Shown here: piece by piece, positions 1 to 55,354 of the stretch
Layout of the letters: every line of letters begins with the position of its first letter
How positions within the stretch are numbered: the stretch's first letter is position 1
DNA from: a bacterium CG_4_9_14_3_um_filter_65_15
Lineage (GTDB): Bacteria; Krumholzibacteriota; Krumholzibacteriia; LZORAL124-64-63
Assembly (NCBI GenBank): GCA_002790835.1
Contig: PFVX01000032.1
Location: 1-55,354, forward strand
Direction: 5' to 3'
DNA: 55,354 bases
The notes under the pieces: model-generated
Told to the model about the DNA's origin: nothing
The model's input: the letters and a program-made list of their open reading frames with translations, nothing else
The model's database searches: none
Program-made: the position numbers and the translations under genes

Positions 1-24
1 CGCAAGAGGAAATACCGGGTAGGC

Positions 25-327
25 TCATCGGGCAAAGTTCAGCACGGGTGCGGCATTAGGCGGTTGGGTGTTGCAGGGGGCTGAACTCTTACGAATAATT
101 ATACATCTTGTTGATAACAAATTTTTGCCTTCACCCAAGAGATCACCCTCAGACCCACTGCTTGTATATTCCAAGCCGTCCCCAGGGTCACCTTCTGTGG
201 CGTTTGCCCCTATTGCATAATCCAGTTTGGCGATTGCCGGGTGAGGAAACACAAAACACATCGCAAAAACCACCAAAGCCAGGAGCATTGGCAGGCGAAT
301 CGCACGATTTCGGGTCAGGTGCTTCAT
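25..327 (-). CDS. Small secreted protein of unknown function
   Basis: A 100-residue protein with a clear Sec signal peptide: Lys/Arg-rich start, hydrophobic core LLALVVFAMCFVF, and an Ala-x-Ala cleavage site near residue 33. The mature part is short, acidic and Gly/Ser-rich (ATEGDPGDGLEY), then has a basic Cys-containing tail. I do not recognise a family. The ATG start is supported by a GGAG sequence seven bases upstream and by a strong sigma70-like promoter at 449-478 on the same strand. That promoter leaves an untranslated leader of about 110 bases. The gene diverges from the duplicated HD-GYP cassette. It is probably exported to the periplasm or surface; function is unknown. Confidence 0.6.
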   Translation of the reverse strand: MKHLTRNRAIRLPMLLALVVFAMCFVFPHPAIAKLDYAIGANATEGDPGDGLEYTSSGSEGDLLGEGKNLLSTRCIIIRKSSAPCNTQPPNAAPVLNFAR

Positions 328-448
328 GGTCAGGCTCCGTGGAAAAGGGAGAATCTGCAGGGGTTTCCGTATTTCCCGCAGAGAAGCCTTTCGTCGTATA
401 AGCTCCTGGGTGCAAAATTTGGGGCTTCACATTTTTGAAATTTTGGTG

Positions 449-478
449 ATTTTAACCGATTTCCGGCTTTGTTGTCAA
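449..478 (-). promoter_or_regulatory. Sigma70-like promoter for the small secreted protein
   Basis: On the minus strand a perfect TTGACA (plus 473-478) is followed after 18 bases by TAAAAT (plus 449-454), in an AT-rich stretch. It points at the secreted-protein gene ending at base 25 and predicts a leader of roughly 110 bases. Confidence 0.6.
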
Positions 479-584
479 TTATTTTTTGCTGGTTCGGGGT
501 GAATTCTCCCTCATATTCCTCCGCCACCTGCCGATAACCCCTTGGAGAATTCGTCCGTTCCGTTCGGGAACCCCAGGGGAGTCC

Positions 585-2636
585 GTGACGCCGACTGACC
601 TCAATACCCCAGAACGCGCCGTTCAGGACTGCGTCGACCCGCGCCTTCATGCGGAGGCCTCGGGGCTGCTGCTTGCCCTCGATCGGCTCATGACCGTGGG
701 CACCTACTACCAGCGCGGTCATGCCCGGCACGAGGCCGTGGCCGCGCAGTGCGGGGAAACCGTACGCCGGTGTCTGGCCACGCGGCACGTCCTGGACATC
801 GAGGTCACCGCCGAAGGCCTGGTCGTCTTCGACCAGGCCTTCCCCGCCGCCACCCGCGAGGCGCGGCGCATATTCAGCCTGGCCGACCCTCTCAGCCTGG
901 GCGTCGTGCGCATCCGGCCCGGCGCCACCGCCCAGCAGCTCCAGGACGCCATGGCCGTGCTGCGGACCCGCAAGAACAACCTCAAGGCCTCCACCTCCTA
1001 CGAGGAGGTCGAGATCACCGGCATGCCCGAAAACGTCGAGGCCCAGGGCCGCGCCCTTTATCTGCGCACCCGCACCGGCGGCGGCGATTCCCTGGCCGGA
1101 GGCAGCGCCTTCGACCCCAATCTCATCCGGCCCGAGATGCTCCTGCAGGGGGCCGACCTGCACAAGAGCGAGGCCGAGTTCCTGAAGATCGTCAACGGCA
1201 TGATCAAGACCGCCTCCGGCGACCAGCCGGGCGAAGACGGCGCCCCAAAACCCGGTTTCGACATCAGCAAGGGCCTGCCCCAGTCCGCCCTGGCCGACAT
1301 CGCCGACATCATCGAAGCCCTGGTCGGGACCAACTCCGACCCCATGGTCTTCGGCCATCTCATCGCCCACGCCCAGTCGGCCCTGCAGCTGACCGGCGAC
1401 CCTGAACTCGTCGAACTGGTGTTCCAGAACCTGCGCAAGGAAGTCGACAACGCCAAGCCCAAGGCCCACCTCATCGGCCACAGCAAGGCCCAGAAGCGCA
1501 AATCCGGCAGCCCCCAGTTCACCATGTCGCTCACCGACCTGGACGAGGCCATCGACAGTGTCATCGAGCCGTTCGGGCCCATGGAGAACCCCGAGTCCCG
1601 CGACCGTGCCGGCGCCCTGGGCATCTGCCTGCAGATGCTGCGCACCGCGCCCAGCGATGAGCTCGTAAAAGGCATCCACGGCACCCTACGCCGCATCTTC
1701 GGCGCGCCCGGTTTCGGCGGACCCGAGTTCCGCGCCACCGCCAAGCTGGTGATCGAGATCTTCGACGGCCCCGATTTCGAGCGGGAGGAAGGCCTGTTCC
1801 TCCTGTACTGGGACATGCTGCGCGAGTACCGGCCCGAGGACGTGGGGCCGGTGTGGCGTGAGGTTTGGAGCAACCTGCCGCCCCGTTTGCGCGTGCGGGT
1901 GTGGCCCTACACCGTCAACGACATCCTGCTGGGCATGACCTGGAACGACCCGGCCACCATGCTCGCCCTCTACGGCGCCGTTTCCCGCGTGCCGGTCGCC
2001 GGCAACGCCAAGGTCCGCTACAAGCTGGAGAACCTGTCCGCCCTGCGCGAAGGAACCCTGGCCGACGATATCTTCGATCCGCCGCCGCCGCTGCTGTTCC
2101 CGGTGCTGAACGTGCTCATCGGCACCTCCCTGTCTCCGGTGCTGGGGCCTCTGCTGCACGACCACCTGCAACAGCTTCAGACCCACCCGCTGTCCGTGGT
2201 CATGCTGGAGGCCGCCGCCGACTACCACCCCGGAAACCGCGTGGTCTATCAGGCCATCCTGGAGCAGGGGGTGCGGGGCCAACTGACCGACCGCATGCTC
2301 GAACTGGGCGCGCGTCTGCTGAGCGTGGCCCTGCTGCGACTTCCCCCGGGCGAGCGCACCGAACCCTGGCTCGCCGATGCCATCGAGTGGCTTGCGCGCA
2401 TCGCACCCGAGAGCGCCGGCCCGGTGCTCGAGAAGATCGTCACCGAGAAGAAGCTCCTGGTGATCCCGGCCTGGCCCAAGAAACTGCGCGAAGCCGCGGA
2501 ACTGGCCTGGGAGACCATGGGCGAGGCCCAGTTCGAGGTGGGAGCCGCGGATGAGGTTGGCGCCTTCGAGGTCGATGATGACGCCGGGCTCTTCCGGCCC
2601 TCGCCCATAGCGCTGAAGGAAGAGGATACCCCGTGA
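585..2636 (+). CDS. Large helical-repeat protein, first copy of duplicated cassette
   Basis: A 683-residue cytoplasmic-looking protein with no signal peptide or membrane segment. Start: GTG at 585 with AGGGG five bases upstream, which places the LMTVGTYY motif at residue 35, as in the paralogue at 4063. Residues about 25-150 look like an N-terminal alpha/beta domain that recurs in all four cassette proteins (L..L...G.YY...H, then a beta hairpin, then an R-x-G-x(4)-L helix). The remainder is helix-rich and HEAT-like, ending in a motif around IPAWPKKLREAAELAW typical of HEAT-type proteins. The stop overlaps the next gene's GTG (GTGA), implying translational coupling to an HD-GYP phosphodiesterase. 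It may be a scaffold or regulator for that enzyme; this is inference. I cannot name a family with certainty. Confidence 0.75.
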   Translation: MTPTDLNTPERAVQDCVDPRLHAEASGLLLALDRLMTVGTYYQRGHARHEAVAAQCGETVRRCLATRHVLDIEVTAEGLVVFDQAFPAATREARRIFSLADPLSLGVVRIRPGATAQQLQDAMAVLRTRKNNLKASTSYEEVEITGMPENVEAQGRALYLRTRTGGGDSLAGGSAFDPNLIRPEMLLQGADLHKSEAEFLKIVNGMIKTASGDQPGEDGAPKPGFDISKGLPQSALADIADIIEALVGTNSDPMVFGHLIAHAQSALQLTGDPELVELVFQNLRKEVDNAKPKAHLIGHSKAQKRKSGSPQFTMSLTDLDEAIDSVIEPFGPMENPESRDRAGALGICLQMLRTAPSDELVKGIHGTLRRIFGAPGFGGPEFRATAKLVIEIFDGPDFEREEGLFLLYWDMLREYRPEDVGPVWREVWSNLPPRLRVRVWPYTVNDILLGMTWNDPATMLALYGAVSRVPVAGNAKVRYKLENLSALREGTLADDIFDPPPPLLFPVLNVLIGTSLSPVLGPLLHDHLQQLQTHPLSVVMLEAAADYHPGNRVVYQAILEQGVRGQLTDRMLELGARLLSVALLRLPPGERTEPWLADAIEWLARIAPESAGPVLEKIVTEKKLLVIPAWPKKLREAAELAWETMGEAQFEVGAADEVGAFEVDDDAGLFRPSPIALKEEDTP

Positions 2637-4060
2637 AAACCACCTTCAGCGACCTGATCATCCTGCTGGCCGGTGGCATCAACCAGCGGCGCCTGTACTT
2701 CGACAAGCACCCCAAGGTGCGCGGCGCCGCCCGCGATTTCGTCCGCAAGCTCGACGAGGTCCTGGTCCACACCGGCCAGACCGGGTTCTTCTTCGGAATC
2801 CTCGACGGCAAGTTCATCCGCGAGGGTCGCTTCCTGGTGGGGCCGTCCATCGCCGGTCGCTGCCTGGTGCAATTCGCCGAACGCATGATGTGCGGCGGCT
2901 TCCTCGTCCGTCGCGGCGTCACCGAGGAAGAGATCCAGACCTTCATCCGCATCGGCGCCACCTTGAACGACAAGGTCGAGAACCTCGAGGCGGCCAAGAA
3001 CATGATGCGCCGCGAGGGCATCATCAACATCGACCCCTCGCCCCACTACCGGGAGCAGGGCGCCGCGGACGGGCCGACCCGCGACGACCTCTCGACCTTC
3101 GACCCCGGCCTGATCCGGTTCGACTTCGACGACGGCGACGGGGGGCCCCCGGTCTCCATGCACGAAGAGCTGCAGCCCCTGTTGCCCATCTTCCAGGCCA
3201 TGTACGACACGATCGCCGACAACAACCTGCACGTCTCCCGCGACGAGGACGTGGACGTGGACCGCACCATGGGGGTGGGCGAGGAACTGATGAACCTGGC
3301 CGACCGTCAGACCATGGACGTCATGAACCTCATGCGGTATCCCGACTACGACAGTTACACCATCGGTCATTCGGTGCGGCTGTCGACCCTGGCGCTGACC
3401 GTCGGTCGGGCCATGAACTGGCCCCTGCACCTGCAGACCGAGCTGGCGTCGGCGGCCATGCTGCACGACGTGGGCATGGCCAGGGTTCCCGAGGAGATCC
3501 TCTACAAACCGGGAGAGCTCACTGACGAGGAGCGCAAGGTCGCCGAATCCCACGCCGAGATCGGCGCGCGGATCCTCATGTCCCGCGGCGACGTGAGCCC
3601 GTCGGTGATCGCCGGTGCCTGGGGCCACCACATCCGTCACGACGGCGGCGGTTATCCCCAGGCCCCCGAGTGGGTCAGCCGCAGCCCGGTGGCCTCGTTG
3701 CTGCAGGTGTGCGACGTGTTCGAGGCCCTCACGGCCGCCCGGCCCTACAAGGCCCCCATGCCGCCGCGGCGCGCCTTCGAGATCATTCTCAAGGACCACA
3801 CCGCGTTCGATCCGACCTGCCTGCGCGCGCTGATCCGCGCGGTCGGCCTCTTCCCGCCCGGCAGTGAAATCCTCTTGAACAACGGCTGCCGCGCCTTCGT
3901 GGCCGCCCATGGGCCGACCTGGGACAACCCGGTCGTGCGCATAATCTCGAAGCCGGACGGCTCGCGACTCGAGCCGGACGATCAACGCACGGTCCACCTC
4001 GCCGACGATCCCGAACTGGCGATGGACGAATTCCGAGTCGTCGAACTGAGCGGAGTTTAG
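2633..4060 (+). CDS. HD-GYP domain phosphodiesterase, first copy
   Basis: 475 residues. Residues 1-130 carry the cassette's shared N-terminal domain (GGINQRRLYFDKHPKV, then FIREGRFLVGPSIAGR). The HD-GYP domain occupies about 230-420. Visible ligand motifs are GHSVR, LHDVGMARVPEEIL (about 276), ESHAEIG, GHHIRHDGGGYP (about 331-342) and CDVFEALTAARPYK. The usual HHE is HHI, and the Lys of HDIGK is Met, so activity may be altered although metal ligands look complete. HD-GYP enzymes generally hydrolyse cyclic di-GMP; the substrate here is not shown by sequence. A C-terminal small beta domain (residues about 420-475) follows. The gene is coupled to the upstream gene by a GTGA overlap and is two bases from the next ATG. 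Confidence 0.9.
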   Translation: MKTTFSDLIILLAGGINQRRLYFDKHPKVRGAARDFVRKLDEVLVHTGQTGFFFGILDGKFIREGRFLVGPSIAGRCLVQFAERMMCGGFLVRRGVTEEEIQTFIRIGATLNDKVENLEAAKNMMRREGIINIDPSPHYREQGAADGPTRDDLSTFDPGLIRFDFDDGDGGPPVSMHEELQPLLPIFQAMYDTIADNNLHVSRDEDVDVDRTMGVGEELMNLADRQTMDVMNLMRYPDYDSYTIGHSVRLSTLALTVGRAMNWPLHLQTELASAAMLHDVGMARVPEEILYKPGELTDEERKVAESHAEIGARILMSRGDVSPSVIAGAWGHHIRHDGGGYPQAPEWVSRSPVASLLQVCDVFEALTAARPYKAPMPPRRAFEIILKDHTAFDPTCLRALIRAVGLFPPGSEILLNNGCRAFVAAHGPTWDNPVVRIISKPDGSRLEPDDQRTVHLADDPELAMDEFRVVELSGV

Positions 4061-4062
4061 GC

Positions 4063-5943
4063 ATGAAATCAACCGCCGTATTGAATGGCGACGTGATCCT
4101 CGACGCGAAGGGGGAACCCCTCCGCCGGGATTACGCGCAACTTCTCAAATCCATCAATCATTTGATGACCGTCGGCACCTATTACTCCCTGGAGCACGAG
4201 CAGTATGTCCTGGCCTCGCGCAAGGCAGCCGAGAACATCGTTTCGGCCATGGGGGAGCAACCCTCCCTGACCCTGGAAATCGGCGCCGAGGGCCTGATGT
4301 GCGGCGGGCAGACCATCCCGACCAATCATCGCGAGGTGCGGCAACTGCACGATCTTCTGGTACCCCTGAACATCGCGCGCGTGGAAATCGATCGCGGGTT
4401 GAATCCTTCGGATCTGCGCACCGCCTTGGCGGTATTTCACCACTACCGACGGGAGCTCGGCACCAGCAGCGGCTTCCATGAGGTGAACATCGAGGGGCTT
4501 CCCGGCACCGTCCGCACCGTGGGGTGCAGTCTCTTCGCCGACGACGACGTGCCCGGCTCGGTCATGCCCCAGTCCATGGAGGAACTGGCGCGGAGCTTTC
4601 TGGAGTTGGTGGGGAAGATCATCGCCAACATGGACGCGGCGCTGAAACATGGCTTCGGCGCCCTGGGCGCGGGCGAAGCCGGCGGTTGCGGCGCGGCCGA
4701 CATACGTGACCTGGCCGAGAATCTGCGGCAGCTCGCGCGAACTGAATCCGACCCCCACAAGCTGTTGCACCTGATCCAGAGCGCCCAAAAGGCCCTGGAG
4801 CTGAGCCGTGACCCCGGCTCGGTGGACATGGTGTTCCGGTTGCTGCGCACCGAACTGGAACCCAAGGCCCCGCCGCCGGTCCTGCCGCGCGGAATGATGG
4901 CCCCGGAAAGCCGCGATCCGGAAGTGGACCTTGCCCCCCTGGGCGGTCACCTGGACGTGACCCTCGCCGAGGCCGCAACCCTCGGCCCCATGACCTGTGA
5001 CGGCACCAAGAGCGATTTTCTGGGCATCTGCTACAAGATCATGCTCGCCGAACCGTCATCCTCCTTGCAAACCCATTTGACGGCGGCTTGCGAGGTGGCG
5101 CTCGGCGATCCTTTGGTCGACCTCGAGAACGTCAAGCTTTGCGCCCGCTGGATGAGCGCCGCCATTCGGCACAACCGGACGGCGGTTTGCGACCAGTTAC
5201 TCGAATCGACCACGGCCCCCCTGCGCCGCGAACACCCCAAGCTGCTTGCCCAGTTCTGGCGGATGCTGTGGGAGCGACTCGACAACGAGCAGCGCGGCGA
5301 ACTCTGGCCGTTCCTGGTCAACGACGTCCTGCTCGGTCTGGGCGATGTTCCCAAGAAACTGGGCGAAGACCTTCTGAAGGCCGTCGGTTCCGTGAACCTT
5401 CATCAGGCCCGCGCTACCCGGCAGCGCCTGTACGGCATGTCCGCTTTCGAAGAAGACCAGGCCTCGTCACGGATCTTTTCCGTGGCTCCGGGCCGGCTTT
5501 ACGCCCTGCACGCCACCCTGCTTTTCTCTCCCTTGGCCCAATGGCACGGCCCACGATTGCAACGGCAACTGCTGCGCTCCGATGGCCAGGGGCTCATGGC
5601 GGCCGTCATTCGTTTGCTCGGGGATTTCCAGCTCGAGAACGCGCCACTCCTGGCCTGGCTCCTCGAACAGGAGGCCACCGGGATGCTGTCCCCCGAGACG
5701 AAGGAGGCGGTGGTCATCTTGTTGGGTGACGGCCTGTCAAACCTGGTGGTCGAGCGGCGCCGGGAAGATTGGACAACCGCGGCCCTGGGCTGGCTCGACC
5801 GCCTCGATCATGCGGCTGCCGAACCCGTTCTGAACCAGGTCCTGAACCAGCGGCGATTCCTGTTCCTGAAGGCGTGGCCTCGGGAATGCCGCATCGAGGC
5901 CGAAAGGAGGATCGCAGCATGGAACAACGCTTCAGCGACCTGA
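4063..5943 (+). CDS. Large helical-repeat protein, second copy of duplicated cassette
   Basis: 626 residues, a paralogue of the protein at 585-2636. Shared points are LMTVGTYY at residues 34-41, the beta segment LTLEIGAEGLMCGGQTI, the FHEVNIEGLPG stretch, and WPFLVNDVLLGL late in the chain aligning with WPYTVNDILLGM. The C-terminus FLKAWPRECRIEAERRIAAW matches the first copy's IPAWPKKLREAAELAW. No signal peptide or transmembrane segments are visible. The start ATG lies two bases after the upstream HD-GYP stop. The end overlaps the next gene by 25 bases. Like its paralogue it is probably an HEAT-like helical partner of the adjacent HD-GYP enzyme. The name is tentative, the reading frame is not. 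Confidence 0.75.
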   Translation: MKSTAVLNGDVILDAKGEPLRRDYAQLLKSINHLMTVGTYYSLEHEQYVLASRKAAENIVSAMGEQPSLTLEIGAEGLMCGGQTIPTNHREVRQLHDLLVPLNIARVEIDRGLNPSDLRTALAVFHHYRRELGTSSGFHEVNIEGLPGTVRTVGCSLFADDDVPGSVMPQSMEELARSFLELVGKIIANMDAALKHGFGALGAGEAGGCGAADIRDLAENLRQLARTESDPHKLLHLIQSAQKALELSRDPGSVDMVFRLLRTELEPKAPPPVLPRGMMAPESRDPEVDLAPLGGHLDVTLAEAATLGPMTCDGTKSDFLGICYKIMLAEPSSSLQTHLTAACEVALGDPLVDLENVKLCARWMSAAIRHNRTAVCDQLLESTTAPLRREHPKLLAQFWRMLWERLDNEQRGELWPFLVNDVLLGLGDVPKKLGEDLLKAVGSVNLHQARATRQRLYGMSAFEEDQASSRIFSVAPGRLYALHATLLFSPLAQWHGPRLQRQLLRSDGQGLMAAVIRLLGDFQLENAPLLAWLLEQEATGMLSPETKEAVVILLGDGLSNLVVERRREDWTTAALGWLDRLDHAAAEPVLNQVLNQRRFLFLKAWPRECRIEAERRIAAWNNASAT

Positions 5944-7307
5944 TTCTCCTGCTGGCCGGGGGAATCAATCAGCGCCGGATGTATTTCGACGCCCACCCCA
6001 AGGTGCGGGCCTTCAGCCAGGACTTCACCATCCAGCTGGGCAAGCTCCTGTCCGGCGACGACCAGGAGGAGTTCTCCTTCGGCGTCTTCAAGGGCAAGTT
6101 CATCCGCAACGGGAAGTACCTGGTTGGTCCCTCCATTGCCGGTCGTTCTCTCATCGCCTTTGCCGAGCTGCTGGGCTGCGGCGGATTCGCCTTCAGCCTC
6201 CCCCTCCAGCCCGCCGACGTGGTCGCCTTCTTCCGGCTGGCCGCGACGGTCAAGGACCCCATCGGTGACCTGGCCGTGGCCCAGGAGCTGTTCGCCAAGG
6301 AAGGGATCGGGCACATCCGGCTGGCCAATCCCTTCGTGAAAAACCGGGACGGCACCTTCGCCGAAGGCACCGGCGAGCAGAGCGAGAGCATTCCTCACGA
6401 CGACGACCTCGATGATTTTTCTCCCCTGGTGGACATCTACCAGTCGCTCTACGAGATCGTGGCCCGCAACAACAGCATGGCCCTGCACAGCGGCGGCCTC
6501 GACATCGCCGGGGCCATGGCCAACGGCGAGCGGCTGGCCGGCGCCGGTGGAGACGGGGTGCTGGACGTCATGCAGTTCATCCGCTATCCCGACTATGACA
6601 GTTACACCATCGGGCATTCGGTCCGGGTGGGCGCGTTGGCCGTCGTGATCGGGCGACGCCTGGGCTTTCCTCCCGAAGTCGTCACCGAACTGGCCACCGC
6701 GGGACTGCTTCACGACCTGGGCAAGGGGAGGATTCCCGAGGAGATCCTGTTCAAGCCCGGTCGGCTGGATCCGGACGAACGGCGCATCATGGAGTCCCAC
6801 CCGGCGCTCGGCGCGCAGGTCCTGATCGCCAGCGGGGAGGCCACCGAGATGATGGTCTCGACGGCATGGGGGCACCACATTCGCCGAGATGGGCGGGGTT
6901 ATCCCGCCATGCCGGACTGGCACAAGCCCGGCTTTGCCGCCGCGGTCATTCACGTCTGCGACGTGTTCGAGGCCCTGACGGCGACGCGGCCCTACAAGAA
7001 GCCCATGTCTCCCCACCGGGCTTACGAGATCATGTTCAAGGATCGGGCGGCCTTCGATCCCCGACCGCTTTCCGCCCTCGTCCAGGCCCTGGGCCTGTAT
7101 CCCCCGGGGAGCGAGGTTGTGCTCACCGACGGTCGTCGCGGGGTTGTGGCTCGCGCCGGCAAGAACCTGGATCGCCCGGCCGTGCGCCTGACCCGCGACC
7201 AGTTCGACGCGCCCCTCGCGCAGGGTCCTGAATCGTATGTGGACCTGGAACGGGAAAGTTCGCTCAAGGTGGCGGAGGTCATCCTGGTCGGGGCGGGGGA
7301 ATCCTGA
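5919..7307 (+). CDS. HD-GYP domain phosphodiesterase, second copy
   Basis: 462 residues. Start ATG at 5919 is set by AAGGAGG eight bases upstream and by alignment with the first copy (METHFSDL-like start, GGINQRRMYFDAHPKV). An in-frame extension upstream to 5769 is rejected because it lies inside the preceding gene and lacks homology. HD-GYP motifs are GHSVR, LLHDLGKGRIPEEILFKPG (about 264), ESHPALGAQVL, GHHIRRDGRGYP (about 318) and CDVFEALTATRPYK. This copy keeps the canonical HDxGK that the first copy has lost, but also has HHI where HHE is usual. It is the last gene of the four-gene operon and is followed by a strong terminator at 7327. Confidence 0.9.
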   Translation: MEQRFSDLILLLAGGINQRRMYFDAHPKVRAFSQDFTIQLGKLLSGDDQEEFSFGVFKGKFIRNGKYLVGPSIAGRSLIAFAELLGCGGFAFSLPLQPADVVAFFRLAATVKDPIGDLAVAQELFAKEGIGHIRLANPFVKNRDGTFAEGTGEQSESIPHDDDLDDFSPLVDIYQSLYEIVARNNSMALHSGGLDIAGAMANGERLAGAGGDGVLDVMQFIRYPDYDSYTIGHSVRVGALAVVIGRRLGFPPEVVTELATAGLLHDLGKGRIPEEILFKPGRLDPDERRIMESHPALGAQVLIASGEATEMMVSTAWGHHIRRDGRGYPAMPDWHKPGFAAAVIHVCDVFEALTATRPYKKPMSPHRAYEIMFKDRAAFDPRPLSALVQALGLYPPGSEVVLTDGRRGVVARAGKNLDRPAVRLTRDQFDAPLAQGPESYVDLERESSLKVAEVILVGAGES

Positions 7308-7326
7308 TCGGAGTGCGGTCTCCCAA

Positions 7327-7366
7327 GTGAAACGGCTCCGCCAAGGCGGAGCCGTTTCACTTTTTC
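7327..7366 (+). terminator. Rho-independent terminator after the HD-GYP operon
   Basis: Perfect 16-bp stem (GTGAAACGGCTCCGCC at 7327-7342 with its complement at 7345-7360), minimal AA loop, then TTTTT. It lies between convergent genes and serves the plus-strand operon best, since the minus direction lacks a T-run. Confidence 0.9.
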
Positions 7367-7379
7367 TCACTGGAGCAGC

Positions 7380-7808
7380 CTACTTCTTGGGCGCCCCCCC
7401 CACGGCCTGGCCGGTCGGCGCGGGCGGCGTCCCCGCGGCGCCCTCCTTCTGCCGGTTCGAACCCATGGAACAGTTGCCCTCGAAGAACACGCCCTCGTCG
7501 ATGACCAGTCGCTTGGTCTTGATGTCACCCTCGACGTGGGATCCGCTCTGCAGTTCGATCTTGTTCTCGGCGGTGATGTTGCCGAACAACTGCCCACCGA
7601 TGATGGCGTTTCTCACGGTCACATTGGCGCGCACGATCCCGGTCTTGCCGATGACCAGGCTCTCAGGCGTGCCGATCGTGCCCTTGAATTCACCCTCGAT
7701 GCGCAGCGTGCCCTTGACCTGCACCGTACCGTCGAATTTGCAGCCCTGAGCGATGATGGAGGTCTGCCCCGAGGCGACCACCTGGTCTTCCGGTTCTTTC
7801 CCGAACAT
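7380..7808 (-). CDS. Bactofilin
   Basis: 142 residues. The central part (about 15-115) is the bactofilin beta-helix: regularly spaced short strands such as GTVQVKGTLRIEGEFKGTI, LVIGKTGIVRANVTVRNAIIGGQLFGNI and GSHVEGDIKTKRLVIDEGVFFEGNC. The ends are short and disordered (C-terminal Pro/Gly/Ala-rich, ending KK). Bactofilins polymerise without nucleotide into membrane-associated filaments that localise cell-wall and chromosome-segregation factors. It sits immediately downstream of an M23 peptidase, a pairing common for bactofilins, and in the same leftward run as parA and parB. The start has AGGAGG-like sequence (plus 7811-7817). Confidence 0.93.
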   Translation of the reverse strand: MFGKEPEDQVVASGQTSIIAQGCKFDGTVQVKGTLRIEGEFKGTIGTPESLVIGKTGIVRANVTVRNAIIGGQLFGNITAENKIELQSGSHVEGDIKTKRLVIDEGVFFEGNCSMGSNRQKEGAAGTPPAPTGQAVGGAPKK

Positions 7809-7845
7809 CTTTTCCTCCTTGACCGGATTCTGAACTGAAGAATCC

Positions 7846-8652
7846 CTATTGGGGTGCCGGTTCCCCTGACAGAAGCCGGCGGGGGTCCACAGGCTCGTCG
7901 TTACGCCAGATTTCGAAATGAAGGTGGGTCGCGGTGGCCTGACCCGATTTTCCCATGTAGGCGATCACCTGTCCACCCTGCACCGCGTCACCCGCAGCGA
8001 CGGCCGATCGGGCAAGATGTCCGTAAACAGTTAGGTAACCCAAACCGTGCCGGATTTCAACATAGTTTCCCAGGTATTCGTCCTTGCCGGCACGGGAAAC
8101 CACTCCCGGGGCCACCGCGAGGATGGGCGTGTCCGGTTGTCCGGCGATGTCGATTCCCTGATGGGGCCGCTCTCCGTTCACCGGATTGCCCTTGTCGAAT
8201 TCCTTGGTGACGCGGCCGGCAGCGGGCCACAGACCGGGTTCGGGCGGTAGCGCCTGCGCCGCGGCCTGCTGCAGGGCCCGCAACGAGGAGGGCGGCGGAC
8301 CGGGGGCCGCATCCTCCATGAGGCCGAGGGAATCGGGGATCGCGCCTTCGTCCACCCCCAGCATGCGCAATAGCTTTTCCTGGAGGGTGCGGGATTCCGC
8401 CAGTTCCCGCTGCATGCTTTGCACCGTCGCGGTTTCCACCCGCGCGGATTCGAGTTCCCGTTCCAGGTTGTTCATCCGGGCCAAGGTGCTCTGCCGACCG
8501 ACGAACGAATACAACAACACGAGCAGCGCGGTGGCCAGCAGCATCGCCAGAAAGATCAAAGCCAACGCCATGCGTCGGCTCAAGTTGTACTCCCTGGCGC
8601 CTTGTTCGTTGTCGGGTACCAGAATGATTCTGGTCATGCGGGGTATGCGCAC
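7846..8652 (-). CDS. M23 family (LytM-type) peptidoglycan metallopeptidase
   Basis: 268 residues. One N-terminal membrane anchor (about 28-50, ALALIFLAMLLATALLVLLYSFV) follows a basic cytoplasmic start. A periplasmic coiled coil (about 55-100, rich in Leu/Glu/Arg) comes next, then a Pro-rich linker, then the M23 domain (about 150-262). Zinc ligands are visible as HQGIDIAG and HLHFEIW. These enzymes usually cleave peptide cross-links in peptidoglycan. Position directly upstream of bactofilin suggests a shape or division role localised by bactofilin filaments. The frame could start at M6 (MTRIILVP) instead. Confidence 0.93.
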   Translation of the reverse strand: MRIPRMTRIILVPDNEQGAREYNLSRRMALALIFLAMLLATALLVLLYSFVGRQSTLARMNNLERELESARVETATVQSMQRELAESRTLQEKLLRMLGVDEGAIPDSLGLMEDAAPGPPPSSLRALQQAAAQALPPEPGLWPAAGRVTKEFDKGNPVNGERPHQGIDIAGQPDTPILAVAPGVVSRAGKDEYLGNYVEIRHGLGYLTVYGHLARSAVAAGDAVQGGQVIAYMGKSGQATATHLHFEIWRNDEPVDPRRLLSGEPAPQ

Positions 8653-8673
8653 CGGCGCTCCTTGTCTGTCTGA

Positions 8674-10062
8674 TTACAGAATGACTTCGTCGGGGGTATC
8701 ATCATCCCGCGCCGACGGCAGGGTCAGGGTGAAGGTCGTGCCCTGCCCGGGCTTGCTCCGCATCTCCACATGACCGCCATGTTCGTGGATGATGCGCGCG
8801 ACGATGGAAAGTCCAAGCCCCGTGCCCTTGCCGTAATCCTTGGTGGTGAAGAAGGGCAGGAAAATGCGGTCGTGATGTTCCGTGGCGATTCCCTCGCCTT
8901 GGTCGGTGAATTCCACCTGGATCTCACCCGGCACGACCCGACCAATGCGCACGGCGATGTTGCCCCCGTGGGGCATGGCATCCATGGCATTGGCCAGCAG
9001 GTTGAAGAACACCTGCTCCAGTTCGTTCCGGTTTCCGTTGACCCAGGAGCGCTCCTCCTCCTCGATGGCCACTTCGATGGTCGCCACCTTCAGGGTCTTT
9101 TCCATGAGATAGGTGGTTTCGCGCACGACCTCTCCCAGATTCAGGCGTCCCCGCTCACTTCCGGTCGGCCGCGCGAAATTCAACAGCCCCTTGATGATGC
9201 GACGGCATTGTTCGGTCTGGCGAATGATGCGACGAATGTCTTCGGCCTGATCCTCGTCCTCGACATCCTCCTCGAGCATCTGGGCGGAAAGCAGGATGGA
9301 CCCCAGCGGCGTGTTGAGCTGATGCGCGATGCCGGCGGCCAACTGCCCGATGCCGGCCATCTTCTCGGTCTCGCTCATGCGTGTCTCGATCTGCTTTTCC
9401 GAAGTGATGTCGCGGACAAAGACGACATGGGACCCGATCTGTTCGGCTTTTTCTCCGGTGCCCGGTTCGATGGTGGAGACCGCAACCCCCAACTGAGCAA
9501 ACCCGCCTTCCCGGCTCAGGTGAAACTCGGAAAAGGCCCTTTTCCGCATGCGTCGGGCCTGGCTGATAATACCCGTCAAGGACGGCTGCAGGCCCAAGTC
9601 GAGATCTTCGATGCGCTGGGCCAGGGCATTGCGCCGGGGAATACCGAAAATCTGCTCGGCGGCCTTGTTCCATTCCATGACACGGCCCGCGCTATCCAAC
9701 AGAAAGATGGCTTCGGTGGCGTGGTTGATGATGCTGCGGTACTTCTGCTCCGAACGGCGCAGCCTCAGCTGGCCGATCTCCCGGGAGCGCAAACGAATCA
9801 AGGCCACCCAACCCAGGGCCAGCAGGAAAAACTGAAACAGACCGGTCCTCAACAGGTCGGTCAACGGCTCACCGGTCCGCCAGCGATTATCGAGATAGCC
9901 CGTCCAGAATTCTATGTTTTGTTTAATTGTTATAGGAATTATTATATGATATACAATATACAGCGCCGTTCCCGTCACCAAAACCCAAAAAAGGAGGCGG
10001 ATGCGGGCAGTTCGGCTCAGGCCCTGGATGGTTAAATTCTTTTTCGGTTTCAGCATGGCCAC
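8674..10062 (-). CDS. Membrane PAS-domain sensor histidine kinase
   Basis: 462 residues. Two transmembrane helices (about 22-45 and 70-90) bracket a short extracytoplasmic stretch. A PAS domain follows (about 105-225, including AIFLLDSAGRVMEWNKAAEQIFG), then the phosphoacceptor helix (GIAHQLNTPLGSIL, His near 247), then a HATPase domain with N box NELEQVFFNLLANAMDAM, G1 DQGEGI and G2 GTGLGLSIV. It autophosphorylates on His and should pass phosphate to a response regulator. No regulator gene lies in the window, so it is an orphan here. The start is four bases beyond the parB stop: GTG at 10062 or ATG at 10056; neither has a strong ribosome binding site. Confidence 0.9.
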   Translation of the reverse strand: MAMLKPKKNLTIQGLSRTARIRLLFWVLVTGTALYIVYHIIIPITIKQNIEFWTGYLDNRWRTGEPLTDLLRTGLFQFFLLALGWVALIRLRSREIGQLRLRRSEQKYRSIINHATEAIFLLDSAGRVMEWNKAAEQIFGIPRRNALAQRIEDLDLGLQPSLTGIISQARRMRKRAFSEFHLSREGGFAQLGVAVSTIEPGTGEKAEQIGSHVVFVRDITSEKQIETRMSETEKMAGIGQLAAGIAHQLNTPLGSILLSAQMLEEDVEDEDQAEDIRRIIRQTEQCRRIIKGLLNFARPTGSERGRLNLGEVVRETTYLMEKTLKVATIEVAIEEEERSWVNGNRNELEQVFFNLLANAMDAMPHGGNIAVRIGRVVPGEIQVEFTDQGEGIATEHHDRIFLPFFTTKDYGKGTGLGLSIVARIIHEHGGHVEMRSKPGQGTTFTLTLPSARDDDTPDEVIL

Positions 10063-10065
10063 GCG

Positions 10066-11013
10066 TTAAAGGTCTGTATCCACACCCATGATTTTCAGCA
10101 GGCGAACAAGATCCGAATCCGAATAGAACCTGACCTTGATCATCCCCTTGCCGGACCCCGGCTCACGGTCAATGACAACCGGGGAGCCATAGACCTGCTC
10201 CGCCCTCTCTTGAAATGCGCGGATGGCCGGCTCAGCTTGTGGGGTCTTGCGAGATGATTTCCGCTTGGTCCGGGTCGGCCCGCCCACCATCTCCCGCACA
10301 CGGTTCTCACAATCCCTGACCGACAGTCCCTTGCGAAAACATTTTTTGGCCAGCTGAACGCGGGGAACCCCGGCCTCCATGCCCAGGAGGGCCTTGCCGT
10401 GCCCGCGACTGATCTTTCCCTCCTGGAGAAGCTCAAGAATTTCATCCTCCAGCAGAAGGAGGCGGAGGGAGTTGGCAATGGTACTCCGGTTTTTCCCCAG
10501 CACGTCCGCGAGTTTTTCCTGCGTCGAGCCCAAAGCGTTCATCAGGTGCCGATAGGCCTCGGCCTCCTCGACCGGGCCCAGGTCTTCTCGCTGGATGTTT
10601 TCCAGCAAAGCCACTTTCAGGGATTCCGCGCCCTCGTAGCTGCACACCAGGGCGGGAATGGTCTCCAGCCCGGCGATCCGAGCCGCACGGACACGCCGCT
10701 CTCCCGCCACAACTCCATATTTGACGGCCGAGTCGCCGCTCACGCTCTCTGGGTGAGAGACTATATTGTCCCCGTCCTTCATGCGCCTCAACAGGACCGG
10801 CTGCAGAATCCCCACTGAACGGATGCTGGTCGCCAACTCGCTTAATGCCGCCTCATTAAACAACTTACGCGGCTGATCGGGGTTCAGGCCGACCTCATCC
10901 AGCCCCACCATAACCACGCTTTTGCCGTCGACATCTCCGCGCGGCACTCCTCGGAGGTCCGCCTCCTGGATCAAGGCCGATAACCCTTTACCGAGAACTT
11001 TGTTTCTGTTCAT
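10066..11013 (-). CDS. parB: Chromosome-partitioning protein ParB
   Basis: 315 residues. The N-terminal clamp domain has LNPDQPRKLF, the CTP-binding GERRVRAARIAGLETIPA and ENIQREDLGPVEEAEAYRHL. The central helix-turn-helix region (TQEKLADVLGKNRSTIANSLRLL, then ISRGHGKALL) reads parS. A basic linker (TRTKRKSSRKTPQ) leads to a C-terminal dimerisation domain. ParB loads at parS and spreads as a CTP-dependent clamp; two parS sites lie about 0.9 kb away before parA. The start ATG has AGGGAG eight bases upstream. It is slightly longer than many ParBs because of an insertion around GDNIVSHPESVSGDSAVKYG between the clamp strands. Confidence 0.96.
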   Translation of the reverse strand: MNRNKVLGKGLSALIQEADLRGVPRGDVDGKSVVMVGLDEVGLNPDQPRKLFNEAALSELATSIRSVGILQPVLLRRMKDGDNIVSHPESVSGDSAVKYGVVAGERRVRAARIAGLETIPALVCSYEGAESLKVALLENIQREDLGPVEEAEAYRHLMNALGSTQEKLADVLGKNRSTIANSLRLLLLEDEILELLQEGKISRGHGKALLGMEAGVPRVQLAKKCFRKGLSVRDCENRVREMVGGPTRTKRKSSRKTPQAEPAIRAFQERAEQVYGSPVVIDREPGSGKGMIKVRFYSDSDLVRLLKIMGVDTDL

Positions 11014-11039
11014 CGGGCGGCTCCCTGGGTGGCAGAACT

Positions 11040-11813
11040 TCAGGCCGTTGCGGCCTTTTCATTGCGATTCATGACTTCCTGGGCGAGATCCAAATATGAT
11101 ATCGCGCCCTGGCACTCCACATCATAGAGCAGGATGGGCTGGCCAAAGGACGGGGCTTCGCTGAGGCGAACATTTCTCGGGATCTTCGTTTCGTATACCG
11201 TATCTCCAAAGAAATCAATCGCTTCTTCGGCCACCTGATTACTCAAGCGCAGGCGCCGATCAAACATCGTCAGCAGTACGCCCTCGAGCCTCAAACCAGG
11301 ATTGCTGCTCCGTTGAACCAGCTGGACCGTACTCAATAGCTGACTCAGGCCCTCCAGGGCATAATATTCACATTGAATCGGAATCAGCACGGTATCGGCG
11401 GCCGTCAACCCGTTGAGGGTCAACAGACCCAGGCTCGGGGGGGTATCGATGATGATATAGCCGTAACGATCCCGCAACGGGACGACGGCCTTCTTTAGAA
11501 AATGCTCCCGCATGTCCTGGGAGACCAATTCGACCTCGGCCCCTGCAAGGCGCCTGTCGGTTGGGATGACATCCAAAAAGGGGATCGGGGTGTTCTGAAT
11601 GGCCTCCCCGACGGTCGCGCCGGCCAACATGAACTCATAACTGGTTTTTTCATAACCCGATACACCCACCCCACTGGACGCGTTACCTTGTGGATCAAGA
11701 TCCAGCAACAGTGTGCGCTTTTCGGCTACCGCAAGGCTGGCGGCAAGGTTAACGGCGGTGGTAGTTTTCCCAACCCCGCCCTTTTGGTTGGATATCGCAA
11801 TGATTTTGGCCAT
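11040..11813 (-). CDS. parA: Chromosome-partitioning ATPase ParA
   Basis: 257 residues from the ATG at 11813 (MAKIIAISNQKGGVGKTTTAVNLAASLA). An upstream extension to 11879 is rejected because the ribosome binding site AAAGGTG sits eight bases before 11813. Deviant Walker A KGGVGKTT, switch I LLLDLDPQGNASSGVG, and Walker B YIIIDTPPSLGLLTLN mark the small ParA/Soj type without an N-terminal DNA-binding domain. With ParB it moves or organises the origin region after replication initiation. It lies 26 bases upstream of parB, so the two are probably co-transcribed. Confidence 0.96.
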   Translation of the reverse strand: MAKIIAISNQKGGVGKTTTAVNLAASLAVAEKRTLLLDLDPQGNASSGVGVSGYEKTSYEFMLAGATVGEAIQNTPIPFLDVIPTDRRLAGAEVELVSQDMREHFLKKAVVPLRDRYGYIIIDTPPSLGLLTLNGLTAADTVLIPIQCEYYALEGLSQLLSTVQLVQRSSNPGLRLEGVLLTMFDRRLRLSNQVAEEAIDFFGDTVYETKIPRNVRLSEAPSFGQPILLYDVECQGAISYLDLAQEVMNRNEKAATA

Positions 11814-11913
11814 TCTCATCTCACCTTTCCGGTCCAAAGAGGTCGACCCGACCTTCCTGCGCAAATTACCAACCCACACCTGGGTAGGTCAAGAAATCGC
11901 CGCACACTCTCCA

Positions 11914-11929
11914 TGTTCCACGTGGAACA
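11914..11929. promoter_or_regulatory. parS centromere site 1
   Basis: Perfect 16-base palindrome TGTTCCACGTGGAACA, matching the conserved bacterial parS consensus (TGTTNCACGTGNAACA). It lies in the rsmG-parA intergenic region, about 100 bases upstream of parA's start. Confidence 0.93.
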
Positions 11930-11961
11930 AGGGTGCAAGTCAATCCAGAGGGAGGAAGGAA

Positions 11962-11977
11962 CGTTCCACGTGGAACA
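11962..11977. promoter_or_regulatory. parS centromere site 2
   Basis: CGTTCCACGTGGAACA matches site 1 at 15 of 16 positions. Its last base abuts the stop codon of rsmG, and it is 48 bases from site 1 (start to start), so the two sites lie on roughly the same DNA face. Confidence 0.9.
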
Positions 11978-12718
11978 TCAGCGCGGAATCAAATCAAATC
12001 TTGTGATCACCAGACAGGCCGGCAGCAAACCCTTGGTAGGGCCGAGTATATCTCGGCCACAATACTTTGCCTGAATATTTCCCAGAACAAAATCACCCGG
12101 CCCCTCGCTCCCGGCGAGGGAATCATCGAGCTCCGGATTCAACTTCTGGTCGGGAGGATAAAAGCGCGCAATAACGACCCGGGTCAGCCCGCCGGCAAGG
12201 TTGGAACCCTGTCCCAGCCAACCCCGGAGGCCCGAAACTACCTGGAAGTCACTCAACAGCAAAGCCTTAAGGGAAATCAAAATCAACGGGGGTGCCGGAT
12301 CGATCCGCGCTTCGGCCATTTCCCCGCCCCAGCGGGAGCGAATAACCCCAAAAGGGGGGCCCCCATCGAGATCGGCGACACGCCTCAAGAACCAGGCCCG
12401 TTTTTCCCGCGGTTCGACCAGGGTCGAATCCACGCGGCCCGCCTCCGTTGCCAGGAACCGGGTCCAAATCACCCCAGGCAATCCAGCGCCCGCCCCAAGA
12501 TCGATATACCGGACCGGGCTCTCCGGATCCAACAGAGAGGCCTCCGCCAGCCAGGCCCACAGCAAATCCATGGCCGACCAACACTGTTCCATCAGGCCGG
12601 TGAGGGCTTTTTCCGGGTCACGGCGCGAGAGAAGGTTCATGCTGGCATTCCAACGCAAGACCTCCTGGCGGTAAAGATCCCAATAAACCTTATGAGAATC
12701 GAAGGCGCCCGGAATCAC
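11978..12718 (-). CDS. rsmG: 16S rRNA (guanine-N7) methyltransferase RsmG, divergent
   Basis: 246 residues. The family's SAM motif appears as YIDLGAGAGLPGVIW (about 90-105), preceded by the N-terminal helix pair (VYWDLYRQEVLRWNASMNLLSRRDPEK). The enzyme methylates G527 of 16S rRNA. The central strand region is recognisable (DSTLVEPREKRAWFLRRV), but the C-terminal half is more divergent and longer than the usual ~210 residues. It carries an unusual tail (about 200-246). Start GTG overlaps the mnmG stop (GTGA), so the two are coupled. Position after mnmG next to parA is the standard origin-proximal arrangement and supports the name. Confidence 0.85.
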   Translation of the reverse strand: MIPGAFDSHKVYWDLYRQEVLRWNASMNLLSRRDPEKALTGLMEQCWSAMDLLWAWLAEASLLDPESPVRYIDLGAGAGLPGVIWTRFLATEAGRVDSTLVEPREKRAWFLRRVADLDGGPPFGVIRSRWGGEMAEARIDPAPPLILISLKALLLSDFQVVSGLRGWLGQGSNLAGGLTRVVIARFYPPDQKLNPELDDSLAGSEGPGDFVLGNIQAKYCGRDILGPTKGLLPACLVITRFDLIPR

Positions 12719-14610
12719 GAAGACCCCCCACCGTGACGCCTCATGAACACCGTCAACACGGCCAGGTCACCCGCACGAACACCGTCGATCCGAGCGGCCT
12801 GGCCCAACGTCGCCGGTCGGACCCGAGCCAACTTTTCGCGGGCCTCCATGCTCAGGGCCTTCATTCCCAGATAATCCAACCCGAGCGGAAGATCCAGATT
12901 GTCCAGGTGTTTTCGGTGACGTAACAACTTGTCGTGCTTGACGATATAGCCACTGTACTTGATGTCGCACTCCACCTGATCAAGCACGCCCTCAGCAACA
13001 TGCCGCGGGCATTTGTTTAATAGATTATTGTATTCGAAATTAATTTCCTTCATTAAGTCGCTTCCACCCTCGCAGGCTTCGCCCAAACTCCGCAACCGCA
13101 CTTCGGGCAAGCCCACGGCGCGTTCGGCCGAAATCTTTCCCGGCCGCCCCGCGACAACAACCCGGGCTGCCGATAGCTTTCGGCGTATCTCGTCGACAGC
13201 GGAATTCCTGTCCCTCAGAATCTGGGCAGACTCGGCGTCAAGCAGGCCCATCCCCAGGGCGGCTTCGGCCAACCGGGATTCCACATTGTCACAGCGCAAC
13301 GAAAGCCGGTGCTCGGCCCGCGACGTGAACATGCGATAGGGTTCATCGATATCCTTGGTGACCAGATCGTCGACAAGGACGCCAATGTAGGATTCGCTGC
13401 GCGAGGGCCTGAACGGTTCCCCGCCTGCAAGGCTGCGCACGGCGTTGATCCCCGCCACCAGGCCCTGAGCGGCCGCTTCCTCATAACCCGAAGTGCCCAG
13501 GATCTGCCCGGCAAGATACAGGCCTGCGATGCCGCGCGTCTGCAGATCGGAACCGACCTGCCAGGACGGCACGCTGTCGTACTCGACGGCGTATCCGTAG
13601 CGAATCAGTTCGGCCTTCTCCAGGCCCGGCACCGACCTCACTGCGGCAACCTGCACATCCGACGGCAGGCTGGTGGAAAAACCGTTCACATAAATTTCTT
13701 CGGTGTTCAACCCCTCCGGCTCCAGATACAGGAGATGGCGATCCTTGTCGGCGAAGCGGACCACCTTGTCTTCGATGGAGGGGCAGTACCGAGGGCCCCG
13801 GCCCGCGATGACCCCACTGAACAGCGGCGAACGATCCAGGGCCGCGCTGATGATCGCGTGAGTACCGGAGTGGGTGTAAACCTGGTGACAATCGATCTGG
13901 TCAGGCGCGAAGTTCCGCGTCCGGAAGGAAAACGGCGTCGGGTGTTCATCGCCAACCTGGGGCGTCAACTGCGAAAAATCGATGCTGTCCCGATGCAGAC
14001 GGGGCGGCGTGCCGGTTTTCAGCCGCCGCAGCTCGAATCCGAGGGACTTCAGGCTTCCGCTGATTCCTTCGCTGCTGGCCGCCCCCTCGCGACCACCGAC
14101 AGTGCGCTGGTCGCCCACATGCATCAACCCGCGCATAAAAGTCCCTGAACAAAGAACGACCCGGGCGCCATGGACTTCTTCGCCGCTCCCCAGGGCCACT
14201 CCGGTTACCTTGCCTCCGCTGCACAAGATGCCCGTTGCATCCGCTGCGATCACATCCAGACCCTGCTGCGAGGTGACCACGTCTTCCATGCGGCGCTGGT
14301 AGGCGTGCTTGTCCGCCTGCGCGCGCGGTGAACGCACGGCCGGACCCTTGCGGCGGTTGAGGATCCTGAACTGGATGCCGGTTTCGTCGATGGCGCGACC
14401 CATCTCCCCGCCCAGAACATCGATCTCCCGCACCAGGTGTCCCTTGCCCAGGCCGCCGATAGCGGGATTGCAGGGCATCCGCCCGATCTCGTGGACGTCG
14501 TGGGTCACCAGGGCACAACGGGCGCCCAGTCGGGCCCCGGCAAGGGCCGCCTCGATTCCGGCGTGACCGCCGCCCACGATGATGACGTCATATCGAGCCC
14601 GGCTGGTCAT
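12715..14610 (-). CDS. mnmG: tRNA U34 modification enzyme MnmG (GidA)
   Basis: 631 residues from the ATG at 14610 (MTSRARYDVIIVGGGHAGIEAA). An upstream extension is rejected because it lies within mnmE. The FAD-binding Rossmann motif is at residues 8-20; family signatures are PCNPAIGGLGKGHLVREIDVLGG and GPRYCPSIEDKVVRF, and the Cys-containing C-terminal helical domain has YSGYIVKHDKLL. With MnmE it installs the 5-carboxymethylaminomethyl group on wobble uridine of certain tRNAs. The mnmE stop is one base away, giving a tight mnmE-mnmG-rsmG operon. Confidence 0.97.
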   Translation of the reverse strand: MTSRARYDVIIVGGGHAGIEAALAGARLGARCALVTHDVHEIGRMPCNPAIGGLGKGHLVREIDVLGGEMGRAIDETGIQFRILNRRKGPAVRSPRAQADKHAYQRRMEDVVTSQQGLDVIAADATGILCSGGKVTGVALGSGEEVHGARVVLCSGTFMRGLMHVGDQRTVGGREGAASSEGISGSLKSLGFELRRLKTGTPPRLHRDSIDFSQLTPQVGDEHPTPFSFRTRNFAPDQIDCHQVYTHSGTHAIISAALDRSPLFSGVIAGRGPRYCPSIEDKVVRFADKDRHLLYLEPEGLNTEEIYVNGFSTSLPSDVQVAAVRSVPGLEKAELIRYGYAVEYDSVPSWQVGSDLQTRGIAGLYLAGQILGTSGYEEAAAQGLVAGINAVRSLAGGEPFRPSRSESYIGVLVDDLVTKDIDEPYRMFTSRAEHRLSLRCDNVESRLAEAALGMGLLDAESAQILRDRNSAVDEIRRKLSAARVVVAGRPGKISAERAVGLPEVRLRSLGEACEGGSDLMKEINFEYNNLLNKCPRHVAEGVLDQVECDIKYSGYIVKHDKLLRHRKHLDNLDLPLGLDYLGMKALSMEAREKLARVRPATLGQAARIDGVRAGDLAVLTVFMRRHGGGSS

Positions 14611-14611
14611 C

Positions 14612-16045
14612 CTATTTCCCCACACAGAATCGACCGAAGACCGCGGCAAGAACGTGTTCGGTGAAAACACGGCCGGACACCTCGCCCAGCTCGGCCAGAA
14701 TTCCCGCCAACATCGAGGCCGTGATTTCCTGACCGACGTTTCCTTCTTCAACGAGCCGGACCAGCTCCGTCAGCTCCGTCAGGCTTGAACTCAGCTTGGC
14801 CCGATGTCGATCGTTGATGACAACGCCCAGTGACACCGCCTCGGCGATGCGGTAACCGGAAGCGACACCCTCAAGCACGGACCACAACTCATTCAGTCCC
14901 GCTCCCGAGCTACTGGAAGTTTTCACAAGCCGGGAACCGGGTGATTCCTCCTCTTCCGCAAGAGACTCCGCCAGGTCACATTTCGTGATAACCACGACAA
15001 CAGGGGGCGACACATCGTCGGAATTCAAAACCGGCCCGGCACCGGGGCTTGCGGGGTGAGCAGGGGGGTGCTCTTCGGCCGAAACGAGGTGCAGGACAAT
15101 GTCGGCTTGATTCACCATGTCGCGGGTTCGATCCATGCCCTTGCGCTCGACCGGGTCCGCGCTCGCGTGCAACCCCGCAGTGTCATGGAGCACGAAGGTG
15201 CGGCCGCCCCGAACCAACCGGGCGCTGACAACGTCCCGTGTTGTTCCCGGAGTTTCATCGACGATGGCTCGCGGCTCCTCAAGCAACGCATTGAACAAAC
15301 TGGATTTGCCCACGTTGGGCGGCCCGGTGAGCACCACCTGGATGCCGTCGCGCAACAACCGGCCCGCCGGCGCCATGTCCAGGAGCGAGGCCGTATCCCG
15401 GCACGCCGAGCGCAGAACCGCAACGACTCTCTGTTCGTCGACCGTCATGTCTTCGTCCGCCGCGAACTCGAGAGACCCCTCGATCTCGCTCAGCAATTCC
15501 AGCAAGGGTCGTTCGATCCGATCCAGTTCGCGGTCGAAACCCCCGCGTAGCTGGGCGATGGCGGCGCGAGCGGCCGTCTCGTCGCCTGCATGAATCAAGT
15601 CGGCGACCGCTTCGGCCTGGTCCAGACTGATTTTTCCGTTGAGAAATGCGCGGCGTGTGAACTCGCCGGGACCCGCGGCCACGGCGCCGGCGGCGCAACA
15701 GGCCGCCACCACTGAAGACGCTACGACGCGACCACCGTGGCAGAAGAACTCGACGGTGTCCTCGCCTGTGTAGCTGCGCGGACCCAACAAAGGCAAGGCC
15801 AGGACGTGATCGATCACGTCCCGGCCTTCAGGGGAATTCAGGGTCTCGGGGGACAACGGGCGGATCAGCTTCCCGTACATCGCCCGGTGACTTTCGACCC
15901 GGTCGGGAAATCCGCGGCTGCGGAAAACCCTGGCCGCAATCGACAGGGCCCGAGGACCGCTGAGGCGTACCACCGCAATCCCGCCCTCGCCCGGAGGCGT
16001 GGCCTGGGCCACGACCGTGGCCTGATCCTGCGGCGCCATGCTCAC
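14612..16045 (-). CDS. mnmE: tRNA modification GTPase MnmE (TrmE)
   Basis: 477 residues. The N-terminal tetrahydrofolate-binding domain begins ATPPGEGGIAVVRLSGPRAL. The G domain is inserted in the central helical domain with G1 GPPNVGKSSLFNAL (about 241), G2/G3 DETPGTTRDVV and DTAGLH, and G4 TKCD. The C-terminus ends FCVGK, the family's C-[IVL]-G-K motif. It partners with MnmG. The GTG at 16045 has GGAAAG about six bases upstream; ATG at 16039 is an alternative. It starts 15 bases after the jag stop. Confidence 0.97.
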   Translation of the reverse strand: MSMAPQDQATVVAQATPPGEGGIAVVRLSGPRALSIAARVFRSRGFPDRVESHRAMYGKLIRPLSPETLNSPEGRDVIDHVLALPLLGPRSYTGEDTVEFFCHGGRVVASSVVAACCAAGAVAAGPGEFTRRAFLNGKISLDQAEAVADLIHAGDETAARAAIAQLRGGFDRELDRIERPLLELLSEIEGSLEFAADEDMTVDEQRVVAVLRSACRDTASLLDMAPAGRLLRDGIQVVLTGPPNVGKSSLFNALLEEPRAIVDETPGTTRDVVSARLVRGGRTFVLHDTAGLHASADPVERKGMDRTRDMVNQADIVLHLVSAEEHPPAHPASPGAGPVLNSDDVSPPVVVVITKCDLAESLAEEEESPGSRLVKTSSSSGAGLNELWSVLEGVASGYRIAEAVSLGVVINDRHRAKLSSSLTELTELVRLVEEGNVGQEITASMLAGILAELGEVSGRVFTEHVLAAVFGRFCVGK

Positions 16046-16060
16046 CCGGTTCTTTCCGGC

Positions 16061-17620
16061 CTAGGCCTCCGGCTGGGATTCTTCCGCCGGCATTTCGGCT
16101 TCACCGGTGGCTTCGGCGACCGGCTTGGCGGATTCGCCGCCGGTCCGGGAAATCACCACGTGCTTGAGGCCGCCCTCGATCACCGTTTCGGTGGTCAGGC
16201 CACCCGCCTCTTCCACCTGCAAGTGCACCAGGCGGCGGTCGCGGGCGTCCATGGGCTCCATGTGGAAGTCCTCGCCCGTCTCGTTCACCTTGGCGACGGC
16301 GTCGAACACCCGATCGGCCAGGGTGTCCTGGCGGCGGCGGCGATAGTTGTTGATGTCCAGGTTCATCTTCACGCGGTCACCGCCGGCGGTGCTGATCATG
16401 CGCTCGACGATGTGCTCGATCGAATCGACGGTGGCGCCGTGACGCCCGATGAGCATGCGCGCGCTCGTGTCGTCGGTTACGACCCGCACCTGCAGGTACT
16501 CCCCATCCAGAACCTGACAACGGTTGGGAAATCCGGCACGAAGCAGCATGCCGCCGCACAGGTCCTCGAGGGCGGACGGGCGATCGGCTTCACTCACGTC
16601 CCGCAGCGGTTTGGCGTAAGCCGTTACCTGAAGGCCTTCCCGGATCACGTCATCCGGCTGCGGCGGGGTGGGATTGTCTGTTACCATGCTGGTGTTCTCC
16701 CGGGTTTCTGGGGCGATCGGAGGTGCGGATTCCCGCATTGGCTCCGGTGCATTGTCGATAGCCTTTGCCGTCACCGGCTCGACAACATTCGCGGTTACCG
16801 GCTCGACAACATTCGCGGTCACCGGCTCGACGACCTGTTCCCGGTTGCCGCGGTTGCGTCCCCGCTGGTTGCGGCGATTCCTGTCATTGCGGTGGTTTTC
16901 GTTCTGGTCGTTCTGATCGTTCTGCGCGCTGCGGTCATCCCGGTTGTCACGCTCAGCACGGTTGCCACGGTCATTCCGGTTGTCGCGCTCAGCACGGTTG
17001 CCACGGTTGTCCCGGTCGTTACGATCGTTGCGGTCGTTCTGGCCGGCCTGCGCCTGGGGGTTCCGGGCGCGGGGTTCCCGCTGCTGGGGCGCGGCGGTTG
17101 CATTCGACCCGTTTTCTCCGGCAGGGCTGGCCGAATCGGTCCGGGCGGCGGGACGCTGCCCACGACCACGGCCTCGCGAACCGCGCCTGCGACGGCGGGT
17201 ACCACTCCGGCTATCCCCTTGATCGGCGCGAGGGCTTGCGTCCTTGTTTTCCTGGCGACCGCCCCCGTCCTTCTGGTCGGTGGTCTCGTTACGGGCCGAG
17301 GATCTGCGTCCGTCTCCGCCGTCCCTGCGACCGGACTGCTCGGAGCTGCGAGCCCGGCGGGGCTGGCGTCCGTCGTCGTCGCTCAAGCTGTGGGCATTGC
17401 CGCCGCCTCGGCGGTTGCCGCCGTTGCGCGACCGCTCTCCCCCTCGCTTCTTTTCCACAAGGACCTTGGCCTGGCGTCCGCCCAGCAGACCCAGGAACCC
17501 ACTTTTGGGCTCCTCCACAACCTTGACGATGACTTCTTCACGCCGTGCGCCAAGGCGCAGCAGGGCTTCGGCGACCGCTTCTTTTACGGTCTTACCTTTG
17601 GCTTCGATTTTATCGTTCAT
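16061..17620 (-). CDS. jag: Jag/KhpB RNA-binding protein with long disordered insert
   Basis: 519 residues, about twice the common length. Residues 1-52 are the Jag_N domain (GKTVKEAVAEALLRLGARREEV, then SGFLGLLGGRQAKVLV). Residues about 60-320 are a disordered Arg/Asn/Asp/Gly-rich segment with many DNR, NDR and RGN repeats and an acidic tail carrying two and a half VVEPVTAN repeats. Then come a KH domain (about 380-440, MLIGRHGATVDSIEHIV) and an R3H domain (about 440-505, RDRRLVHLQVEE). Jag/KhpB binds RNA and affects cell elongation in some bacteria. The start ATG overlaps the yidC stop (ATGA). The insert is likely an RNA-binding or condensate-forming region; that is inference. Confidence 0.93.
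   Translation of the reverse strand: MNDKIEAKGKTVKEAVAEALLRLGARREEVIVKVVEEPKSGFLGLLGGRQAKVLVEKKRGGERSRNGGNRRGGGNAHSLSDDDGRQPRRARSSEQSGRRDGGDGRRSSARNETTDQKDGGGRQENKDASPRADQGDSRSGTRRRRRGSRGRGRGQRPAARTDSASPAGENGSNATAAPQQREPRARNPQAQAGQNDRNDRNDRDNRGNRAERDNRNDRGNRAERDNRDDRSAQNDQNDQNENHRNDRNRRNQRGRNRGNREQVVEPVTANVVEPVTANVVEPVTAKAIDNAPEPMRESAPPIAPETRENTSMVTDNPTPPQPDDVIREGLQVTAYAKPLRDVSEADRPSALEDLCGGMLLRAGFPNRCQVLDGEYLQVRVVTDDTSARMLIGRHGATVDSIEHIVERMISTAGGDRVKMNLDINNYRRRRQDTLADRVFDAVAKVNETGEDFHMEPMDARDRRLVHLQVEEAGGLTTETVIEGGLKHVVISRTGGESAKPVAEATGEAEMPAEESQPEA
16773..16838 (-). repeat. 24-base tandem repeat within jag
   Basis: Two near-identical 24-base units (16773-16796 and 16797-16820) and a partial third encode repeats of VVEPVTAN on the minus strand in the disordered part of Jag. 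The units differ by only one or two bases, so the expansion looks recent. Confidence 0.8.
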
Positions 17621-19419
17621 GTTGCTTGAGCTCCTTCGCTCCCTGGCGCCGTCCGGTGAATCTGCCAGGTTTGGTATCCCTGCAGGATGGTGTTCACGAG
17701 CCAGTAGAGCACCAGCCCGGACGGCATGTTGTAGAAGATGAAGATCATGAACAGCGGCATCATGGTATTCATGGCGGCCATCTGGCCGCCGGCACCGCTG
17801 GTCGGCGTCAACTTGGTCTGGAAGTACATGGCCACGGACATCAGGATCGGCAACACGTTCAGGTCACTGCCCAGGAACGGCAGGGAGAACGGGAGGGTCG
17901 TGATGGCGTCGGGCTGGGAAAGGTCGGAGATCCACAACACAAATGGCTGCCCCCGCAGGGAAATGGTGTGGTTCAGCGCCTGATACAGGGCGATAAAAAC
18001 CGGAGATTGGACCAGTAGCGGCAGACACCCGGACATGGGATTGACCTTTTCGTCCTTGTACATCTGCATGGTCGCCTGGTTCAGCTTCTCCTTGTCGTCC
18101 TTGTACTTCTCCTGCAGGGCCTTCAGCTTGGGCTGCAATTCCTGCATCTTCTTCATGGATTTGGTCGAGGTCTTGGTCAGCGGGTAGAACATCATCTTCG
18201 TCAGCACGGAGAAGATGATGATGATCACCCCGTAGTTGGGAATGAAGTTGTGCATCAACTTCAGACCCCACAGGACCACCTCCGTCAGTGGGCGGAAGAC
18301 CTTCCAGCCCAGGTCCATGGATTTTTCCAGACCTACTCCGTAGGATTCGAGCAGCTCGGCCTCCTGAGGGCCGACATAGAAATCGAGGCGCGCCCCGGCG
18401 ATTTCATCGCCCACTCCGCGACGGGCCGGCAAATCGATGGACCAGGACTGAGTCCCGGTTTCCTGATCGCCGCCCAGGCGGATGGTGCCCTCGATCGGTT
18501 CCCCCTGCCCTTGGGGAACCATGCCTACGATGGTGAAGTAGCGGTCCTGCAGGCCGGCGAACCGCACCGATCCACGCCACTGGCCGGAGACCTTCTCCTC
18601 GCTCTTGGCCAGATCGCCGTGTTTTTTGAAATGCAACTCATCGCCCACCTGCGCCATGCCCCGCATGGCCACGGCCTCCAGCCGCTGGATGCGCTCAGTG
18701 GGTGCGATGCCCTGGTTCCAGCCCAAACGGATGGCCTCGGGGGCGCCCACCCGGGCAAGGGTCGCCTGGGCCCCCGGGCCCGCGCGAACAACAAAAAGAT
18801 CCACCTGATGGTCATAGGTTTCGGAATGGAAGGTAAAGACCTTGCGAACCTCCAGGTCCCCCGCCAGGCCTACTGTGAGGGTCAGACTTGCGCTTCCCGA
18901 GCTTTCGACCAGGTCGATCCGCTCCTTGTCCGCGCCATAGACAACGCTACCGAGATCGAGGTCCGTCGCCCGGAACTGGACCATGTCCACGCCCTGGTTC
19001 GGGATTTCCTCGGGCACGAGATTGACCACGCCGCCTTGCCAGCTCGAGAAGCCGACGCCGTCCCAGCGCACCACGCGACCACCCTGGGTCGAGATCTTCA
19101 TCTCGTACAAGGGCGTTCGCACCACGATGTCCTCGGGCGTCGCCCGGGTCACCACGGCAAGAGGATTGCCGGAGGCGCTTTCGGCAAAATCCTTGGGCGG
19201 ATTTTCCTGGGTCGTTTCGGCTTCCGGACTCATGGCGGTGTCGGCCAGATCGTCCTGGACGACGGTCGTAGGGGCTTCATCGGCCGGGGAACGGTCACTG
19301 CGGTCCACGACTGCGCCCGCGGGCGGGGCCTCCTGGGGAAAGAACTTCTGCATGATCAGGGGGTAACCGGTCAAAATCAGGAATATCAGCACGAATGCCA
19401 GAATCATGCGCCTATCCAT
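17617..19419 (-). CDS. yidC: Membrane protein insertase YidC
   Basis: 600 residues from the ATG at 19419 ([27 protein letters not shown]). A longer start is rejected because it lies inside yidD and lacks homology. One N-terminal membrane helix is followed by a large periplasmic beta domain (about 60-350), as in Gram-negative YidC. Then comes the conserved five-helix insertase core, including the hydrophilic-groove helix with [21 protein letters not shown] as cytoplasmic loop, [21 protein letters not shown], and [20 protein letters not shown]. It inserts and folds inner-membrane proteins with or without Sec. The stop overlaps jag's start (ATGA). Confidence 0.97.
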
Positions 19420-19699
19420 GGGCGGGATCTCCGTGGTGGCAAGGGGGAGTCGCAGGGGAGGTCGGCGAGTCGCCGAAATCACAGGGAACGGGGGGCACGG
19501 GGTCGTTTCCGCCCGGGTGCCAGGGATGGCAGCGGGCGACCCTGCACAGGGTCAACCAACCGCCGCGCAACAGGCCGTGTCGCTGCAGGGCTTCGGCGCC
19601 ATATGCGGAACAGGAGGGGAAATAACGGCAAGTCGCCGGCAGAAGCGGGGAAACCCAGCGCCGGTAGAACAAGATCAGATAATAGGGCACTCGCCACAT
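19412..19699 (-). CDS. yidD: Membrane protein insertion efficiency factor YidD
   Basis: 95 residues from ATG at 19699. The family core is plain: [20 protein letters not shown], then [28 protein letters not shown], and HPGGNDPVP. It is a small amphipathic protein that assists YidC at the inner face of the membrane. It overlaps the yidC start by eight bases. A TTG at 19705 would add two residues. Confidence 0.95.
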
Positions 19700-19793
19700 G
19701 GACAACCCACTTGCGTTCTGCCCCTGGGTGGATGGTCAGGGTGGGGCGTCGAACGCACGTTGCCAGGCGGTTCCGTTTTCACCCCCGGATCGT

Positions 19794-20201
19794 TCACGCG
19801 GGGCGGAGATTCGTTTCGGGGATTTCGAGCAGGTGGTCCAGCTCTCGGCGCACGTCTTCGGCGCCGGCCGTCAAGATGGCCCCCCGGGCCACAAGAACCA
19901 CCCACAGGCCCCCGGGCTGTTCTCCGGCGATCGTGTTCGCCGCCGAATCCGGAAAGAACCTGGTCCGAACGGCTTCGGGCCCGCCAGCCCGGCCAAGAAC
20001 GCCATTGCGCACAGCTTCGCGCAGCAATCGCTTGGCCCGGTTGCGCTGCACGGCGCCGCCGACTTTCCGGCTGGCTACCACGGCGCGGGCTTCATCGGAG
20101 CCGTCCAACAGATACACTACGAGCAGTCGCCCTATTCGTTTGACGCCTCGCTCGTAGACCGTTTTGAATTCCGACTTTTTTGCCAGGGACCGCTGCTTCA
20201 T
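19794..20201 (-). CDS. rnpA: Ribonuclease P protein component
   Basis: 135 residues. The conserved RNA-binding loop is SRKVGGAVQRNRAKRLLREAVR (about 44-65) after the N-terminal strand-helix MKQRSLAKKSEFKTVYERG. It binds the P RNA and helps mature tRNA 5' ends. Compared with typical 115-120-residue RnpA, it carries an extra loop (about 68-95, Gly/Pro/Arg-rich) between the conserved helix and the strand LWVVLVARG. It lies 51 bases downstream of rpmH, the usual order. Confidence 0.95.
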   Translation of the reverse strand: MKQRSLAKKSEFKTVYERGVKRIGRLLVVYLLDGSDEARAVVASRKVGGAVQRNRAKRLLREAVRNGVLGRAGGPEAVRTRFFPDSAANTIAGEQPGGLWVVLVARGAILTAGAEDVRRELDHLLEIPETNLRPA

Positions 20202-20252
20202 GGCTCAGGCCTTGATAAGGCCGGCGAAAGCGGGGGCCCGGGTCTCAATGAT

Positions 20253-20387
20253 TCAAGCGGAAATGCGCTTACGGCCCTTGGCCCGGCGCCGCTTGAGGAC
20301 CAGGCGACCCGCCTTGGTCGACATCCGCTTGCGGAAGCCGTGCCGATGCGCGCGCTTGATATTGCTCGGTTGAAATGTCCGCTTCAC
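20253..20387 (-). CDS. rpmH: Large ribosomal subunit protein bL34
   Basis: 44 residues, starting [20 protein letters not shown] and ending RKRISA, an essentially canonical L34: very basic and of the exact usual length. Start is GTG at 20387 with AAAGGAGAT five bases upstream. It is the first gene of the leftward rpmH-rnpA-yidD-yidC run and borders the origin. Confidence 0.97.
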
Positions 20388-20420
20388 GGAGATCTCCTTT
20401 GATTTGATTTCAACCGGGCA

Positions 20421-20449
20421 AGGTTAATGAAGGGCCGGCCCAGTGTCAA
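20421..20449 (-). promoter_or_regulatory. rpmH promoter
   Basis: On the minus strand a perfect TTGACA (plus 20444-20449), 17-base spacer, and TAACCT (plus 20421-20426). It lies 34 bases upstream of the rpmH GTG and fires away from dnaA. Confidence 0.65.
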
Positions 20450-20454
20450 GGAAA

Positions 20455-20817
20455 ACAGGGGTTTATCCCCAGGCCCAAATCGCCCGGACGGGTATGTCGA
20501 TTTCATGACGATGTCCCGGAGGGTTTGCGAGACCAGCGGTCGAAAAATAACCGACCCGTCCTACCTATCGCAAATTCAACTGGTTGCCGTGACCCGGACG
20601 GACCCGAAATTTTGGCCCGGAAAAATCCCTTGCCCGGCCCCAGGTGCCGTGATAATTTCCACACAGGTGGTGACAGCGCCAAAAGGGCACAGAAAAGTTA
20701 TCCACAGTTTCTGGATTTTGTGGATAACTTATTTTATTCCCCTTTTAAATTGTTTATCTGTTTTATTGTCAATGCCTTGCGTTCTTGGGTGGATGTGGAT
20801 AACCTGGAGGAGATCGT
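20455..20817. other. oriC: Chromosomal replication origin, dnaA-proximal part
   Basis: The rpmH-dnaA gap contains three perfect DnaA boxes: TTATCCACA at 20698-20706 (plus), and the same sequence on the minus strand at 20719-20727 and 20794-20802. A weaker TTATCCCCA lies at 20463-20471. An AT-rich block (about 20728-20772, nearly all A/T with runs of T) between the second and third boxes is the likely unwinding element. Gene direction switches here, leftward before and rightward after. Location between rpmH and dnaA is the classical origin position. Confidence 0.88.
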
Positions 20818-22272
20818 GTGTCCGTGACAGATCGTCAATCCCCCGATTCCCCCCGCCGTCTCGATTCCCATTGGCCAGAAATCCTGGATCTTGTTAGGCA
20901 GAAGGTCGCCCAACAGACCTTCAACACCTGGTTTTTGCCGCTGGTGCCCTCTGATGAGGAAGTCAACCCGGTCGAATCCGGTGTTATGGGCGTCACCTGT
21001 CCCAATCATTTCTTTTTGGACTGGTTCAGCGAGCACCACCTGGGTGCCTTGAACGAAGCCGGTTCCGTATATTTCGCCGGCAAGGTCGGTTTCCGTCTTT
21101 CGGTGGCGGAGTCATCCCTCCCCGCCGGGGCGAATATCCTGGGTTCTTTCCCCGGAGATGCCCTGCCGATGGATGCCGACGAAGCCGGGTCGAGCGAGCA
21201 CAAAACCTCCTCGCCGCCTCCTTCGGCCCGCCTCGGCCAGGCCATCCACCTCAACCCCGATTACACCTTCGACAACTTTGTCGTCGGATCGGGAACCGAT
21301 CTGGCCTTTGCCGCGGCTACGGCCATCGCCCGCAATCCGGGTGACCGATTCAACCCCTTGTTCGTCCACGGGGGGGTCGGCCTCGGCAAAACCCACCTGA
21401 TGCATGCGGTCGGCAACGCCGTCGCCAGGGAGTGGCCGCAGAAACGCATTTGCTATATTACCGCCGAGACGTTCATGAACGAGCTCATCGGGTCGATCCG
21501 GGACAACCGCACCCCCGAATTCAAGCTCAAGTACCGGGGCATGGACGTGCTCCTGGTGGATGATGTCGCCTTCCTGGCCGGCAAGGAGTCCACCCAGGAG
21601 GAGTTTTTCCACACCTTCAACGCCCTTTACGACCTCAAGAAGCAGATCGTGTTGACGTCCGACCGCTCGCCAAAGGAGATCACGACCCTGGAGGAGCGCC
21701 TGCGCTCCCGGTTCGAGTGGGGGCTCATCACCGATATCCAGGCGCCGAACCTCGAGACGCGTATGGCGATCCTGAGGCGGAAGGTCGAGGTCAACCAGAT
21801 CTACATCCCCGACGACGTCATCGCCTTTATTGCAGAAAATATCACCGACAATATCCGCCGCCTTGAGGGGGCACTGATTCGTCTGCTGGCTTTTGCGAGT
21901 CTGACTGGGCGGGATATTTCCCTGGAGATGGCCTCCGAGGTTCTCTCCTCCTTTTTCCAGGGAAATTCCGCCGGACCGCTCAAGATCGCCGATGTCATGA
22001 CGGTTGTGGGCAACGCCCACGAACTGACGGTCGATCAATTGAAGTCCAAACGACGCACCCAGGACCTGGCCCGGGCCCGTCAGATCGCAATGTACCTAGC
22101 CCGTGAGATGACCGGTGCCTCCCTCAACCAAATCGGGCGCTCCTTCGGCAACAGGGACCACTCCACAGTGGCCCACGCTTGCCAGAAGATTCAGAAGGAG
22201 ATGGCCGCTGATCCCCGCTTCCGCGGTTCGGTACGAGACCTGCAAGACCGACTGCGGGAGCGGCGAGTCTGA
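20818..22272 (+). CDS. dnaA: Chromosomal replication initiator DnaA
   Basis: 484 residues. Domain I (about 15-95) has WPEILDLVRQKVAQQTFNTWF; domain II is a short Ser/Pro linker. The domain III AAA+ ATPase has Walker A HGGVGLGKTHLMHAVGN (near 185) and Walker B VLLVDDVAFLAG. The domain IV DNA-binding signature is GRSFGNRDHSTVAHACQKI. It opens the origin by binding the boxes on either side of its gene. GTG start at 20818 with GGAGGAGAT just upstream. Confidence 0.98.
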   Translation: MSVTDRQSPDSPRRLDSHWPEILDLVRQKVAQQTFNTWFLPLVPSDEEVNPVESGVMGVTCPNHFFLDWFSEHHLGALNEAGSVYFAGKVGFRLSVAESSLPAGANILGSFPGDALPMDADEAGSSEHKTSSPPPSARLGQAIHLNPDYTFDNFVVGSGTDLAFAAATAIARNPGDRFNPLFVHGGVGLGKTHLMHAVGNAVAREWPQKRICYITAETFMNELIGSIRDNRTPEFKLKYRGMDVLLVDDVAFLAGKESTQEEFFHTFNALYDLKKQIVLTSDRSPKEITTLEERLRSRFEWGLITDIQAPNLETRMAILRRKVEVNQIYIPDDVIAFIAENITDNIRRLEGALIRLLAFASLTGRDISLEMASEVLSSFFQGNSAGPLKIADVMTVVGNAHELTVDQLKSKRRTQDLARARQIAMYLAREMTGASLNQIGRSFGNRDHSTVAHACQKIQKEMAADPRFRGSVRDLQDRLRERRV

Positions 22273-22619
22273 TTATATCCTGGGATAACTTCGGGGATAA
22301 TCAGAGGACAACAGAACACTCATCCCCAATCGCCGCGGGTCTTGGAATGCACCAGGGGGACAACGTGAAACAACTCCAAATTTTTTCCCCGAATTTTTCC
22401 CCGACAAAAAGGGCCGGGAACCGGAGAATCATGGCCCCGTGGAACACCTGGAAGAGTTTATCCCCACTATCCCCAGGTCCTATATCTGTTACAGGTTTTG
22501 TTCTTATCAATAGAGAAGAATGGATGGCACGTGAGACTTGCTTGGAATGATCTGATCTCCTATCATGGCTTTCCCCGTGACACGGACCCAGTGCTTACCC
22601 TCAAGCGGAGGACCCGATC
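22273..22619. other. dnaA-dnaN intergenic region with variant DnaA boxes
   Basis: 347 bases without a gene. TTATCCCCA occurs at 22458-22466, and TTATCCC-type sequences on the minus strand around 22281-22288 and 22293-22300. T-runs (22379-22402) and several AT-rich patches follow. The region probably forms the second half of a bipartite origin around dnaA and carries the dnaN promoter. I find no small gene or terminator with confidence. Confidence 0.55.
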
Positions 22620-23759
22620 GTGAAATTCGAGATCCAGCAGGAAGAATTCCAGAAGGCCCTGGACCTGGTTGTGAACGTGGTGCCGGCCAAGACACCCATG
22701 CCGATTCTGACCTGCGTGCTGATGGAGATCGTTGGCGACCGTCTTTCCCTGTCGGCCACCAACCTCGAAAATTCCATCGTGACGAGCACCGACCAAATCA
22801 CGGTCAAGACCGAGGGTAAGATCGCGGTTCCTGCCGGAAAACTGGTTCCCTTCGTGCGCAGTCTCAGGCCGGGAAAAGTTTCAGTTTCCACCAAGGATCA
22901 GGACATCCAGGTCGTCGGTGGTAAGACCCGACTGACCGAGAAGACGATGAAGGCCGACGAATACCCTGCGCTCAAGCCGCTGAAGGAAAAGAACGGTTTT
23001 GCGGTGGATGGTCGGATCCTGGTGGACATGATCAACGACACGAGCTACGCCGTTTCACGCGATGAGACCCGGCCCGCGCTGATGGGGATTCTGTGGGAAA
23101 TCCGGGCCACGGAATTGAATCTGGTCGCTACCGACGCCCATCGCCTGGCGCTGAGCAAAAAGGCCATGAGCTGGGATGCCCCGGGCGACAAGGATCTCAT
23201 CGTAAGGACCTCCGGACTGCGCCACCTGCCGAAGATCGTGGCCGCCATGGCCGAAAACGACGAAGGTGGTCATCCCATCACGATTTTCATGAGCGACAAC
23301 CAGCTCTCTTTCCTTTGCGGTGACACCATTTTGCACGTTCAGATTCTCGAAGGCCCGTTCCCGGATTACCACGCGGTCATTCCCTCGGACAACGACAAGG
23401 ATCTGACGGTGGACAAGGCGTCCCTGATCCAGGCCATTCGCCGCGTGTCCATCACGGCCGACCGCATGAGCAGCCAGATCCGGCTCGGCATCGAAGCCGG
23501 CCGCATGGAGCTTTCAGCCCGCGGAACCGACGGAAGCCAGTCCGAGGACGAACTGGAAATTTCCTACGACGGCGAGCCTCTGGAAATCGGCTTCAACTAC
23601 ACCTACCTGGTCGACATCCTCAAGAACATCCGTACCGAGTCGGTGACCCTTTCCCTGCGGGATGCCCAGAGCGCCGCCCTGCTGCGGCCGGTCGGGGACG
23701 CAGGCGAGGAAACCGGGGTCCTGTGTTTGTTGATGCCCCTGCGGCTGGCAGGAGAATGA
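22620..23759 (+). CDS. dnaN: DNA polymerase III beta sliding clamp
   Basis: 379 residues, the usual clamp length, with three repeated clamp domains. Recognisable segments include MKFEIQQEEFQKALDLVVNVVPAKTPMPILTCVLMEI, the TRPALMGILWEI repeat boundary, ATDAHRLAL and FPDYHAVIP. It encircles DNA and tethers the polymerase. GTG start with CGGAGGA eight bases upstream. The stop is one base from recF's TTG. Confidence 0.97.
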   Translation: MKFEIQQEEFQKALDLVVNVVPAKTPMPILTCVLMEIVGDRLSLSATNLENSIVTSTDQITVKTEGKIAVPAGKLVPFVRSLRPGKVSVSTKDQDIQVVGGKTRLTEKTMKADEYPALKPLKEKNGFAVDGRILVDMINDTSYAVSRDETRPALMGILWEIRATELNLVATDAHRLALSKKAMSWDAPGDKDLIVRTSGLRHLPKIVAAMAENDEGGHPITIFMSDNQLSFLCGDTILHVQILEGPFPDYHAVIPSDNDKDLTVDKASLIQAIRRVSITADRMSSQIRLGIEAGRMELSARGTDGSQSEDELEISYDGEPLEIGFNYTYLVDILKNIRTESVTLSLRDAQSAALLRPVGDAGEETGVLCLLMPLRLAGE

Positions 23760-23760
23760 T

Positions 23761-24932
23761 TTGCACATCCGGTCGGCCACCCTTGCCGGGTACCGGAACC
23801 TCACAGATGCCGATCTCGATTTTTCGCCCCGGGTCAACCTTGTCCTGGGGCGAAACGGTGAAGGCAAGACCAATCTCCTGGAAGCCCTGAACTACTTCGC
23901 CCTGGGCCGCTCCCACCGCGGCAGCCGCAACGAAGACCTCATCGCCTTCGACGGCGACGATCTCCATGTGAGGCTGGAGGTGTGCCGCAACGGCGAGATT
24001 TCCTTCACCTGCGAATACGGGCTGAACCGCCGGGGGGAAAGCCGTCTGCGGATCGACGGGGAAGCCGTTGTCCGCCGCACGGACCTGGTCGGTCGCCTGG
24101 CAACGGTGTTCTTCAATCCCGAAACCACCCAGCTGGTCCGGGGCGGGCCCCGCTACCGGAGACAATACCTGGATCTCGGCCGATCCGAAATCGACCCGGT
24201 CTACCTGCAGGATCTGTCGGCTTTCCAGCGGGCCCTGCGCCAGAAGGGAACGCTGCTGCGCGACCTCCGGCGAGGCGTCCTGGAACCTGGAGAAACCCGC
24301 CGGGAACTGGTGGCGTGGAACCGTGAACTCGCTCGGGCGTCGGCCACGGTTTGCCTGGGCCGGGTGCGCGAAACCGCGCTTCTCAACGGCTTTGTCCAGG
24401 CCAATCACAACGCGTTGTTGGACAATGATTTGGAATTAATCCTGGTTTATCGGCCACGATTGGAGTGCCTGCAGGGCGTGACGGAGGAAAAAGCCGGCAA
24501 CCCCGATTTTCCCGGGCAATTAGAACGGGAAATTGCACAGGAATTGGACTATATTGTGGAGCAGGAAATCCGGCGCGGTCGGCCCTTGGCCGGGCCCCAA
24601 TTCGACGACCTGGAAATCGGCCTCGACGGGGTGGATTTGCGTCAGTTCGGCTCGCAGGGCGAGACGCGCACCGCGGCCATCGCCATGACCCTGGCTCGTA
24701 GTGATGTCCTGTTTGCGACGCAGAAGGTTCGGCCGGTCATCTTCTTCGATGACATCTTCAGTGAACTGGATCGTGAACGAGCTCGGCGGTTGCAGGAAAT
24801 GGCGGCCAGCCTGCATCAGGTGTTCATCGCCACGGCCAGGCCCGAGGATGTCGAAGGCTGGGAGCCCCGGGACATGCGCCGTTGGCGCATGGAATCGGGA
24901 CGAGCCGTTCCCGCGACAGTGGATGGGATGAC

Positions 24933-24936
<4 letters not shown>
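23761..24936 (+). CDS. recF: DNA repair and gap-recognition protein RecF
   Basis: 391 residues. The SMC-like ATPase has Walker A LGRNGEGKTNLLEAL (about 32), family signature LAGPQFDDLEIGLDG, ABC-type SQGETRTAAIAMTLA, and Walker B PVIFFDDIFSELD. It loads RecA at single-stranded gaps with RecO and RecR. The start is TTG at 23761 directly after dnaN, and the stop overlaps the next gene (ATGA). Confidence 0.95.
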
Positions 24937-27273
<2,337 letters not shown>

Positions 27274-27295
27274 ACCAACTCAACCGAGGCGATCC

Positions 27296-29860
27296 ATGGC
27301 TGACGAAACCAGCAGCAACGGACCCGGCGACGACGGCCGGGAGGATAACGGTCCGGAGCAGACGCCGCAGCTGCCGAGCCCGGGCGAGACGATCAACGAC
27401 GTGGGCATCGCCGACAAGATGCGCACGTCCTACATCGAATATTCCATGAGCGTCATCATCAGCCGCGCGCTCCCCGACGTGCGCGACGGCCTGAAGCCCG
27501 TGCACAGGCGCGTGCTCACGGCGATGAACGACCTGAACCTTCAGCCGGGCCGGCCCTACCGCAAGTCCGCCAAGATCACCGGTGACACCACGGGTAACTA
27601 CCACCCGCACGGCACCACCGCGGTGTACGACACACTGGTGCGCATGGCGCAGGATTTCAGCCTGCGCTATCCGCTCGTGGACGGGCAGGGCAACTTCGGT
27701 TCCGTCGACGGGGACAACGCTGCGGCCGAACGCTATACCGAAGCCCGGTTGACGAAGTTCGCCACCGAGCTGATGAGCGATCTCGACAAGGACACCGCCG
27801 ACTTCGTGCCCAACTACGACGGCTCCCGCATGATGCCGGCGGTGATGCCGTCGAAGGTGCCCAACCTCCTGGTCAACGGGGCCGACGGAATCGCGGTGGG
27901 AATGGCCACCAAGATCCCGCCCCACAACATGGGCGAGATCTGCGACGGCCTGCTTGCGGTGCTGGACAACCCGGAAATGGAGCCTATCCAGATTCTGGAA
28001 TACGTCCAGGGGCCCGATTTCCCCACCGGCGGCATCATCCACGGTCGCAAGGGAATCTACGACTACATCACGACCGGCCGGGGCCGCGTGGTGGTGCGCG
28101 CGCGCACGGAAACCGAACTGCTGGAAAACGGTCGCAGCCGCATCATCGTCAGCGAAATCCCCTACCAGGTGAACAAGTCCTCGCTCATCGAAAAGATTGC
28201 CGGGCTGGTGCGGGGCGGCGTCATCGAGGGCATCAGCGACCTGCGCGACGAGAGCGACCGCGGGGGCATGCGGATCGTGATCCAGCTCAAGAAGGAGGCC
28301 TTCCCACAGGTCGTCCTGAACAAGCTCTTCGCCCACACCTTCATGCAGACGACGTTCGGCGTGATCAACCTGGCGCTGGTGGACAACCAGCCCCGGATCA
28401 TGTCCATGGTCCAGACCATGCGGGAGTTCCTGGCTTTCCGCGAGGAAGTCGTGGTCCGCCGCACGCGCTATGAACTGCGCAAGGCCGAGGAGCGCGCCCA
28501 CATTCTCGAAGGCTACCGCATCGCCCTGGACAACATCGACGCCATCGTCGAGCTCATCAAGACCAGCGAATCGGTGGATACCGCGCGCGAGGGGCTGATG
28601 TCCCGCTTCGGGTTGTCCGAGGTGCAGGCCCAGGCGATCCTGGACATGCGGCTGGCCAGGCTGACCGGCCTGGAGCGCCGGAAGATCGAGGACGAGTACC
28701 AGGCGTTGGTCATGCGGATCGGCGAGCTGAAGGCGATTCTCGACAGCCGCGACCTGGTGCTCGGCATCGTCCGCAGCGAAATCAACGACGTTCGCGGCAC
28801 CTACGCCGACGAGCGGCGCACGGACATCGTCGAGGACGAGGGCGAAATCGACCTCGAGGACCTGATCGCCGACGAGCCGATGGTGGTGACCCTCAGCAAC
28901 CAGGGCTACGCCAAGCGCCTGCCCCTGGATACCTACCACCAGCAAGGACGTGGTGGCAAGGGCATCACCGCCATGGGCACCAAGGAAGAGGACTTCGTCG
29001 ACAACCTCTTCATCGCCTCGACCCATTCCTACCTGCTGGTGTTGACCGAGGGCGGCCAGCTCTACTGGTTGAAGGTGCACCGGATCCCCAAGGTCGGCCG
29101 CACCTCCAAGGGCAAGCCGCTGGTCAACCTGATCCAGATCCAACCGGGCGACCGGATCCACGCCGTGGTGCCGGTGCGGGAATTCAGCGAAGGACGGTTC
29201 CTGGCCTTCGCGACCAACCAGGGCATCGTCAAGCGTACCCCGCTGACCGACTTCTCGCGGCCCCGCCAGGCCGGGATCCGGGCCATCACCCTGCTGGAGG
29301 GCGAACACCTGGTGTCGGTGCGCGAGACCGACGGCACGGGCCACGTCATCCTGGCCGCGAGCAACGGCATGGCCATTCGCTTTGCCGAGGACCAGGTCCG
29401 CAGCATGGGCCGCACCGCGCGCGGCGTACGCGGCATCGCCCTGAAAGAGGGGGAGGTCGTGGTCGGCATGGTGGTGGTCGATCCCGAGGAGACCGATGTC
29501 TCCCTGCTGGCGGTCACGGACAACGGATACGGTAAGCGTACGCCCGTGGAGGACTACCGCTCGCAGAACCGCGGCGGCAAGGGCCTGATCACCATCAAGT
29601 GCAACCGCCGCAACGGCCCGTTGATGGCCATCCGCGAAGTTTTGCCCGGGGAGCAGCTCATGGTCATCACCCGCCAGGGGACCATGATCCGCATCGCCCT
29701 GGATGACGTGTCCCAACAGGGCCGCAATACCCAGGGCGTGCGCATCATCAACCTGAAGGGCGAAGACCGGGTGGCGTCCATTGCCCGAATCACCCATGAG
29801 GCCATGGCCGAGAACGACCCGGAGGCGGTTCAAGACCCTGGGGATGAACCGGTTGCGTAA
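27296..29860 (+). CDS. gyrA: DNA gyrase subunit A
   Basis: 854 residues from ATG at 27296 (MADETSSNGPGDDG); the in-frame upstream extension overlaps gyrB and is non-homologous. The catalytic Tyr lies in AERYTEARLTKFA (about 146). The quinolone-resistance region reads GDTTGNYHPHGTTAVYDTLVRMAQDFSLRYPLVDGQGNFGSVDGD. The C-terminal beta-pinwheel has the GyrA box QQGRGGKG. It breaks and rejoins DNA in the gyrase tetramer. It lies 22 bases after gyrB. Confidence 0.98.
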   Translation: MADETSSNGPGDDGREDNGPEQTPQLPSPGETINDVGIADKMRTSYIEYSMSVIISRALPDVRDGLKPVHRRVLTAMNDLNLQPGRPYRKSAKITGDTTGNYHPHGTTAVYDTLVRMAQDFSLRYPLVDGQGNFGSVDGDNAAAERYTEARLTKFATELMSDLDKDTADFVPNYDGSRMMPAVMPSKVPNLLVNGADGIAVGMATKIPPHNMGEICDGLLAVLDNPEMEPIQILEYVQGPDFPTGGIIHGRKGIYDYITTGRGRVVVRARTETELLENGRSRIIVSEIPYQVNKSSLIEKIAGLVRGGVIEGISDLRDESDRGGMRIVIQLKKEAFPQVVLNKLFAHTFMQTTFGVINLALVDNQPRIMSMVQTMREFLAFREEVVVRRTRYELRKAEERAHILEGYRIALDNIDAIVELIKTSESVDTAREGLMSRFGLSEVQAQAILDMRLARLTGLERRKIEDEYQALVMRIGELKAILDSRDLVLGIVRSEINDVRGTYADERRTDIVEDEGEIDLEDLIADEPMVVTLSNQGYAKRLPLDTYHQQGRGGKGITAMGTKEEDFVDNLFIASTHSYLLVLTEGGQLYWLKVHRIPKVGRTSKGKPLVNLIQIQPGDRIHAVVPVREFSEGRFLAFATNQGIVKRTPLTDFSRPRQAGIRAITLLEGEHLVSVRETDGTGHVILAASNGMAIRFAEDQVRSMGRTARGVRGIALKEGEVVVGMVVVDPEETDVSLLAVTDNGYGKRTPVEDYRSQNRGGKGLITIKCNRRNGPLMAIREVLPGEQLMVITRQGTMIRIALDDVSQQGRNTQGVRIINLKGEDRVASIARITHEAMAENDPEAVQDPGDEPVA

Positions 29861-29903
29861 CACCGGGCTCCGGGGCATGGGATGGAAAAAGCCTTGCAGC
29901 TTT

Positions 29904-29937
29904 CCGGGCGGGGACCACACCCCCGCCCGGCCTTATT
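29904..29937 (+). terminator. Terminator after gyrA
   Basis: Ten-bp perfect GC stem (CCGGGCGGGG at 29904-29913 with CCCCGCCCGG at 29921-29930), seven-base loop, then CCTTATTT. The T-tract is weak, so efficiency is uncertain. Confidence 0.65.
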
Positions 29938-30041
29938 TACATTCCCGGAACATGTGGTTTACCATGGGGTTTTTCCAGCCTGGGACCGCACCGGTTTTTC
30001 GTGATTTGCCCCAGCCCCGCCGCCGCCGCTAGTATCAGGCC

Positions 30042-31781
30042 ATGAAGAGAAAGCAAAATTCCCCCTCGATCCCCTTCCCGGGCGCTCAGCTCGGGGCATG
30101 CGGCGCATTGCTGTTTCTGGCCTTGTGCCTGGCCTCTTGGGCGGGCGCGGCTTCGGCCGAGAGCGGGAACATTTTCAACCTGATGCCCGGGCTGCAGGCT
30201 CGGCTGGGCGCGCAGGGTGAGCTATCCCTGTTCTGCGTGGGGCGCCGGCAGGTGTTGATCAACCTGGGCGCCGCGGATGAGGTGTTCATGGCCTTTGCCG
30301 CCGAAGGTGCGGACCACGGCCTGCGCGGATTTTCCCCCGGGGCTGACGATGACCGGGATGGCATGGTGGACGAGGATCGGCTGGACGGTCGCGACAACGA
30401 TGGCGATGGCATGGTGGACGAGGATTTCGCAGCCATCGGGGACCGCATGGCCGTCTGGCGCCGGGAAGACGCGACCGGAACAGTCCACGCCGAAATCTAC
30501 CACTGGTTCTACGACTTCCTGAAAACCACCATCTTCCTGGAGCTGGATTCCTCTACGAGGCGGGATTTCGCCTTCCAAAGTCCGCTGCCCTGGATTCTCA
30601 CCGATGTGGCAGCCCGCCGGGTGCGGGCGCAGGGAGAACCGGAGATCCGGCGAACCCACGCCTGGATCACCGTTTTTCGGGATGACGAGGATGGGGAAAC
30701 CTGGGTGGGCCTGGAGCCCTTGGATCCGGATACCAGACTCGAACCGGCGGGCCTGGGGGAGTTGAAGTTCCAATCGAACGACCATCCCGCCGCGCTGGCG
30801 GTGACGGTTGCCGCGACGTGGGATCAACTCTGTAGTGCCTTGTGCGCCGCAGAAGATGTCTACCGCGGGGTTCGGGATCCCGTGACCGGCCGCTCGGTTC
30901 CCTGGATCGTCGGGCCGACCGAGTCCCTGGTTTCGGTGGAGGGGGACGAACCCTGGTCATGGCGGTCCGACTCCGCTGGAGGCGGCAATCTGACCCTCGA
31001 GGCTCCGGCGGGCGTTGGCCGCATCCCCGACCTCGCCACTCTGGTGCTTGGAGCAGTGGCATTGCCGCTACCGGAGACCGTGGGCGCGGAGGGACCAACC
31101 GGCGAACAGGTCGTGACGATTGATCCGGTCTACCGCTACCAGAACCTGCTGCGTGGGCAGCCCGTACCGACTCCCCTGTGGGAAAAGCTGGAGGCCCTGG
31201 GGCCGCGGGAAACTTCCTGGAAGTTGATTCTGCACTATGCCACGGCGCCCCTTGCTCTTCAGTCCGCCGTTCGGGGAGATGAGGTGTCTCTCGAAGGCCG
31301 CGGCATGGATGGTTGCCGGCTGCGCGGGACGGTGACGGTCGAAGAACCTCTGGCAATATCTCCCGCCGAAGACATTGGGGACTTCGCCGCGGACCCCTCA
31401 CGGCAGTCGACCCTTTCCCCCGATCTCATGCTGGGATGGCCCAACCCCTTCCGGGACCGGGTCCAGATCCGGTGCCGGATTCCAGCCACCCCCCAAGAGG
31501 CCTTCGCCCTGCAGGAGACGGAAGCCGGGTTCTCGATTACCGACAAAACCGTGATGCCCCTGCCCTGGGGTGACGGCGAGCCATCAGTATCGGTTCGAAT
31601 TTACAGTATCAACGGCCAGGAACTCAAGACCCTGTACACAGGCCAGCAGGGTGCGGGAGAGTTTGTCGTCCAATGGGACGGCTCCGACAATTTCGGCCGC
31701 CCCGTCGCCTCCGGTCCCTACCTGTGCAAGCTGCAGATGGACGATCTCAACCTTACCCGCAGGCTGATCTACGTTCGCTGA
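30042..31781 (+). CDS. Secreted protein with FlgD-like C-terminal domain
   Basis: 579 residues. A long signal peptide (cleavage near Ala-Ser-Ala, residue ~40) leads into a mature region of unknown fold. Residues about 103-128 contain two acidic repeats, DDDRDGMVDEDRLDGR and DNDGDGMVDED, resembling thrombospondin-3 or EF-hand-like calcium loops. The C-terminal ~100 residues form a FlgD-type Ig domain (PNPFRD near 470, then VSVRIYSINGQELKTLY, WDGSDNFGRPVASGPYLCKL), typical of surface or exported proteins in FCB-type lineages. I do not recognise the middle domain. It stands alone after the gyrA terminator. Confidence 0.8.
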   Translation: MKRKQNSPSIPFPGAQLGACGALLFLALCLASWAGAASAESGNIFNLMPGLQARLGAQGELSLFCVGRRQVLINLGAADEVFMAFAAEGADHGLRGFSPGADDDRDGMVDEDRLDGRDNDGDGMVDEDFAAIGDRMAVWRREDATGTVHAEIYHWFYDFLKTTIFLELDSSTRRDFAFQSPLPWILTDVAARRVRAQGEPEIRRTHAWITVFRDDEDGETWVGLEPLDPDTRLEPAGLGELKFQSNDHPAALAVTVAATWDQLCSALCAAEDVYRGVRDPVTGRSVPWIVGPTESLVSVEGDEPWSWRSDSAGGGNLTLEAPAGVGRIPDLATLVLGAVALPLPETVGAEGPTGEQVVTIDPVYRYQNLLRGQPVPTPLWEKLEALGPRETSWKLILHYATAPLALQSAVRGDEVSLEGRGMDGCRLRGTVTVEEPLAISPAEDIGDFAADPSRQSTLSPDLMLGWPNPFRDRVQIRCRIPATPQEAFALQETEAGFSITDKTVMPLPWGDGEPSVSVRIYSINGQELKTLYTGQQGAGEFVVQWDGSDNFGRPVASGPYLCKLQMDDLNLTRRLIYVR

Positions 31782-32019
31782 TGGTATTGGATAGCATCAT
31801 TCACAGGAGAAATTCACAAGACCACAGCTCCCGTTGAGATGATTTTTGGAAAATTACCCAAAAAACCTGCTTTTTTCACGATAATAGCCATGATTTAGAC
31901 TTTTTTTGATGGACAAACCCTCGGGACTGATCGTATTATTCATAACAGTACGGTAGTAAATTTGTGTTTTTATTACACTTTTGCGCTGCCCAAGATCATG
32001 TTCTGCTTGGGGGGTATTT
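31782..32019. other. AT-rich intergenic region before the AraC-type regulator
   Basis: About 240 bases, markedly more AT-rich than its surroundings, with A and T runs (31850-31920) and the inverted AAAAAA/TTTTTT pair near 31860. It probably contains the regulator's promoter and operator, but no single -35/-10 pair stands out. No gene is visible here. Confidence 0.4.
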
Positions 32020-32895
32020 GTGGAAGAGCAAATGAAACAACAGGCCCAATCCTGGATCAGTTTCGTGATTGAGTTTCCGACTTATCCGAAGCAGATGGTT
32101 CAGGGCAGGGAGGAGAGTCGGAGGATCATTTTCCTCTGTCCCGACTCCGATGGCAATCCCACGGAGCTGTGCCTGGCTTTGTTCGGTCAGCAAATCTTGA
32201 TGCACAGGTTGCAGCAGGATGAGCCGGTTGGATCTCTTGCCGGAGCGAGCTTCCTGTTCGTGTATGCCGCCGAAACGCCCGATGCGCTGCGGGCCGTCGT
32301 GTCGCGGTATGAAGACCTGGTGAATGCTCCCATCATGGTGACCCGGAAGGCCAATGTCGTGAGAACGGCGCAAAAGGTGACCAGTCTCCTGGTGGGTAAC
32401 CCGGGCAACCAAACCGTTGGCGGCCTTCGCACCAGCGGCCTGTCCCTGGAAGAAAACGAGACATCGGCTGAACAGTTCAGCGGTGAGGATTTGTGGAACG
32501 ACCCCCTTCCGGATATCGTCCTGGTGGACGAGGAGGGGACCACCATCCACGCTTCGCACCAGCTGCAGGATTACCGAGCCGAGTACACCTGTCGCTATGT
32601 CTTGGCCCACTTCAACGAGAACATCAACCGCGACAAGATGGCCAAGATGGTCAATCTCAGTCCGGGATATTTCTCCAATCTGTTCCGCTCCGAGGTCGGT
32701 ATGAGCTTCAGCGATTACCTGATTCAGGTGCGGGTGGAGAATGCCAAGACCCTGCTGCGCCGCTTTGACCTTTCGGTCGAGGCCATCAGCAAGAAATGCG
32801 GCTTCAACAGCCTGGCCCACTTCTCGCGCACCTTCAAGGATCGTTGCGGGCAGTCGCCGCTGAAGTACCGCAAGAGCCCGCACATGGTCGCCTAG
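32020..32895 (+). CDS. AraC-family transcriptional regulator
   Basis: 291 residues from GTG at 32020; ATG at 32032 is equally possible, and the frame opens at 31981. The C-terminal ~100 residues are a typical AraC double helix-turn-helix: INRDKMAKMVNLSPGYFSNLFRSEVGMSFSDYLIQVRVENAKTLL and LSVEAISKKCGFNSLAHFSRTFKDRCGQSPLKYRK. The N-terminal ~180 residues do not resemble the AraC cupin and contain a possible sensory region with no clear motif. Targets cannot be read from sequence. It is followed by a terminator at 32921. Confidence 0.88.
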   Translation: MEEQMKQQAQSWISFVIEFPTYPKQMVQGREESRRIIFLCPDSDGNPTELCLALFGQQILMHRLQQDEPVGSLAGASFLFVYAAETPDALRAVVSRYEDLVNAPIMVTRKANVVRTAQKVTSLLVGNPGNQTVGGLRTSGLSLEENETSAEQFSGEDLWNDPLPDIVLVDEEGTTIHASHQLQDYRAEYTCRYVLAHFNENINRDKMAKMVNLSPGYFSNLFRSEVGMSFSDYLIQVRVENAKTLLRRFDLSVEAISKKCGFNSLAHFSRTFKDRCGQSPLKYRKSPHMVA

Positions 32896-32920
32896 ACCAA
32901 CGCGGAGAGCGAAGCCGTAA

Positions 32921-32956
32921 AGGCCCTTCCCCCTGAGTCGGGGAGGGGCCTTTTTC
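32921..32956 (+). terminator. Rho-independent terminator after the AraC regulator
   Basis: Eleven-bp stem (GGCCCTTCCCC at 32922-32932 paired with GGGGAGGGGCC at 32940-32950, one T-G wobble), short loop, then TTTTT. Confidence 0.85.
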
Positions 32957-33077
32957 TTGCCCCCCAAGCGCGGGGGCGACTTGCTTCGGGCGGGGTGATG
33001 GGGTTTTATAGGGGCCGGATTCGTGGACATCATGACATCGACCCGCGGGACACGGTCCCGTCTGCAGGCGGAACGAC

Positions 33078-35060
33078 TTGGCCCTGGTATCCCTGGACAA
33101 CCTGAATTTCGACTACGGGCGGGAGAAGATCCTGCGCGGGGTGAACCTTGCCCTCCAGCCGCAGGTGCGCTGCGGTTTGGTCGGAGCCAACGGGGCAGGC
33201 AAGACCACCCTGATGGCCGCCCTGGCCGGCCGGCTCGACGTTCCGGCGGGCACGAGGCAGGTGCAGGGCTCGGTCAGCATCGCCACGTTGCGCCAGGAGT
33301 CGACCCTGGATGTGGACGAGGATCCCCAGGCCCTGTTGTTGCACCGTGTCGGGGAGTTGGCCTTCGCCCGGGAACGGGCACTGGAGCGGGAGCTCGCAGA
33401 GATCACGGGGCAACTCTCGGGCGAAGCGCAGGCCCCGGCGGCCACCGAGCGCTTGATTCAGCGGCAAGGGCACCTGCAGGCCGAGTTCGAGCGCCTCGGG
33501 GGCTACGCCATGCGGTCGCGTCTGGAGGCGGCCCTGCTGGGGGTGGGCCTGCCGACCGAAACCTGGCGGCGCCCCCTGAGCGCCCTGTCGGGGGGCGAGC
33601 GGCGCCGTGCCGCCCTGACGGTGGTCCTGTTGGGTGGCGCCGACCTGCTTCTGCTGGACGAACCGACCAACCACCTGGACCTGGCGTCCTGCGAGTGGCT
33701 GGAGGGATTCCTGGCCACCTGCGGTAGCGCGGCCGTCATCGTTTCCCACGACCGGTACTTCCTGGACCGGGTCACGACCCGGACCCTCCACCTGGACCGC
33801 GGCCGGCTGGTGAACTATTCGGGCAACTACTCCTTCTTCGCCGAGCAAAGCCGCATGCGCTACGAGCAGGACCTCAACGCCTGGGAGCGGCAGCAGGCGC
33901 GGATCAAACAGACCGAGGAATACATCCGCCGCAACATCGAGGGCCAGAACACCAAGCAGGCCCAGGCCCGGCGCAAGCAACTGGCCAAGGAAGAGCGGCT
34001 GGAAAAGCCCACGCCTCCGGCGGGGTTGTACTCGTTCTCCCTCACGCCCGCCCGGCGCAGCGGGGCGACGGTGCTGCAAACCGAGGACCTGGGTGCCACA
34101 GTGGACGGACGGACCCTCATCGAGAATCTGAATCTGCACATTTCCCGGGACGAGAAGGTGGGGATCTTGGGCCCCAACGGATGCGGCAAGTCGACCTTGC
34201 TGAGAATTTTCGTCGGCCAGCGCATTCCCGATTCCGGCCGGGTGGTTGTCGGACACGGCGTCGACATCGGCTACTACGACCAGGATCTCAGCCTCGTGGC
34301 CGATCACAACACGGTCCTGGCGGAAATGGCGGCCGTGGATCCGCGGGCCACCCCCGGCGAGTTGCGTTCATTCCTGGGGGCGTTCGGATTCGGGGAAGAG
34401 ATCTACGACCGTCAGGTGGGCCGCCTGTCGGGAGGCGAGCGCGGCCGGTTGTCGCTGCTGCGGCTGGTCAAGGAGGGGCACAACTCCCTGCTGCTGGACG
34501 AGCCGACCAACCATCTCGATGTGCGCAGCCGGGAATCCCTGGAGGCCGCCCTGCGGGAATACCCCGGCACGGTCGTCGTGGTGTCGCATGACCGCCGCTT
34601 CCTGGACAAGATCGTCCACCGGTTGCTGGTGTTTCCTGCGCGGGACGCCGATGCCCGGGATGCCGGAAGCATCGAGGATTTTCCCGGAAACTATTCCCAG
34701 TGGGTGGTCGCGAAAGGGGAAGCGGATCGCGAGCAGCGGAAATTCGATGCCCCGTCTCCTTCTGGTCCGGCCTCGCCCCGGGGGGCGGGGGAGGAAACCG
34801 CCGCCCCGAAACCGACCTTGAGCAAGAATGAAATTCACCGCCGCCAGCAGTGGATTGCCGAGGTTGAGGGCCGAATCAAGAAACTGGAGGCCGAGCAAAC
34901 CACCGCGGTCGAGGCGATTGGCAGGCCCGAGACCGACAACGAGGATAGATTGGAGCTGAGTCGCCGCTGCCGGGAAATCGAAACGGCGCTTACGACCTGC
35001 CTTGAGCAGTGGGAAGCCTGGCATCTGGAAATCGAAGAAGGGGCGGATCCTCAGTCATGA
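33078..35060 (+). CDS. ABC-F family ATPase
   Basis: 660 residues, two ATP-binding cassettes and no membrane segments. Walker A sites are GANGAGKTT (about 36) and GPNGCGKST (about 364); signatures are LSGGERRRAAL and LSGGERGRLSLL; Walker B segments LLLLDEPTNHLD and LLLDEPTNHLD. A charged linker between cassettes (about 250-310, WERQQARIKQTEEYIRRN) is the P-site tRNA-interaction motif region. A C-terminal coiled coil (about 585-650) suggests the Uup or YheS-type subgroup. ABC-F proteins act on ribosomes. Start is TTG with GGCGGA five bases upstream. The stop overlaps hflX (ATGA). Confidence 0.93.
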   Translation: MALVSLDNLNFDYGREKILRGVNLALQPQVRCGLVGANGAGKTTLMAALAGRLDVPAGTRQVQGSVSIATLRQESTLDVDEDPQALLLHRVGELAFARERALERELAEITGQLSGEAQAPAATERLIQRQGHLQAEFERLGGYAMRSRLEAALLGVGLPTETWRRPLSALSGGERRRAALTVVLLGGADLLLLDEPTNHLDLASCEWLEGFLATCGSAAVIVSHDRYFLDRVTTRTLHLDRGRLVNYSGNYSFFAEQSRMRYEQDLNAWERQQARIKQTEEYIRRNIEGQNTKQAQARRKQLAKEERLEKPTPPAGLYSFSLTPARRSGATVLQTEDLGATVDGRTLIENLNLHISRDEKVGILGPNGCGKSTLLRIFVGQRIPDSGRVVVGHGVDIGYYDQDLSLVADHNTVLAEMAAVDPRATPGELRSFLGAFGFGEEIYDRQVGRLSGGERGRLSLLRLVKEGHNSLLLDEPTNHLDVRSRESLEAALREYPGTVVVVSHDRRFLDKIVHRLLVFPARDADARDAGSIEDFPGNYSQWVVAKGEADREQRKFDAPSPSGPASPRGAGEETAAPKPTLSKNEIHRRQQWIAEVEGRIKKLEAEQTTAVEAIGRPETDNEDRLELSRRCREIETALTTCLEQWEAWHLEIEEGADPQS

Positions 35061-36370
35061 CGGAAGATCAGAGCAACGGTAACGGCTATATCACCGAGGC
35101 GCCGGTGGAGCGAGCGGTGCTGGCCGGAGTGAACCTGCCCGAGGCCTGGAGGGGCGGCATGGGTGGGGAAGCGGACCTGGACGAACTGGCGCGCCTGGCC
35201 GATACGGCCGGGGCCAAGGTGCTGGGCCGGATCGAGCAGGGCCGCCAGCGCCCGTCGCCCGCGACGTTCCTGGGCAAGGGCAAGCTTGAGGAACTGACCG
35301 AGCTGGTCGCGGACACCGGCGCGACCATGGTGATCTTCGACAACGAGCTGTCCCCCGCCCAGGGGCGCAACCTGGAGAAGACCCTGGAGGTGAAGGTGCT
35401 CGACCGCACCGAACTGATCCTGGACATCTTCGCCGGCCACGCCCGCACCCGGCAGGCGAAGCTGCAGGTGGAGCTGGCCCAGCTGGAATACCTGCTGCCG
35501 CGGCTGACCCGCCTGTGGTCCCACCTGGAGCGCCAGGCGGGGGGGATCGGCACGCGGGGGCCGGGCGAGACGCAGCTGGAAACGGACCGCCGCCTGCTGG
35601 GGCGCCGCATCGCGCGCATTCGTAGCCAACTGAAGGACATCGCCCAGAACCGGAAGGTGCAGACCGGCCGCCGCGACCAGGTCTTCACCGCCGCGCTGAT
35701 CGGCTACACCAACGCCGGAAAATCGACCCTCATGAACGCCCTGACCGATGCGGACATCCTGGCCAAGGACCAGCTGTTCGCCACCCTGGACGCCACCACG
35801 CGCCGGGTGGAAATCGACGAGCGTCGCCGGTTCCTGCTGACCGATACGGTGGGATTCATCCGGCGACTGCCCCATCACCTGGTGGAGAGCTTCAAGGCCA
35901 CCCTGCAGGAAGTCCGGGAGGCCGATCTGCTGGTCCACGTGGTGGACTCGTCCAGCGCCGACCCGGCCCACCAGATCCGGGCGGTGGACGAGGTGTTGGA
36001 AAGCGTCGCCGCCGGAAAGCGACCCACGCTGATGGTCTTCAACAAGATGGATCTGGCCGATGGCGACGCCGTGCGCGACCGCTTCGCCCGCGACCACCCG
36101 CAGGCGGTGTTTCTGAGCGCGCTGGATCCGGCCGGAATCACGGACCTCAAGAATGCCCTGGTCGGTCGGCTGATGGGCGACGAGACCATCGTCACCGTGG
36201 CGGTGCCCCTGGACCGCCTGCAGCTTCTGAGCGCGTTGCATCGCACCGGCTCGGTTCTGGAGCAGGATTTCACTCCCGACAGCTGCGTCGCCACCGTGCG
36301 CGTGACGGACGAGGAACGCAACCGGCTGCTGTCGCGCGACGGAGTCCGGGAGATCACCGACCAGCCCTGA
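35057..36370 (+). CDS. hflX: Ribosome-associated GTPase HflX
   Basis: 437 residues from ATG at 35057, overlapping the ABC-F stop. The HflX-specific N-terminal domain shows PATFLGKGKLEEL, GTRGPGETQLETDRR and DRTELILDIFAGHARTRQAKLQVELAQLEYLLPRL. The G domain has G1 GYTNAGKSTLMNAL (about 214), G3 DTVGFIRRLPHHLVESF and G4 NKMD. HflX dissociates stalled or stressed ribosomes. Coupling to an ABC-F factor makes a plausible ribosome-rescue or maintenance pair. Confidence 0.96.
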   Translation: MTEDQSNGNGYITEAPVERAVLAGVNLPEAWRGGMGGEADLDELARLADTAGAKVLGRIEQGRQRPSPATFLGKGKLEELTELVADTGATMVIFDNELSPAQGRNLEKTLEVKVLDRTELILDIFAGHARTRQAKLQVELAQLEYLLPRLTRLWSHLERQAGGIGTRGPGETQLETDRRLLGRRIARIRSQLKDIAQNRKVQTGRRDQVFTAALIGYTNAGKSTLMNALTDADILAKDQLFATLDATTRRVEIDERRRFLLTDTVGFIRRLPHHLVESFKATLQEVREADLLVHVVDSSSADPAHQIRAVDEVLESVAAGKRPTLMVFNKMDLADGDAVRDRFARDHPQAVFLSALDPAGITDLKNALVGRLMGDETIVTVAVPLDRLQLLSALHRTGSVLEQDFTPDSCVATVRVTDEERNRLLSRDGVREITDQP

Positions 36371-36658
36371 TCCGCCGGACCGGGCCGGGCCCGCCCCTTG
36401 CTTGATGGTCCCACGACAACAAGATCCCGAGCGATTCCATGCAACATGCGGCCGGCAACGGCGGCGTGCCTTGCATATTGCCGCTATTGTTCCCCGATTT
36501 CCTGCCGATACCCCCCACAGGCCGCAAGGACGGTGCCCCTTGCCGGGTATGATCCTTGCAGACCACCCTTGAGGAATCCTCCCGACCGCGCATTTGGCGG
36601 CGGGTAAAGCCCGGAAAAACAGGCGGTTTCGACGCCCGGCAGAGAGGGAAGCAGCACC
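36371..36658. other. Intergenic region before the pilin operon
   Basis: 288 bases with no convincing gene. No clear sigma70 -35/-10 pair or T-tailed hairpin is visible, although the region probably contains the promoter of the minor-pilin operon. Confidence 0.35.
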
Positions 36659-37081
36659 GTGCACAGGAAGAAAATTCCCGTTCGTGCAGGGTTTACCCTG
36701 GTGGAGATGATGATCATCATCATGGTTATCGGCGTCATGGCGAGCCTGGCTGCACCGGGCATGTTCCGTTTCATCCAGTCCAACCGGCTGAAAACCACGA
36801 CCGACCACATGATGGCCGACATGCATTACGCGCGGTCCCTGGCCATTTCCAACGGGCAGGTGTTGCGCTTCACCGTGGATGCGAACGGTTACCAGATCGC
36901 CAATCCGATTACCGACACCGTTTTGCGCAGCGGGGATTTCGACGGACTGGCCCTGGATGCGGCCCAGACGGCGGACTTCTTCCCCTGGGGCATGGCCGAC
37001 GCCGTCGTCTTCAACGTATCGAACCCATCGGGCAACAAGCGGGTCACCCTGCTGCCCACGGGACTGGTGGAGGTGAACTGA
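36659..37081 (+). CDS. Type IV prepilin-like protein (GspH/FimT type)
   Basis: 140 residues. The class III signal GFTLVEMMIIIMVIGVMASLAAPGM has Gly-Phe at the processing site and Glu at mature position 5, followed by the hydrophobic helix. The remainder fits GspH/FimT (SNRLKTTTDHMMADMHYARSLAISNGQ). It is processed by a prepilin peptidase not present in the window. Start GTG at 36659 with GAGAGGGAAG upstream. The stop overlaps the next ATG by one base (TGATG). Probably a minor pilin priming the type IV pilus. Confidence 0.9.
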   Translation: MHRKKIPVRAGFTLVEMMIIIMVIGVMASLAAPGMFRFIQSNRLKTTTDHMMADMHYARSLAISNGQVLRFTVDANGYQIANPITDTVLRSGDFDGLALDAAQTADFFPWGMADAVVFNVSNPSGNKRVTLLPTGLVEVN

Positions 37082-37488
37082 TGTTGCTCACGCGCTGCAG
37101 AACCGCGCTGACCCGTTTCCTGCGCCGGGGAAAAATCGGTTGGCCGAGCAGGGAGGGCTTCACCCTGGTGGAGATCCTCATGGTCATGATGATCCTGTCG
37201 GTGGGCATCCTGCCCATCGCCATCATCCAGCACCGGGCCCGGAGCGAGGTCACCCGGTCGGATGTCTACACCCAGGCCGTGAACGTGGCCCAGGCGCAGC
37301 TCGAGCGGCTGAAGAGCCGGGGCTTCGGCAACATCGCCAACGAGGCCGGGGTGGATGGAACCATCAACTGGAACGCGACGGTCAACAACGTGGGCTTCGG
37401 CCTGGACCGGGTGGAAGTGACGGTCAATTGGCAAGAGGGCGGCAACGCCATGAACCTGACTCTGGCCGACCTGGTGTCATTGCGCTGA
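37081..37488 (+). CDS. Type IV prepilin-like protein (PilV type)
   Basis: 135 residues from ATG at 37081. Basic leader, then GFTLVEILMVMMILSVGILPIAIIQHRA, a standard class III prepilin start. VYTQAVNVAQAQLERLKSRGF is the PilV-like amphipathic segment. A longer in-frame reading to 36556 merely runs through the upstream gene in another frame. It is the second gene of the minor-pilin operon. Confidence 0.9.
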   Translation: MLLTRCRTALTRFLRRGKIGWPSREGFTLVEILMVMMILSVGILPIAIIQHRARSEVTRSDVYTQAVNVAQAQLERLKSRGFGNIANEAGVDGTINWNATVNNVGFGLDRVEVTVNWQEGGNAMNLTLADLVSLR

Positions 37489-37520
37489 TTCGGGTTTGGC
37501 CGCGCGAGGGAGAAAGACGG

Positions 37521-38108
37521 ATGACACGCTTGCGGAACTGCAAATGGAACGATCGCCGGGGCATGTCCCTGGTCGAGTTGATGGTGGCTCTGCTCATCTT
37601 CGGCATCGTGATGGGCGTGGTTTTTTCGGTCATGGTCAACAGCCGCAACAGCTACGAGGCGACGCGGCAGAAAGCGCAGCTCCAGCAGTCCGTTCGGGCG
37701 GTGTTTTCCCTGATGACGAGGGAAATCCGTTCGGCGGGCTGCGATCCCATCCAGCTGGGGATCGAACCCCTGCCGGTGGCGGATGCGACGGTCATGCAGT
37801 GCAGTTCCGACCTTAACGGTGACGCCGACACGGCGGACCTCTCGCCGGACGAAAGCGTGGTCTACACCTTCAACGCGGGGACCGGGGAGCTTTTCCGGGA
37901 CAACGGCAGCGGACCGGTGGCCATTCTGCGCGGACTGCAGGCGGCGGCCTTTTCCTATTTCGACGATACGGGCAATGAACTCCTCAACGTGCCCCTGGGT
38001 GCCCTGGACCGGGCCCTGGTGCGCGAAGTGGGGGTGACCGTCAGCGGGCAGACCAACGACGGCGATACCGTGACCTACGCCACGCGCATTTCCCTGCGCA
38101 ATGGGTAG
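37521..38108 (+). CDS. Type IV prepilin-like protein (PilW type)
   Basis: 195 residues from ATG at 37521 (GGGAGAAAGACGG just upstream). Prepilin signal GMSLVELMVALLIFGIVMGVVFSV, with Met instead of Phe after the Gly. It is followed by NSYEATRQKAQLQQSVRAVFSLMTREIRSAGCDP, the recognisable PilW helix-to-beta transition. C-terminal beta domain of minor-pilin size. Third gene of the operon. Confidence 0.88.
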   Translation: MTRLRNCKWNDRRGMSLVELMVALLIFGIVMGVVFSVMVNSRNSYEATRQKAQLQQSVRAVFSLMTREIRSAGCDPIQLGIEPLPVADATVMQCSSDLNGDADTADLSPDESVVYTFNAGTGELFRDNGSGPVAILRGLQAAAFSYFDDTGNELLNVPLGALDRALVREVGVTVSGQTNDGDTVTYATRISLRNG

Positions 38109-38145
38109 AAGATTCAGCGGGCCGAGACCCGATAAGGAGCAAGAG

Positions 38146-38613
38146 ATGAACAACGCCAGGCAAATGACCATCACCCCGGACCGGGAGGGATTCGCCCTGG
38201 TGACGACCCTGCTGGTGGTGCTGGTGCTCAGCGTGCTTGCGGTGGGCGCGGCGTGGCTGGCCAGCTCGGAGCGCAAGACGTCCTTCGCCGAAGGGACCCA
38301 TGTGCGGGCCGTGCTTTCGGCCGACGCGGGCGGCGAGGCGGCCATCAACTTCATCCGGCTTTCCGACAATCCGCCTCCGCCCACGGACTGGTTCACGAAA
38401 CAGGTGTCCGACCAGGCGACGACGGCCCTTCAGGGATCCCAGACCTACGGCTATAGCTGCTTCCAGGACCGGGTCGCGTACCGGGCCGGTTGGGACCCCG
38501 AAGTCTACCGTGACTACTACTACAACATCCAGGCCCAGGGCGCCGCTTCGGCCCAGGCCAACAGCGAGGTCGTGGTGAATGCCAGCAAGTTGTTCAAAGC
38601 AGGGTACAACTGA
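38146..38613 (+). CDS. PilX-like minor pilin or pilus assembly protein
   Basis: 155 residues from ATG at 38146 with AAGGAG six bases upstream. An in-frame start at 38101 overlaps the previous gene. N-terminal segment DREGFALVTTLLVVLVLSVLAVGAAWLASSERKTSF resembles PilX (GFALV in place of GFTLIE, no Glu at +5). A Cys and several Tyr repeats lie in the globular part. It sits just before the PilY1-like gene, the usual pilX-pilY1 order, which supports the name. Confidence 0.8.
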   Translation: MNNARQMTITPDREGFALVTTLLVVLVLSVLAVGAAWLASSERKTSFAEGTHVRAVLSADAGGEAAINFIRLSDNPPPPTDWFTKQVSDQATTALQGSQTYGYSCFQDRVAYRAGWDPEVYRDYYYNIQAQGAASAQANSEVVVNASKLFKAGYN

Positions 38614-38674
38614 CCCTGGGGAAATATCGCAGGGGGACGGGGCGGCCTTGGTGCCGCGGAAACAGGAGATGATC

Positions 38675-41425
38675 ATGAACCACAGGGATTACAGGATCAA
38701 CGGACCGGTCATGTTGCTGGCGGCGGCCTTGGTGGTTGCCGGCTCGGCCTTGCCGGCGGCCGGCCAGAGCTGCGAGGTGCCGCTGTTCGTCATGCAGAGC
38801 ATGACCGGCGCCAACGTCATGATCCTGGCCGACAATTCGGGATCGATGAACGCGGGTGTGTATCACCTCGATTACGACCCCGACGTGGTCTATTCGGGGA
38901 ATTTCACCGCGGGGTACACGTACTTCGTGAGCAAATCCAAGACGTATACCCCCTCCTCCTTCAACCTTTACTGGCCCACCAGCCCCGGCATCTATCTGGT
39001 GTCTTCGGACAACGGTGAAGACGGGCGCTACGACGGAAACTACCTGAACTGGATGTTCTTCCACACGACCGCCGCCCAGCAGGCCTCGATACCCCCCATC
39101 ACCCGTATTCAGGTGCTGAAGGTCGTGCTCAAGGACATCATCACGCGCTCGCAGCGGCTCAATTTCGGGCTGACGGTCTTCCAGTACGACCACGGCGGCA
39201 GCATCATCGGCAAATGCGGGGTGACCGAGGCCTCCCTGCAGGCCCAGATCGACGGCATTACGGCCAACACATGGACGCCGCTGGGCGAGTCGATGGAGAC
39301 GATTCTGGACTACTTCTCCTACGACGGCCCGGACGCCGTGATCCAGTCGCCGTGCCAGTACAACTTCGTGCTCGTGGTCACCGACGGCGAGCCCACCATG
39401 GATCTCGACGTCAGCCCCTACCTGTGGGACGCCGACCATGACGGAAACGACCCGGGCAACTGCACCAGCATCGGGTCCGGTCTCAGCGACTATTACGACT
39501 GCAGCGATCACTTCGACGACATCGCCTATTACATGTTCCACGAAGACCTGCGGCCGGATCTGGACGGCCAGCAGAACGTCATCACCTATGTGGTGGGGTT
39601 CCACGAAAACATCAGCCTGTTGCCCGAGGCGGCCAAGAACGGCGACGGCCTGTTCTTCGAGGCCGAAAACGCCGTGGATCTGTATTTGAGCATGGAATAC
39701 GCGATTCAGGATATCCTGCGGCGTATTTCCGCCGGGTCGGCCGTGGCGGTGGTTTCCACCGAGCGCGGCACCGACGATCGCCTGTACCGGGGCAAGTTCA
39801 TGCCCCTGGACTGGGTGGGCTATCTCGAGAGCTATGATCTTCCCTACGCCACCGGCGACCAGGCCGTCTGGGAAGCGGGCGAACTGCTCCGTGCGCGCCC
39901 CGCCGGCGACCGGGACATTTTCACCGCCATCGGTTCCACCAAGGTTGATTTCGTTACCAACCAGGCGGGGACCCTCCAGCCGTACATGAACGTCGCGAGC
40001 GCGTCCGAGGCCGACACCCTGATCAGCTGGGCCCAGGGCACCGAGTTCCGTGGCGCGAAACGGTTCCGCAATTACTGGAAGCTGGGGGACATCGTGCATG
40101 CCACGCCGGTTGTGGTGGGCGCGCCCTCGGATTTCGTGCTCGAGGAGAGCTATCAAAAATTCTACGAAGACAACAAGGCGCGCCAGCGGGTGGTCTATGT
40201 GGGGGCCAACGACGGCATGATGCACGCCTTCGACGCTGAATCCGGCAAGGAAGAATGGGCGTTCGTGCCCCAGTTCGCCTTGCCCGATTTCGTCACCATG
40301 GCCGATACCAGTTATTGCCACGTCTACACCTGTGACCAGACCGCGACCGTCAAAGACGTCGAGCTGGGCGGCGTCTGGCACACCATCATGGTTGCGGGGG
40401 GTCGCGAAGGCGGCTCCGGCCTGTTCGCCCTGGACATCACCGAACCGGCCAACCCCAAGGTGATGTGGCAGGTGGATCTGCCCAACGCGAAATCGTACAA
40501 CTCGGAGGTCAAGATCACATCCATCGACGGCAACCCGGTCGCGATCGTGGGTTCCGGTCTGGATGAGGCGACCGGCGAGGCCTGGGTCTACGGCTACGAT
40601 GTGGAATCCGGCAACCTGCTGGGATCCTTGTTGTTGAGCAGCAGTGCCAGGGTCCGCAACAAGACCACCACGCCGGCGGTTCTGGATCGGGACATGGACG
40701 GAAACGCGGACGTGATCTACGTGGCCGATCTGCTGGGTTCACTGTGGCGTCTGGAGGTGTCGGGCTACACCAACCCGAACAACTGGGGCGTGACCGAGCT
40801 CTACACCAAAGCCAACGAGATCACCTCCACCCCCACGATCGCCTACGGCGAAAACGGGGAGACCTACGTTTACTTCGGCACCGGGGCCTACCTGACCGAA
40901 GCCGACATGACGGACCTGACGCCGCAGAGGTTCTACTGCGTCATCGACCGGGGCGACGGCTCCACCTACAACTACAAGAGCCTGGAAGACCAGACCTCGA
41001 CCATCCACGACGTGAACAATTCGTCCGGGTGGTATATCGACCTGTGGAACGAGACCGGCGAGCGGGTTACCGAAACCGCGGTCGTGGTGGCCGAGACCGT
41101 CATCTTCACCTCCTACGCACCCACGCAGGCGGCTTGCGTGGGCGGCGGCTCGTCTTATCTGTACCAGATGGACTACCGGGACGGCAGCAAGGCCAAGAAC
41201 AACCCCAGCGACAACCTGGATGATCGATCCGTGTCCCTGGGCGACGGCGTGGCCTCCTATCCGGTGGTCGACCTGTCCTCGGGCACGGTTGTGGTGCAGT
41301 CCAGTGACGCCGAGATCCACATCAACGACATCCAGGCGCCGATCACCCGCATGACGGTCCGGTCCTGGCAGGAGAGTTACGACAACGTGGTGATGCCCGC
41401 CGCCCAAGGCGGAGCGATCCAGTAG
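38675..41425 (+). CDS. PilY1-like pilus-tip adhesin and assembly factor
   Basis: 916 residues from ATG at 38675 (AGGAG at spacing 7; ATG at 38669 is too close). Signal peptide VMLLAAALVVAGSALPAAG. A vWA-like domain begins LADNSGSM (about 52), the MIDAS signature, and includes LVVTDGEPTMDLD. The C-terminal half is the PilY1 beta-propeller, with the calcium-binding loop DRDMDGNADVIYVAD near 672 before LLGSLWRLE. It promotes pilus extension and adhesion with the minor pilins upstream. Confidence 0.92.
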   Translation: MNHRDYRINGPVMLLAAALVVAGSALPAAGQSCEVPLFVMQSMTGANVMILADNSGSMNAGVYHLDYDPDVVYSGNFTAGYTYFVSKSKTYTPSSFNLYWPTSPGIYLVSSDNGEDGRYDGNYLNWMFFHTTAAQQASIPPITRIQVLKVVLKDIITRSQRLNFGLTVFQYDHGGSIIGKCGVTEASLQAQIDGITANTWTPLGESMETILDYFSYDGPDAVIQSPCQYNFVLVVTDGEPTMDLDVSPYLWDADHDGNDPGNCTSIGSGLSDYYDCSDHFDDIAYYMFHEDLRPDLDGQQNVITYVVGFHENISLLPEAAKNGDGLFFEAENAVDLYLSMEYAIQDILRRISAGSAVAVVSTERGTDDRLYRGKFMPLDWVGYLESYDLPYATGDQAVWEAGELLRARPAGDRDIFTAIGSTKVDFVTNQAGTLQPYMNVASASEADTLISWAQGTEFRGAKRFRNYWKLGDIVHATPVVVGAPSDFVLEESYQKFYEDNKARQRVVYVGANDGMMHAFDAESGKEEWAFVPQFALPDFVTMADTSYCHVYTCDQTATVKDVELGGVWHTIMVAGGREGGSGLFALDITEPANPKVMWQVDLPNAKSYNSEVKITSIDGNPVAIVGSGLDEATGEAWVYGYDVESGNLLGSLLLSSSARVRNKTTTPAVLDRDMDGNADVIYVADLLGSLWRLEVSGYTNPNNWGVTELYTKANEITSTPTIAYGENGETYVYFGTGAYLTEADMTDLTPQRFYCVIDRGDGSTYNYKSLEDQTSTIHDVNNSSGWYIDLWNETGERVTETAVVVAETVIFTSYAPTQAACVGGGSSYLYQMDYRDGSKAKNNPSDNLDDRSVSLGDGVASYPVVDLSSGTVVVQSSDAEIHINDIQAPITRMTVRSWQESYDNVVMPAAQGGAIQ

Positions 41426-41469
41426 CGGCCTGACGCTGATCGGGAGTCCGGCTCCCTTGGAGGTAGAAC

Positions 41470-41931
41470 ATGATTCACAACAATCACAACCACAACCGGC
41501 GTTCGCTGCTGCTGGTTCTGTTGGCGGTCACGATTCTGCTGGCCGGAACGGCTTCGGCCGGATGGTTCGGCAAGAAGAAGGACGACGGGGCCAAGATGCC
41601 CAGCACCAAGCGCTATCACGTGACGGCCCGGCAGAGCTATGTCCGCGGAGAACTGCAACAGGGTTCCCTGGGACAGTGGATCCTGGGTCAGCGCAGCCTG
41701 CAACTGTCCCCGAAGTGCCTGGTCCTGGCCGAAGACGGCACACCCGGCCACCTGGTCTCGGGGGCGACGGTCATCGTCTCGGGAACGGTGATCGGAGATA
41801 TGGTCATCGCAACCCAGGTCAGGCAGACTGCTCCCGATTGGAAAACGCCACCCAACCTGAACCAGGAAGGCCGGCGGATCGCGAGTGATTCCGATCCCGA
41901 CGTGGGCCTGCTCGAGGATGCCCCGAAGTAA
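41470..41931 (+). CDS. Small secreted protein, last gene of the pilin operon
   Basis: 153 residues. Signal peptide (about 1-31, LLLVLLAVTILLAGTASA) after a His/Asn-rich start. The mature region has a Lys-rich GWFGKKKDDGAK stretch and then short strands without a family I can name. It begins 44 bases after the pilY1-like stop with TTGGAGG ribosome binding site, and a terminator follows at 41953. It may be an accessory pilus protein of this lineage; that is inference from position. Confidence 0.7.
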   Translation: MIHNNHNHNRRSLLLVLLAVTILLAGTASAGWFGKKKDDGAKMPSTKRYHVTARQSYVRGELQQGSLGQWILGQRSLQLSPKCLVLAEDGTPGHLVSGATVIVSGTVIGDMVIATQVRQTAPDWKTPPNLNQEGRRIASDSDPDVGLLEDAPK

Positions 41932-41952
41932 CGGGCGCGAAATCATCCCCAC

Positions 41953-41982
41953 ACAGCCCGGGCCCCTGGTCCGGGCTGTTTA
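41953..41982 (+). terminator. Terminator of the pilin operon
   Basis: Nine-bp stem (ACAGCCCGG at 41953-41961 with CCGGGCTGT at 41971-41979), nine-base loop, then TTTATT. It sits between convergent genes. Confidence 0.75.
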
Positions 41983-42483
41983 TTGGGGTGTCGGTTCCCG
42001 AAAATCGAGCACGAGATGTGCGCCGGCAGCGGATTGACGATTCAGAAAGGCGCGGGTGTCCCGCAACATGAGGTCAAGATCCAGGCCCAGGATCGCAGGC
42101 CCGGAGTGGGCGAGATGCCTGAGGGAATGGGCGAACAGCCTGCCGGCGCTCAGGGGGTGCCGGGTGGTCATCTTCAGATGGGCCGCGGCGCACTGGATCA
42201 CCGCCTGCAGGGCGTGCCCCGCCGGCGACCGGCGGCCGGCGGCAAGCCAAAGGCCCTCGAGGACTTCGTGGCATTCCCACCAATATCCTTGGTTGAACAG
42301 ATCGATTCCGTACAGATAATCCTCGCAGTCGCGCCAATCGGTGCGGTTGAGGTCGGGGAGGTCCGTGGCCCCGGCGCCCCCATAGGAGTGGCCGGAGGGG
42401 TGGCGCGTGGGGTGCGGGGTGGTCCCCGGGAAATGGCGATAGTCCGGCAGGGGGCGGCTCGTGTATCGTGGCGGCGTATCCAT
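41980..42483 (-). CDS. DUF309 family protein
   Basis: 167 residues. The DUF309 signature GYWWECHEVLEGLWLAAGRRSPAGHALQAVIQCAAAHLK is in the centre. The N-terminal ~40 residues are Pro/His/Thr-rich and probably disordered. DUF309 proteins are small helical cytoplasmic proteins of unknown function. The start at 42483 (ATG) has no clear ribosome binding site, so it may be wrong. It diverges from the glycerophosphodiesterase gene. Confidence 0.85.
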   Translation of the reverse strand: MDTPPRYTSRPLPDYRHFPGTTPHPTRHPSGHSYGGAGATDLPDLNRTDWRDCEDYLYGIDLFNQGYWWECHEVLEGLWLAAGRRSPAGHALQAVIQCAAAHLKMTTRHPLSAGRLFAHSLRHLAHSGPAILGLDLDLMLRDTRAFLNRQSAAGAHLVLDFREPTPQ

Positions 42484-42517
42484 AAAGGCATGCTAACGGG
42501 GAAGGAGTCGCGCCGCC

Positions 42518-43243
42518 ATGGCGAATGCGGGCATCTGTGGGCATCGGGGCGTGGCGGCCCGGGCGCCGGAAAACACCCTGGCGGGAATCGCTCTGGCCCG
42601 GCGGCTGGGACTGGGCATGGTGGAGGTCGACCTGCGGCTGACCGCCGACGGCCGGGTGGTCCTGCATCACGATTCCCATCTCGGCCGCACGGTCAAGGGC
42701 CGGGGCCGGATCGGGGACCTGCAGTACGAGGTCCTGCGCAGCATCGACGCCGGCAGTTGGTTTGGTCCCGGGTTCGCGGACCAGCGGGTGCCGACCCTGG
42801 AGGAATTGTTCGCCGCCTCCGGTCCCGACTTGGCCTGGAATCTGGAGTTGAAGGTCGACCCTGAAGATGGCCCCGCGCGGCGAAGCCTGCTGGTCCGGAC
42901 CGTCCACGACCTCGTGGCTGAAGCCGGGGTCGGAACCCGCGCCCTGTTGACGTCTTTCGACCACGGACTGATCCGGGAGATCGCGACCCAGCCCGCCGCA
43001 CTCCCCTGCGGATTCATTTGCGGGGATCGGCCGCCGTCGGAAGAAGACTGGGCGGCCCCGGTGCATGTATTCAGTATGCGGTATTCACTCGTCACCCGGG
43101 AACTGGTGAGGCGGGCCCATCGATCGCAGCGGACAGTCCACGCCTGGACCGTCAACGATCCGAGCCGTTTCGGCGCCATGCAGGGATTCGGGGTGGATGT
43201 GGTGATCAGCGACGACCCGACCGTGCTCGCGCCTATTCCGTGA
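42518..43243 (+). CDS. Glycerophosphodiester phosphodiesterase
   Basis: 241 residues, a TIM-barrel GDPD enzyme. Catalytic motifs are CGHRGVAARAPENT (His of HRG near 9) and MVEVDLRLTADGRVVLHHDSHLGRT, with LELKVD later and the C-terminal VHAWTVNDPSRFGAMQGFGVDVVISDDP. It hydrolyses deacylated phospholipids such as glycerophosphoglycerol to glycerol 3-phosphate and an alcohol. No signal peptide, so cytoplasmic. AAGGAG ten bases before the start. It converges with and overlaps the PP2C gene by 11 bases. Confidence 0.92.
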   Translation: MANAGICGHRGVAARAPENTLAGIALARRLGLGMVEVDLRLTADGRVVLHHDSHLGRTVKGRGRIGDLQYEVLRSIDAGSWFGPGFADQRVPTLEELFAASGPDLAWNLELKVDPEDGPARRSLLVRTVHDLVAEAGVGTRALLTSFDHGLIREIATQPAALPCGFICGDRPPSEEDWAAPVHVFSMRYSLVTRELVRRAHRSQRTVHAWTVNDPSRFGAMQGFGVDVVISDDPTVLAPIP

Positions 43244-43997
43244 CCCTGACCACCACCACGGTGATGTTGTCCCGGGCGTCCCCGGTCAGGGCGGCCTGAA
43301 CCAGGGCCTCGGCGGATTCCTGGGCCGTCCCCGAGCCCAGGATGGAGAGGATCTGCTGGTCGGATACCGCTTCGGTCAAACCGTCGGAGCACAAGAGGAA
43401 GCGGTCCTCGGGCTGGATGGGCCCGCTGGCCGAGGCGGTGTCCACGGTGGGCTTGAACATCCCTCCACCCAGGCAACTGGTCACGATGTGGGGTGAGACC
43501 CCTCCGGGATCCCGGCCGGAACGCAGCATCTCGTTGACCATGGTGTGATCGTTGGTGAGTTGCTCGAGGACGTTGTCGCGCCAGCGGTAAAGTCGGCTGT
43601 CGCCGGCGTGGAACCACATGGGGGGTTCTCCGGGCGGAAGCCAGAGGCCCACCATGGTGGCGCCCATCTTCAGGGCATGCCCGGAGTCGGCGCCGCCCAC
43701 CAGGTTGTCATGGATGCCGCTGAGGATGTGGGTGAAATCCGCGTGTTCGGATGCCTGGTCGGGCAGGAGGTTGTTGCTGCGGGCCTCGTCGAGCAACTCC
43801 AGCGCGCGCCGGCTGGCGATTTCACCGTCCGGGTGTCCGCCCATGCCGTCGGCCACGGCGACCAGGAGGGGTTGGTCGTCCGCAACGGAGACCTCGAAGC
43901 GATCCTCGCGCCCCAGATTCCCGGCGGCCAGGTACATGTCTTCGTTTTGGGTTCGGACCGGCCCGGTGTCGCTGAGTGCGTAGATTTCTCTGAGCAT
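43233..43997 (-). CDS. PP2C family serine/threonine phosphatase
   Basis: 254 residues from ATG at 43997, chosen because GGAAG lies nine bases upstream and it yields the usual start (MLREIYALSDTGPVRTQNED). Metal-binding motifs are SDTGPVRTQNEDM, VAVADGMGGHPDGE, LLCSDGLTEAVSD and GDARDNITVVVV. It removes phosphate from Ser/Thr targets of eukaryote-type kinases; no such kinase lies in the window. Cytoplasmic. Confidence 0.92.
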   Translation of the reverse strand: MLREIYALSDTGPVRTQNEDMYLAAGNLGREDRFEVSVADDQPLLVAVADGMGGHPDGEIASRRALELLDEARSNNLLPDQASEHADFTHILSGIHDNLVGGADSGHALKMGATMVGLWLPPGEPPMWFHAGDSRLYRWRDNVLEQLTNDHTMVNEMLRSGRDPGGVSPHIVTSCLGGGMFKPTVDTASASGPIQPEDRFLLCSDGLTEAVSDQQILSILGSGTAQESAEALVQAALTGDARDNITVVVVRVTE

Positions 43998-44096
43998 GAG
44001 TCGCATCTTCCGATGGGTTGCGGATGTCTTATAGGGTTATTATCACGCCGTCGGGCCGATCCGGCCACGGGAAACCACAACCGACACGGAGACGAA

Positions 44097-44975
44097 GTGA
44101 CGCCACAACGCAAAGCCACCTTGCTGGGCCTGGCTGCGGTGATGGCATGGTCCACCGTGGCCACGGCCTTCAAGCTCGCTTTGCGCCATCTGGACCCCTA
44201 TCAGCTGCTGTTTCTGGCCAACGTATTTTCCCTCGGGGCGCTGGCCCTGGTCCTGACGGTGGGGCGCAAATGGCCCACGATCGCGCGCGCCGGCCGGGCG
44301 CGAGTGCTGCGCGCGGCCTCTCTGGGCCTGCTCAACCCCGTCCTGTATTACCTGATCCTGTTTCGGGCCTACGACCGGCTTCCCGCCCAGGTGGCCCAAC
44401 CCCTGAACTACACGTGGGCCCTCATGTTGGCGTACCTGTCGGTGCCCCTGCTGGGCCACCGGCTGCGGCGCCGGGACCTGTTGGCCGGATTGATATGCTA
44501 CGGCGGCGCGGTGGTCATCGCCACCGGAGGAAACGTCACGGGGTTCTCGGTGGCCGATCCCCTGGGTGTGACCCTGGCCCTGGCCAGCACCGTGATCTGG
44601 GCCCTGTACTGGATTGCGGGGCGACGAAGCGACATGGATCCGGTGGCCGGACTCTTTCTGGGATTCGCGGCGGGGCTGCCCTTCACCGCCGTGGCGGTGG
44701 CACTGCGGTCGCACTTCAGCTTTCCGGCGCTGGGGATCTGGGCCGGGTTGTACGTGGGCTGTTTCGAAATGGGCTTCACCTTCGTGCTGTGGCTCATGGC
44801 CATGCGCCTGACCACATCCACCGCCCGCATCGCCAACCTGATTTTTCTTTCGCCGTTCCTGTCGCTGGTGTTCATCCGCTTCATCCTGGGCGAGGCGATC
44901 CGCCCGGCCACGCCGCTGGGTCTGGTCCTGATCGTGGGGGGGTTGTGGTTGCAGAGTCGGGATCGATCTTCGTAG
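44097..44975 (+). CDS. EamA (DMT superfamily) transporter
   Basis: 292 residues from GTG at 44097 (GGAG about six bases upstream). A longer reading to 43545 lies across the opposite-strand gene. Ten predicted membrane helices form two EamA repeats: first MAWSTVATAFKLALRHLDPYQLLFLANVF, second TLALASTVIWALYWIAGRRSD. It is an inner-membrane permease; substrate (metabolite or amino-acid exporter in many relatives) cannot be inferred. Confidence 0.9.
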   Translation: MTPQRKATLLGLAAVMAWSTVATAFKLALRHLDPYQLLFLANVFSLGALALVLTVGRKWPTIARAGRARVLRAASLGLLNPVLYYLILFRAYDRLPAQVAQPLNYTWALMLAYLSVPLLGHRLRRRDLLAGLICYGGAVVIATGGNVTGFSVADPLGVTLALASTVIWALYWIAGRRSDMDPVAGLFLGFAAGLPFTAVAVALRSHFSFPALGIWAGLYVGCFEMGFTFVLWLMAMRLTTSTARIANLIFLSPFLSLVFIRFILGEAIRPATPLGLVLIVGGLWLQSRDRSS

Positions 44976-44987
44976 TTTGAAGGGACC

Positions 44988-45446
44988 ATGAGAAACAAAA
45001 CCGCAATCCGAGTAATCCTGATGGTGGCGGCCCTGCTGACCGGAGCGTGCAGCGCCCTGCAGGCCGCTGCCGGCCAGGGCGAGGGCCGCAGGGAGGATGC
45101 CGTGGATACCGTCCGCGCAAGGGAAATCGCCTTCGCCCAGACCATGGCCGATCGCGATCTGGAGGCGTTTGCCGGCTTCATATCGCCCGAAGCGGTGTTC
45201 TTCGGGTCCGAAGTTCCCCTGCGGGGCCGCGAGGCCATCGTGGCGGCCTGGAAGAAATTCTTCGTCGCGGAGCAGGCGCCGTTTTCGTGGCATCCCGATA
45301 CGGTGGAAGTGCTGGCTTCTGGGCATTTGGCCCTGACCTCAGGTCCGGTGTTCGACCGGGACGGGAAAGATGTCGGGCGCTTCAACACCATCTGGCGCCT
45401 GGATCCGGGCGGCCGTTGGCGGGTCGTCTTCGACAAGGGAAGCTGA
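44988..45446 (+). CDS. SnoaL/DUF4440-like secreted protein
   Basis: 152 residues. Signal peptide MRNKTAIRVILMVAALLTGACS with an imperfect lipobox. The mature part is the DUF4440/NTF2-like cone fold: EIAFAQTMADRDLEAFAGFISPEAVFFGSEVPLRGREAIVAAWKKFF, then WHPDTVEVLASGHLALTSGPV and NTIWRLDPGGRWRVVFDKG. Such proteins may bind small ligands; no catalytic residues are diagnostic. It starts 12 bases after the EamA stop. Confidence 0.85.
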   Translation: MRNKTAIRVILMVAALLTGACSALQAAAGQGEGRREDAVDTVRAREIAFAQTMADRDLEAFAGFISPEAVFFGSEVPLRGREAIVAAWKKFFVAEQAPFSWHPDTVEVLASGHLALTSGPVFDRDGKDVGRFNTIWRLDPGGRWRVVFDKGS

Positions 45447-45454
45447 ATTACCCT

Positions 45455-45793
45455 TTATCGGTATATGGATTTGAGGGCTCCCCAGCTCTGGGCTTTGTCC
45501 GGCACGCTGAGGTCGTCCAGGGTCACGGTCACACTGCTGCGGTTGTCCCCGCACCCACCGCCATCCTTGATGAAAAACCGAACCTCGCCCGGGGCTGCCA
45601 GATCAAAGGTGAAGATCATTCCCGCGGTTTCAGCTGCGGCCAGGACCCGGGTGGCCTGGAATCCGGTCCCCGCGCCCAAGTGGTATTCCATGCTCGAGGC
45701 CACGTCCACGACCTTCACACAGGAAATCCAGGCTTGTCCCCTATTTTCACCTGTTTCTATGTCAACGCAGTACGATCCTTTAAGTTTTTCCAC
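45455..45793 (-). CDS. Possible gene or gene fragment of unknown function
   Basis: An open frame of about 112 codons with protein-like character: VVDVASSMEYHLGAGTGFQATRVLAAAETAGMIFTFDLAAPGEVRFFIKDGGGCGDNRSSVTVTLDDLSVPD. A start is uncertain. The GTG at 45793 has no ribosome binding site, and the frame continues upstream to 45928 beneath the opposite-strand gene start. It has no signal peptide as drawn. It could be a C-terminal fragment of a once larger secreted beta protein. I cannot assign a family. Confidence 0.4.
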   Translation of the reverse strand: MEKLKGSYCVDIETGENRGQAWISCVKVVDVASSMEYHLGAGTGFQATRVLAAAETAGMIFTFDLAAPGEVRFFIKDGGGCGDNRSSVTVTLDDLSVPDKAQSWGALKSIYR

Positions 45794-45801
45794 AGAGATG
45801 C

Positions 45802-45807
45802 TATAAT
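45802..45807 (+). promoter_or_regulatory. Candidate -10 element for the secreted nuclease-like gene
   Basis: TATAAT lies 43 bases before the ATG at 45851. The -35 region (TTTAAG at 45779-45784, 17 bases upstream) matches only three of six consensus positions, so this is a weak call. Confidence 0.4.
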
Positions 45808-45850
45808 TTACCCAACCCTCATCCCTGGATTTGCAGAAAGGTCTTTTTCC

Positions 45851-47638
45851 ATGCGCACGATATGGATCGCTCTCGCCCTGTGCCTGGTTGTCGCTTTGCC
45901 CGCCTTGGCCGACCTTGCCCCCATTCAAATGGATGGGTATTTCGACGACTGGACCGCCCTGGCCTCGGCCTACACCGACGGCAGCGGGGATAACGGTTCA
46001 TCCGGCATCGATTTCCAGAACATCTGGGTCGCCAACGACCAGGACAACCTGTACCTGCGATTCGAGACCACGGCCGACGTCCAACCGGACGAGCAACAGG
46101 ACATGCGCCTGTACCTGGACACCGACATGAATGCCGGCACGGGCCTTTCCTACGGAGGCATCGGCGCCGACCTGGTTTGGGAGTTCGGGAACCGGACCGG
46201 CACCTTCTACACCGGGGGCAACTCCACGGTGTACCACGACAACATCGGCCTGCAGATGGGGCCCACCACCAGCAACACCGAGTTCGAGGTGGCCCTGACC
46301 CGTAATGCCGTGCCGGCCAACGGCCAGGCCCTGTTCAGCGGCGGCTCCGTGCGCTTCATCCTGCGCGATGCGGCCGGCGGTGGGGACCTTTGTCCCGACA
46401 GCGGGAGTATCTCCTACTCCTTCGTCGCGGGTACCCTGCCGGTGGCGACGATCCCCCTGGGGCGGGATGATCCGGCCCACATCCGGTTGACCACCTGGAA
46501 CCTGCAGAGCGACGCCCTGTTCGACGGCGGGGCGGCCGAAGCGGCGCAGGACCGCATGCTCAAGGTCATGGATCCGGACCTGATCGTTGTCTGCGAGGTG
46601 TGGAACCACAACGCCACCCAGGTGCGGGATATGATCGAGACCCACCTGCCCAGCGGTCCGGGCGAGGCCTGGTATGCCGTGGGCATCGACGGCGGCAACG
46701 TGGTGTGCAGCCGCTTCCCTATCCTGCAGAGATGGGAGATCAACCCGGGTTTCCGCGACACCGGGGTGTTGCTGGATCTGCCCAACCAGCCCAAGGACCT
46801 CCTGCTCATCGCCGCCCACTGGCGCTGCTGCACCGCGGACGCCAACAGGCAGGAGGAGGCCGATTCCATCATCGGGTTCCTGCGTGATGCCCGGACCGTC
46901 GGCGGCCTGCTGGACCTGCCCGCGGGGACGCCCTTCCTGTTGGCCGGCGACCTGAACCTGGTGGGCTGGCGGCAGCAGCTGCTGACCATCGAATCCGGCG
47001 ACATCATCAACGAGGGGACCTACGGAGCGGACTCGCCGCCGGACTGGGACGGAGGGCCGTTCACGCCGGTGGTGTCGCGCCACCCGGATGCCCGGGCCGG
47101 CTATACCTGGCGCAATGATTTCAGCTCCTACTACCCGGGAATGCTGGACTGGATTCTCTACACCGACAGCGCCCTGGCCCTACACAACAACTACGTGCTG
47201 GAAACGCGGACCATGACCGCCACGACCCTGTCCACCTACGGTCTGCAGCAGTACGACACCACCGACGCCAGCGATCACGCCCCGCGGGTGGCCGACTTCA
47301 CCATTTATGATCCCCTGAGCCCGGTGCCTGATGTTCCGGTGGATCGGGCGGGCGCACGGCTGTTGCCCAACGCCCCCAACCCGTTCAATCCCCAGACCGA
47401 GCTGCGCTTCGCCCTGGACCGCGAGGGAGTCGTCACCCTTGAGGTCTTCGACGCGCGCGGCCGCAGGATCAGCGAATTCCGCCCCACCGCTTTCGGCGCG
47501 GGCAGTCACGCGGTGACCTGGAACGGGACCGACGCGTCCGGACGGCCCGCCGCCTCGGGCATCTACCGGGTCCGGATGACCGCCCGTATGGGTGAGCGGA
47601 TCGTGCTCGGCGAGCAGTCCATCACGCTGGTCAAGTAA
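45851..47638 (+). CDS. Secreted endonuclease/exonuclease/phosphatase-family protein with FlgD-like tail
   Basis: 595 residues from ATG at 45851 (AAAGG nine bases upstream). Signal peptide to about residue 20. Residues 22-190 look like a CBM9/DOMON-type beta domain (IQMDGYFDDWTALASAYTDG, LYLRFETTADV). Residues about 212-480 are the EEP catalytic domain: LTTWNLQSD, VVCEVWNHN (Glu ligand), LLAGDLNLVGW, and DASDHAPRVADF (catalytic His). The C-terminal ~90 residues are a FlgD-type Ig domain (PNPFNPQTELRFAL to WNGTDASGRPAASGIYRVRM). Probably an exported nuclease or phosphodiesterase. Confidence 0.88.
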   Translation: MRTIWIALALCLVVALPALADLAPIQMDGYFDDWTALASAYTDGSGDNGSSGIDFQNIWVANDQDNLYLRFETTADVQPDEQQDMRLYLDTDMNAGTGLSYGGIGADLVWEFGNRTGTFYTGGNSTVYHDNIGLQMGPTTSNTEFEVALTRNAVPANGQALFSGGSVRFILRDAAGGGDLCPDSGSISYSFVAGTLPVATIPLGRDDPAHIRLTTWNLQSDALFDGGAAEAAQDRMLKVMDPDLIVVCEVWNHNATQVRDMIETHLPSGPGEAWYAVGIDGGNVVCSRFPILQRWEINPGFRDTGVLLDLPNQPKDLLLIAAHWRCCTADANRQEEADSIIGFLRDARTVGGLLDLPAGTPFLLAGDLNLVGWRQQLLTIESGDIINEGTYGADSPPDWDGGPFTPVVSRHPDARAGYTWRNDFSSYYPGMLDWILYTDSALALHNNYVLETRTMTATTLSTYGLQQYDTTDASDHAPRVADFTIYDPLSPVPDVPVDRAGARLLPNAPNPFNPQTELRFALDREGVVTLEVFDARGRRISEFRPTAFGAGSHAVTWNGTDASGRPAASGIYRVRMTARMGERIVLGEQSITLVK

Positions 47639-47654
47639 CCGACCGGCCGGGAAC

Positions 47655-47686
47655 GAAAAAAGGGCTCCGGGGATATCCGGAGCCCC
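47655..47686 (-). terminator. Terminator for the DUF3179 gene
   Basis: Nine-bp stem (GGGCTCCGG at 47662-47670 with CCGGAGCCC at 47677-47685), six-base loop. A run of A at plus 47656-47661 gives a T-run on the minus strand, so it best serves the leftward DUF3179 gene but may act both ways. Confidence 0.8.
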
Positions 47687-47700
47687 TTGGTTTGCCGGAG

Positions 47701-48963
47701 TCATTTCGAGAACATGAACTTCGTTTCGGGATGTATCTGGTGCCATGTTTTCCACATGCCGCGGAATGATTCCACCGCGGGAAGCTCGACATCCTGAAGC
47801 TCTCCCGACACGCAGACCAGGAACTTGCTCAGGCCGCCGTCGAACTTCAGTCCTGGAAACCACAGGCTCCTGGTCTCGAGGTCCTGCAGGACGAAGATCT
47901 GTTGCCACGTCCACCCGCTGGCGGCAAAGGTCAGGACGCGTCCGGCGGGGCTTCCATCGTCGAGAAGGCGGCTGTACACGACAGCCGAATCACAAAGCGG
48001 TCAGTAGGTGGCGGCAAGATGCTGTTCGCCGACCAGGTCGTCCACCACCTCCCGCGAGTTGAGATTCCGGATCATGTAGGCGCGGGCATCGCCCTGGAAG
48101 TTCACGCCGATCACGTCGGCGATGCTGTTTTCGTCCGGGTAGCCGACAGATCCCGGCTCGAGCATCATGGGGTTGATGATCGGCTTGATGGCCCTGCGGC
48201 CGAGCCCGAATTGCCAGTACGCCTGGGCCATGTTGTGTTTGAGGACCGCATTGGTGATGTCGAAATCCTCGCCGGTGACGTCGGTGATGATGATGGGTTC
48301 GGGGACACGGGTTGTGGCCTGGGCCGTGACGGGGATTTCGGATCGATTGCCTGCGGTGTCCGCAGCCGTCGTGAAGAAACCGAAAGTACCTTGTTCGGCT
48401 GCGGTGAAAGTGACCGGGCCGGGGGGGAAGGCGCCTTGATGGCGCAACTCGCCCCCGTTCGCGGCATACCACAGGTCGATCTCTCCGACCCCGCTCAGAT
48501 CGTCTTCGGCACTCAACTCCAGGGTGAAGGTCAAGCTGGTCTGGTCCGCATCGAGGGAGGCGATGCAGGTGACCGGGGGCCGGGCGTCCTGCGTGGAGAC
48601 CCGGGTGTCGGACCAGAGGCCGGTGTTACCGGCAACGTCGACGACCCGGACGCGGTAGTAGTAGGTGGCACCGTGTTCCAGATTCGAAAACGTGTACCGG
48701 GTGCCGGTGATCCGGTCAGATTCCCCCGTGATGACGGAAAAATCCGGAGCGGTGGATTGCTGGACCTGATAGCCGTCCGAGCCTGCGTCGACCCATTCGA
48801 CCTCGTTGGTCGTCCCTGCGGTGAATTCGGGTTCCGCCATGATTTCCGGAGTGGCCAAGAGGGGCGGTTCGGTGGGTTTGCCGCCGGTATCCCCGCTCGA
48901 ACAGCCGTCGAGCATCGGGATGCCGGCCAGGGCGGCAAGACAGATCAAGGTCGGGAATTTCAT
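47701..48963 (-). CDS. DUF3179 lipoprotein, candidate selenoprotein (UGA at codon 321)
   Basis: The frame is open for 420 codons except one in-frame TGA at 48003-48001 (codon 321). Signal peptide with lipobox-like LDGC (Cys near 21). Residues about 35-125 are a fibronectin type III domain (YQVQQSTAPDFSV, YYYRVRVVDVAGN), 130-220 an Ig-like domain, and 230-420 DUF3179 (PIINPMM, IGVNFQGDARAYMIRNLNSREVVDDLVG). DUF3179 proteins have TxCPLC here; this one has ATY-TGA-PLCDSAVVYSR, then a normal family ending (VLTFAASGWTWQQIFVLQDLETRSLW). The TGA therefore replaces a conserved Cys of a CxxC motif, as in many selenoproteins, and a SECIS-like hairpin follows. A nonsense mutation is the alternative. AAGGAG precedes the ATG. 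Confidence 0.8.
47969..47987 (-). promoter_or_regulatory. Candidate bacterial SECIS element
   Basis: In the mRNA, 13 bases after the in-frame UGA, CGGCUGU pairs perfectly with ACAGCCG around the five-base loop CGUGU. Bacterial SECIS elements are short stem-loops right after the UGA with a G (often GU) among the first loop bases, and this fits. Confidence 0.6.
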
Positions 48964-49479
48964 GATGCTCCTTTGCGGTGCTGGGAGGCGGGGCCTTCCA
49001 GTCGAGCATATGAACCCCGCCCGATGTCGGCAACAGTCCCGCCTGTGTCAAAACGGAACAACGGCGACACGGGGCGGGACGGTTTTGCGGGACAGTATGA
49101 GACATGCTGATGGGGGTGCCTGCCGTGAATAAACCCACAACCCGAACAGATTCACACAGTTAGACCCCGGGACACTTTCCCGGCACCGGACTTGCTCCTA
49201 TCCCAGTGTCGACACCTCCCAGTTCCGGCCGTTTGAGCGAGGGGCCGGATCCCCGGGGGCGACGCCGGCAGGGCGAACACGGCGCCGTCCCCTCCCAAAC
49301 CGGGCTGTTCCTTCGGGCGACGGAACAGCCCGGATCTTTTTTTCTTCCACCTTCTGGAATCCGTTGCGCGTCCTTGCGTTCAGGGGCGGCAATGACCAAG
49401 TTTTCGGTAGGTAAAGGCCGCAATCCCGGCGGTTTTCCCCCGATTTCAGGGCCCTTGGCGGGTCCGCAAGGAGGACGGG
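48964..49479 (+). other. Long leader region before ilvE
   Basis: 516 bases without a convincing gene between the divergent DUF3179 gene and ilvE. It contains GC-rich inverted repeats (around 49166-49184 and 49226-49246) and a strong intrinsic terminator at 49300-49343. A transcript reaching that terminator would end before ilvE. No start codon with a ribosome binding site gives a leader peptide rich in branched-chain residues. Confidence 0.5.
49300..49343 (+). terminator. Intrinsic terminator in the ilvE leader
   Basis: Twelve-bp perfect stem (CCGGGCTGTTCC at 49300-49311 with GGAACAGCCCGG at 49322-49333), ten-base loop, ATC, then seven T. No plus-strand gene lies upstream, so it may be an attenuator or the end of a small RNA. 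Confidence 0.85.
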
Positions 49480-50547
49480 ATGAATATCACAATCACGAAA
49501 AATCCCAATCCCGCCACCCCGCCGACCGAAAACTTCGGCTTCGGCTCCACCTTCACGCCGCACATGTTCCGCATGGACTACAGCGACGGGCAATGGAAGG
49601 ACCCCCGCATCGTCCCCTATGGGCCGTTCAGCCTGGACCCGGCCTCCAAGGTTCTGCACTACGGCCAGGAGATCTTCGAGGGGATGAAGGCCTACAGGAA
49701 CAAGCAGGACGGCTCGGTCCACATGTTCCGCCCCGACCGGAACATCGCCCGCTTCCAGCGTTCGTGCGAGCGGATGTGCATGCCCGTGGTGGACCCCGAC
49801 ATCTTCATGCGGGGACTCAACATGCTCATCGACCTGGATCGTGCGTGGGCGCCCGAGAGCCCCAACGCCCTGTACATCCGGCCCACGATGATCGCCACTC
49901 AGGTGGGGTTGGGCGTCAAGGCCAGCACCGACTACATCTTCTTCATCATCATCGGCCCGGTGGGCTCGTACTTCGCCCACGGCATCAACCCGTTGCGCCT
50001 GAAGGTCGAGGAGAAGTACGTGCGTTCGGCCCACGGGGGAACCGGTTCGGCCAAGACCGGCGGCAATTATTCCGCCTCCCTGCTGCCCATCAAGCAGGCG
50101 CAGGACGCGGGCTACGACAACATCATCTGGCTGGACGCCAAGACCAACTCCTTTGTCGAGGAGATGGGCGCCATGAACATCATGTTCGTGTACGAGGACA
50201 AGGTGATCACGGCTCCGGCCGGGGACACGATCCTGCACGGGGTAACGCGCGAATCCATCGGAACCCTGCTGGGTGATTTCGGCTTGAACTGGGTGGAGGA
50301 GCATCCGCCGATCGCGCAGGTGATGGAGGACGCCCACAGCGGCAAGCTCAAGGAAGTCTTTGCCTGCGGAACCGCGGCGGTGGTCACACCCGTGGGGACG
50401 ATCCACTTCCAGGGCGCCGACCATACCATCGGCGACGGCAACGAGGGTCCGCTGACCAACAAGCTGCGCGTGGCCCTGACCGGAATTCACTCCGGTGGCA
50501 GCGAACGGCACCCCGAGTGGGTGTTCAAGGTGCCGGAGCAGGGATAG
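49480..50547 (+). CDS. ilvE: Branched-chain amino acid aminotransferase
   Basis: 355 residues, fold-type IV PLP enzyme. The PLP Lys lies in GTGSAKTGGNYSASL (about 193). VLHYGQEIFEGMKAYR, ALYIRPTMIA, FVEEMGAMNIMFVY and FACGTAAVVTPVG are family-typical. It is the last step of Leu, Ile and Val synthesis and the first step of their breakdown (2-oxoglutarate/glutamate exchange). AAGGAGG seven bases upstream of the ATG. It stands alone; the leader terminator suggests regulation by attenuation. Confidence 0.96.
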   Translation: MNITITKNPNPATPPTENFGFGSTFTPHMFRMDYSDGQWKDPRIVPYGPFSLDPASKVLHYGQEIFEGMKAYRNKQDGSVHMFRPDRNIARFQRSCERMCMPVVDPDIFMRGLNMLIDLDRAWAPESPNALYIRPTMIATQVGLGVKASTDYIFFIIIGPVGSYFAHGINPLRLKVEEKYVRSAHGGTGSAKTGGNYSASLLPIKQAQDAGYDNIIWLDAKTNSFVEEMGAMNIMFVYEDKVITAPAGDTILHGVTRESIGTLLGDFGLNWVEEHPPIAQVMEDAHSGKLKEVFACGTAAVVTPVGTIHFQGADHTIGDGNEGPLTNKLRVALTGIHSGGSERHPEWVFKVPEQG

Positions 50548-50570
50548 CGCGGAATAAGGCAACGACGAAC

Positions 50571-50614
50571 GACCGCCCGCAGAATCACTCCGGTTCTGCG
50601 GGCGGTCTGTTTTT
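50571..50614 (+). terminator. Rho-independent terminator after ilvE
   Basis: Fourteen-bp perfect stem (GACCGCCCGCAGAA at 50571-50584 with TTCTGCGGGCGGTC at 50594-50607), nine-base loop, then TGTTTTT. The opposite-strand gene's stop codon lies in the loop. Confidence 0.9.
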
Positions 50615-51004
50615 CCGGGGTCCCGTCAAGGCCCTGTGACCCAGTCCGAGGCCGAGGAGAATGAGGACCGCGGCCAGCAGGTTCACCCCCGTTCCCCTAT
50701 CTCCGGGGTGCCCGAAGAAGACATAGCCGTTGACCGCGCCGTCGAGAACGAAGGCGACCACCAGGCCGATGCCCAGGAACCAGGCGCGCCGGCTGCGGCG
50801 GAGGATGCCCACGGCCGCGACGACCAAGGCACCCCCCAGAGCGACCAGGACGGCGGCCAGGACGGTGACCGCGGCCTCCGGGGCCTGGATGTTCGGATCG
50901 GCGGCAGAGCCCCGGACCAAAAGAACCAGCCCCCCGATTCCCCGCGCAAGACCCAGCAGGATCATCAGGACTGCGCCCGCGATCAGGGGGATGCGTCTGC
51001 TCAT
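50585..51004 (-). CDS. Small four-helix membrane protein
   Basis: 139 residues from ATG at 51004 (GGGAGG seven bases upstream). Four hydrophobic helices: IPLIAGAVLMILLGLARGIGGLVLLV, AVTVLAAVLVALGGALVVAAVGIL, AWFLGIGLVVAFVLDGAVNGYVFFG, and VNLLAAVLILLGLGLGHRAL. Short charged loops. I do not recognise a family. The reading frame is open well upstream of this start, into what looks like the remnant of another gene. Confidence 0.75.
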   Translation of the reverse strand: MSRRIPLIAGAVLMILLGLARGIGGLVLLVRGSAADPNIQAPEAAVTVLAAVLVALGGALVVAAVGILRRSRRAWFLGIGLVVAFVLDGAVNGYVFFGHPGDRGTGVNLLAAVLILLGLGLGHRALTGPRKNRPPAEPE

Positions 51005-51611
51005 GGAGTCGCCTCCCTGGTCGGTTGGTCCGGGATCCCTGTTCGATTTGGGGACGGCGAAGCCCGCGCACCCGGTCTCGATCCTCGGGGTGTCGAGTTG
51101 CCGGCCCCGCTTCCAGGACGATTCCGTATTCGGTGAACCGGGTCGTGCCGAACTCCACCCCATCGAGCCCGGGGCGATAGACCTGCGGGTCCTACGGATC
51201 GATATCCACGACCACATGATCGCGCCCGATTTCCCGGACGAAGATCCGTAGGCCCGCGTAGTCGCCGCCGATACCCATGCGCTCCCGGTAGCCGTCGAGG
51301 GGGAAGAAATCCACTTCACCGGCGGCCTGTTCCGTCACGGAAACAGGAAAATCCCCTTCGAACATGAGGCGCGCCTCGGGCCAGTCGTAGCGGTAGAGGA
51401 TCCCGTAGACACGGAGCGAGAAGTCCGGCGGGGCGATGGTGTCGCCCGGGCGGACGGCGAAGCGGCCGAACCGAGCGGGCCCGGGTTCGGTGAGGACGGG
51501 CCGCGGGCACCGTGAACCGCCGCCGATGAGCAGGGCTCCCAGAATCAGGACCAAGACTCCCGAAACCAAGATTCCCGAAACCAAGGCTCCGAGGATGCGG
51601 AAAAGGCGCAT
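51005..51611 (-). pseudogene. Probable broken gene for a membrane-anchored protein
   Basis: The first 139 codons (51611-51192) encode an N-terminal helix (RILGALVSGILVSGVLVLILGALLIG) and a beta-rich domain ending HVVVDIDP. They stop at TAG (51194-51192). The same frame then continues with protein-like, high-GC3 sequence (DPQVYRPGLDGVEFGTTRF), after which coding character shifts to another frame (QLDTPRIETGCAGFAVPKSNRD) leading to the next gene's start. One amber change (Tyr codon likely) and one frameshift would explain it. The 139-residue product may still be made. Family unknown. Confidence 0.5.
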
Positions 51612-51644
51612 GGTATACCTCGCCGGGCGAAACGGACGAAAAGC

Positions 51645-52982
51645 TCAACCCATTGTACCACGACCGGAATCGTGCGAAAGAATCAGTTGATGATGCAGCC
51701 TGCGCGCCCGCCAGGCCAGGATTCCGGTTTCCACGGTTCCGCCGAACATCACCAGCAGTGTGCCGAGCAGAGCCCCGTTCAGGCCGGGATTGCGCATGAC
51801 CGCGAAAAACCCGAGGCCCACCATCAGGACGGTCTTGATCATGCTGGCGGTGGCGACGACCCCGGTGCGGCGGCGGTTCATCAGGAATCCCTGGGTGAGG
51901 GAACGCAGGCCCAGGGGAAGGGCTTGGTAGGGGATGAGGATGACGGCCGTGGTCACGTACAGGGCCTTGTCCGGCTCGAGGGCGAAGACGCGCAGCAGCA
52001 GGACATCCCGCAACGGGGTCCAGACCCAGATTCCGATCAAAGCCATGAAGAACGCGATGGACGCGGCGCTGAAGCGGGCCACCTTGCGCAGGTCGAAGCG
52101 GTCCTTGATCAGGACCAGGGCGGTGTTGTTGAGCGACCACAGCGGCGAGGACATGAGGATCAGCAGCGGGAAGACGAATCCGAATCCGCCCTGCGCGAGA
52201 TCGGGGTCGGCGGTGCGGCCGACCACCGCGTTGAGCAGGGGGCGCATGGCCGACCAGGTCACGGTGCTGACGATCATGGGCCCCATGAAGGCGAAGAACG
52301 ATCGCCAGTTCACGCGTTCGGAGCCGCCCTCGTTCACGCCCGCGGCGTCGCGGCGGACCAGACGGAGGGCGAGGAAGCCGGAGAAGATGGTCTCGACCAG
52401 GATGGCCACGGTCATGGCCACCCCACCGGCCACCGCCGGCTGAAGCCGGCCGTGCCCCACCGTCACGAAAACGACCGCCGTCAACACGGCCAGCCGCAGC
52501 CCCGTCGCCATGCTGATCACCCGGGTGGCGCGGTTGCGCATGATGATTCCCCAGGCCAGCGACCGCAGGGGCAGCAGCAGGGGAAGCGGGGCTTGCACGA
52601 GGAGGATTTTGCGCGCCAGGTCGGCGACCGGCGGTGTCGAACCCATCAGCGTCATGATCAACTGATCGCTGCCCGGCCAGAGCCCCAGGCCGAGATCGAC
52701 GAGGCAGATGACCCCGCCCAGCAGCAGGATCCGCAGGGTCAAGTCCCTGCGCGCGGCGGGGCCGGTGCCCAGGGCGGCGACGGCTTGCTGAAAAGGAAAG
52801 AGTGCGGAGTTGAGAAAGACCCCCAGCCCGAATCCCACGGCGTATCCGGCCAGCTGGATGATGGCCCCTTCGCCTCGTCCCAGCGCCGCATTGATGATGG
52901 GCTGGGCGAGGGTCATCATCTGGCTTGTCAGCACCAGCGGCCAATAGAAGGAGAAGATCTGCCGATAGCGCAGGGCGGACAA
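51645..52982 (-). CDS. MATE-like (MOP superfamily) membrane transporter
   Basis: 445 residues with about twelve membrane helices in two halves. FYWPLVLTSQMMTLAQPIINAALGR resembles the first MATE helix pair, and NWRSFFAFMGPMIVSTVTWSAMRPLLNAVVGR begins the second half. Overall character fits MATE-like or ANKH-like exporters. Substrate unknown. Start is TTG at 52982 with GGGAG seven bases upstream; the in-frame region before it has been cut off by an insertion sequence at 53005. The C-terminus is basic and cytoplasmic. Confidence 0.82.
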   Translation of the reverse strand: MSALRYRQIFSFYWPLVLTSQMMTLAQPIINAALGRGEGAIIQLAGYAVGFGLGVFLNSALFPFQQAVAALGTGPAARRDLTLRILLLGGVICLVDLGLGLWPGSDQLIMTLMGSTPPVADLARKILLVQAPLPLLLPLRSLAWGIIMRNRATRVISMATGLRLAVLTAVVFVTVGHGRLQPAVAGGVAMTVAILVETIFSGFLALRLVRRDAAGVNEGGSERVNWRSFFAFMGPMIVSTVTWSAMRPLLNAVVGRTADPDLAQGGFGFVFPLLILMSSPLWSLNNTALVLIKDRFDLRKVARFSAASIAFFMALIGIWVWTPLRDVLLLRVFALEPDKALYVTTAVILIPYQALPLGLRSLTQGFLMNRRRTGVVATASMIKTVLMVGLGFFAVMRNPGLNGALLGTLLVMFGGTVETGILAWRARRLHHQLILSHDSGRGTMG

Positions 52983-53004
52983 GCTGGCGCTCCCGTCGGG
53001 GTTA

Positions 53005-53027
53005 GGGCCTGTAAAGTAATTACTTGA
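53005..53027. repeat. Left terminal inverted repeat of the IS
   Basis: Begins GGGCCTGTAAAG. The outermost 23 bases match the right end at 18 positions when reverse-complemented. Confidence 0.8.
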
Positions 53028-53031
53028 TCAT

Positions 53032-54240
53032 TCAACGATTGCCCTTTGGGAGTATGCTGTAGTTCCAGTCGCCATGGAATTTGTCCGGCTTCAAGTTGAT
53101 CTCATTCATTTGTGCCGCCGTCGGCTTGACGGCCTTCGGGTACGTTCCGGTGTCCAGCACGCACCGTACCTTGAGTCCCGTCGCCGTTTGAGTGGCGGCG
53201 ATGTGGTTGACGATGGCCGCATGGGTGAGCAGCGGTTGGCCGCGCCAGTTCTGCGAGATGAACGAGAAGAGGCGGTGCTCTATCTTGTTCCATTTGCTCG
53301 TTCCCGGCGGAAGATGGCACACCATTATGGTCAGACCCGTCTGCTGGGCCAGCTTGTGGAGTTCCCATTTCCAGAGGCGGAGGCGGGAACCATTGCTGCC
53401 ACCACTGTCGGCAGTGATAAGAAGCGACTCGGCCCCCTGGTAATGCTTGCGCCCGAGCTCTCGCCACCAGCGACGGATCGTGGCCACCGCAAAGGCGGCG
53501 GTGTCATGGTCCACGCCCACACTCACCCAGCCTTGATTGCGACCAAGGTCGTACACGCCATACGGGATGGCCCGACCCTTGTCGCGCTCCAGGAAGTCAT
53601 GGACCTTCACGGGCTCTGGTTTACCTCGCGGCCGCCATGTTTGACCGGCATTCTTGAACCGCCCGACCAGCTCCTTCTTCTTGGTGTCCACCGAAATGAC
53701 CGGCTGCCCACGCTTCATCTGCCGCTTGACGACGGCGTTGATATGCTCGAACTGCGCATTCCGGTCGGGGTGGCTCGCGCCCTCCAACGTCTTCCGATTC
53801 GCCTGCAGGCTGTACTCCAAATCATGAAGCAAACCAGCGACCAGCGTATGGCTGACTTCGTACCCCTGCTCGTTCAGCTCCCCGGCCAAATGGCGCGTAC
53901 TCTTGCTCGTCCACCGCAACGGCGACTCAGGATCTCCGCGCGTTACGGGTTCGACAAGCTCCTCAAGCGCCGCCGCCAGTCCGGGCACCAAGAGGGTCAT
54001 TCGCTTTCGCCCCGCCCCAGGACGACGCACCCGATTAACGGACAACGGCTTCTTCTGCTCCAGTTCTTCCAGGCCACGAGCTATCGTATTGCGCGCAAGG
54101 CCAGTCGCTCGGGCGACGACCGCAATGCCGCCTCGCCCCAGTGCCCGCGCCTCGGTGCCGGCCCACAAACGACGGTGACGCTCGTCCATCGAGGGTAACA
54201 GAGCGCGGTACTTTGCGCGGATCTCCCTTTCGGCGTTCAT
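53032..54240 (-). CDS. ISAzo13 family transposase
   Basis: 402 residues, intact. The N-terminal helix-turn-helix has ATGLARNTIARGLEELEQ. Presumed DDE residues are in VISVDTKKKELVGRF, LLITADSGGSNGSRLRLWKWEL and SKWNKIEHRLFSFISQNW. The C-terminus has KFHGDWNYSI. It mobilises the surrounding element, whose ends are at 53005 and 54294. Confidence 0.95.
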   Translation of the reverse strand: MNAEREIRAKYRALLPSMDERHRRLWAGTEARALGRGGIAVVARATGLARNTIARGLEELEQKKPLSVNRVRRPGAGRKRMTLLVPGLAAALEELVEPVTRGDPESPLRWTSKSTRHLAGELNEQGYEVSHTLVAGLLHDLEYSLQANRKTLEGASHPDRNAQFEHINAVVKRQMKRGQPVISVDTKKKELVGRFKNAGQTWRPRGKPEPVKVHDFLERDKGRAIPYGVYDLGRNQGWVSVGVDHDTAAFAVATIRRWWRELGRKHYQGAESLLITADSGGSNGSRLRLWKWELHKLAQQTGLTIMVCHLPPGTSKWNKIEHRLFSFISQNWRGQPLLTHAAIVNHIAATQTATGLKVRCVLDTGTYPKAVKPTAAQMNEINLKPDKFHGDWNYSILPKGNR

Positions 54241-54271
54241 GGCCCCACGGTCCCAGACGGCGGGCCAATAG

Positions 54272-54294
54272 TCAAGTTATATCTTTACGGGGCC
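54272..54294. repeat. Right terminal inverted repeat of the IS
   Basis: Its reverse complement begins GGCCCCGTAAAG; 23 bases matching the left end at 18 positions. Confidence 0.8.
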
Positions 54295-54396
54295 TTAGGG
54301 GCATCGGACACGAATCAGAAGAATGTAAACCAATCCCCGGTTCGGCGCGACGGCCTGATCGCCGGCGAGGATGTCGCCGGGGCGTATCTCACGGTA

Positions 54397-55259
54397 TCAG
54401 CCGGCCTCGGGTGCCGCGCTCCGCACACACCGCACGAAGTTGAGGATGCGGATCACATCGCCCTGCGGGCCGTGTCCGAGGGGCCAATCCGCGGGGTCGC
54501 CGTCCTTGGGGTCGCTGCGCTGGCAGCCTGCGCCGTGAACGTCCCAGCAGTTGAAGAGACCGGATCCGGGCGGCGCTTCCATCCAGCCGAAGCCGGTCCC
54601 GAAGGCCACATAGACGCCGCTGCTGCCGCCGGGTGATTGACGTGGCTGGTGCCGGTGTGATTGACGTGGCTGGTGCCGGTGTGATTGACGTGGCTGGTGC
54701 CGGTGCCGTCGCCGTTGTCCACGAAATCGTTCACCCCGTAGCCGTCTCCCGCGCGCACGAACAGGACGAAGAAGGTCTTGCCGCTTTTGCTCATGGGGTC
54801 GACGACGGGATAACCCTTGATGCGTCCATCGGCAAAATTCACGCCGAATACGGTTTCATCCCCGCCCATGGTCGTGCCCACGTACAACGTGCTGGTGAGA
54901 TACTGGGAGTCGATGATCCGCTCACCGCTAGCGGGATTCCCGTATCGGAAGGCGAAAACCGGGTCGATGAACGGCGTCAGCGTGAATGTGTCGTCCCCGA
55001 TCAGACCGCTGGGGTCTGTGCCGGTGAACTGGATCAAGGAGTACAGTTCCTTGATGGTGGGGATGCGCCAGTCCGAATATCCGGCCAGATCGAGAGTCGC
55101 CACGGCCGCCTGGGCCTGGCCGGTGTCGACGACTTCGAAGCTTCCGTTCCCTTCGACGGTTCCGGTATCGGGCCGAGTGCCGTTGCCGGAGCACCCCGAG
55201 CCAAAAGCGGTCACCAGGACGAGGGTCAGCAAGATGGAAATCGTGGGTTTGCCGGTCAT
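54397..55259 (-). pseudogene. DUF1566 lipoprotein gene, rearranged and frameshifted
   Basis: From ATG at 55259 a lipoprotein signal (LVLVTAFGSGCS) leads into DUF1566 sequence: VVDTGQ, then DLAGYSDWRIPTIKELYSLIQFTG, RIIDSQYLTSTLYVGTTMGG and VDNGDGT. Next come three copies of the 8-residue unit GTSHVNHT, then a one-base deletion. The rest of the family C-terminus (VYVAFGTGFGWM, HGAGCQRSDPKDGDP, HGPQGDVIRILNFVRCVR) continues in the next frame to 54397. As written the product reads out of frame to 54453. Segments between VDTGQ and DLAGYSDW, and after VDNGDGT, look deleted relative to family architecture. No good ribosome binding site is seen. Confidence 0.75.
54634..54705 (-). repeat. Three perfect 24-base tandem repeats in the DUF1566 gene
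   Basis: Units at 54634-54657, 54658-54681 and 54682-54705 are identical and encode TSHVNHTG on the minus strand. The base immediately before the first (plus) unit differs from the repeat pattern by a one-base loss, which causes the frameshift. Confidence 0.92.
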
Positions 55260-55354
55260 GGTATTAGGCTGTGTAAACAAATAAAGGTTGCATATAGACC
55301 CTAATGTTCGTATGCTGCAGTGCATGAGAACACCTTCCGAACTTCAAGCGAGGC

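Follow-up and report, generated by a model that had tools for sequence, protein, structure and literature searches.

The in-frame UGA at codon 321 of a DUF3179 lipoprotein gene is predicted by comparative genomics to encode selenocysteine (Sec), and we place the probability of this reading at about 94%. The gene is found on the minus strand (47701-48963) of the window, a 55,354-nucleotide stretch of DNA from a member of the Krumholzibacteriia, and its product would be an outward-facing lipoprotein. Sec is favoured because the genome carries the Sec machinery, the UGA is conserved throughout the family, the SECIS hairpin behind it covaries and the codons that follow it are under purifying selection.

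The minus-strand frame 48963-47701 consists of 421 codons, which are translated into 420 residues and a terminal TGA (47703-47701). With TGA read as Sec (U), the product begins with MKFPTLICLAALAGIPMLDGC and ends with KFMFSK. The only internal TGA is codon 321 (48003-48001), which is located in the context LAATY-U-PLCDSAVVYSR. Pfam places DUF3179 (PF11376) at residues 282-417 with an E-value of 1.5e-22 and a score of 80.8 bits, where the gathering score is 27 bits. The TGA lies inside the matched span and the domain runs on normally over the 99 codons 3' of it, so translation and Pfam both agree with the first-pass annotation, which had described the interrupted frame in these terms. Only positions 26-147 of the 292 profile positions are matched, which is short of a full-length domain, and close relatives stop at the same profile end; these proteins are referred to here as single-module members. 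No other DUF3179 gene was found when the source genome was searched.

The N-terminus reads as a signal peptide with a lipobox-like sequence (..IPMLDGC21), and the protein therefore probably faces outward, outside the cytoplasm. An fn3/Ig-like region (approximately residues 50-215) is followed by the single DUF3179 module (approximately residues 225-420). In the former region, an fn3 match at residues 55-119 (E=1.4e-4) fell slightly under the Pfam cut-off and an OmpL47-like match at residues 147-210 was also under the cut-off. The gene stands singly amid convergent and divergent neighbours, and no conserved gene neighbourhood that would indicate its function was found. The neighbours (an endonuclease with a FlgD-type tail, an aminotransferase, a PEGA/Omp28 protein and a beta-propeller protein) vary by lineage and do not form an operon with it. 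Elsewhere on the minus strand of the window, we noticed a lipoprotein-like frame at 54453-55325 in which HVNHTGTS is repeated in tandem, in frame, close to the C-terminus and, from reading only, a 402-aa frame resembling an insertion-sequence transposase at 53032-54240.

The source genome, assembled into 94 contigs totalling 3.39 Mb with a completeness of 95%, was searched for selA, selB, selC and selD, as the first-pass annotation had proposed, and all four are present. The tRNA-Sec has a UCA anticodon and scores 69.6 bits (C86:4654), SelB is a protein of 671 aa scoring 308 bits (contig C66), and selA and selD were detected at 446 bits (contig C84) and 361 bits (contig C8) respectively. The selD gene carries an in-frame UGA of its own near the N-terminus, in the motif FAKSAGU (L077 in G000:C8:30500-33500, minus strand, approximately 2024-1107), which is the place of the catalytic residue in Sec- or Cys-containing SelD proteins. 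The presence of this UGA indicates that the Sec system is in use. Across the class, selA was found in 78 of 80 genomes. The two genomes lacking it are G048, which has no DUF3179 gene, and G070, whose DUF3179 gene has no TGA. Among the UGA relatives that are more distant, selA was likewise found in each genome (4/4).

Our survey of 80 Krumholzibacteriia genomes gave 58 DUF3179 match rows which, after two second fragments were removed, correspond to 56 genes. An internal TGA was observed in 40 of these 56 and it falls on the same codon wherever class sequences were read. UGA at exactly this position was seen in 35 class loci and in the 14 single-module relatives (14/14). Both of the same-genus relatives that retain the gene (G058 and G059) also carry the UGA. 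The 14 relatives, whose loci came from a search with the module alignment since the full-protein query gave none, comprise 10 Krumholzibacteriota or related MAGs and four in or near the Calditrichota (three of them Calditrichota MAGs). We saw no Cys form among the single-module DUF3179 proteins, which answers in favour of UGA the question of UGA or Cys that had been raised for close homologues. The most conserved motif of the family, T/A-Y/W-U-P-L, is the one that holds Sec, which is replaced by Cys and, in rare cases, by Ser elsewhere in DUF3179; a divergent member (L061) reads FUGVC.

A few loci depart from this pattern. Serine is found at the Sec site (SPLS) of two proteins from genus g14 (L041 and L042), possibly reflecting a loss of Sec/Cys chemistry. 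The DUF3179 frames of G069-G072, which belong to this genus, are much longer (676-1137 aa), and G070 is the one among them without selA. The single-module gene L083 (G054:C30) contains an extra in-frame TAG 3' of the UGA (SLWFPGL-TAG-FPGG), which may represent a sequencing error, a pseudogene or another recoding.

The codons downstream of the UGA are under purifying selection, as judged from dN/dS comparisons with two same-genus relatives at 67-69% identity. Values of 0.14 and 0.15 were obtained for the 99 codons 3' of the UGA when the window gene was compared with each relative, and 0.19 when the two relatives were compared with each other. The corresponding values for the 80 codons on the 5' side were 0.55, 0.93 and 0.35, indicating weaker constraint. 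Protein-level selection is thus at least as strong after the stop as before it. A TGC-to-TGA nonsense mutation, which would mean that the gene is decaying or that its product is truncated at 320 residues, requires a change of just one base, as TGA differs from either TGC or TGT by a single nucleotide. However, such a mutation would not account for the recurrence of UGA at this codon across dozens of species from two or more lineages, for the selection on the downstream codons or for the covariation of the hairpin, and we consider it extremely improbable. The choice of Sec over a nonsense mutation, made earlier from the window by itself, is therefore upheld by the machinery, the conserved UGA, the covarying SECIS and the dN/dS of 0.14-0.19.

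The sequence CGGCTGT-CGTGT-ACAGCCG (47987-47969, minus strand) forms a hairpin with a 7-bp stem and a 5-nt CGUGU loop, which would represent the upper stem-loop of a bacterial SECIS (bSECIS). The stem begins 13 nt and the apical loop 20 nt from the TGA. This hairpin was noticed in the first reading of the window and it folds as described there, with a minimum free energy (MFE) of -12.2 kcal/mol for the TGA and 42 nt. The published constraints for bSECIS elements are a loop of 3-9 nt, a stem of 4-16 bp, a G within the first two positions of the loop, a UGA-loop spacing of 16-37 nt and an MFE of -7.5 or lower (PMC13188914), and the window hairpin agrees with all of them. No Rfam family was found at the site.

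Covariation was assessed in 34 distinct 42-nt windows starting with the UGA, where columns 17-23 pair with columns 29-35 to form the stem. In these 34 sequences, 94.5% of the stem pairs are kept as compared to 82.2% after shuffling and 23-53% in slid controls; the shuffle values are inflated by sequence kinship, whereas the slid controls retain this kinship and yet clearly fail. SECIS support thus extends to the UGA-bearing relatives. Both sides of the stem were observed to change in five of the seven pairs (GC/UA, GC/AU, CG/GC/UA, CG/UA and GC/AU). The covariation score is 0.375, with shuffled sequences scoring 0.158 +/- 0.017 and none of 500 shuffles reaching the observed value. The GU of the loop (G25 and T26) is invariant. 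The hairpin is not a chance feature, as both it and the UGA are kept across the whole class and further. Homologues with Cys (L024 and L025) or Ser (L041 and L042) share the domain and the motif position with the window protein but have a TGT or AGY codon in place of TGA, and the SECIS hairpin is absent from them: the stem pairs amount to 0/7 in the two Cys genes and 3/7 in the two Ser genes.

Readthrough, too, can be stimulated where a conserved hairpin lies 3' of a stop codon. As this arrangement is present here, the UGA might be a regulatory stop or be read through as Trp or another residue, with the hairpin acting as a readthrough stimulator and not as a SECIS. This explanation appears very unlikely, given that sense homologues have Cys or Ser at the site and not Trp, and that the spacing, loop and energy of the hairpin agree with the bSECIS model. 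The full Sec machinery, with its UGA-containing selD, and the lack of any UGA form in the class genomes without selA also argue against it.

Insertion of Sec at residue 321 would proceed as follows: SelA and SelD would make Sec-tRNA(Sec), which would be carried by SelB, and SelB would bind the hairpin 13 nt 3' of the UGA to direct the insertion. The chances are roughly even that the resulting selenol has a catalytic or metal-binding role in a redox reaction outside the cytoplasm.

Residues Tyr320, Sec321, Pro322, Leu323 and Cys384 were observed to be invariant in the 14 close single-module relatives. The residue at position 324 (the +3 position) is more variable, with Cys occurring in nine of the 14 and V or E in the others. 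Among divergent class members, the +3 residue is Q in L053 and L056 and A or T in long forms; Cys384 is displaced in L053 and absent from L056. The UPLC of the window protein, in which Cys324 (codon 47992-47994, minus strand) supplies the C, conforms to the published UxxC/T motif. Since V, E, Q or A takes the +3 position in other UGA relatives, this motif is not definitive of the whole family.

The first-pass annotation had assigned the protein to U-x-x-C redox chemistry outside the membrane. The extracytoplasmic location is in keeping with the signal peptide and lipobox-like N-terminus read from the sequence, whereas the +3 Cys that such chemistry would use is not conserved. A thioredoxin-like U-x-x-C pair would be compatible with the UPLC motif, which the window protein shares with about two thirds of its close relatives, but many functional-looking UGA relatives have V, E, Q, A or T at the +3 position, and the fold model is all-beta with few short helices, is not thioredoxin-like and has no such match in the PDB. 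We therefore regard this pair as rather unlikely, and the patterns at the +3 position and Cys384 indicate that the mechanism is not general. These alignments would be better explained by a mechanism based on a single selenol, which in many members would have a distal cysteine as its partner. In the single-module form, Sec321 may pair with the distal Cys384 (codon 47812-47814, minus strand), which may be its resolving partner, and the +3 residue would not be obligatory. One possibility, which we offer tentatively and with the odds still against it, is that an obligately Sec-dependent subfamily is made up of the lipid-anchored, single-module DUF3179 proteins found in Krumholzibacteriota and Calditrichota. 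In this subfamily, a selenol without a CxxC-type partner would be resolved by the distant Cys384 within a fold that has no solved counterpart.

The AlphaFold2 model of the module is confident (pLDDT 91.5, pTM 0.87) and mostly beta with few short helices. Foldseek gave no significant PDB match to this model (best E-value 0.25) and no solved relative of the window protein was found by sequence. The single match in a viral structure library was an uncharacterised Indivirus protein (E-value 7.2e-6, TM 0.5), which gives no functional clue. A Rieske/NirD fold was considered from weak Foldseek matches (E-value 0.25, rmsd 11.9). Such an assignment calls for profile or fold similarity together with C-x-H / C-x-x-H cluster ligands, and it was not supported: profile-profile comparison with the Rieske proteins of the class by hhalign gave a probability of 5%, and none of 30 members had a Pfam Rieske match.

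The DUF3179 domain-containing protein (pfam11376, UxxC/T) is a listed prokaryotic selenoprotein family in two reviews (PMC9312934 and PMC13188914), both of which take it from the work of Zhang and Gladyshev in 2007 on an Olavius algarvensis symbiont. The earlier remark that DUF3179 was not a recognised selenoprotein family was thus mistaken. The window gene resembles the listed family in its Pfam domain and in the UGA of UxxC/T that replaces the Cys of Cys homologues. As compared through the listing in the reviews, it differs in that its single module is preceded by a lipoprotein signal and fn3/Ig-like domains, and in its occurrence in Krumholzibacteriia; the +3 residue is also more variable among the present UGA relatives than the listed motif implies. 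The two-module Sec-DUF3179 proteins of the class (approximately 290 aa) share the UGA site and the SECIS type with the window gene but have a C-terminal second half that is missing from its product. The halves of these long forms (L026 to L035 and others) resemble a tandem repeat, with the second half lacking the Sec/Cys motif. In a single hhalign comparison the two halves matched at a probability of 80% (E-value 1.4e-5), which suggests that the second repeats the first in degenerate form, and the window gene may therefore be the single-unit form.

The window gene is a well-supported addition to a known selenoprotein family and not a new family. What it adds is modest, namely a lipoprotein form with a single module and the variability of the +3 residue. 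The covariation evidence confirms DUF3179 as a true selenoprotein family, which is a frequent part of the selenoproteome in Krumholzibacteriia and in some Calditrichota. Standard gene calling would end the gene at the UGA in these genomes. The frequent preference of a small extracytoplasmic domain for Sec instead of Cys singles out residue 321 as the predicted catalytic site, and as the entry point for working out the function of DUF3179.
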